Origin: an uncultured Butyrivibrio sp.
Lineage (GTDB): Bacteria > Bacillota > Clostridia > Lachnospirales > Lachnospiraceae
Length of the DNA stretch: 37,897 nucleotides
Direction of reading: 5' to 3'
Assembly: GCA_947167765.1 (NCBI GenBank)
Contig: CAMVJI010000008.1
Location: 1 to 37,897, forward strand
Position 1 is the first letter of the stretch. Every line of letters begins with the position of its first letter. Below are positions 1-37,897 of this stretch, piece by piece. Position numbers and translations under genes: made by a program. The notes under the pieces are model-generated. The model ran no database searches. It worked only from the letters and a program-made list of their open reading frames with translations, and was not told the DNA's origin.

Positions 1-530
1 GATATTGATTCAGGATAGCTGAACTTAGTTGTCATTTCAGCAAGCTGAATGTCGTAAGGTATATCAATAAGTACCGGGCCCTTTCTTCCGCTGTTTGCAA
101 TAAAGAAGGCTTCTTTAAATACCCTGGGTATGTCATCAACATTTCTGATCAGATAGCTGTACTTAACAAAGGACTCCACAGCACCTGTAATATCTGCCTC
201 CTGGAAAACATCTGATCCGATCATGTCAGAATTGACCTGTCCTGTTATGGCGATCATTGGAATGCTGTCAGCGTAGGCTGTAGCAATACCTGTGATAAGG
301 TTTGTAGCACCAGGGCCTGATGTTACTGCACACACTCCGACCTTTCCACTTATTCTGGCATATCCGCTGGCACAGTGAGCAGCATTTTGCTCAGTCCTTA
401 TAAGAACAGTTTTAATCTTGGTATCCAGGATACTGTTCCAGAAGGGATCTATGGCGACTCCGGAATATCCAAAGATAACCTCAGTATTTTCCTTTTCAAG
501 GCATTTTACAATAGCCTCTGCTCCGATCAT
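1..530 (-). CDS. ilvB: Acetolactate synthase large subunit-like, ThDP-dependent enzyme (3' end outside window)
   Basis: This is the N-terminal ~176 residues of a thiamine-diphosphate enzyme of the acetolactate synthase group, which condenses pyruvate (or pyruvate with 2-ketobutyrate) in branched-chain amino acid synthesis. Seen: the ThDP-binding Glu in IRTEQNAAHCASGYAR (E47), the SGPGATNL motif, and GSDVFQEADI, which closely matches the IlvB consensus. The ATG at 530 is preceded by a clear GGAGG. It begins 22 bases after the MetH stop, so the two are probably co-transcribed. Oddity: the usual FGYPGGAV segment reads FGYSGVAIDPFW, losing the Pro and one Gly, so this may be a divergent paralogue rather than the main biosynthetic enzyme. 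The rest of the gene, which would settle cofactor and substrate motifs, lies beyond the left edge. Confidence 0.85.
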   Translation of the reverse strand, partial: MIGAEAIVKCLEKENTEVIFGYSGVAIDPFWNSILDTKIKTVLIRTEQNAAHCASGYARISGKVGVCAVTSGPGATNLITGIATAYADSIPMIAITGQVNSDMIGSDVFQEADITGAVESFVKYSYLIRNVDDIPRVFKEAFFIANSGRKGPVLIDIPYDIQLAEMTTKFSYPESI

Positions 531-552
531 ATTATGTCCTCCAAAGATACTT

Positions 553-2994
553 TTATTCAAAAAGAAGCTTTTTAACTAATTTTACAGCATCTGCAGCATC
601 AGCAGAATAGCCATCAGCTCCAATCTCCTCAGCAAAATCTTCAGTAACTACCGCTCCGCCGATTATTATCTTGGCTGTTATCCCCTGATTTCTGGCATAT
701 TCAACCACATTCTTCATCTCTTTCATTGTGGTTGTCATTAGTGCAGAAAGAGCTATGACTTTCGCATCATTTTCCTTAGCTGCTTTTACAATCTCTTCCT
801 TTGGTACGTCCTTTCCAAGGTCTATTACATTAAAGCCATAGTTTTTAAGCATCAGTGCCACAAGGTTTTTACCGATGTCATGGATATCTCCATGGACTGT
901 AGCTATGATAACAGTAGGAAGCTTTTGGGAATCATCCTTATCCTTCTGAAGAAGAGGCTCCAAAATAGCTATAGAAAGCTTCATAGCCTCAGCACCAGCA
1001 ATAAGCTGTGGAAGGAAATACTTGCCCTTATCAAAGTAATCACCAACTTCATTGATGGCAGGCATAAGAGCCTCATCAAGAATTGCCTTTGGCTCAATTC
1101 CGCCATCAATTGCCTTCTGGGTATCCTTTTCTATAGATCTCTTGGCCCCTTTAAGAACGTCCTGTTTTATTATAGCAAGAAAATCACCGTCAGAAGCAGG
1201 GGCAGGATTACTCACTTTTTCCCCCTGAGGTTTTAGATCACCTTCAGCATATCTTGCCATTCTCTCAATATATCTGCCATCAGCTCCTTCTTTATTTCTT
1301 AAAAGATCTGATGCAAAGGCAGCATTTACCAGCATTTCCTGTGAAGGATTGGCAATTGCCATGGTGAGCCCCTTTGAGATAGCCATGGTGAGAAATGCAG
1401 TGTTAACATTCATTCTCTCAGGAAGTCCAAAAGAGATATTTGAAAGTCCGCAAATTGTGGCAAAGCTATTGTCATGGCAATAGCTTATCGTATCTAAAGT
1501 ATTGATGGCCGCTTTAGGATCTGCTCCAACAGTTGCAACAAGGCCATCTACAACAATATCCTCCTTGGAAAGGCCAAGTGAATAAGCCATTTCATAGAGT
1601 TCATTTATGTTGCTTATCTTTTCATCAAGGTCCTTGGGAAGTCCTTCCTTACTAAGAGGCAAAAGAACAAACATAGCGCCGTACTTTTTAGCAAGGGGAA
1701 GGAATTTTTCTGCTTTACCCTTTTCAAGAGAAATGGAATTCATCAGCGCTCTTCCAGGATAAATCCTAAGAGCTGCCTCCATAACCTCTGCACTTGAAGT
1801 ATCTATGCAAAGTGGCAGATCAGTTATTCCAGAAACCTCAGAAAGAACTGTCAGCATCATCTCTTTTTCATCAATACCGCTCATACCAACATTGATATCA
1901 AGGATTGATGCGCCGTCTTTTTCCTGGCTTTCAGCAAACTCGCTTACAAGGTCAAGATTAGCCTCACGGAGCTGTGCCTGCAGCTTCTTTTTACCTGTGG
2001 GGTTGATCCTTTCTCCCACGATCATAAACAGGTCATCAAGGTCAAAGGAAAGTGCTCTTCTATCAGATGACAGGTACCTTCTTCCAGACATTTTCCTTGG
2101 AATATCACTTGCTGGAGCATAGTCTTTATAAGCCTTATGGATCTTACTTATAAACTCAGGCGTTGTTCCACAGCATCCGCCTATTATGGATGCGCCCTTA
2201 TCAAGAAGTCTTTTCATTTCCCTGGTAAAAACATCAGCATCCATGTCATAGCCGGTATTTCCCTCACTATCAACACTTGGAAGTCCGGCATTTGGCTTGG
2301 CAATAACAGGAATGCTTGTAACTGAAGCCATCTTGCTAATGATATCTTCCATCCTGTCAGGACCTGTAGAACAATTTGCGCCAATTGCAGCAGCTCCAAG
2401 GGCCTCCAAAGTGATCGCTGCAGATTCAGGGTCAGAACCAAATAGCGTCCTTCCATCTGGTTCAAATGTAAGGGTCACAATAACAGCAATATCCGATACC
2501 TCTTTTGCAGCAATAAGGGCAGCTCTGCACTCCTGAAGGCTCATCATGGTCTCCACCACAAGGATGTCAGAGCCAGCATCTACAAGTATCCTTATCTGCT
2601 CTTTATAAACATCAATAAGTTCCTCAAAATCAAGATCTCCGATGGGCTTTAGCTGCTTACCAGTCATGGTTATATCACCTGCAACCAGCGCCTTACCAGA
2701 AACCGCCTCTTTAGAGAGGCTCACAAGCTCTGAGTTAATGGAGATGATATCATCAGAAAGTCCGTAGTCAGCCAGCTTAATTCTGTTTCCTGTAAATGTA
2801 GGCGCATAGACGATGTCTGATCCAGCATCAGCGTATGCTTTCTGAAGTTCAATCATCACCTGTCTGTGCTCTAGTATCCACTTTTCAGGACATACTCCTA
2901 CGGGCATTCCTGCTTTCATCAGGTTACTCCCTGTTGCACCGTCCAAGAATATTATTCTATCTTTACAAAAGTTTAAAAACTCTAATCTGTTCAC
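553..2994 (-). CDS. metH: Cobalamin-dependent methionine synthase, without the reactivation domain
   Basis: It transfers a methyl group from methyltetrahydrofolate via cobalamin to homocysteine, making methionine in the cytosol. Domains in order over 813 residues: homocysteine methyltransferase with zinc-ligand cysteines (C208 in GANCSTGP; C274/C275 in GGCCGTTP); a pterin-binding barrel beginning near residue 325 (VGERINPTGKKKLQ); a cobalamin cap; and a B12-binding domain with GDIHDIGKN at 702-710, where H705 is the axial cobalt ligand. The chain ends just after the B12 domain. The AdoMet-binding reactivation domain of the ~1200-residue E. coli enzyme is absent, as is common in Clostridia, so a separate reactivator is expected elsewhere. 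The start is GTG, overlapping the stop of the upstream acyltransferase as GTGA, with an AGGAAGAG ribosome site. No SAM riboswitch is visible in front of it. Confidence 0.93.
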   Translation of the reverse strand: MNRLEFLNFCKDRIIFLDGATGSNLMKAGMPVGVCPEKWILEHRQVMIELQKAYADAGSDIVYAPTFTGNRIKLADYGLSDDIISINSELVSLSKEAVSGKALVAGDITMTGKQLKPIGDLDFEELIDVYKEQIRILVDAGSDILVVETMMSLQECRAALIAAKEVSDIAVIVTLTFEPDGRTLFGSDPESAAITLEALGAAAIGANCSTGPDRMEDIISKMASVTSIPVIAKPNAGLPSVDSEGNTGYDMDADVFTREMKRLLDKGASIIGGCCGTTPEFISKIHKAYKDYAPASDIPRKMSGRRYLSSDRRALSFDLDDLFMIVGERINPTGKKKLQAQLREANLDLVSEFAESQEKDGASILDINVGMSGIDEKEMMLTVLSEVSGITDLPLCIDTSSAEVMEAALRIYPGRALMNSISLEKGKAEKFLPLAKKYGAMFVLLPLSKEGLPKDLDEKISNINELYEMAYSLGLSKEDIVVDGLVATVGADPKAAINTLDTISYCHDNSFATICGLSNISFGLPERMNVNTAFLTMAISKGLTMAIANPSQEMLVNAAFASDLLRNKEGADGRYIERMARYAEGDLKPQGEKVSNPAPASDGDFLAIIKQDVLKGAKRSIEKDTQKAIDGGIEPKAILDEALMPAINEVGDYFDKGKYFLPQLIAGAEAMKLSIAILEPLLQKDKDDSQKLPTVIIATVHGDIHDIGKNLVALMLKNYGFNVIDLGKDVPKEEIVKAAKENDAKVIALSALMTTTMKEMKNVVEYARNQGITAKIIIGGAVVTEDFAEEIGADGYSADAADAVKLVKKLLFE

Positions 2995-4040
2995 GAATTT
3001 CTCTTCCTATACTCAATAAGTGGTTTAATACAAAATAACACAAAGCATATGATCATCACAAGAAGCGGTTTAAATGTCATAACTGACCATGATATCAAAC
3101 CATTCTGTGCCATGATATCCAAAACAGCAATTATAAGAACGTGGTAAAAGTAGATGTTTGATGAAGCTCTTTTACCAAGTGTATAAAGAACCCAACCATT
3201 GTAAGAACTACATTCTGAAAGGAATAAAAGCCCCACGGTAGTAATGATTGAACCAACATAAATGTAGATATCACCACCAAAAATCAGAAATTCAACATAG
3301 CTAAGTATAATTCCTCCTACTGTCATGATTATAGCCGGAGCCTTCATCCTGCTAAGATCCTTAACCTTGTAAACATAGTCGTTGAACAAAATACCAATGA
3401 GAACGAAAGGTATACCCACAAAAAGCCAGTTTCTTAGCATATACCAGGTGTTGATACTTACTCCAAAAGGCCTTATTGGATAATAAACCTGTAGCAGTTC
3501 ACCAAAGAATAAAAGGGCAAGTAAAATGCCAACCAAAGCTTTGTACCATTTTCTCAGAACCGGAGCAAATATATAGATAAGTATATAGACGTAGATCATA
3601 ACAAACAGATACCAAAGATGATCATAAACGTAAGATCCGTCATATATAAATCTTCCTGAGTTAAACACAAAGAATATAAAAGCCTCATGAAGGTTGAACT
3701 TCATTGTAAGCCACTCTATTACAGATGACCCCTTGATCATATAAAAGCAAAACGAAAAGATAAGATGAACAAGGTAAACAACACCTGTGATCTTAAGGAG
3801 CCTTAAGAGAGAATTTTTCGTCTTATGTCTTATAGTTGCCGTGTCATAGATGTTACTCATTCCGCGGTTATACAAAAGAAATCTTCCAGAAACTGCAAGA
3901 AAAAATGGCACGCAGCAATGATCTATAGCAAAAACAATATTCCACAAAGGTCCGTTAAATCTTGCATGAGTAGTCACAATAAAAATGCAGGCAATGAACT
4001 TTATGGCATAAATAAAGCGGTTTTCAGCTGGTTTTCCCAA
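2991..4040 (-). CDS. Acyltransferase-3 family integral membrane protein
   Basis: A 349-residue polytopic membrane protein with about ten hydrophobic segments, of the acyltransferase-3 (OafA/NolL-like) family that O-acylates surface sugars or other envelope substrates. The N-terminus shows the family pattern: a first membrane helix ending in a conserved His (IFIVTTHARF), then a helix with FFLAVSGRFLLYN. The substrate cannot be deduced. The start is TTG at 4040 with GAGGAG about 9 bases upstream; no better in-frame start is present. It follows the hairpin that closes the ATP synthase/lipoprotein unit and overlaps metH by four bases, so it probably begins a new unit or is reached by read-through. 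Nothing links it functionally to MetH beyond position. Confidence 0.75.
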   Translation of the reverse strand: MGKPAENRFIYAIKFIACIFIVTTHARFNGPLWNIVFAIDHCCVPFFLAVSGRFLLYNRGMSNIYDTATIRHKTKNSLLRLLKITGVVYLVHLIFSFCFYMIKGSSVIEWLTMKFNLHEAFIFFVFNSGRFIYDGSYVYDHLWYLFVMIYVYILIYIFAPVLRKWYKALVGILLALLFFGELLQVYYPIRPFGVSINTWYMLRNWLFVGIPFVLIGILFNDYVYKVKDLSRMKAPAIIMTVGGIILSYVEFLIFGGDIYIYVGSIITTVGLLFLSECSSYNGWVLYTLGKRASSNIYFYHVLIIAVLDIMAQNGLISWSVMTFKPLLVMIICFVLFCIKPLIEYRKRNS

Positions 4041-4060
4041 TTTTATTACTCCTCATAAAA

Positions 4061-4097
4061 GATGAAGCACTGATCACTCACCATCAGTGCTTTCATC
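4061..4097 (-). terminator. Hairpin terminator ending the ATP synthase/lipoprotein unit
   Basis: On the minus strand, arms GATGAAAGCACTGAT and ATCAGTGCTTCATC pair over 14 positions with a one-base bulge around an 8-base loop, followed by TTTTATG. The 5' arm lies within the last codons of the lipoprotein gene and its stop codon is in the loop. The short T-run suggests incomplete termination, so some transcription may continue into the acyltransferase. Confidence 0.6.
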
Positions 4098-4625
4098 ATC
4101 AATCGTTGATATTTCATATGTACTTTCAGTTTCTACTGTAATGCCCTCACCTTCTGGAACCTGTCCATGAAGAACCTGGAGCATTATGAGAACTCTGTCG
4201 TTAGCTCTCTGATAGTACTGGCTTGCCAGCATCTCGCTGTCTGAATCAAAATCCCCGTCATAGGCCTGATGATAAAACTCATTGGCCTTGTCCATGTAGT
4301 CAGCAGCTTCTACTGCAATAGCAGATATTCCTGAAAACTCTTCAGGTATTTCGATTGCTGCCATGTTCTTGTAGGTTTCATTCATCTCATCAAGAACAAC
4401 TAAAAGCTCATCCCCTGCAGTTTCTGCGTTTGGATCAATTGAATTAATTGAACTATCATACTCTGATAGCTTGTTATAAAATTCTGTCATGCTGTCTTTA
4501 TAGCTCTGAAGCTTTGGATCAGCCTGCTTGCCACATGCTGTCATACATATGGTTAAAAGAGCTAACGCACAAGCTCTGCTTAAATACTTAATAATTCTCT
4601 TATTTGAAAACAAAACATCCACCAA
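4074..4625 (-). CDS. Putative lipoprotein of unknown function at the end of the ATP synthase operon
   Basis: A 183-residue predicted lipoprotein. A basic N-terminus and hydrophobic segment lead to a lipobox-like LLTICMTAC with the modifiable Cys near residue 31; after it the chain is acidic and mostly helical with no family I recognise. It follows atpC by eight bases, with no terminator between, and its 3' end is inside the terminator hairpin, so it is part of the ATP synthase transcript. The start is uncertain: TTG at 4625 and GTG at 4622 are adjacent, with AAGAGAAG immediately upstream, and another TTG is at 4613. Its place in an ATP synthase operon may be incidental; nothing in the sequence shows a role in the enzyme. 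Confidence 0.75.
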   Translation of the reverse strand: MVDVLFSNKRIIKYLSRACALALLTICMTACGKQADPKLQSYKDSMTEFYNKLSEYDSSINSIDPNAETAGDELLVVLDEMNETYKNMAAIEIPEEFSGISAIAVEAADYMDKANEFYHQAYDGDFDSDSEMLASQYYQRANDRVLIMLQVLHGQVPEGEGITVETESTYEISTIDDESTDGE

Positions 4626-4633
4626 CTTCTCTT

Positions 4634-5062
4634 TTAATCTTGATATTTTGATGCAGCCTTAAGTCTTGTAAGGGCTCTTGCTAGTCCCGCCTGGGATTTC
4701 TTAAACTCTTTTATAGACTGCTTCTGCATCAGGTGCTCCATAGCAAACTCATAGGCTTCCTGTGCTCTTCGTTTGTCGATGTCTTCAGGCCTTTCCACAG
4801 TATTAACAAGAACTATGCATCTGTTATCAACCGTAACCTGAACGGAGCCAATACTTACGACACCGATGATCCAATCCCCTTTGGGATTTTTGATCTTGAT
4901 GATGCCCTCGTAGATAGCAAGGATCATCTCCTCATGACCTGCAAGGATAGCCAGTTCTCCGTCATCACAGGGAACTATTATCTCAATGGCCTCATCATCA
5001 TAAAATATTCCATTAACCGAAATCACCTGCAGGTGAAAGGTCTTTGCCAGTTGCTCACTCAT
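4634..5062 (-). CDS. atpC: F1 ATP synthase epsilon subunit
   Basis: The 142-residue epsilon subunit of the central rotor stalk, which couples gamma to the c-ring and can restrain ATP hydrolysis. The N-terminal beta-sandwich (HLQVISVNGIFYDDEA, then DGELAILAGHEEMI) and the C-terminal helical hairpin from about residue 92 (VERPEDIDKRRAQEA) are both present and the length is normal. The ATG lies one base after the beta-subunit stop codon, indicating coupled translation. It is the last of the ATP synthase genes, in standard F-type order. Confidence 0.95.
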   Translation of the reverse strand: MSEQLAKTFHLQVISVNGIFYDDEAIEIIVPCDDGELAILAGHEEMILAIYEGIIKIKNPKGDWIIGVVSIGSVQVTVDNRCIVLVNTVERPEDIDKRRAQEAYEFAMEHLMQKQSIKEFKKSQAGLARALTRLKAASKYQD

Positions 5063-5063
5063 A

Positions 5064-7383
<2,320 letters not shown>

Positions 7384-7385
7384 AA

Positions 7386-9140
7386 TTAAATTCCTTCTGC
7401 GTCATTGAACTCATCAGCCAGATCAAGGATCCTTTTCTTTAGCTGATCAGGAAGTTCTCCGCTCTTTTCAAGTTCTTCACAAAGATCGCTGTGCTCAGTT
7501 TCAAAGAACTTTAAAAGTTTTGCCTTGTAGCCCTTGACCTCTTTTACAGGAACGTGGTCCATCCTGCCTGCACCAACTGTCACAAGGATTATTACCTGCT
7601 GGTGCATGGAAAGAGGATGCTCAAGAGGCTGTTTTAAAAGCTCCATAAGGATGCTTCCGTGGTTGAGCTGGTTTCTTGTGGTATCATCAAGGTCTGATGA
7701 AAACTGTGTAAATACAGCCATTTCTCTGTACTGAGCGAGGTCTACTCTTATACTTCCTGCGGCCTTCTTCATAGCCTTGGTCTGGGCAGCTGATCCTACA
7801 CGGGATACCGAAAGTCCTACATTTACAGCAGGTCTCATACCCTCAAAGAACAGATCACTTTCAAGGAAAATCTGTCCATCTGTAATAGAGATAACGTTGG
7901 TTGGAATATACGCAGAAACGTCTCCAGCCTGGGTCTCTATTATAGGAAGGGCTGTCATAGAGCCGCCTCCAAGTTCTGAAGAAAGCTTACTTGATCTCTC
8001 AAGTAGCCTTGAGTGCAGATAGAATACATCTCCAGGATATGCCTCTCTTCCAGGGCTTCTCTCAAGAAGAAGTGAAAGAGCTCTGTAGGCTACAGCGTGC
8101 TTACTAAGGTCATCATAGACAATGAGCACATCCTTGCCCTGGCGCATGAAATACTCTCCCAGGGCTGTTCCTGAATATGGTGCTATATACTGAAGTGGCG
8201 CCATGTCAGATGCTGTAGAACTGACAATTATGGTATACTTCATGGCTCTGTTCTTTTTAAGAGTCTGATAGAGCTGGGCTACAGTAGAAGCCTTCTGTCC
8301 AATAGCAACATAGATACAGATCACTCCCTTGCCTCTTTGGTTGATGATGGTGTCAAGAGCAATTGAAGTCTTACCAGTCTGTCTGTCACCAATAATGAGC
8401 TCTCTTTGGCCTCTTCCTATCGGGAACATGGTATCAATTGACAAAATACCTGTCTCCATAGGCTCGTTAACTGATTGCCTCTCAATGATGCCTGGCGCAG
8501 GTCTCTCTACCGGGCTAAATCCAGAAGCCTTGATATCACCCTGACCATCAAGAGGAGCCCCCAGAGCATCTACCACTCTTCCGATAAAAGCTTCACCAAC
8601 AGGAATTCCTGCCTCTTTATAGGTTCTTACAGCCCTACTGCCCTGTCTGATGCCGCTGTCGTTACCAAACAAGATACAGCCAACATGATCATCCCTGATA
8701 TCCTGGACCATACCCTTGGTACCGTCCTCAAACTCGATGATCTCACCGTAAAAAGCGTGGTCTATCCCCTCAATATTGGCGATTCCATCTCCTACCCAGG
8801 TTACAGTTCCAACCTCTCTATCCTTGGTGGAAAGCTCAAAGTCCTCCACCTTTTCTTTTAACATAGAGATTATCTGGCTTGGATCGATATTGCCATGTTT
8901 AGTTTGAACTTCATTAAGCTCAGTGCGAAGCTGTCTGGTTCTTCCAAAATCACTCCAGTCATACTCAAAATTGCCACATGAAACAATGAATCCGCCCTTG
9001 ACTGTCTCGTCATGAACGCACTCTATTTCAATATCTGGAGCATCAAGTTTATCAGCAAGGATTTTTCTTATCTTTTCCAGCTGATCTTCCGTAGGTGCTG
9101 TGGCAGCATAACGCAAAAGAGCCTTAAGATTCTTATCCAT
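7386..9140 (-). CDS. atpA: F1 ATP synthase alpha subunit with N-terminal delta(OSCP) C-terminal-domain fusion
   Basis: A 584-residue alpha subunit (usual length about 505). Residues 83 onward are ordinary alpha: helix [17 protein letters not shown], barrel [17 protein letters not shown]-loop GDRQTGKT at 251-258 (E. coli 169-176, an offset of 82) and the conserved C-terminal domain. Residues 1-82 are extra. They align with the last ~70 residues of delta: [19 protein letters not shown] against ALSEQQLAKISAAMEKRL of E. coli, then [16 protein letters not shown] against AGVIIRAGDMVIDGS, then [10 protein letters not shown]. The ATG at 9140 overlaps the atpF stop by eight bases (ATGGATAA), so no atpH fits between them. 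Known: delta's C-terminal domain binds subunit b and its N-terminal domain caps alpha. Inferred: the extension replaces delta as the b-to-F1 link. Confidence 0.93.
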
Positions 9141-9627
9141 TCTTACTAGATACCGCCTCGTCAATAAATTTGTCGTAAAGGCTAAGGTCATCTTCCGTAC
9201 TGTGCTTGGTTGCTGCAATCTTGGAAGCGGCATCAATTACCATATCCTTGATATCTGCAGCATACTTATCTCTTGTTCTGGAGGCCTCAACCTCAGCGTT
9301 GTGTTTAGCTTCAGTGATGATCTGTTCGCCCTTTTTCTTGGCGTCATCAACGATCTTTTCGTACTCTTCGTAGCCCTGCTTTTTAATATCAGCAAGGATC
9401 TGTTCTTTTTCTTCTTCCGCAAAAGAAATCTTCTCTTCGTATTCCTTTTTGCTGGCCTGTGCTTCTGCAATGGCCTTGTCAGCAGCGTCTGTAGCTTCAT
9501 CAATTTCCTGCTGGCGCTTTTTTAATATCTCATCAAGCCTTCCAAAGAGGAGCTTTTTAAAAGCGATGTAAAGGATCAGAAGATTTAATATTGTACATAC
9601 TATGTTAACTACGCTTATGTTTAACAC
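9133..9627 (-). CDS. atpF: F0 ATP synthase b subunit (peripheral stalk)
   Basis: The 164-residue b subunit: one N-terminal membrane helix ([18 protein letters not shown]), then a long charged coiled coil (from [19 protein letters not shown]) forming the peripheral stalk, ending in a helical region [14 protein letters not shown]. Length is normal and it contains no delta-like segment, so it is not the b-delta fusion known from mycobacteria. The start is GTG at 9627 with AAAGGGG upstream. Its last eight bases overlap the start of the delta-alpha fusion gene. In this operon its C-terminus would have to bind the delta-like domain carried on alpha. Confidence 0.95.
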
Positions 9628-9651
9628 GATTAACCCCTTTTATAACGTTTC

Positions 9652-9870
9652 TTATGAGAAAAGAATGATCATGATAGCAATAACGAAACCATAAATAGCT
9701 GTAGCCTCTGCAAGGGCACATCCAAGAAGAAGAAGCTTCATGATCTTGCCATCTGCCTCAGGCTGTCTAGCTACTGCATCAGTAGCTTTAGCTGTGGCAA
9801 TGCTGATACCAATACCTGCTCCAATTCCGGTGAATGCAGCAATAGCTGCTCCAAGTGCTGTTAAACTCAT
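9652..9870 (-). CDS. atpE: F0 ATP synthase c subunit (rotor ring), proton type by ligand pattern
   Basis: A 72-residue hairpin of two membrane helices joined by the polar loop ARQPEADG. The ion-carrying Glu lies in helix 2 (CALAEATAIYGF). Against the sodium-binding Ilyobacter ring, the helix-1 Gln ligand is Ile here (GAGIGIS for GPGVGQG) and the Ser after the Glu is Ala, so two sodium ligands are missing; this points to protons as the coupling ion. The ATG has the best ribosome site of the operon (AAGGAGG), which fits the high copy number of c in the complex. The predicted ion specificity is an inference from residues only. Confidence 0.95.
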   Translation of the reverse strand: MSLTALGAAIAAFTGIGAGIGISIATAKATDAVARQPEADGKIMKLLLLGCALAEATAIYGFVIAIMIILFS

Positions 9871-9894
9871 AGATAAAACCTCCTTAAATGTTTA

Positions 9895-10578
9895 TTATTC
9901 CACTGCTTCTTTTATGTAAAGCGATGTCAAAAAGCAAAATACATAAGCCTGAATGGCACCGTCAAAAAGATCAAAGTATAAAGAAAGTGCTGCAGGAAGG
10001 ATCACAGGAACCACGTGCTTTAATAGCTCCATGATAACTGTCGCTCCAAGGATATTACCAAATAGTCGCATGCACAATGAAAGAGGCCTTATGACCAGTT
10101 CAAGTACATTCATTGGTGCAACAACAGGCATGGGCTCTGCAAAGCCTTTAAGCCACTTCTTGGGACCTTTTTTAACAAGGCCAGCAGCTTCCACCAGGAC
10201 AATGCTCATAACAGAAAGAGCTATGGTCACATTAAGGTCCATGGTTGGCGGCGTAAATCCAAACAGCCCCACCATATTAGAAAGGCCAATGAAGATCAGC
10301 ACTGTTACGATATAGTCAGTATAACCAGCAGCTTCCTCTCCAAGCATCCCTGATACAGCGCCTCTTAGGAACAACACAGCTGACTCCAGCGCAGCCTGAC
10401 GCTTCGAAATATTATGAACTTTCAGATCATGGGTAAGAAATAGAATGAGGGCAATAACTACAGCCATAAATATCCAAGTGACAACTACGGAATGATAGAT
10501 GTCAAAAAAGCCGTCCCCAAAAGGCACATGGATTAGAGTCTTGTCCTCCATTAAGAGCTCTGTTAGTAATTCTTTCAT
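9895..10578 (-). CDS. atpB: F0 ATP synthase a subunit
   Basis: The 227-residue a subunit that forms the ion half-channels next to the c-ring. Five or six hydrophobic helices are visible, and the essential Arg is in RPLSLCMRLFGNILG, the most conserved stretch of the family. It is the first gene of the operon; no atpI precedes it. The ATG has GGGGGA upstream, and a good sigma-70-type promoter lies about 30 bases before it. Length is near the lower end for the family, as in other Clostridia. Confidence 0.95.
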   Translation of the reverse strand: MKELLTELLMEDKTLIHVPFGDGFFDIYHSVVVTWIFMAVVIALILFLTHDLKVHNISKRQAALESAVLFLRGAVSGMLGEEAAGYTDYIVTVLIFIGLSNMVGLFGFTPPTMDLNVTIALSVMSIVLVEAAGLVKKGPKKWLKGFAEPMPVVAPMNVLELVIRPLSLCMRLFGNILGATVIMELLKHVVPVILPAALSLYFDLFDGAIQAYVFCFLTSLYIKEAVE

Positions 10579-10608
10579 AATTGCATTCCCCCGAAAAACT
10601 TACTTTCT

Positions 10609-10637
10609 ATTATATGAAATGAGGCGGGCTATTGCAA
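10609..10637 (-). promoter_or_regulatory. Promoter of the ATP synthase operon
   Basis: On the minus strand TTGCAA (10637-10632) and a perfect TATAAT (10614-10609) are separated by 17 bases, placing transcription start near 10602, about 25 bases before the atpB start. The -35 element lies in the loop and inner stem of the terminator hairpin of the preceding gene. Confidence 0.7.
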
Positions 10638-10656
10638 CGATAGCCTACCTCATTTC
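10616..10656 (-). terminator. Hairpin terminator of the MMPL/GLUG operon
   Basis: A 17-position stem (GAAATGAGG-x-GGGCTAT against ATAGCC-TA-CCTCATTTC, one mismatch and one G-T pair) with a 7-base loop, 22 bases past the stop of the GLUG-repeat gene. On the minus strand it is followed by ATATAATAG rather than a T-run, so termination may be weak or act through the stem alone. A T-run (TTTTT) follows it on the plus strand. Confidence 0.55.
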
Positions 10657-10678
10657 ACATGTTTTTCGTATTATTTTC

Positions 10679-13600
10679 TTAATCTTTTTTGTCAGTTTCT
10701 ACTTGCTCTTTAGAATTTTTCTCTTTTCCAGGACCTTTATCATCTGTCTGATCCTTGGAATCATCGTAGAACAGCTGCTCTTTACTTTCAATCTTAGCGG
10801 AAACTTTACTTACCACTTTCTTAAATATCTTTGGTACGTGTCTGCTGTTCTTGGTAAGAAGAATAACTACTACAGCTATAAGTGCAACCACTAGCAGGAA
10901 TACTATAACAAATAAAACTGCCAGCTTGCTGGTGGCACCAGATGCATCACCCACATCAAGAGAAAGCGTAAACTTATTGCCTTCAATATCATAAGTTGAG
11001 TATTTGCCCATGGTTCCTGTGGGAGTTAAAAGAACCTTCTCTCCATTTTTTATCTGATATAACCTGTATTCATCTCCAAGGTATCCCTTTAACAGATCGA
11101 TTGCAACAGTAGCTTCACTTATTGGTCTGAATCGTATCTGGTGTACTTTTTGTCCATCATCAGGTATCGTTACTTCTAATGTTTCATAATCTTTTAAAGT
11201 CTCAGCCTTGCCCTGAACAAAATTAACAGTTCTGACTACATCAAGAGCATCATCTTCTTTGAACATTCCATCTACTAAAAGCTCTGACTGCATCAGGTCA
11301 TCTGAAACATTGTATTCAGAAAGCGTTGTTCTATATCTCTTATAGGTGGCTGTAACAACTTTATCAGTAGTAATGTCAGTAAGTTCCGGAGTATCCCATG
11401 CTGTATAGAATCCATCCTTATTCTTAAGTCCAGGGTACTCGTTTGCTTCAATGCTCTCACCATAGTTTTTCTTTACCTTGGCAATGATCTGCCTGCCGTC
11501 CTCAAGATCTTCATCTTCAAGTACAAAGGTAACCATGAGCTTTTTAAAGTCATTTGGAACATCAGAGTACTCGACGGTATCAAGTTTTACTGTCTTTTCC
11601 TCTACCTGTCCCTCATCCTCTTCACTGAGCTCATCTTCTACAGTTATTACCTTTTCAGCTTCGAAAAGATTGCCCTGTAAGACTTTGTCATATTCAACAG
11701 GCTCTGCCTTCTTGGAATAACTGATCTTGTCGATTCCAGCCAGATCATCACTTACAAAGAAGTTGTTTCTTATCTCTGCGCCTTCTTCAACATTACCTGC
11801 AATAGCACCAAATCTTGACTCTGCTCCTTCGATAGAAACTAGTGCAAGACAGTTTCTTATGTTATTGCCATCGCCTGCAATACCGCCAACGTAATTAGCT
11901 CCCTCAAGTATTCCTTTGGAAAAAGAGCTAACGACATAAGAATATGATGCTCCTGTTACGCCGCCTACGTAGTCGCCTGAAGATGATTTAATATTGGAGT
12001 AATTGCTGCATCCAAGGATCGTGCCCATCTCCTGAAGACCGCAAACACCAGCTGCGTAGTTCTTTTCACCGACTGCTTCTGCGTAGTTTTTATTGCTACG
12101 AAGAACGCACTTGGTGATAAAGGAAGAATTGAGTTTGGAATCCTTGATACCTGTAAGATCTGACTCCTTGTCGTAGTCATACTCAATAGCCATGGTTCCA
12201 GCTATTCCGGCAGTATCAATATCTCCCTCTACTCTTCCAAAGTTTTGGCACCCTTCTATTGTGGCATCAGTACTGGTAGAAGCTTCTTCAAGCGAAACAT
12301 CTGAATAAGCCTGGGTGTAATCCATCTCAAGTACGCCGTCAATTGCATCAGTGTACAGCATCATGATGTTGTTGAACTGATCTGCTATAGACTGCATGTC
12401 ATCAACAAGAACCCCTGTAGCGTTATTGACCTCAAGGTTAAGAGATCCAAAGTTGTCGTTCATACCAGCCATGTTTGATGCAAGGCTTGCAGTATGATCC
12501 TTATATTCTGCACTAAACTGCGGAAACGCAATATCTTCTCTGCCTGCAACATTCCTTACTATGGACTTGGTCTGCTTACCAGCTTCTGACAGATGTGCAG
12601 TTGCAGATTCCAATGAATCCATAGATTTAACAGCATCAGCCCTGGCAGCGTCAGTCATCTCATCAAGGTGTGCTGAAGTGAGGGAAGCAATTGTCATGCC
12701 TGCCTGTTGAAGGTCTTCTGAGTATGAATTATTGCCACCACTACGACTTGTGTAGTGATCCTGTGCAAACTTATCTGCTTTTGACTGAGCATCACTTTTT
12801 GCCTTGCTGTCCCAATCCTGATCTTTAGAATATCTTGAATCTGATGAATCAGAAACAGGGAAGTTTCCATAAGGATCATTTGTGTGTACCCAGGTTCCAT
12901 CTTTTCTTAAACCATAGCAATAATACCAGTCCTCATACTGATATTGTTCATCCCTGCTTCTCCAAAGATGATCATCAAAATCTGAATCAGAATATAAGCT
13001 CGTTGTTGTAAGCAAAGTGTTTCCATTACCATCCTGGTAATCAAGATCCGAGCCGCTAATAAGGGATCTGTTTTTCTGGTAGATGTAATGATTATAGTAA
13101 GGCTGATAAGAGTAATTATATAGTTCGGAATATTGACTTGCAGCGCTCTCTATTGTTGCTTTTGCGCTTTCATAGTCAGTCTTTTCACTATCAGAAAGAT
13201 AGTTATCCAGATTCAGGTCCTTAACAGCATTCTCAAAACTCTCGCCTGAGCTTTTTGTATCAGAAGCAGCATAGGTAAGCTGATCCAGTACTCCATCATC
13301 TTTTGAAGTCTCATCAAGGATATAGTCAACTCTTGAAAAAGCCTCAGAAGTAGCGCTTGATACGCCATTGGCAAAATCAACAGTTCCAGCAGAAAGGAAT
13401 CTTACATCCTCAATGGCACCAGAGGTAAACTGCTGGATTGCAGACAGCCTGTTTGTTATAACATCAGACTGATTCTTGGCATCGCCTAAAGTTGCAGAAA
13501 CAGTATCGTGGAGCTTACTAATGGATTCTGTAAGCTGATAAGCAATGTCAGAGCTAAGATCAACAGTAATGTATGGCTCAGCCTGTCCAACAATACCACC

Positions 13601-14653
13601 TACATCCTTTCTTCCAAGTACTTTGCCGTTGTTGGTGCAGTTAACAACATACCCGGACTGTCTTCCCACAATGCCTCCGATGTTGTAGCCTACATGCTCG
13701 TAGCCCACGTTGCCCATATTAAGGCACCTTGAAATGATGCCCAGGGAATTACCTGCAATACCGCCAACATCTGTGGCTGTTGCATCTTCATTAGCTTCCT
13801 CTGAAGTACTGTCTACATTCTTAATAAGATTGATGACCTTATTAAGATTGGTCATAGAGTCAATGGTTATCTGGGTATCAACATTAGTTGTGTTTACCAG
13901 AGAATCATTTCTGCAGCGGCTAATATCACCTTCATTGTATCCAGCAACACCACCAACAAAATGAATACCTTTTACATATCCACTGACATTGCAATCCTCA
14001 ATTATTCCAGTGAAATGGTTATAGGAAGTAATTCCGCCAACGTAGTCATTGGATGATATAACTCCCTTGAAACTGCAGTTCTTTATATAGCCATGGTTTT
14101 CACCGCAAAGTCCACCTACTCTTATCTGCTCTCCAGAAGGAATGATGGTTCCAGTTACATTTAAGTTGGCGATAACTCCCGTCTTTTGAACGTCAGCAAA
14201 AAGGCCTACATGAGATAAGCCATCAGATACGTTGTACTCAGAAATAGTATGTCCCTGTCCGTCAAATACTCCTCCGAAGGATGGTACGTAGTCAAAGTTT
14301 TTACTAAGAAGAGAAATATCCTGTGTAAGGATAACTCTTTTATTCACTGACCATGTATCAAGCTTGCAGTTATTTGCAAAAGAAAGGAAATCATCGACGC
14401 TGCTTATATAGATATCTTCAAGTTCTTCTGGAATAAGAGCTTCAATCGCTTCTTCTATATCAGCATCTACATTCTCATCATCTTCATAAAGATCAGTCTG
14501 GGTGGCAGTTGATAAAAGCTCAACTTCTGACCTTGGATCTTTTTCCTGATCTTCCTTACCTGTTTCCTCTTCTTTTTCAGCAAGAACTGTAAGGGGAGCG
14601 CTTGTACATACAAGAGCAAATATTGTAAGAAGGGCAAGTATTCTCTTTTTCAT
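10679..14653 (-). CDS. Large secreted, membrane-anchored GLUG-repeat protein
   Basis: A 1324-residue envelope protein. It has a signal peptide (about 1-25), then blocks of GLUG-type repeats (GGVAGYNEGDISRCRN, GGIAGNSLGIISRCLN, GGIVGRQSGYVVNCTN) likely forming a beta-solenoid. A long, mainly helical insert (about 370-800) includes a Tyr/Asp/Ser-rich stretch, then a second GLUG block (GGVTGASYSYVVSSF, GGIAGDGNNIRNC), a beta-rich region, a membrane helix near 1243-1266 and a basic, then acidic, cytoplasmic tail. Its ATG overlaps the stop of the MMPL transporter by one base (TAATG), so the two are translationally coupled and probably work together. GLUG repeats occur in bacterial surface and adhesin-like proteins; no enzymatic motif is visible. 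The substrate or ligand is unknown. Confidence 0.8.
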   Translation of the reverse strand: MKKRILALLTIFALVCTSAPLTVLAEKEEETGKEDQEKDPRSEVELLSTATQTDLYEDDENVDADIEEAIEALIPEELEDIYISSVDDFLSFANNCKLDTWSVNKRVILTQDISLLSKNFDYVPSFGGVFDGQGHTISEYNVSDGLSHVGLFADVQKTGVIANLNVTGTIIPSGEQIRVGGLCGENHGYIKNCSFKGVISSNDYVGGITSYNHFTGIIEDCNVSGYVKGIHFVGGVAGYNEGDISRCRNDSLVNTTNVDTQITIDSMTNLNKVINLIKNVDSTSEEANEDATATDVGGIAGNSLGIISRCLNMGNVGYEHVGYNIGGIVGRQSGYVVNCTNNGKVLGRKDVGGIVGQAEPYITVDLSSDIAYQLTESISKLHDTVSATLGDAKNQSDVITNRLSAIQQFTSGAIEDVRFLSAGTVDFANGVSSATSEAFSRVDYILDETSKDDGVLDQLTYAASDTKSSGESFENAVKDLNLDNYLSDSEKTDYESAKATIESAASQYSELYNYSYQPYYNHYIYQKNRSLISGSDLDYQDGNGNTLLTTTSLYSDSDFDDHLWRSRDEQYQYEDWYYCYGLRKDGTWVHTNDPYGNFPVSDSSDSRYSKDQDWDSKAKSDAQSKADKFAQDHYTSRSGGNNSYSEDLQQAGMTIASLTSAHLDEMTDAARADAVKSMDSLESATAHLSEAGKQTKSIVRNVAGREDIAFPQFSAEYKDHTASLASNMAGMNDNFGSLNLEVNNATGVLVDDMQSIADQFNNIMMLYTDAIDGVLEMDYTQAYSDVSLEEASTSTDATIEGCQNFGRVEGDIDTAGIAGTMAIEYDYDKESDLTGIKDSKLNSSFITKCVLRSNKNYAEAVGEKNYAAGVCGLQEMGTILGCSNYSNIKSSSGDYVGGVTGASYSYVVSSFSKGILEGANYVGGIAGDGNNIRNCLALVSIEGAESRFGAIAGNVEEGAEIRNNFFVSDDLAGIDKISYSKKAEPVEYDKVLQGNLFEAEKVITVEDELSEEDEGQVEEKTVKLDTVEYSDVPNDFKKLMVTFVLEDEDLEDGRQIIAKVKKNYGESIEANEYPGLKNKDGFYTAWDTPELTDITTDKVVTATYKRYRTTLSEYNVSDDLMQSELLVDGMFKEDDALDVVRTVNFVQGKAETLKDYETLEVTIPDDGQKVHQIRFRPISEATVAIDLLKGYLGDEYRLYQIKNGEKVLLTPTGTMGKYSTYDIEGNKFTLSLDVGDASGATSKLAVLFVIVFLLVVALIAVVVILLTKNSRHVPKIFKKVVSKVSAKIESKEQLFYDDSKDQTDDKGPGKEKNSKEQVETDKKD

Positions 14654-17109
14654 TATACTGTCTCCTCCACCTTCTCATTATCGTTTTCATCAAGCATTTT
14701 CACATCACCGTTTTCGATATATGCACTGACATTACCCTTTACTATTGCGTGAACAACACCGTTAACTGTTCCGTCAATGTGTCCCCTTACAATACCATCA
14801 ATACGCATTGAGCCGGTCCTTTGCCTGGTCTGAAGCGGCATGTTCATAACAAAGGCAGTAAGCTCGATTATCTTATCTCCCACAAGAAGGATCTGAGGCA
14901 GAACAAACATTGTTACAAAAATGGAAATGATTGTTCCTCGTCCAAGACATTTACCAATTCCATAAATAGCACAGTCTGATGTCATCTTACCAATAAGGGT
15001 TCCAGCTACAGCGAGCATGGTTCCTGATGTGATGATAGTTGGGAATGACAGGTTCATGGTATCGATGATGGCATCTCTTTTGCCCATGGTCTCACGAAGC
15101 TCTGTGTAACGTCCTGCAATAACAATGGCATAGTCAATGTTAGCACCCATCTGAATTGAGCTTACGATAAGGTATCCCAGGAAAAAGAGATTGTCGTGCA
15201 TCACAGCCGGGAACGAGAAATTGATCCAGATACATCCCTGAATGACCGCAATAAGTAGGACAGGCATTCCAGCTGATTTAAAGGTGAAAAGAAGTACTAT
15301 CAAAACCGCCAGGATTGAAATGACGCTTGTGACTGTGTTGTCTCTTGCAAAGCACTTCTTAAGGTCGTACTGGCTGACAGATTCTCCAACAACATAGATC
15401 TTATCTTCGTCGTAGTACTTCTCAGTTATCTTGTGCATCTCTTCAATGAACGCAAAGGTTTCGTCTGACTCTTCGGGGAGATTTAAATAAACAAGGATTC
15501 TCGAATAATCTTCCCCCTGAAGCTGGTCCTTGGCAAAAGTCATCATCCTGTTGGCATCTTCAAGCTTTTTCATCAGGTCATCACTTAAGGTAACATAACC
15601 TTCCTGAACTTCCTGATAAACAAACATGAACATATCAATGAGAGGAACCTTGTAGTTTGCAAGACCATTTACTGCCTTGGCATAGTCCTCATCATTAACA
15701 GCATAGGCTGCATAAACAACCTCTGCTATCTCATAGTCAATATTTAAAAGCTCAGAAAACTGACGGGGAGTTAGCTTCTCTGTAAGTGTATAACCATTAA
15801 GTGCCTCAGTATTTGCAAGACCTGTAATAGATGAAACTTCATCCCTTGCAAGAAGTTCATCTATAAGTCTCTTTTCCCTTTCGTAATCTCCTGAAGGGAA
15901 AACAAGAGCCACCATATTATCTGAATTAAAATTCTCATCCTGCATATTCTGATCAGCCTGCACCTCATTTATAAGAGGTGGTGTGATCTTGGTGTAGCCA
16001 TAAACGTAAGGAGTTTTAGCAGAAACTCTGTTAGCTACAATGATAAGGATCACAAATGCAGGAGTAATGATATATCTTGAAGCATAGGCAAACTTGCCAA
16101 CAAAGGGAATTTGAGGGATAAAGTTCTTGTGCTTGGTCTTTTCCATGAGAGGTGCAAAAACCATGATGATACCTGGCATAAGAAGGAACACAGACAAAAG
16201 GCTTAAGATGATAGCCTTTATAAGGACAATACCCATATCAGAGCCAATACCAAACTGCATGAACAGCATGGCAACAAGACCTCCGATTGTGGTAAGTGAG
16301 CTGCCAGAAATCTCAGGGATTGATTTTGAAAGAGCTACGATGCAGGCTTCACGGTTTGGAAGCTCATCGTGCTCTTCTTTATACCTGTTTAGGAAGATGA
16401 CCGCATAGTCAACAGACAGAGCCAGCTGCAGCACGATTGTGACTGAATCTGATACAAAAGAAATTGTTCCAAGAAGGAAGTTTGTTCCCATCTGGACAAG
16501 GGCTGCAGAGCCAAAGGTAAGAAGAAGTACCGGAACTTCGGCATAAGCCTGAGATGTAAGAAGGAGTACTACAACTACAACAATGACAACAATGACAGAA
16601 ATTACGTTCATCTCCTTATCAATGAGCTCTGACTGAGTGTCACCAAGAGTTGTTGAGATGTAGGAATCGTAGGGTTCAAAGTACTCTTTTACCTGTTCAA
16701 GAAGCACAAGGCACTGATCATCATTTTCATCATAGTCAAAAGTTATATTAAAAAGAGCTGAGCCATTATTATAATGGTCACTTGTATCATCAACTTCAGC
16801 TGAAAAAATTCCATCCATATCTTCAAGATGGTCCTTGACCTCAAGTGCCTGATCATAAGAGATATTTGCGACCATGACTTTTACAGAGCCGTAGGTTGTA
16901 AACTGCTCTTCCATAAGATCAAGACCTTGTCTGGTCTCAGATGTATCAGGAAGGTATTGTGCCAGTTCATTTTCAACACTTACCCAGTTTCTGGAAACCA
17001 CTGAGAATATGCATAAAATAGCATATATCAGAAAGAAAAGGTTGCGCTTATCGACGATAAATGCGCAGATTTTGAGCATAAAACTGTTTCCAGCTTTTTC
17101 GTTTTCCAT
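14653..17109 (-). CDS. MMPL/RND-family transporter with a C-terminal beta-solenoid-like tail
   Basis: An 818-residue RND-superfamily protein of the MMPL type, which move lipids, drugs or envelope components by proton motive force. It has two repeats, each with one membrane helix, an extracytoplasmic loop and a cluster of five helices. Conserved family segments include LQLALSVDYAVIFLNRYKEE in half 1 and SSIQMGANIDYAIVIAGRY in half 2, whose Asp residues are expected to relay protons. After the last helix, about 45 residues repeat a turn pattern (IDGIVRG, HIDGTVNG, VVHAIVKG, NVSAYIENG) like bactofilin-type coils, which is unusual for the family. The start is taken at ATG 17109 because GGGGGAG lies six bases before it. 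Coupled to the GLUG protein. Confidence 0.87.
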   Translation of the reverse strand: MENEKAGNSFMLKICAFIVDKRNLFFLIYAILCIFSVVSRNWVSVENELAQYLPDTSETRQGLDLMEEQFTTYGSVKVMVANISYDQALEVKDHLEDMDGIFSAEVDDTSDHYNNGSALFNITFDYDENDDQCLVLLEQVKEYFEPYDSYISTTLGDTQSELIDKEMNVISVIVVIVVVVVLLLTSQAYAEVPVLLLTFGSAALVQMGTNFLLGTISFVSDSVTIVLQLALSVDYAVIFLNRYKEEHDELPNREACIVALSKSIPEISGSSLTTIGGLVAMLFMQFGIGSDMGIVLIKAIILSLLSVFLLMPGIIMVFAPLMEKTKHKNFIPQIPFVGKFAYASRYIITPAFVILIIVANRVSAKTPYVYGYTKITPPLINEVQADQNMQDENFNSDNMVALVFPSGDYEREKRLIDELLARDEVSSITGLANTEALNGYTLTEKLTPRQFSELLNIDYEIAEVVYAAYAVNDEDYAKAVNGLANYKVPLIDMFMFVYQEVQEGYVTLSDDLMKKLEDANRMMTFAKDQLQGEDYSRILVYLNLPEESDETFAFIEEMHKITEKYYDEDKIYVVGESVSQYDLKKCFARDNTVTSVISILAVLIVLLFTFKSAGMPVLLIAVIQGCIWINFSFPAVMHDNLFFLGYLIVSSIQMGANIDYAIVIAGRYTELRETMGKRDAIIDTMNLSFPTIITSGTMLAVAGTLIGKMTSDCAIYGIGKCLGRGTIISIFVTMFVLPQILLVGDKIIELTAFVMNMPLQTRQRTGSMRIDGIVRGHIDGTVNGVVHAIVKGNVSAYIENGDVKMLDENDNEKVEETV

Positions 17110-17146
17110 AGCCATCTCCCCCGAGAAACTAAAATTATCCAAATGT

Positions 17147-17175
17147 AGTATACACCGCATTTTGATTTTTGACCA
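17147..17175 (-). promoter_or_regulatory. Candidate promoter of the MMPL/GLUG operon
   Basis: On the minus strand TGGTCA (17175-17170), 17 bases, TATACT (17152-17147). It lies just after the terminator of the surface-protein gene and 38 bases before the chosen MMPL start. The -35 match is only moderate; an alternative TTGACT is at 17183-17178. Confidence 0.45.
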
Positions 17176-17188
17176 TAAGTCAAAATAA

Positions 17189-17214
17189 AAGGTCCGGCAC
17201 TGTGGCCGGACCTT
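17189..17214 (-). terminator. Rho-independent terminator of the surface-protein gene
   Basis: Perfect 10-base arms (AAGGTCCGGC and GCCGGACCTT) with a 6-base loop, followed on the minus strand by TTATTTTG, 23 bases after the stop codon at 17237. GC-rich stem plus T-rich tail is a standard terminator. Confidence 0.85.
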
Positions 17215-17236
17215 AAACTATTTCGTATAATAATTA

Positions 17237-19909
17237 TTATCTACGCTTCTTCAGTGAAGCCAGAGCTCCAAGTGCAACTGCAGATGCTCCGAGGATCATC
17301 ATTGATGCAACGAGAGGATTCTGAGTCATATCCCCTGTTCTTGCTCTTCTTGCACCAAGTACCTGTGGCATGTCTCTCTTTGCTCCGAGAACCTGTGGTA
17401 CTTCAGAAACAGGATCTTGTTCGTTTACCACAACAACAGTGTCTGTAGGAGGTGTTGTTGTAGGTGGTGTAGGTGGTGTTGGCGGTGTTGGTGGTACTTC
17501 AACAATAACAGGTGGTGTCGGAGGAACATCAATTGTCTTGGTCTCAGTCCATACTCCCCTGGTGCTCTCCTTTGAGTACTCACTGAATTTTACTTCATAA
17601 GTACTTCCCAGTATAACGAGACTTCTCTTGTACTCATAGTTGTTTACGGTCTTGTCAAGATCAATGTCAATGGTCTTTATGCCTGTAACAACATAGTTAA
17701 ATGCCTGCTTTTTCGCATTTAGCGTATAATATTCGGTATTAGCCGCTCCAATTACTTTTCTGTCCACCAGATATCCCTTTGATCCTGCAGGATACCAATG
17801 TCCTTCTGCGCCACCGCTGATCTCACTGCAGATGATCGTACCGCAGAAGTTACCGCCTCCAAGTGTCACTTTTGTATTAGGTGCCAGAATATTTCCAACT
17901 TCATTTGTACCTTGGGTTCTTAAAGTTGTGGCATTTGTAACAAATGTAACATCCGGCATGATAGCTGCATTAAGAAGGCTCTTGTTGCCGGTCTGGATGT
18001 TTTGATATTGAGAATCTGTTGTAATAACAGGCAATATAGTATCGGTTCCTGTAAGTATTATCGTTACTTTTTCAGGAGTAGTAAGAAGGATCCATGTTTC
18101 TTTGACCGTACCGTCAATATAGTACGTTCCGCCGTCTGTAATTTCCAGTTTGTTCTTTTCAGGCCTTGGACCACTTCCTGTAGAATACTTAAGTGTATTT
18201 TTACTGGTCTTGGGAGTAGCAAGAACACTGTTCATCTGATCAACAAAAACCTGCTGGTCGATTCCATACATATTATCATGTAAGAAATTGGAATGCTGAT
18301 CGTAATGATAGTATACTCCGTTGATAATAAAGCTTGTCTCCTGATGACCTACTTCAGCACTACCTCCTTGGGAAAGAATTGTAAAGGTTTCATCTACTGT
18401 ATTTACCTTGTAATAGATTGTTTTCCCATCTTCTGTTGTCTCTTTGTAAATTGTCTCCCCATCGACCACTTCCTTGTCGTTAAGGTTTATGATCCTTTCA
18501 TATTCTTCCTTGGTAGTGATACTAAAACCATCAAAATCATTTATTATCCTGGTTTCATCATTCTGTGGATGAGGGATTATTTTACCACCATCATAAATTC
18601 CCCTGGCAATAAAGTCATCCAATGCATCCTGCGCATCTATTAAAGTATCATATATTGTATCAAGGATAATGGTTTCTTCGTGTGTGCCCGTGCCATAACC
18701 ATGAGCTACAAGAACATAGCCGTCTGCTTTTGCTGCTTCCATCTCACTTTTCAGTTCTTCCGAATTAACACTCTTATATTCCTTACCTGAGTTATACCTA
18801 AGTGAATCCGGAGTGACAGAGCTATCCATCTTATCAAGTATGAGATTTCTTAGATCAGTATCCAAAACTGTAAGGTAGACGCCGTCTTTGACATAAGTAA
18901 TGTCAAAGTCATCTGAACCGTTTGCGGAAGGCGCAATGATAAATGTTGTATCTGTATCAATTTGGCATTTCTCTAAAAGCTTTATCTGAGTTTCGGTTAA
19001 AGACGTTTCTCCCAAAGTATAGGAAGTAACACTCTCAAATCTGCTTTCAATTTCGTTGCCGGCGCTGTTTACAAGAGCATTCTTAACATCTTCCGGTACA
19101 TCTGAAAGAGGAACCTCGTTATCTCCGATCTTCGCAATGATCTTTGTATCATTAGAATCATCACCGGAGCTTTCTGCCTCGGTCTCCAAAATGAAACTTG
19201 TTGCTCCGTTAAGCTGTGAAATATCTACATAAGTACGATTGCCCTCGTTGTCAGTCACATAATATTTCTCAGTCAGGCTGTCAAATTTAATTCCGCTTGT
19301 TTCTGTATTTCCTTCTGCCTGTTTTTCAACCTGGGCTTTTATTTCTTTTGCAAGTTGCTCATCGTCTGTTTCAACTGTAGTAGATGATGTAGTCTCTTTG
19401 GAAACAATATCCTCAACAAACTCACCTGTTGTAGTTACTGTATTTCCGTCCTGTACAACAGTGACATTTTCTGTATCTTTTGTAAGTGCTTCAGGCTTTG
19501 TAACTGTGGTTACAACAGTTTCCTTTGTAGTGGCAACAGCCTTTGGCTCTGATGCCTCAATATCCCCTATTACTATCGCATTATCTCCTGCGCTGATAGT
19601 TTCATTATTATCTACAGTTTCTTCATAAATACTTGTTGTAGTTGTAATGTCAGCTACAGGAGTTTCTTCTTTTGTTACCTGCGGCTCAGATACAGGCTTT
19701 GCATCTGAATGATCAATAAGATCTGCAGCCTCATTTGCAACAGAATTTGTATCGCTTGCCTCTGCTGCAGCACCTTTCCCTGACTCGTCAGCCGGTTCAC
19801 CGTCGCTTGCCTCTGCTGTGATGCTGTTTGTAGCAAAAACAAGTGTACCTGTCATTAAACAAAAAACACCTTCTCTGATAGCCTGAGGGATATTGTCGTA
19901 AAGCTTCAT
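17237..19909 (-). CDS. Choice-of-anchor-A surface protein with Pro-rich stalk and C-terminal anchor
   Basis: An 890-residue exported protein. A signal peptide (roughly 1-35) is followed by a Thr/Glu/Val-rich low-complexity region, a large central region with no recognised fold, and a domain near 640-730 matching the choice-of-anchor-A pattern (GTYYIDGTV, NILAPNTKV, GGNFCGTIICSEISGGAEGH). Next come a stalk of repeated PPTPPT, then PQVLGAKRD and PQVLGARRARTGD in tandem, a membrane helix and a KKRR tail. The VLGARR..TGD ending is a common Lachnospiraceae surface anchor, sortase-like but without a strict LPxTG. The ATG at 19909 is chosen because GGAGG precedes it; an upstream GTG has no site. Single-gene unit with its own terminator. 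Ligand unknown. Confidence 0.8.
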   Translation of the reverse strand: MKLYDNIPQAIREGVFCLMTGTLVFATNSITAEASDGEPADESGKGAAAEASDTNSVANEAADLIDHSDAKPVSEPQVTKEETPVADITTTTSIYEETVDNNETISAGDNAIVIGDIEASEPKAVATTKETVVTTVTKPEALTKDTENVTVVQDGNTVTTTGEFVEDIVSKETTSSTTVETDDEQLAKEIKAQVEKQAEGNTETSGIKFDSLTEKYYVTDNEGNRTYVDISQLNGATSFILETEAESSGDDSNDTKIIAKIGDNEVPLSDVPEDVKNALVNSAGNEIESRFESVTSYTLGETSLTETQIKLLEKCQIDTDTTFIIAPSANGSDDFDITYVKDGVYLTVLDTDLRNLILDKMDSSVTPDSLRYNSGKEYKSVNSEELKSEMEAAKADGYVLVAHGYGTGTHEETIILDTIYDTLIDAQDALDDFIARGIYDGGKIIPHPQNDETRIINDFDGFSITTKEEYERIINLNDKEVVDGETIYKETTEDGKTIYYKVNTVDETFTILSQGGSAEVGHQETSFIINGVYYHYDQHSNFLHDNMYGIDQQVFVDQMNSVLATPKTSKNTLKYSTGSGPRPEKNKLEITDGGTYYIDGTVKETWILLTTPEKVTIILTGTDTILPVITTDSQYQNIQTGNKSLLNAAIMPDVTFVTNATTLRTQGTNEVGNILAPNTKVTLGGGNFCGTIICSEISGGAEGHWYPAGSKGYLVDRKVIGAANTEYYTLNAKKQAFNYVVTGIKTIDIDLDKTVNNYEYKRSLVILGSTYEVKFSEYSKESTRGVWTETKTIDVPPTPPVIVEVPPTPPTPPTPPTTTPPTDTVVVVNEQDPVSEVPQVLGAKRDMPQVLGARRARTGDMTQNPLVASMMILGASAVALGALASLKKRR

Positions 19910-20190
19910 TTTTTTGGTCCTCCGTACCACACACTAAAAATACTAAACAACCCGTTTCAAGTGTATCCTACATAATATGCTATCATAATAATCATCATAT
20001 TTTACATTTAAAATGTCATTTATGATTTGATTAATACTTCTTTTATCCTCTTTTAATAAACTTAATTGATATTTTTCTTTACTTCTTCATTTACGCAATA
20101 CTAAAGGGTGCATTTTGTAAGTTTCTTACAATCTCACAAAATACACCCTAATTAATATCCTTATTCAATTAAATTAAACACAAAGATAAA
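19910..20190. other. AT-rich intergenic region between surface protein and membrane-protein operon
   Basis: About 280 bases without a gene. It holds the hairpin at 20105-20149, a small palindrome ACATTTAAAATGT at 20004-20016 and the likely 5' leader of the surface-protein gene. I could not find a convincing -35/-10 pair; several TATTAT-like boxes on the minus strand (for example near 19980-19995) have no good partner. Confidence 0.5.
20105..20149 (-). terminator. Hairpin terminator after the two small membrane-protein genes
   Basis: Arms AGGGTGCATTTTGT and ACAAAATACACCCT pair over 14 positions with one mismatch around a 17-base loop that itself contains GTAAG/CTTAC. It lies 41 bases past the stop at 20191. 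The sequence after it on the minus strand is only modestly T-rich (TTAGTATTG), so strength is uncertain. Confidence 0.6.
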
Positions 20191-20901
20191 TTACTTTCTG
20201 ATCACATTCTTAAACCATCTCCATGACAGTTTTCTATTAAGCTCTGAAATCCCCCATGAAAGCAGATATGCGCTTCCATAGATAACAACAAAAGTGATAA
20301 GTATCAAAGACAATGACATGTTGTCAAAATCAAGGAAGAAATACGGGATCATGCTCCCTGTTATGGTATCAGTTAAGATAAGCGTTATTATCACCACAGA
20401 ATAAAAGGTTACAAACCAGGTTCCACGTAGTCTGTAAAATGGTTTTATCTTTCCAATAGGCGCGTCATTTAATACAAATGAAGAAATAGTAAGGACCGGG
20501 ATCAGAATATGCATGTTAAACATATCAATTCTAAAGATATGCATATGCTGATCAAAGATAGGAAGCTGACTCATAAGTACAACTGTCATAATTAGTGCCT
20601 CCGCAACTGCACAGGAAAGTCTTACATAATAAGCTGAAATGTAAGTCACTTCAGTCTTCCCATACATTTCAATGAGATTTACAACAATATAGATTAGTGC
20701 TCCAACAGTTGTAAATATGGTTCCATCGACAGTAAGCCAGCGAAATGTCATTATACCCTCTTTATCAAACTTAAAGATAAAGATAACAGACAGAACACCC
20801 AGTACAAATATGAGGCTGCAGATAGCTATATTGACTCTTTTCTTTTTACGAAACCTGGAAAGATAATCCCTTTCAAGGGCTTCAAAATCAAACTTACTCA
20901 C
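20191..20901 (-). CDS. Membrane protein of unknown function, possibly Pr6Pr-like
   Basis: A 236-residue polytopic protein with about six hydrophobic helices, a basic N-terminal cytoplasmic start (FRKKKR) and a basic C-terminus (KLSWRWFKNVIRK). A segment NMHILIPVLTISSFVLND after the third helix recalls the HY-x-x-P motif of the Pr6Pr/FAR-17a-AIG1-like family, but the match is weak. It starts with GTG at 20901, overlapping the stop of the preceding YwaF-like gene by eight bases (GTGAGTAA), with GGAAGGGAAG upstream, so the two membrane proteins are co-translated and may form a pair. No catalytic motif is evident. Confidence 0.7.
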   Translation of the reverse strand: MSKFDFEALERDYLSRFRKKKRVNIAICSLIFVLGVLSVIFIFKFDKEGIMTFRWLTVDGTIFTTVGALIYIVVNLIEMYGKTEVTYISAYYVRLSCAVAEALIMTVVLMSQLPIFDQHMHIFRIDMFNMHILIPVLTISSFVLNDAPIGKIKPFYRLRGTWFVTFYSVVIITLILTDTITGSMIPYFFLDFDNMSLSLILITFVVIYGSAYLLSWGISELNRKLSWRWFKNVIRK

Positions 20902-21655
20902 TTTCTCTTCCCTTCCTTCTTTTCTGTAAAAAGCTAAACAACGAATACGACAAAGTACACATTATAAAAGCCAGCAGGATAATGCAGGTAATGTACATGG
21001 TATAACCATATTTTTGATATATAAAAAGAAATGGATTGTTGAGATCAGGTCTTTCCAAAAACCAATAATTCATTCGAAAAACCTGATCACAGATAACAAC
21101 GATTGGTAAAAGAATTGCAAGTACGATAAATGAATGGATTATGCTCTCAAATCTTATAGATACTTTGCCCATTTTCCACATACAAACCGGAATGAAAATA
21201 ATAAGGCCATGCCACAAATAGCTGTAAATACTTAAAAAGCTAAATGGCTGATAAAAACCAATCCAGTTAGGAAACAAAAGCGCCATAAGAGAGCCTGGAA
21301 TTATCATAATAATTCCAGCTTCAGTAGCATATTCAGCTATGCGCTTATTTTTTGAAAAAGCTGCTACCGGAAAAATTAAGATACCTACACTACATAGGTA
21401 TAGAGGAAAATACTGTGCATCAAATGTCCCCTGTATGACGAGAACAGCAATCTTAAACGCCTCTAAAACGAGAAGGATAAGCGCACAGATTTTTATGAAT
21501 ATATTCTGCTTTTTGCCATCCATCTTGCAAAAAGCAGAATATAAAACAATATTTATCGCAATAAGAATCAACAGAGATAAGATATGCTTTGATGAAAAAA
21601 GCTCATATCCCATTTTCTGTGGTAAAAGAGATTTCTCAAGCCAGAAGTACTTCAT
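20894..21655 (-). CDS. YwaF/TIGR02206-type integral membrane protein
   Basis: A 253-residue protein with about seven hydrophobic helices. SSKHILSLLILI near the start, FDAQYFPLYLCSVGILIFP in the middle and SIYSYLWHGLIIFIPV later resemble the TIGR02206 (YwaF) family, whose function is unknown. The conserved His residues (HILS and WHG) are in or near membrane helices. The ATG at 21655 is chosen because GGAGG is five bases upstream; the frame also opens at an unsupported GTG at 21667. It begins 41 bases after the DUF711-family gene, with no terminator between, and overlaps the following membrane gene. Confidence 0.72.
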   Translation of the reverse strand: MKYFWLEKSLLPQKMGYELFSSKHILSLLILIAINIVLYSAFCKMDGKKQNIFIKICALILLVLEAFKIAVLVIQGTFDAQYFPLYLCSVGILIFPVAAFSKNKRIAEYATEAGIIMIIPGSLMALLFPNWIGFYQPFSFLSIYSYLWHGLIIFIPVCMWKMGKVSIRFESIIHSFIVLAILLPIVVICDQVFRMNYWFLERPDLNNPFLFIYQKYGYTMYITCIILLAFIMCTLSYSLFSFLQKRRKGRESE

Positions 21656-21696
21656 CAACACCTCCACTTGGTTAACTTTACTCTTTTATTATACCA

Positions 21697-23061
21697 TTAG
21701 TTTTTAAAGCTATGAACTGGAGCTGGAATTCTACCGCCTCTGTTTACAAAGTCGTCGCAGGAAAACTGATTTACAGGCATTATTGGCGCATAGCCAAGAA
21801 GACCGCCAAACTCTACTGTCTCACCTACACCCTTGCCAATTACAGGAATGAGACGAACTGCAGTTGTTTTCTGGTTGATCATACCAATTGCCATTTCGTC
21901 AGCGATGATACCTGCAATGGTTGTATCCTTGGTATCTCCAGGAATTGCTATCATATCAAGTCCCACGGAACATACACAGGTCATTGCTTCAAGCTTCTCA
22001 AGAGAAAGTGCTCCAGCCTCAACAGCATTGATCATGCCCTGATCTTCGCTGACGGGAATAAATGCTCCAGAAAGACCTCCAACATAAGAGGATGCCATAA
22101 CACCGCCCTTTTTAACCTGGTCATTTAGAAGTGCAAGGGCTGCTGTTGTACCAGGAGCTCCAGCATGCTCAACTCCAATCTCATGAAGGATGTCAGCAAC
22201 CGAATCACCAATTGCTGGTGTAGGAGCAAGGGACAGATCGATAATACCAAAAGGTACTCCAAGGCGCTTTGATGCTTCCTGAGCAACGAGCTGTCCTACT
22301 CTTGTTACCTTAAAGGCAGTCTTTTTGATGGTCTCACAAAGAACTTCAAAGTTCTCTCCTCTGACCTTTTCAAGGGCTGTCTTAACAACGCCTGGTCCGC
22401 TGACGCCTACGTTAATGATCTTATCAGCCTCAGTTACACCATGGAAGGCTCCCGCCATAAATGGGTTGTCATCAGGAGCGTTACAGAATATTACAAGCTT
22501 GGCACATCCAAGAGAATCTGCTTCTTTTGTAGCCTCTGCAGTCTTTTTTACAATGCTTCCCATAAGGCGCACAGCATCCATATTGATACCAGTCTTGGTG
22601 GATCCAACATTAATAGATGAGCACACCAGCTCAGTAGTAGAAAGAGCTTCCGGAATTGATTCAATTAAAAGTCTGTCAGCCTCTGTCATGCCCTTGCTGA
22701 CAAGAGCAGAATATCCTCCAATAAAGTTAACCCCTACTGCCTTGGCAACCTTATCAAGAGTTGCAGCTATCCTTGCAAAGTCACTTGGAGTTTTGCAGGC
22801 AGCTCCGCCAACAAGGGCAATGGGAGTTACTGAAATTCTTTTATTTACAATTGGAATACCAAATTCTCTTGAAATCTGGTCTCCGGTTTTTACAAGGTCT
22901 TTTGCTGTTTCATATATCTTGTTATAGATCTTATCACAGAGTCTGTCTAAATCAGAGTCTATGCAATCCAAAAGGCTGATACCCAGTGTTATGGTCCTGA
23001 CATCCAGGTTTTCCTTTTCGATCATCTCATTAGTTTCTACAACTTCATGTATATTGATCAT
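21697..23061 (-). CDS. UPF0210/DUF711 (PFL-like fold) protein
   Basis: A 454-residue cytosolic protein of the UPF0210/DUF711 family, related in fold to pyruvate formate-lyase-type barrels but lacking an obvious glycyl-radical loop. Typical segments: [13 protein letters not shown] near the N-terminus, [11 protein letters not shown], and the Gly-rich [13 protein letters not shown]. Length is normal for the family. Its biochemical role is not established. It follows a small ACT-domain gene by 79 bases; this pair (UPF0237 plus UPF0210) recurs across Firmicutes, for example SP0238-SP0239 of pneumococcus, implying that the ACT protein senses a ligand for this one. The ATG at 23061 has GGAGG five bases upstream; the longer reading frame to 23094 lacks a site. 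Confidence 0.88.
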
Positions 23062-23140
23062 AGTTTCCTCCAAAAACAAGGAAGTTCCGCGCAAGCGCGT
23101 AACACGCTCACACTAACTTCGAAATAACCTCAGTAAGTGT

Positions 23141-23413
23141 TCACAGCCTATGCATGGAGTCGAAGATTTCTTCTTTCTGGCACTTGATCACAACTCCGAT
23201 TTCCTTTCCAAGTGCTTCAAGCTCATCAGCAACAGTATTAAACTGCTTATCTGTTCCTGCCATGTCCACGATCATCATCATATTAAAATATCCACTTACA
23301 ATTGTCTGTGAGATATCCAAAATGTTGATGCTGGTATCTGCAAGGTAAGTACAAACCTTGGCAATAATGCCCACTGTGTCTTTTCCTACTACTGTGATGA
23401 TAGTTTTATTCAT
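23141..23413 (-). CDS. UPF0237 ACT-domain protein
   Basis: A 90-residue, single ACT-domain protein (MNKTIITVVGKDTVGIIAKV, then INILDISQTIVSGYFNMMMI). The beta-alpha-beta-beta-alpha-beta pattern and the Gly after the first strand match ligand-binding ACT domains, and the closest type is UPF0237. It probably senses an amino acid and regulates its partner, the DUF711 protein downstream; the ligand is unknown. ATG 23413 is preceded by AGGAGGAG, which decides the start. A GC-rich hairpin at 23444-23462 lies between it and the hydrolase gene upstream. Confidence 0.88.
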   Translation of the reverse strand: MNKTIITVVGKDTVGIIAKVCTYLADTSINILDISQTIVSGYFNMMMIVDMAGTDKQFNTVADELEALGKEIGVVIKCQKEEIFDSMHRL

Positions 23414-23443
23414 AGCTCCTCCTGGATATGTGTTTATTAGTAC

Positions 23444-23462
23444 AGCCCCGGATACCGGGGCT
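23444..23462 (-). other. GC-rich intergenic hairpin upstream of the ACT gene
   Basis: Perfect arms AGCCCCGG and CCGGGGCT with a 3-base loop, in the 62 bases between the WalJ-like stop and the ACT start. No T-run follows on either strand, so it looks like an RNA-processing or stability hairpin, or an imperfect terminator, rather than a strong stop. Confidence 0.5.
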
Positions 23463-23475
23463 GATGTCAAACAGA

Positions 23476-24273
23476 TCAGAACTCAAGTACAGGTGAAAGG
23501 CAGTTTCTGTCTGCCACCATGATTGGAAAATCACCGGAATTAAAAGGAATACTGGACATGTCAACTTCCACCCGGACAGTCTCATAAGCAAGTTCAGGAA
23601 GGTTATTTTCTTTTGACAGGTGTCCAAGAAATACGCCCTTCATCTTGTCGCTTAACAGCTTACATAAAAGCTCGCCGCTCTTATCATTGGATAAATGCCC
23701 TCTGTCTCCAAGGATCCTTGACTTTAAAACATAGGGGTAAGGACCTGTCTGAAGCATCCTCACATCGTGGTTTGCTTCAAGTAAAAGAGCATCACATCCT
23801 GACAGGCTCTCTACTGTATAGTCATTGTAACAGCCAAGGTCTGTTGCTATTCCAATCTTTTTCTCACCACAATACACCCTATATCCACAAGGTTCAAGAG
23901 CATCATGGGAAATCGTCATAGGATTTATGATCATATCACCTACAGGAATAGCTTCATCAGCCCTTACAGTTATAAAGGATGAGTCTGACATCTCACCCTT
24001 TTTATCTGTATTTAATATACCAGTTATGGTGCCAGCTGTGGCATAAACAGGTATATCATGCTTTTTTAAAATAGTCCTTATGGCAGCTATGTGGTCGGTA
24101 TGCTCATGGGTCACGAAAATAGCACTTATATCTGTAAATGAAAGGTCAAGTTCATTAAGGCCTTCTTCAATTCTCTTTTTACTGATACCCGCATCAACAA
24201 GTATATGTGTGTTGTCGCTCCCCACGTAGGTGCAGTTGCCGCTGCTTCCGCTGGCTATTGTTGTAAAACGCAA
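23476..24273 (-). CDS. WalJ/YycJ-like metallo-beta-lactamase-fold hydrolase
   Basis: A 265-residue metal-dependent hydrolase: GSSGNCTYV near the start, the ligand motif THEHTDHI at about 55-62, AISHDALEPCGY, GIATDLG and LGHLSKENN, all typical of the YycJ/WalJ/VicX group. Such proteins are linked to cell-wall and DNA-related housekeeping in Firmicutes and are usually found beside walRK, but here the neighbour is the FtsA-like gene. The start is TTG at 24273 with GGGAGAG eight bases upstream; there is no in-frame ATG nearby. It follows the FtsA-like gene by 21 bases, in the same operon. Confidence 0.88.
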   Translation of the reverse strand: MRFTTIASGSSGNCTYVGSDNTHILVDAGISKKRIEEGLNELDLSFTDISAIFVTHEHTDHIAAIRTILKKHDIPVYATAGTITGILNTDKKGEMSDSSFITVRADEAIPVGDMIINPMTISHDALEPCGYRVYCGEKKIGIATDLGCYNDYTVESLSGCDALLLEANHDVRMLQTGPYPYVLKSRILGDRGHLSNDKSGELLCKLLSDKMKGVFLGHLSKENNLPELAYETVRVEVDMSSIPFNSGDFPIMVADRNCLSPVLEF

Positions 24274-24294
24274 AACTAAAACTCTCCCAAAAAC

Positions 24295-26478
24295 TTATTT
24301 CCAATAAACCTCTATCTTGTCACCCTCATGGATAGGCTGCATGTAATCTGGTGTAGCGCCGTTAAGTGTGGTAACGATAGCTCTGCCATTTGGCTTAGAA
24401 AGATCAAAGTCTATGGCATCAAATATATCTACAAAAATGTAATCTGACTTGCCATGAAGTGTAATAGCATCATTATTGACCACTACATGAAGGTCATGGG
24501 CAAGGATGTTCTTAACTTCGCTGGCATCAGCTGAAGAAGCGCCAGACTTAACATAGGTTCCGTCATCATCAGGAAGGTCTTCGAATGAAAGCTGACCATT
24601 CCTGTCCTGAGTTAAGTGCTTCTCCATATCCATATTGTCAAATGTGGCCTGATTGGACTGGCGGATAGCCTCTGCATCAGCATTAGGGAAATCCTTGTAA
24701 TAGTCCATGATCACATCTTCCTGATCCTTAAAGTCGATCTTGAAGTTCTCATAAACAGGAGTATTTGCATCTCCACGCTCGTTGTTAACAATGATCACTG
24801 TATCTTCTGTGATCTTGATATCCATAAGCTCAGCAATCTGAGCCGCTGTATTGTAATCAAGGATCTTGACTTCATCACCAGCCTTGATATCGTAATATCC
24901 GCTCTGAGCCTGGCCATTTACAGTGGCATACTTGGAAGCCTCAACATTTTTGCCATTTACAACAACGTTAAACTTGGTCTTAAACTCCGGAATGGCTTCA
25001 ACAGTATCCTTACCTGGTGCTCCGGCTGTTGATGGCTTAACTTCAATGATGTCATTGGCATGGATCTTGGAGTGAATGTCAGCTGGCTTACCATTGAGCT
25101 GGATAACTGCAGCTTCTCCAGGTTCACCGCGAGATGCTCTCTCTTTTCCATTTACTGTATAACGCAGCTCAGCGCCCCTCTTAGGGAAAAGATCCTCATT
25201 AGGGAAAGCAGCCTGCATTGCAGCATCCACGATCTGCAATTTACCGTTGTCATAAATCTTGGTCTGAACACCATTAAAGGAAACAAAGATAAAATTGTTA
25301 GCTTCCTGATAGTAGCTTATGCAGATACCAAGAGGTGTAACAAGAAGTGAGTCTCTTTCAATGCCATCGTTGTTAAGGAAGGTAATATCCTTCATTACCT
25401 CTTCGCCTCGAAGGGCAACACGCTCCTCTGGAATATCCATTTCCTTGGCAATTGCCTTGGTGTATCCTGGAACACATCCACCGCCGCCTACTACAAATAC
25501 GGCGCTTACTGGCTTGTCACCATTAAGCTTTTTGATCTCTGCAGTAGCTCTTTGAGCCATCTCATCAACCTTGGGCTTAACTATCTTGGCTACCTCTTTG
25601 GCGGTAATTACCTTTGTAAGTCCCATGATATCAGTATATTCAGCCTTCTCAGCATGGCTTGTCGTGATCTTTATCTCATCAGCTGTATTGAAATCAACAA
25701 GACAGTGCTGGGCAATGATCTCTGTTACGTCATCTCCGGCAATTGGAAGCATGCCATAAGCTGTGATAGTGCCATCGTCAGTTATACAGATATCGGATGT
25801 ACCTGCACCAACGTCAACAAGAGCAAGATTCAGCATCCTGAATCTGTCAGGGATTGCAACCATCATAGCTGCAATAGGCTCCAGTGTCAGATTGGCAACC
25901 TTAAGGTCCGCTCTCTCACATGCCTTATAAAGACCATCTACGCAGTCATCAGGAAGGAAAGTCGCTAAGAGTTCAACACTTACCTTACCCGCATTGTGCC
26001 CTTCCAGGTTTGCGATCTGATAACCATTTAAGTAATAGTGCATTACTGAATAACCAACCAGGTAAAACTTAATATCCAGCGTATTTTGTGAAAGGAACTC
26101 CTGATAAGCTTTCTCTACAGCTCCGGAATCCAGGTTATAGATATCCTCATCAGTTATCTCATGTCCATCCGGATACTCATATTCATATGTAGTGCGAACA
26201 GTTCTAAGCACACGACCAGCGGCTGCTATACAAACGTCAGTCAGATGGATATCTGTCTGCTGCTCCAGCCTGTCTGTAACCTTTCTGATAGTGGCACCAA
26301 CCTTGCCGATATCGTGGATCTGTCCATCAAGCATAGCTCTTGTCTCGTGCTTTTCAACAGCCTGAGCAATGACATTGAACTTGCCATCATTCATGTATCC
26401 CACAGTACCCACAACGCTTCTGGTTCCAATATCAAGTCCGTATACTACCTTCTGATCCTGCTGTTCTAAACTTGCCAT
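24295..26478 (-). CDS. FtsA-like actin-fold ATPase with long C-terminal extension
   Basis: A 727-residue protein. Residues 1 to ~370 are an FtsA/Hsp70-type ATPase: phosphate-1 loop (VVYGLDIGTRSVVGTVG), the second phosphate segment (LALVDVGAGTSDICI) and the adenosine motif (SAVFVVGGGGCVPGY). An FtsA SHS2-like insert is present (HLTDVCIAAAGRVLRT). The remaining ~350 residues form a beta-rich extension with repeated units (VNGKERASRGEPGEAAVIQLNGK, FNVVVNGKNVEASKYATVNG) and no amphipathic membrane-targeting tip like that of true FtsA; it ends in DKIEVYWK. This is probably a second FtsA-like protein found in Clostridia, perhaps in division or envelope assembly, rather than the canonical FtsA. It overlaps coaE by 13 bases; ATG 26478 is chosen, with GGGGAG upstream. 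Confidence 0.85.
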   Translation of the reverse strand: MASLEQQDQKVVYGLDIGTRSVVGTVGYMNDGKFNVIAQAVEKHETRAMLDGQIHDIGKVGATIRKVTDRLEQQTDIHLTDVCIAAAGRVLRTVRTTYEYEYPDGHEITDEDIYNLDSGAVEKAYQEFLSQNTLDIKFYLVGYSVMHYYLNGYQIANLEGHNAGKVSVELLATFLPDDCVDGLYKACERADLKVANLTLEPIAAMMVAIPDRFRMLNLALVDVGAGTSDICITDDGTITAYGMLPIAGDDVTEIIAQHCLVDFNTADEIKITTSHAEKAEYTDIMGLTKVITAKEVAKIVKPKVDEMAQRATAEIKKLNGDKPVSAVFVVGGGGCVPGYTKAIAKEMDIPEERVALRGEEVMKDITFLNNDGIERDSLLVTPLGICISYYQEANNFIFVSFNGVQTKIYDNGKLQIVDAAMQAAFPNEDLFPKRGAELRYTVNGKERASRGEPGEAAVIQLNGKPADIHSKIHANDIIEVKPSTAGAPGKDTVEAIPEFKTKFNVVVNGKNVEASKYATVNGQAQSGYYDIKAGDEVKILDYNTAAQIAELMDIKITEDTVIIVNNERGDANTPVYENFKIDFKDQEDVIMDYYKDFPNADAEAIRQSNQATFDNMDMEKHLTQDRNGQLSFEDLPDDDGTYVKSGASSADASEVKNILAHDLHVVVNNDAITLHGKSDYIFVDIFDAIDFDLSKPNGRAIVTTLNGATPDYMQPIHEGDKIEVYWK

Positions 26479-27107
26479 CTTTTTTTCCACTCCCCAAGTT
26501 TATTATCTATCTGTTTGAAAGCTTCGCTTTCAGAACTGCTGTTATCAATGACAAAATCACAGTGTTTTTTAAATTCTTCCTCACTTAGCTGTCCCTTAAA
26601 GATATTAAAAATCTTGTCATCAGAATAGCCTCTTGAAGCCTTGAGCCTTTTTCTCCTGGTATCCTCATCTGCGTAGACATACCAAAGCTCATCAACAATA
26701 TCTTTGTATCCGTTTTCTATCAAAAGAGCTGCCTCAACAATGACAAAATCATGCTCCCTTGCAGTTCTTTCCTTGTCTATAATACTAATAATAAAGGTAT
26801 TTACTGCAGGATGCAAAACATTATTGACCTTATCAAGAAGAGTTTTATCCTGAAATATTGCTTCTGCCATCTTAGCCTTATCTATCTCAAGGTCACTATC
26901 AAGGACCTCCCTTCCAAGAAGTTCAACAAGCTCATTATAGGCCGGATACCCTCTTTTCTTGATATCGTTGGCAACCTGGTCCGAGTAGATCACCCTTGCA
27001 TTATAGTTTTCTTTTATGTAATCAAGGATTGTGCTCTTACCTGCGCCAACGCCTCCGGTTATACCTATTATGTTGGTTTTTAAAGTAGAAAGTTTACTTT
27101 GCTTCAT
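26466..27107 (-). CDS. coaE: Dephospho-CoA kinase
   Basis: A 213-residue kinase catalysing the last step of coenzyme A synthesis, phosphorylation of dephospho-CoA at the ribose 3' position. The P-loop GGVGAGKST is at 18-26, the substrate-region Asp lies in IYSDQVA, and the lid contains RRKRLKASRGYSDD. Length is normal for the family. ATG 27107 is chosen because GGAAG sits eight bases upstream, inside the polA 3' end; the genes overlap by 14 bases. coaE beside polA is a common Firmicutes arrangement. Its own 3' end overlaps the FtsA-like gene. Confidence 0.94.
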   Translation of the reverse strand: MKQSKLSTLKTNIIGITGGVGAGKSTILDYIKENYNARVIYSDQVANDIKKRGYPAYNELVELLGREVLDSDLEIDKAKMAEAIFQDKTLLDKVNNVLHPAVNTFIISIIDKERTAREHDFVIVEAALLIENGYKDIVDELWYVYADEDTRRKRLKASRGYSDDKIFNIFKGQLSEEEFKKHCDFVIDNSSSESEAFKQIDNKLGEWKKRWQV

Positions 27108-29262
27108 ACCAGTCACTTCCTGTGTGACAGTCTACTTCAAGAGGTACAGAAAGATCTGCTGCTCTTTCCATCTCTTTTACCAGAATATCTTTAACTAAAT
27201 CCGCTTCATCCTGATAAGTCTCTATTACAAGTTCATCATGGATCTGAAGGATCAGCCTTGATTTAAGAGCTTTTTTCTTAAGGGCAAAAAAGACATTTAT
27301 CATGGCTATCTTCATGATATCTGCTGCAGTTCCCTGGATAGGAGCATTCATGGCAACTCTTTCTCCAAACTGTCTCATCATGAAATTCCCCGCCTTGAGC
27401 TCAGGAATAGGGCGTCTTCTTCCAAAGAGTGTCACGCTGTAGCCCTTGTTTTTGGCTTCCTGTATAACTCTGTCCTGATAGGTCCTTACTCCCGGGTAAG
27501 TATCAAAGTATTTTGCCATATACTCTTTTGCCTCAGAAACAGATATTGAAAGGTCCTGTGAAAGACCATAATTACTCATTCCGTATACGATACCAAAGTT
27601 AACAGCCTTGGCGTTTCGCCTCTGAAGCGGCGTTACCTCTTCAAAGGGAACGTGGAAGACCTTACTTGCAGTGATCCTGTGGATATCATCGCCTTCGTGG
27701 TAGGCACTGATAAGCCCCTGGTCCTCTGACATATGGGCCAGAATACGAAGCTCGATCTGGGAATAATCCGCATCTGCAAAAACGCAGGAGTCCTTTGGAA
27801 CAAAGACTTTTCTTATGAGTCTTCCAAGTTCTGTTCTCATGGGGATGTTCTGAAGGTTTGGCTCTGTAGAGCTTATCCTGCCCGTTGCAGTAATTGTCTG
27901 ATTAAAGCTTGTGTGGATCCTGCCATCTTCCTCGATAAATGCAGCAAGTCCGTCTGCATAGGTGGACTTAAGCTTGGCAAGTCCCCTGTATTCAAGTACA
28001 TCTGCCACAACCTTGTGGTCAGGAGCAAGCTTTTCAAGAACATCCGCTGCAGTTGAGTAACCGGATTTTGTCTTTTTCTCTGCAGGAAGTCCAAGCTTCT
28101 CAAACAGTATCTCTCCAAGCTGCTTGGGTGAATTGATATTAAACTCACATCCTGCAGCTTCATATATAGTCTTCTCAAGCTCTGCGATCCTTACGCCAAG
28201 CTTATCGCCATATTCCTTAAGGGCATCCTTTTTAGCGATGATACCCTCTTTTTCCATGGCAAAAAGGATATAGGAAAGTGGCATCTCAATATTGTAAAAG
28301 AGCTTTTCCATCCCAGACTTACTGAGTCTTTTAAGGATCAGCGGCGATGAAGCATAGCAAATGAAGGCAGCTTTGCCCATGTAATCAGAAAGTATATTTT
28401 CATCAACTTCTGATAAAGGAGTCTTGCCAAAAACATCGCTCTTTTTCTGAAGGGGTATTCCAAGATACTCCTTGGAGATATCATGGATCTCATAATCATT
28501 TTTAAGTGGATTGTTAAGATATGCTCCTATCAGCACATCGATGCATCTTGGAGATGAAGAGAATTTATCGTCATCTTCATAGCCATTTTCCCTATTCTCA
28601 ATTTCAAAGGGTATGTAAAAACAAAAGCTCTCTTTAATATCAAAGGTCACAAGAGATGAAACCTTACTAAGTTCAGATAGTTTTTTGCCAAGATAATCAG
28701 CGGTAATAAAGTTAACTACCGGGATATAATATGCTGTAGTCTCATCAAAACAAACAGAAAGGCCTAATGCTTTTTTTGAAAGAAACGCTCCGTCCTTTTT
28801 GTCTATTGCAAAATAGTATGATACTCTTTCGCTCTCAGAAGCTCTCTTAAAAATATCTTCAACTTCGTTAAGGTCAGAGGTCACAACAAGGCTATGTTTA
28901 AATTTTGGAGTTTCCTTAACCTCCCCAGAAGGTGAAAAGCTCAAAAGAGTATTTTCAACAAAGCTCTTAACATCATCTGTGATATTAGTCTCTTCTCCTG
29001 CCTTTATAACAGCGCCTTTTTCTATAAGCTCTTTTACCTTGCCAATCTGCCACAGAACGTCTTTGGAAAAAGAGCCTGTTTCAGATTCAAAGGTAAGCTT
29101 GAAAGTCTGGCCATCTGCACCAGATAAAAGTTCTTTTATCTTGTAAAAAGCACCATAAATACCACCGATGTGATTGCCATCAGCATCGGTAAAATCTGGG
29201 ATTGCGTAAAAGGCATCTCTTATAAGCTTGTTTCCATCAATTAAAAGCGTTGTATCTGACAT
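27094..29262 (-). CDS. polA: DNA polymerase I with vestigial 5'-nuclease and degenerate 3'-exonuclease domains
   Basis: At 722 residues it is ~150 shorter than typical Firmicutes Pol I. The polymerase module (from ~325) is intact: motif A DADYSQIELRILAH (497-510), motif B RRNAKAVNFGIVYG (548-561), motif C QIHDELVIE (673-681). The start matches a 5' nuclease (LLIDGNKLIRDAFYAIP, D9 kept; GGIYGAFYKIKELL), but by residue ~60 the FDAK aspartate is Glu (TFESETGSF) and the YK-x-x-R, EADD and GDKD segments and helix-hairpin-helix are absent. In the exonuclease-like region (~120-320) the D-x-E motif is IDKKDG and the second Asp site reads FDIKESF. Inferred: gap filling without nick translation. The ATG follows GGGGGATTT. 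It overlaps coaE, and a zinc-finger gene ends 13 bases before it. Confidence 0.92.
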   Translation of the reverse strand: MSDTTLLIDGNKLIRDAFYAIPDFTDADGNHIGGIYGAFYKIKELLSGADGQTFKLTFESETGSFSKDVLWQIGKVKELIEKGAVIKAGEETNITDDVKSFVENTLLSFSPSGEVKETPKFKHSLVVTSDLNEVEDIFKRASESERVSYYFAIDKKDGAFLSKKALGLSVCFDETTAYYIPVVNFITADYLGKKLSELSKVSSLVTFDIKESFCFYIPFEIENRENGYEDDDKFSSSPRCIDVLIGAYLNNPLKNDYEIHDISKEYLGIPLQKKSDVFGKTPLSEVDENILSDYMGKAAFICYASSPLILKRLSKSGMEKLFYNIEMPLSYILFAMEKEGIIAKKDALKEYGDKLGVRIAELEKTIYEAAGCEFNINSPKQLGEILFEKLGLPAEKKTKSGYSTAADVLEKLAPDHKVVADVLEYRGLAKLKSTYADGLAAFIEEDGRIHTSFNQTITATGRISSTEPNLQNIPMRTELGRLIRKVFVPKDSCVFADADYSQIELRILAHMSEDQGLISAYHEGDDIHRITASKVFHVPFEEVTPLQRRNAKAVNFGIVYGMSNYGLSQDLSISVSEAKEYMAKYFDTYPGVRTYQDRVIQEAKNKGYSVTLFGRRRPIPELKAGNFMMRQFGERVAMNAPIQGTAADIMKIAMINVFFALKKKALKSRLILQIHDELVIETYQDEADLVKDILVKEMERAADLSVPLEVDCHTGSDWYEAK

Positions 29263-29275
29263 AAATCCCCCGGGA

Positions 29276-29602
29276 TCAAAGTGCTATCAATAGTAAAAGA
29301 CATATAGCCAGCATAGAAGCCACAGCAATCTCAAGGCCAAAGCTAAGAAGGACCAGTGACCTTCTTACCGATAGCCTCTTTTTGGCGTCGCTAAGCAGAA
29401 TTTCAAGTTCCTTGTTGAGGTTAAAGGTATTGCCATCCTCAAGTCTCTTCATACCTACCTTCACAAGGAACTGGATGGTGAGCTCTTCCTTACATTCAGG
29501 ACAGGATTCAATGTGTTCGATAAAATCCGCTAGTTCCTGATTGTCCAGATCATCATCCAAAAATTCCGGGATTAACTTTTGTGCTGCATCACAGTTCATC
29601 AT
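29276..29602 (-). CDS. Small membrane protein with zf-HC2 (anti-sigma-type) zinc finger
   Basis: A 108-residue protein with an N-terminal zf-HC2 domain: C4, then H30-x3-C34-x2-C37 (FIEHIESCPECKEEL), the zinc pattern of ZAS-type anti-sigma factors. One C-terminal membrane helix follows (LEIAVASMLAICLLLLIAL). Known anti-sigma factors of this type are encoded next to an ECF sigma gene; none is present here and the protein heads the polA operon, so its partner, if any, is elsewhere. It may start at either of two adjacent ATGs (29602 or 29599). No clear Shine-Dalgarno precedes either, which suggests low expression. Confidence 0.78.
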   Translation of the reverse strand: MMNCDAAQKLIPEFLDDDLDNQELADFIEHIESCPECKEELTIQFLVKVGMKRLEDGNTFNLNKELEILLSDAKKRLSVRRSLVLLSFGLEIAVASMLAICLLLLIAL

Positions 29603-29668
29603 ATATTAGTCTATCTTCTACATGTTGTATCTGAATTTGGACATTTTGCAACTAATTCTACAACATAT

Positions 29669-29697
29669 AGAATACTACAAAAAACTTTATATTACAA
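29669..29697 (-). promoter_or_regulatory. Candidate promoter of the zinc-finger/polA operon
   Basis: On the minus strand TTGTAA (29697-29692), 17 bases, TATTCT (29674-29669), about 67 bases before the zinc-finger gene. A short inverted repeat, ATTCTA (29655-29660) and TAGAAT (29668-29673), overlaps the -10 box and the start region, and TACAACAT (29659-29666) is complemented by ATGTTGTA near 29620. These could be operator sites. Confidence 0.4.
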
Positions 29698-29700
29698 CGA

Positions 29701-29746
29701 AAAAGCTTTCCGAAAATAGCTAAAATGCTACATCGGAAAGCCTTTT
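29701..29746 (-). terminator. Rho-independent terminator of the glycosyltransferase/MelB operon
   Basis: On the minus strand AAAAGGCTTTCCG pairs with CGGAAAGCTTTT around a 21-base loop, followed by a T-rich CGTTG run; it lies 25 bases past the stop at 29771. The T-run of the 3' arm serves as the tail. Confidence 0.75.
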
Positions 29747-29770
29747 CAGGTAATGATGAAGAATATTAAT

Positions 29771-30373
29771 TTATAGATCGTATATGATAGTCATCTTTAC
29801 GTCATCTCCAATAATGGAGATCTCGACTTCTTTTGCTATATTTCCAAGGATGGATCTTTCAAGCTCATTTCTTGCTTCCTGAGCAAACTCCGTGTTCTGG
29901 TCCATCTCTTCAACACTGCTCTTGTAGTTGCTCATCTTCCAGGTCTCAGAAGAAGTGGCTGAAAGAGCTGTGGGATCAACAAGTCCCATCATTCCGATCC
30001 TTGACTCTCTTGCGCTTCTTTCGTCCTTAGGAAGCATGGCAAGCTCAAAAACCTCTCTTATCTTTCCCATAAATCCTTTAGCTGCAGCATTTTCCTTGGA
30101 AGTAGATATTTCCATCAGCTCTTTTCTCTTCTGGGCAAACATAATGGTATTGGTATTAAGATGGAGTCTTACCTGATCATCATCTCTTTCAAGAAAGAAC
30201 TCCGCATCCATTTCGCCTGTGATAGAACGGATAAGGTTCATGGTTTCTTCAGCAAGAAGTCTGATCCTAAGACCAGCCTTGTGGTCAAGATCCTTGGAAA
30301 AAGCCTCAACTACTTCAAGAACTTTATCAATATTGCCTTCATTAGTGCTGATAACTATGCTCTCAGATTTCAT
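29771..30373 (-). CDS. Unknown protein with degenerate histidine-kinase-type ATPase N-terminus
   Basis: A 200-residue soluble protein. The N-terminal segment GLRIRLLAEETMNLIRSI (34-51) resembles the N-box of HATPase anti-sigma factors (E-E-x-x-x-N), with N46 in the position that binds Mg-ATP. A strand pattern follows (AEFFLERDDDQVRLHLN), but a Gly-rich G-box is not evident, so ATP binding is doubtful. The middle is helical and the end is beta-rich (EVEISIIGDDVKMTIIYDL). It begins 20 bases after the MelB-like gene with GGGG upstream, as the last gene of that operon. No function is assigned; by analogy it may be a regulator that senses the activity of its operon neighbours. Confidence 0.6.
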   Translation of the reverse strand: MKSESIVISTNEGNIDKVLEVVEAFSKDLDHKAGLRIRLLAEETMNLIRSITGEMDAEFFLERDDDQVRLHLNTNTIMFAQKRKELMEISTSKENAAAKGFMGKIREVFELAMLPKDERSARESRIGMMGLVDPTALSATSSETWKMSNYKSSVEEMDQNTEFAQEARNELERSILGNIAKEVEISIIGDDVKMTIIYDL

Positions 30374-30393
30374 ATTATCCCCCTTAAAGATAA

Positions 30394-31851
30394 TTAATTG
30401 GCAGACTGATTTTCAGCTTCTATGGTCTTTCTCTTAACCAGTTCTACAGAGATTTCCTGCAGTTTTTCATCGGTAAGGATATACTTTTTCTTAAACCAGA
30501 AGATGGCAAAGATAATACCGATTATAGGAATGATGGTCATAGCCATCCTAAGGCCCATCTTCTGCATGGTATTAACTCCAGCTGAATAATCTACAAGGCC
30601 TGCGCCTTCTTCAGTCTCATTGCTAAGAGCAAGGATCTGAAGTGCCAGTGAAGCTATAAGTGCTGAAACACCTGATGCCAGCTTAACGACAAAGGTCTGC
30701 ATTGAGAATATTACTGACTCATCTCTTCTGTTGTTCTTAAGATCTCCATAGTCAACAGTGTTAGCAAGAAATACTGTTGTGATAACTGCAAGCATTCCGT
30801 TAGCTGCAAAGATGAAAAATGCAGGAATGAATAAAAGAAATACATTATTCATGGATGTTGATGCCAGGATCAGAAGTGAAATATATCCGCAGATAGCCAT
30901 TCCCATGCTGACAAAGTAAATCTGGATCGAAGTAAAGAATCTTCTAAGGAATGGATAAAGCAGCATCATTGCAAGGATCTGAATTCCGCCTCCAAAGGTT
31001 GAGAAAAGAGTGTAGTCTCCCTTCCATCCTGTTCCGCCAAAGTCGTATTTAAAAAAGTATATAACAAGATTGGATGTGATGTAAATCGAGCAGTTAACAA
31101 TGACGATGGCTACTACAACTGCCATAGCCTGATCGTTTTGAAGAAGGGCCCTGAACATCTCTTTGATGCTGGCTGTCTTCATCTCAACTGTAGATTTTTC
31201 TTTTACATTGATGCAGCAGATAACTGTAAAGAGTATGAATAAAACCGCAATAATGATGGCAAAGTAGGAAAAGCCGATTCTCTCAACTTCCCTGTCTGTG
31301 ATCCCCTCAGCGCCAAAGAAATGTCCAAGAAAAGATACACTCATAACAGTAACTATGGTGATAATCGCACTTCCTACACCTGCGCAGGATCTGGCCATGG
31401 TTGTAAGGCTCTCACGCTCTTTTCCGCCCTCAGTAAAAGCAGGGATCATTGACCAGTAAGGAATGTCCATCATAGTATATGTAACGCCCCAGACAATGTA
31501 AGTAACTGCAGCATATGCCACCATTCCTGATGTTGAAAGCGTAGGCGGTGCTGTAAACATAAGCGCTAAAACAACTGCATTTGTAAGTGTTCCGATAAGG
31601 AGCCAGGGTCTGAATTTGCCCCACTTTGTCTTGGTCTTAGCTACAATAGCTCCCATGATAGGATCGTTAAATGCATCAAAAACTCTCGCTGCCATAAGGA
31701 TAACGCCCATGGCTGCTGCGCTTACTCCCATGATGTCCTGGAAATAATACAAAACATATGAAGCGGAAAGCATGTATACCATGTCTTTTCCAACTGCCCC
31801 AAGTCCATAAGAAGCCTTAGCAGCTCCTGATAGTTTCATTTTGCCTTCCAT
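30394..31851 (-). CDS. GPH/MelB-type cation:glycoside symporter (MFS)
   Basis: A 485-residue, twelve-helix transporter of the glycoside-pentoside-hexuronide:cation family. VFDAFNDPIMGAIV and WGKFRPWLLIGTLTNAVVL are very close to MelB. D59, N62 and D63 correspond to the MelB residues that bind sodium or protons (D55, N58, D59), so it is probably an active cation symporter. The substrate is not readable, but a sugar or glycoside is likely. Its ATG overlaps the stop of the glycosyltransferase-like gene by one base (TAATG); a second ATG at 31839 with GGAAGGC in front is an alternative start. No glycosidase is present nearby, which is unusual for a catabolic uptake gene. Confidence 0.88.
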   Translation of the reverse strand: MEGKMKLSGAAKASYGLGAVGKDMVYMLSASYVLYYFQDIMGVSAAAMGVILMAARVFDAFNDPIMGAIVAKTKTKWGKFRPWLLIGTLTNAVVLALMFTAPPTLSTSGMVAYAAVTYIVWGVTYTMMDIPYWSMIPAFTEGGKERESLTTMARSCAGVGSAIITIVTVMSVSFLGHFFGAEGITDREVERIGFSYFAIIIAVLFILFTVICCINVKEKSTVEMKTASIKEMFRALLQNDQAMAVVVAIVIVNCSIYITSNLVIYFFKYDFGGTGWKGDYTLFSTFGGGIQILAMMLLYPFLRRFFTSIQIYFVSMGMAICGYISLLILASTSMNNVFLLFIPAFFIFAANGMLAVITTVFLANTVDYGDLKNNRRDESVIFSMQTFVVKLASGVSALIASLALQILALSNETEEGAGLVDYSAGVNTMQKMGLRMAMTIIPIIGIIFAIFWFKKKYILTDEKLQEISVELVKRKTIEAENQSAN

Positions 31852-33329
31852 TACTTTCCTGCCTCCCTGAGCTTTACTGCAAGCTCTACTACCTTCTTTG
31901 CCCCGTCATATATTCCGGCTTTTTTATTTGCAACAATGTTTTCGCACATCTCACATAAAAGATCTGTCTCAAGAAACTGATCAAGCATCTGGATCGTATG
32001 TGGAATATCCCTGCACTCCAAAGTTCCATCACCAATTTCAGCTGAATGTATAGCCCCCCACATCTCATGTTTGCCAACTCTCTTGATAAAGAGCTTTGGA
32101 ACCGGGTAAAATGCCAGCTCACTTGGCTTGGTCACAAGCACATCGCAGCTCCTCATAAGAAGATTTGTGGTGTAGACAGCCTTAAATATATCCGAGTGAT
32201 AGAAGCCATGAATACCTGTGACATCTATATTCTCATTAAGAGCCGTCTCTGAAAATTCCAGAGTATCCTCCCAATTGTCCATATGATCGATTGCGATCTT
32301 ACTCATCTCGGGGATTTCTTTTTTCAGCTCATCCCATACATTTCTGTAATCTCCAACGTTGACATACAGTGCAGCCACGCCCTTTTTGATATATGGCATA
32401 AGGTGCTTTATTATCTCTGCAAAGATTTCCTTCTGAGCGCCGGCTCCGCCGATGGTCAAAAGAAATCTCATGGGCCTTGCATTCTTTTTCCTGTTGATCC
32501 TGGCATTGCAGTCCTTTTCTATATTTTCCACAAGCTCATAGTCAATATAATGGCCAGTGTAGATAAGGGATTCAGAAGGCATCGGCTTTAATACTTCTTT
32601 TTTTGCCATACCATTTAGAATTCGATAGCCCATGTAGGCATTTCTGCACTGGATGGTGTGCACTGAGCCTTCAGATAAATGAAGAGCCATTGGCCAGTTG
32701 TCAGGAATTGCATTGACAACATACTTCATTCCTGCATGAATAGCTGCCTGAGCAGGCCATACGTGGGTTGCGATAACAGGAATATCCTTAGGAACATTCT
32801 TGTACACAGGTGCCATCAGCTCTGCATTCTTCTGATCTGAAGAGTTATATGAAAGTGCCCTGAAGCCTTCATAGTTAGTGGGCTCCCAGACAAATTTATT
32901 AAAGAGGTAAAATCTTGATAACCTTGAACCTAATGAATAAAGGTCATTCTGTGCTCCAATAACCTTGGTGCAGGTGGTTTCCTTGTAGGAATTAAGATCC
33001 ATCCAGTAGGGAGTATAGCCCAGATGGTGGGCGTAAGAAGCTATTGCCATTGAAATTCTATAGTGGCCAAATCCCATTCTGATGTTTCCAACAATGATTC
33101 CCTTTTCAGTGTCCATGGTTCCTTCATCAGCTGGAATCTTAGCCGTAACTTCCACATTTTTAACCCCAAGGATAGGTCCGATCACAGAATTATCTGAAAC
33201 CTTTATTTTATAATCTACTGCGGAGTCATCTCCGTACTTTTTTACAAATTTTTTCTTGGACTTAAGTGCTTTTTTATAATCTTTATCACTTATAACATTT
33301 CCGAAAATCACTTTTGATCTGTCAGCCAT
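31851..33329 (-). CDS. GT-B glycosyltransferase-like protein of unknown specificity
   Basis: A 492-residue soluble protein with the outline of a GT-B enzyme related to MurG and monogalactosyldiacylglycerol synthases. The N-terminal half has a Gly-rich loop and first helix (GNIRMGFGHYRISMAIASYA at 81-100), and the C-terminal half has FLLTIGGAGAQKEIFAEI and a donor-site-like RSCDVLVTKPSELAF followed by KHEMWGAIHSAEIGDG. The usual TKPGG reads TKPSE, so the donor or acceptor may be unusual. It begins with ATG after GGAG, and is translationally coupled to the MelB-like symporter. Family knowledge cannot give the substrate. It could equally be a non-catalytic relative, since this family is poorly studied. 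Confidence 0.72.
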   Translation of the reverse strand: MADRSKVIFGNVISDKDYKKALKSKKKFVKKYGDDSAVDYKIKVSDNSVIGPILGVKNVEVTAKIPADEGTMDTEKGIIVGNIRMGFGHYRISMAIASYAHHLGYTPYWMDLNSYKETTCTKVIGAQNDLYSLGSRLSRFYLFNKFVWEPTNYEGFRALSYNSSDQKNAELMAPVYKNVPKDIPVIATHVWPAQAAIHAGMKYVVNAIPDNWPMALHLSEGSVHTIQCRNAYMGYRILNGMAKKEVLKPMPSESLIYTGHYIDYELVENIEKDCNARINRKKNARPMRFLLTIGGAGAQKEIFAEIIKHLMPYIKKGVAALYVNVGDYRNVWDELKKEIPEMSKIAIDHMDNWEDTLEFSETALNENIDVTGIHGFYHSDIFKAVYTTNLLMRSCDVLVTKPSELAFYPVPKLFIKRVGKHEMWGAIHSAEIGDGTLECRDIPHTIQMLDQFLETDLLCEMCENIVANKKAGIYDGAKKVVELAVKLREAGK

Positions 33330-33367
33330 AATTCTCCATTCCGCCTATCCACAGGCTTTTTACAGAT

Positions 33368-33385
33368 AAGGAAACTAGTTTCCTT
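33368..33385. repeat. Perfect 18-bp palindrome, candidate operator
   Basis: AAGGAAACTAGTTTCCTT reads the same on both strands. It lies 21 bases downstream of the candidate -10 box and 38 bases before the glycosyltransferase-like start, a classic repressor position. Extra GTTTCC half-sites occur at 33393-33398 and 33457-33462. Confidence 0.6.
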
Positions 33386-33406
33386 AAAATGGGTTTCCAT
33401 GATTAA

Positions 33407-33435
33407 ATACTAACAGACAGGGATTTCAAAAACAA
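33407..33435 (-). promoter_or_regulatory. Candidate promoter of the glycosyltransferase/MelB operon
   Basis: On the minus strand TTGTTT (33435-33430), 17 bases, TAGTAT (33412-33407). The -35 box overlaps the T-rich tail of the HD-GYP terminator. Transcription would begin near 33400, giving a leader of about 70 bases that contains the palindrome. Confidence 0.45.
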
Positions 33436-33470
33436 GAAACGCTTTTTACAATTTTCGTTTCCTGTTTTTG
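33429..33470 (-). terminator. Rho-independent terminator of the HD-GYP gene
   Basis: On the minus strand CAAAAACAGGAAACG pairs with CGTTTCTTGTTTTT (one mismatch) around a 13-base loop; the run TTGTTTTTG forms the tail. It is 11 bases past the stop at 33481. Confidence 0.7.
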
Positions 33471-33480
33471 TGCAAGTTGC

Positions 33481-34566
33481 TTACACCAGCGCAACGATGG
33501 AAAGTCCCTTATTTTTTACAAGATCAATATACTTTTCTCCGCACTTTACTACGGGTTTTGCAAGATGCTCTGGATTAACAAAGATTATCTCACCAGTCAG
33601 ACCATTGCTTAACATTACCTTATTGGCAATAAAGGTATTAACTATATTGCTAAGGAAAGTAAGTATGGTATTAGGATCATACTTATCAAGCCCCTCGTTT
33701 TCAAACTGCTGGATAACATAGAACGGGCAGATTGGTTCCCTATATTTTTTCCTGCTGGTAAGGGAATCATAAACATCTGCTACAGCCACAATAGAAGCTA
33801 TCTCATCTATCTGATCATTCTTAAGATGGAATGGGAAGCCTGAGCCATCCCTTCTCTCATGATGCATGATGATGGCATTTTTAATATGGGTATCAATGTC
33901 CTTGTCCTTTACAAGTTCATACCCTTTGATAACATGCTCATTCATGATTCTCTGCTCATAGTCAGTAAGCTGCTTGTTTTTACCAAGAAGCTCTGGTGGC
34001 ATCAAAACCTTTCCAATATCATGTAAAAGCCCTGCTGCAGTTGCAAGCTGGATCTTGCTATTTGGAAGTCTCATCCATGTTGCAAGTGTATTTGAAATAA
34101 GCGAAACATTAAGGCTGTGCATATAGACTTCATCGCTGCTGTCCCTGAGGTTATGGAGCATATCAAACACTCCTGCTGTTCCACCAGCCTCTACGAACAG
34201 ATGATACACAGGCTCAGTAAGTTTATCTACGTCAAGAGGAATAGAGTCGTTGGCAAGAAGCCTGAAGGACTCTTCAAGCTTTTCAGCGTTGTCTTCAATA
34301 TGTTGTTTAAACCTGATGAATTCCTCTGTGTTTTTGAGTTTTTCAGAGTAGGAAAGACCAGCGGAATCAGCTTTTTCCTGTTTTGGAACAACAGGCTTTT
34401 TCTCTTCCTCTACAAAGATATTGTATAAAGAATAGGAACGTATCCTTTCGATATCCTTTTCATCAAGAATAGTCCCCTTAGGCAAAACCAGTCTGTCATC
34501 AAGGGTATAGATATTTTCGGATACTACAAGTCCTGGTTCAAGCTTGTCTACTGAAACAAGTTTCAT
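33481..34566 (-). CDS. HD-GYP cyclic-di-GMP phosphodiesterase
   Basis: A 361-residue protein. Residues 1-55 are an N-terminal unit common in clostridial HD-GYP proteins (MKLVSVDKLEPGLVVSENIY), followed by a charged linker and the HD-GYP domain: H150 (MHSLNVS), HDIGK at 182-186, the HE of NEHVIKGYE (~209-217), HHERRDGSGFP at 235-245. The GYP motif is GFP, a conservative change, and all metal-binding His/Asp residues are present, so the phosphodiesterase is probably active. No membrane helix or receiver domain is present. Single-gene unit with its own terminator, divergent from the NUDIX gene. Confidence 0.88.
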   Translation of the reverse strand: MKLVSVDKLEPGLVVSENIYTLDDRLVLPKGTILDEKDIERIRSYSLYNIFVEEEKKPVVPKQEKADSAGLSYSEKLKNTEEFIRFKQHIEDNAEKLEESFRLLANDSIPLDVDKLTEPVYHLFVEAGGTAGVFDMLHNLRDSSDEVYMHSLNVSLISNTLATWMRLPNSKIQLATAAGLLHDIGKVLMPPELLGKNKQLTDYEQRIMNEHVIKGYELVKDKDIDTHIKNAIIMHHERRDGSGFPFHLKNDQIDEIASIVAVADVYDSLTSRKKYREPICPFYVIQQFENEGLDKYDPNTILTFLSNIVNTFIANKVMLSNGLTGEIIFVNPEHLAKPVVKCGEKYIDLVKNKGLSIVALV

Positions 34567-34694
34567 ATTTCGCCACCGCCATATACTTTTTTAAGTTCAT
34601 ACAAATATATAATAACACGTTTTGGCTTTTCTTTTTACTAAATATCCTATACAATTCTGTTGTTAAAAAGCAAAATTTAAGGAGCACTCATTTT

Positions 34695-35288
34695 ATGTCA
34701 GAAAATCTCAAGTGGGAACTTATCAAGGAAGAACACATCATACAGGACGCATGGATCGATTTTAGAAGAAATATATACAGGCTTCCAAATAACGCCGAGA
34801 TAGGTCCTGTCTATAACTATTCCAAGCACAGTTTCGTTATAATAGTCGCAAAAACAAAGGATGATAAATACATCTGCGTCAAACAGTACAGACATGGGAT
34901 TGAGGCTGTAACTACCGAATTTCCGGCTGGTGGCATCGAATATCTGGAAAAAAGCGATGTTCCTTATATAACAAAAGAAAACACTATCGCCACAGAAGAA
35001 GATGCTCTTTTGGCTGCTAAGAGAGAGCTTCTTGAAGAAACCGGCTACGCTTCGGAGAACATAAAACATCTGATCACGATGCCAGCCAATGCTACCCTTG
35101 CAACCAACAATATGCACATCTATCTGGCAACAGACTGCGAAAAGAGATCAAGCCAGCATCTTGATGATACAGAGTTTTTAAATGTTGTCCTGCTATCCGA
35201 AGATGAGATCAGGGAAAAAATATTCAAAGGAGATTTCCTTCAGTCGCACCACGTACTTGCATGGTACATGGCAAAAGATGCAGAATAA
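34695..35288 (+). CDS. NUDIX hydrolase, ADP-ribose pyrophosphatase-like
   Basis: A 197-residue NUDIX enzyme of the ADP-ribose/sugar-nucleotide pyrophosphatase type, which clears reactive ADP-ribose or similar compounds. The FPAGGIE loop is at 76-82 and the helix AAKRELLEETGY at 107-118, with the metal-binding Glu residues E111, E114 and E115. Between them is an insert of about 17 residues (YLEKSDVPYITKENTIA), so the canonical G-x5-E-x7-RE spacing is broken and the usual Gly is lost, although a Glu (E102) is kept at the right distance from the helix. It is the only plus-strand gene of the window. AAGGAG lies 10 bases before the ATG. Divergent promoter elements are not clear. Confidence 0.85.
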   Translation: MSENLKWELIKEEHIIQDAWIDFRRNIYRLPNNAEIGPVYNYSKHSFVIIVAKTKDDKYICVKQYRHGIEAVTTEFPAGGIEYLEKSDVPYITKENTIATEEDALLAAKRELLEETGYASENIKHLITMPANATLATNNMHIYLATDCEKRSSQHLDDTEFLNVVLLSEDEIREKIFKGDFLQSHHVLAWYMAKDAE

Positions 35289-35297
35289 TGCAAAAAG

Positions 35298-35321
35298 AGT
35301 CAATGGAAAATCCCATTGACT
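35298..35321. terminator. Bidirectional terminator between NUDIX gene and tRNA-Leu
   Basis: Perfect arms AGTCAATGG and CCATTGACT with a 6-base loop. On the plus strand TATTTTT follows, nine bases after the NUDIX stop; on the minus strand CTTTTTG follows, so it also serves the tRNA transcript. Confidence 0.85.
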
Positions 35322-35330
35322 TATTTTTAG

Positions 35331-35413
35331 TGCCGGCAGTGGGACTTGAACCCACACGTGGTTACCCACAACAGATTTTGAGTCTGCATCGTCTGCCATT
35401 CCGACATGCCGGC
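35331..35413 (-). tRNA. tRNA-Leu (anticodon CAA, reads UUG)
   Basis: The 83-base minus-strand sequence folds as a class II tRNA: 7-base acceptor GCCGGCA/TGCCGGC, D-arm with GGAATGGCAGAC, anticodon stem GCAGA/TCTGT with loop CTCAAAA (anticodon CAA), long variable arm GTGGGTAACCAC, T-arm GTGGGTTCAAGTCCCAC. CCA is not encoded. It follows a small unknown gene and is closed by the bidirectional terminator. Confidence 0.95.
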
Positions 35414-35421
35414 AAATATGG

Positions 35422-35449
35422 AAGCTGTGGTCACCCACAGCTTTTTTAG
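35422..35449 (+). terminator. Hairpin with plus-strand T-run just outside the tRNA
   Basis: AAGCTGTGG pairs with CCACAGCTT around a 4-base loop and TTTTTT follows on the plus strand. On the minus strand it lies eight bases before the tRNA 5' end without a T-run, so there it may help processing. As a plus-strand terminator it would catch read-through from the NUDIX gene before it reaches the genes coded opposite. Confidence 0.6.
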
Positions 35450-35497
35450 TTTAGCACACCAGTTACCCTTATTCAAGAATAAAAATAAGTCTTTGGT

Positions 35498-35794
35498 TTA
35501 GACGTAGCAATGTTCCTCAGTTAGCCTTAATCTTTTGTCATTGACAACTGCGCCTGTTATCTCAAGCCTTGGTCCCTTTGCTCCCAGGCTCTTTCTGCCT
35601 TCAAGGATAAGATGTACCTTCTTGTCCTCTGTCATATATTCTTCAAATACCTCATCCGTGGTATCTGCCCCATCAAGTACCTTTTTAAAGTCTCCGATAA
35701 AAGCTGGAATAATGATGGCTCCAATACTCTGTCCCTGCAAAGGTCCATAAAGTGAAACCACCTCGTGAAGTAAAAGCCTTCTAAGTTCGTCCAT
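35498..35794 (-). CDS. Small conserved-looking protein of unknown function
   Basis: A 98-residue soluble protein I do not recognise. Its start, MDELRRLLLHEVVSLYGPLQGQS, is helical; the rest alternates short strands (HLILEGRK, PRLEITGAVVNDKRLRL). There is no signal peptide or membrane helix. The ATG at 35794 is chosen because GGGGGA lies about nine bases upstream; an in-frame ATG at 35803 is too close to that site. It is 50 bases downstream of the pyrophosphatase gene and precedes tRNA-Leu. The intergenic stretch before it is AT-rich and holds AATACTTAGTATT (35809-35821), a possible operator or leader element. Confidence 0.6.
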   Translation of the reverse strand: MDELRRLLLHEVVSLYGPLQGQSIGAIIIPAFIGDFKKVLDGADTTDEVFEEYMTEDKKVHLILEGRKSLGAKGPRLEITGAVVNDKRLRLTEEHCYV

Positions 35795-35844
35795 ACTTAG
35801 CATCCCCCAATACTTAGTATTTTGTTTTATTATATTATATTTTA

Positions 35845-37497
35845 TTACTGCTGCATTGCCTCAACAATTGCAGGAAGCAGCTGTTTCTTTCTTGAAACAA
35901 CACCAGGAAGCACAACACTGTTCCCCTCAGCAGAAAGACCAAATGCACTGTTGATAGTGTGCAGTGCTTTATTGCCAGAAAAGATGATCTCTGATGATTC
36001 ATCAATGATATTTGTCAACATAAAGAAGATCATATCAAGACCATCATCCCCTGTAACATCCTTAAGTTCAGGTTCAATTCTGCTTTTTATCTCAACAAGC
36101 TCCTCTGAGCTCATTGAATTGATCTGTCCTATTCCAATTGTAAGATCATCAACAGTAAATTTCTTAAAGTCCTGATGAAGGATCTCAGAGGCACTCTTGC
36201 CACTTAAGTTAGATCCTGCATGGAACATCTCTTTTGCAAATTCCTCATAATCTATCTGCGCAATCTTAGACAACTCCTCTCCTGCGTTTCTGTCTACCTG
36301 GGTGCAGGTTGGAGATCTGAACATAAGTGTATCAGAAAGGATCGCTGCAAGAAGAAGTCCTGCTGTTTTAGGATCTATCTCAACACCATACTCCTTGTAC
36401 ATCAGATAGATGATGGTGCAGGTTGATCCAAGAGGCTGATCTCTAAAGAACACAGGACCTGAAGTCTCAATGGTGCGAAGTCTGTGGTGATCGATGATCT
36501 CCAGGATATCTGCAGAATCTGCGCCATTAACTGCCTGATTCTTCTCGTTGTGATCCACAAGGATCATCTGCTTTTTGTGAGCGCCAAGGAAATTCCTTCG
36601 GCTGATCATACCAATATAGTTGTCGTTCTTATCAAGGACAGGGAAATATCTGTGCCTCATGGAAGCCATTACTTCCTGGATATCCTCAATAAAGTCGTCC
36701 ATATAAAAAGTAGCCAGATTATCTTTTTTCATGATGTAATCTATTGGCATACTCTGATTGATAAGTCTTGCCACAACAAAGGTGTCATGGGGCGTTGTAA
36801 TGATCCTGGTTCCATGTTCAGCAGCCTGGCTCTTAATTGTTCTTGTAACCTCTGCCCCTTCACATACTATGATACAGGATGCTTCAAGTTCAATAGCGCA
36901 CAGCTGTGTTTCGTATCTGTTTCCTAAAATAACTATATCACCCTTTTCAATGACATTTTCCATCATCTCTGGGCTTGCAGCTGCTATGACCACCTTACCA
37001 CTTTCAAGGCTGTCCTGGATATTTCCCACAATAAGCTCTCCATCAAGGGTCTCTACTATGTTCTTGTATGAGGTCTTAGCCTGAGAAAGGATGTGTGGAT
37101 CAATAACATCCATATAGGTTTCTACGATATCGTTAGTTGTAACAATTCCTGTAAGCTTGTCGCCCTCTGTAGCACAAAGAGTAACAACATCAGCATCTCT
37201 CATCTTCGCCCAGGCATTTTTTAAAGAAAGGTCGCTTGTAACTCCATCAAGCCTTCTGATCTCCATATCTCTTACCTGAGTTCTGACATCCTTGATATAT
37301 GCAGGAACATCTACACCAAAGTGAGATAATACAAACTGTGTCTCCTCATTGAGGTGTCCAGCCCTGCATGCTATATAATTGCCTCCAAAGGCCTTGTTTT
37401 TCAGGTTTGCATAAGTAATAGCTGCACAGATAGAGTCTGTGTCAGGATTTTTATGTCCTATTACAAAAACAGGTCTTGTATCTTCAATATTGTTCAT
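35845..37497 (-). CDS. ppaC: Family II (manganese) inorganic pyrophosphatase with CBS and DRTGG domains
   Basis: A 550-residue DHH-superfamily pyrophosphatase that hydrolyses PPi. The catalytic domain is split: GHKNPDTDS at 14-22 supplies metal ligands, a CBS-DRTGG-CBS insert occupies about 65-300 (DGVTSDLSLKNAWAKM, TGIVTTNDI, then DDFIEDIQEVMAS...GMISRRNFLG), then VDHNE, the DHH motif (IDHHR) and the C-terminal substrate motif VSRKKQ. In characterised relatives, CBS domains bind AMP/ADP (inhibiting) or ATP and diadenosine polyphosphates (activating), and that regulation is expected here. The ATG at 37497 has GGAGG upstream and a good promoter at 37522-37550. Housekeeping gene; nothing is missing. 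Confidence 0.95.
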   Translation of the reverse strand: MNNIEDTRPVFVIGHKNPDTDSICAAITYANLKNKAFGGNYIACRAGHLNEETQFVLSHFGVDVPAYIKDVRTQVRDMEIRRLDGVTSDLSLKNAWAKMRDADVVTLCATEGDKLTGIVTTNDIVETYMDVIDPHILSQAKTSYKNIVETLDGELIVGNIQDSLESGKVVIAAASPEMMENVIEKGDIVILGNRYETQLCAIELEASCIIVCEGAEVTRTIKSQAAEHGTRIITTPHDTFVVARLINQSMPIDYIMKKDNLATFYMDDFIEDIQEVMASMRHRYFPVLDKNDNYIGMISRRNFLGAHKKQMILVDHNEKNQAVNGADSADILEIIDHHRLRTIETSGPVFFRDQPLGSTCTIIYLMYKEYGVEIDPKTAGLLLAAILSDTLMFRSPTCTQVDRNAGEELSKIAQIDYEEFAKEMFHAGSNLSGKSASEILHQDFKKFTVDDLTIGIGQINSMSSEELVEIKSRIEPELKDVTGDDGLDMIFFMLTNIIDESSEIIFSGNKALHTINSAFGLSAEGNSVVLPGVVSRKKQLLPAIVEAMQQ

Positions 37498-37521
37498 TAG
37501 TAATCCTCCAAGCGTACATGC

Positions 37522-37550
37522 AGTTTACCACTCCTTGCCACAAGTATCAA
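37522..37550 (-). promoter_or_regulatory. Promoter of the pyrophosphatase gene
   Basis: On the minus strand TTGATA (37550-37545), 17 bases, TAAACT (37527-37522), 25 bases before the ATG. It lies just downstream of the ABC transporter stop codon, so the gene need not depend on read-through. Confidence 0.55.
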
Positions 37551-37560
37551 GGAAATAATT

Positions 37561-37897
37561 TCAGGCAAACTGAGAGTTATATAGTTCACTATAAAACCCT
37601 TTCTTGTCAAGAAGCTGCCTGTGACCACCTTGTTCTATTATGTGGCCATCCTTCATTACAAGGATAACATCGGCTTCTCTAATGGTCGAGAGCCTGTGAG
37701 CAACAATGAAGCTGGTCCTCCCCTGCATCATCTTGTTAAATGCCTTCTGAATTCGGATCTCAGTCCTTGTGTCTATGGAAGATGTAGCTTCATCAAGTAT
37801 CAGCATTGGCGGAACCTTAAGCATGACTCTTGTAATACAAAGAAGCTGCTTCTGTCCCTGGGATAGAGAGCCGCCATTTTCTGAAATGACTGTGTTA
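37561..37897 (-). CDS. ABC exporter, C-terminal part of the ATPase domain (5' end outside window)
   Basis: The last ~111 residues of an ABC transporter nucleotide-binding domain: the signature motif LSQGQ, Walker B (MLILDEATSSID), the switch His (IVAHRLSTI) and a C-terminal DGHIIEQGGHRQLL tail. These features match fused-exporter half-transporters of the MdlB/MsbA type, whose membrane domain would precede this region. The substrate is unknown. The reading frame is open to the right edge. It ends 63 bases before the pyrophosphatase start. Confidence 0.93.
   Translation of the reverse strand, partial: NTVISENGGSLSQGQKQLLCITRVMLKVPPMLILDEATSSIDTRTEIRIQKAFNKMMQGRTSFIVAHRLSTIREADVILVMKDGHIIEQGGHRQLLDKKGFYSELYNSQFA

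Follow-up and report, generated by a model that had tools for sequence, protein, structure and literature searches.

The fused atpA gene and its operon

The stretch of DNA analyzed here (hereafter, the window) covers 37,897 nucleotides of contig CAMVJI010000008.1 from an uncultured Butyrivibrio sp. (assembly GCA_947167765.1) and contains a complete F1Fo ATP synthase operon on its minus strand: atpB, atpE, atpF, atpA, atpG, atpD, and atpC, i.e., the subunit order a-c-b-[deltaCTD-alpha]-gamma-beta-epsilon (Table 1). Upstream of the operon, on the same strand, lies a gene for a 1324-aa protein with a GLUG motif (10679-14653), which by eye has a signal peptide and, near its C-terminus, a membrane helix, and a small lipoprotein-like gene with a sub-threshold DUF7018 match (4074-4625) directly follows atpC.

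Table 1. Features of the ATP synthase operon in the window.
Feature	Position	Strand	Details
atpB, a subunit	9895..10578	-	profile match
atpE, c subunit	9652..9870	-	profile match
atpF, subunit b	9133..9627	-	164 aa; PF00430
Overlap of atpF stop and fusion start	9133..9140	-	8 bases; atpF stop 9133-9135, fusion ATG 9138-9140
atpA product P0001, deltaCTD-alpha fusion	7389-9140	-	584 aa; ATG at 9140
Delta/OSCP C-terminal (b-binding) domain	8904..9140	-	fused-alpha residues 1-79; Pfam OSCP 13-74 and predicted fold
Classical N-terminal (delta-docking) helix of alpha	8838..8888	-	residues 85-101; aligned to N-terminus of ordinary alphas
Alpha subunit proper (TIGR00962), incl. stop codon	7386..8885	-	residues 86-579; 752 bits
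atpG, gamma subunit	6460..7383	-	profile matches
atpD, beta subunit	5064..6455	-	profile match
atpC, epsilon subunit	4634..5062	-	both domains kept; Pfam

Judged from its sequence, the atpA product is the C-terminal domain (CTD) of delta fused to alpha, with the N-terminal domain (NTD) of delta missing. The Pfam OSCP profile, PF00213, matches residues 13-74 with its positions 110-171 of 172 (E 3.9e-5, 24.2 bits against a cut-off of 22.3), which identifies the domain of delta predicted to bind b; coverage is restricted to this part of the profile and does not reach the N-terminal docking domain. An HMM built from 41 separate deltas of relatives matches the extension as well, at residues 3-79, which are numbered 35-111 in the open frame (profile positions 106-182, E about 6e-6). 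The TIGR00962 match, at 752.4 bits against an equivalog cut-off of 484.45, begins only at residue 86, leaving about 83 residues N-terminal to the normal alpha, in which all three alpha/beta domains (PF02874, PF00006, PF00306) are matched. In an AlphaFold model, residues 1-70 adopt a b-a-b-b-b-a fold (block pLDDT 71-85); the alpha core of this model is poor (mean pLDDT 67.7, TM about 0.43 to solved alphas), and only its N-terminal domain was used.

Among solved structures, the counterpart of P0001 is an engineered Bacillus PS3 FoF1, in which the delta NTD was deleted and the remainder fused to alpha (deltaDeltaN-alpha; PDB 9jc1; Ueno et al., 2025, PMC12229609). Residues 9-566 of P0001 align with residues 7-562 of 9jc1 chain I (E 1e-187), and the family profile spans the 9jc1-type junction with a one-residue gap there, whereas ordinary alphas among the PDB matches listed align only from residue 79 onward. 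Foldseek ranks 9jc1 first for the P0001 model, too, although this ranking probably owes mostly to sequence. Chance similarity of the extension to delta is rejected on the independent HMM, profile and PDB matches, and an assembly chimera because the fused match recurs in 47 of the 51 genus genomes, in two of these within short frames. The first-pass annotation, made from the letters of the window, had proposed that alpha carries the C-terminal domain of delta, and the Pfam OSCP and separate-delta HMM matches confirm it.

The same annotation had stated that the start of the fusion overlaps the atpF stop by eight bases, which is correct, and that the NTD of delta is not encoded in the operon. The latter agrees with the profile coverage and with the spacing of the genes: the distance from the stop of b to the P-loop is only 247 codons, compared to 332-409 in 61 unfused operons, so that there is no room for this domain between atpF and atpA. 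The fusion ATG is preceded by a Shine-Dalgarno-like site (duplex energy -6.6), and the C-terminal tail of b, LYDKFI, resembles the tails of many relatives.

Operons of the N-ATPase (alternate F1Fo) type are not known to include a separate delta gene, and the window operon has none either. An N-ATPase identity is rejected, since the TIGR03324 alpha score is 598 against a cut-off of 750.5 and since the N-ATPase gene order, beta-epsilon-a-c-b-alpha-gamma, differs from that in the window (Liu et al., 2017, PMC5709465). In Gordonia and some Mycobacterium, delta is likewise fused to a neighboring subunit, but this partner is b (Liu et al., 2017, PMC5709465), while in the window b is plain and the partner of delta is alpha, a subunit present three times in each complex. 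A b-delta fusion of the mycobacterial type is rejected for the window, whose 164-aa b matches PF00430 and has no OSCP match at E <= 0.1. Liu et al. (2017) also list a Clostridia transcription unit without delta, which is possibly the operon type of the window at the gene level; a mention of a fused delta domain was not found in the accessible part of that paper (PMC5709465).

Architectures among relatives and origin of the fusion

A search of 397 genomes of the family yielded the same operon type in three architectures, for which the counts refer to loci fetched and classed rather than to a census: a separate delta (often 173 aa), a full-length delta-alpha fusion (26 loci, each from a different genome), and a CTD-only fusion (82 loci, 39 in the genus of the window and 43 outside). 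The distance from the b stop to the P-loop is bimodal, with 236-272 codons in the 82 CTD-only loci and 330-346 in the 26 full fusions; L124 and L165 belong to the CTD-only class by this distance. These numbers exclude L085, a fused gene with a broken alpha frame (257 codons), L116, in which the P-loop motif was not matched, and duplicate loci from a single genome. A delta-NTD HMM, built from members of the full-fusion and separate-delta groups, matches at E 1e-3 none of the 82 CTD-only loci (the window's included), all 26 full fusions, all 22 separate-delta loci, and 31 of 39 ordinary operons of a second type. The full-length fusions are found among L036-L061 and L123-L170. One further locus, L151 (G068), has a 787-aa alpha frame without a recognizable b gene upstream and is unclassed.

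Among named genomes, 187 relatives were found, from which 80 loci were kept and 79 classed by open frame alone, 61 as CTD-only and 18 as full. The 55 classed loci of named Butyrivibrio are without exception CTD-only by this measure, including L256, whose frame is broken, whereas the seven of named Pseudobutyrivibrio (L267, L274, L275, L280, L285-L287) are all full-length fusions. L085 and L256, which lie at the same place on contigs of equal length (Butyrivibrio sp. VCD2006), have a break in the fused alpha frame within the alpha barrel, giving frames of 177 aa and 430 aa, which reflects either a sequencing error or a broken gene. In L295, about three tandem copies of a ~20-residue unit (MNEMSDNEFRSRVASATNG-like) stand ahead of the delta domain of the fused alpha. 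Beyond the family, uninterrupted matches occur in at least 11 genomes from two other families of the order (295 genomes; matches not inspected singly) and, in the rest of the class, in 21 of 291 genomes searched, which belong to 12 families. Ten of these 21 were read, and all ten have room for the CTD only, at 239-300 codons, where the longest includes a repetitive N-terminal tail; the delta HMM matches seven of the ten at E 1 or better.

In ordinary F1, the N-terminal helices of alpha dock delta. The distance ratio of this docking helix to the alpha barrel is 1.71 in CTD-only and 1.75 in full-length fusions, compared to 0.97 and 0.90 in two unfused groups, and the bootstrap ranges of fused and unfused groups do not overlap. 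Because the helix is relaxed in both fused classes, the covalent tether seems to stand in for docking from the fusion step on, and because it is relaxed equally in both, the relaxation does not track loss of the NTD. The earlier idea of a tether that replaces the docking domain is thereby rendered plausible, also in view of relatives that encode no other delta (see below). A search for decay of the delta NTD in the full-length fusions gave a negative result (divergence 0.614, compared to 0.626 in separate deltas). If unprocessed, a full-length fusion would place three complete deltas on each F1, with the NTD kept despite the relaxed docking helix of alpha.

For the history of these architectures, an alpha tree was built from 94 of 168 rows, after dropping 14 far or unclassed, 27 genus, and 33 Na-type rows. 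In the careful run, the CTD-only label needs 13 changes on this tree, five of which are forced by well-supported (starred) branches, and the CTD-only loci form one group in none of 200 bootstrap trees, the bootstrap being not fully settled. The distinction between fused and separate delta needs three changes, which fits one or several fusion events. The switching of the docking domain likelier represents loss than gain, with recombination as the alternative. The architecture probably originated by fusion of atpH with atpA, followed by repeated loss of the docking domain: adjacent atpH and atpA would fuse first, whereupon the docking domain of delta would become dispensable and could be lost repeatedly.

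Separate delta genes and the second F-ATPase

The first-pass description of an ATP synthase without a delta gene stands for this operon and for the assembly (79% complete), in which a genome-wide search found no separate delta and the fusion is the sole OSCP match. For the organism, it probably fails: contig C86 of the same genome (G000, locus L174) encodes beta, epsilon, and the last 70 gamma profile positions of a second, ordinary F-ATPase, which is interrupted by the contig end. The notion that the organism has no delta at all is therefore rejected. As this operon piece ends with its contig and the assembly is incomplete, the delta of the second enzyme probably lies in an assembly gap.

A full-length delta is present in addition to the fusion, or instead of it, in 40 of the 51 genus genomes, and among those at least 90% complete the fusion occurs in 28 of 28 and a separate delta as well in 25. 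Seven genomes, 97-99% complete and all with the CTD-only architecture, have a single OSCP match, a single gamma, and a single alpha, the fused one (G404, G437, and G432 in the genus; G043, G062, G130, and G079 elsewhere in the family). A profile search for the delta NTD in these seven gave nothing better than E 0.2, compared to 1e-31 to 1e-37 for positive controls in six genomes. Since these near-complete relatives possess the fused alpha and no other delta or NTD, the fused enzyme is judged to require no separate delta. Where one relative with both forms was read closely (L070), the separate delta sits in its own a-c-b-delta-alpha gene order.

The c subunit of a relative's ordinary operon has acidic and hydroxyl residues at candidate Na+-ligand positions; these residues are absent from the fused operon, and the atpE product of the window differs at these positions. 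The second, ordinary ATP synthase that usually accompanies the fused one in Butyrivibrio is probably Na+-driven. According to a review, butyrivibrios possess one H+ and one Na+ ATP synthase, and membranes of Pseudobutyrivibrio ruminis show both H+- and Na+-dependent ATP synthase activities (PMC11026938, citing Schoelmerich 2020). The pairing of a low-threshold H+ enzyme with a Na+ enzyme would suit a weak gradient.

Stalk number and the ion cost of ATP

Previously, the numbers of a-subunits and of stalks in an ATP synthase were assumed to be one, so that the ion cost of ATP depended on nothing but the c-ring. Ueno et al. (2025) argued that it is the delta NTD, located on the threefold axis, that restricts the enzyme to one stalk (PMC12229609). 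In their engineered fusion, particles with 0, 1, 2, and 3 stalks made up 15, 51, 26, and 8%, respectively, and every stalk comes with an a-subunit, up to three of each; the H+/ATP ratio was 5.8 and the equilibrium proton-motive force (pmf) was about halved (68 vs. 133 mV), at lower activity (PMC12229609). The window protein shares the rearrangement: the CTD of delta is joined in frame to the N-terminus of alpha by a short linker, and the NTD is gone. Independence from a separate delta is seen in the seven near-complete relatives, whereas the second operon of the window's own genome is cut by the contig end. Unlike the Butyrivibrio enzyme, whose epsilon has both domains, deltaDeltaN-alpha FoF1 was designed and has a truncated epsilon, and its stalk number and H+/ATP ratio are measured values.

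The first-pass annotation knew of no description of such an arrangement; in fact, Ueno et al. (2025) not only built the same fusion but also name natural cases without the NTD, in Acidaminococcus fermentans and in UniProt entries G4Q3K6 and A0A1I2C5T3, so that this kind of fusion is already known (PMC12229609). These natural cases have the domain architecture of the window protein, and a multi-stalk enzyme was proposed for A. fermentans by the same authors. No mention of full-length fusions, or of a second ordinary F-ATPase beside natural fusions, was found in the accessible part of PMC12229609, and no further report of a natural delta-alpha fusion was found in the openly licensed literature, which is weak evidence of absence. 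The present analysis adds how widely the fusion is spread in Clostridia, its full-length form, the repeated loss of the NTD, the relaxation of the docking helix, and genomes in which no F-ATPase other than the fused one was found.

Because Butyrivibrio has the same rearrangement as the enzyme engineered in 2025, nature may already run multi-stalk machines. Without an NTD on the threefold axis, each alpha tip could hold a b2 dimer along with the associated a-subunit. The enzyme could thus carry one to three peripheral stalks, and the extra a-subunits per c-ring would raise H+/ATP and permit ATP synthesis at low pmf. By analogy, several stalks are likely in the natural fusion; a stalk count for any natural delta-alpha fusion was not found in the literature. 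The puzzle originally raised, that three delta domains would compete for one b pair, is then probably reversed, since the engineered enzyme allowed every delta domain to bind a b2 and an a-subunit of its own (PMC12229609). The reading we favor, with reasonable rather than high confidence, is a complete F1Fo ATP synthase with a b-binding delta domain on every alpha and one to three stalks, which would synthesize ATP at low pmf. With slightly less confidence, but still on balance, we extend this to a general proposal: in Butyrivibrio and many other Clostridia, a natural ATP synthase would carry several stalks (at most three b2 and three a per c-ring) and be suited to low pmf by a high H+/ATP ratio. 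In Butyrivibrio, an ordinary Na+ enzyme would usually accompany it. The multi-stalk form would have evolved repeatedly, by delta-alpha fusion and subsequent loss of the symmetry-breaking delta NTD.

Fermenters often run their F-ATPases as pumps, and epsilon retains both domains in the window, which would both fit an enzyme that is mainly an ATP-driven proton pump. At a low gradient, extra a-subunits would then let each ATP drive more protons, and several stalks would be compatible with this direction as well. We consider a pump possible but clearly the lesser prospect: rumen butyrivibrios possess the ion pumps Ech and Rnf (PMC4478896), which charge the membrane and thus make ATP synthesis plausible (PMC4478896; PMC11026938), and ATP synthase activities are reported for P. 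ruminis, from a genus with the full-length fusion (PMC11026938).

Fusion alone need not mean many stalks, since full-length fusions are common and three docking domains cannot share one axis. The enzyme might hence be single-stalked, with two idle delta domains and a tether that merely replaces the docking domain, if a and b are limiting or if the native complex has no room for a second stalk. That many relatives keep full-length fusions whose NTD diverges no faster than separate deltas suggests that fusion without multiple stalks is viable, and even the engineered enzyme was mostly single-stalked on the grid (PMC12229609). Yet removal of the NTD and fusion sufficed for extra stalks in this collinear enzyme, and a neutral tether does not by itself account for the many NTD losses. 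A single stalk is a possible but less likely reading. As a proxy for extra a-subunit, Shine-Dalgarno energies at atpB were compared, with medians of -6.7 to -8.0 in fused and -4.8 in unfused operons (naive p 0.006); this comparison was set aside, since a number of the unfused start sites are probably assigned wrongly and the rows share ancestry.

Another way back to the classical one-delta stoichiometry would be to remove the extension from most alphas, by an internal start or by proteolysis, so that one long alpha per F1 serves as delta. However, an in-frame start with a Shine-Dalgarno sequence near the classical alpha start occurs in 22 of 82 CTD-only loci and 9 of 27 full-fusion loci (here including L151). 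The count in control windows is 148 of 545, and among unfused alphas it is 48 of 61. A conserved internal start yielding plain alpha thus shows no excess over control windows across these fused loci, and the fusion-only genomes have no second alpha gene. This alternative is therefore improbable, and all three alphas should bear the delta domain, unless it is cleaved off later. Completion of the complex by a split NTD or a delta from elsewhere, e.g., from the second F-ATPase operon, is least probable of all: a full-length delta is encoded in many genus genomes, but the seven fusion-only genomes offer none, and in L070 the separate delta belongs to its own operon order.

The delta-alpha fusion may explain some "missing delta" annotations in Clostridia. 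Moreover, the series of separate, full-length, and CTD-only forms in related genera with cultured members, among them B. hungatei and B. proteoclasticus for the CTD-only form, makes the effect of NTD loss on stalk number and H+/ATP testable in nature. Should natural fusions bear several stalks, common fermenters of the rumen and gut would be using a second evolutionary dial to set the ion cost of ATP.
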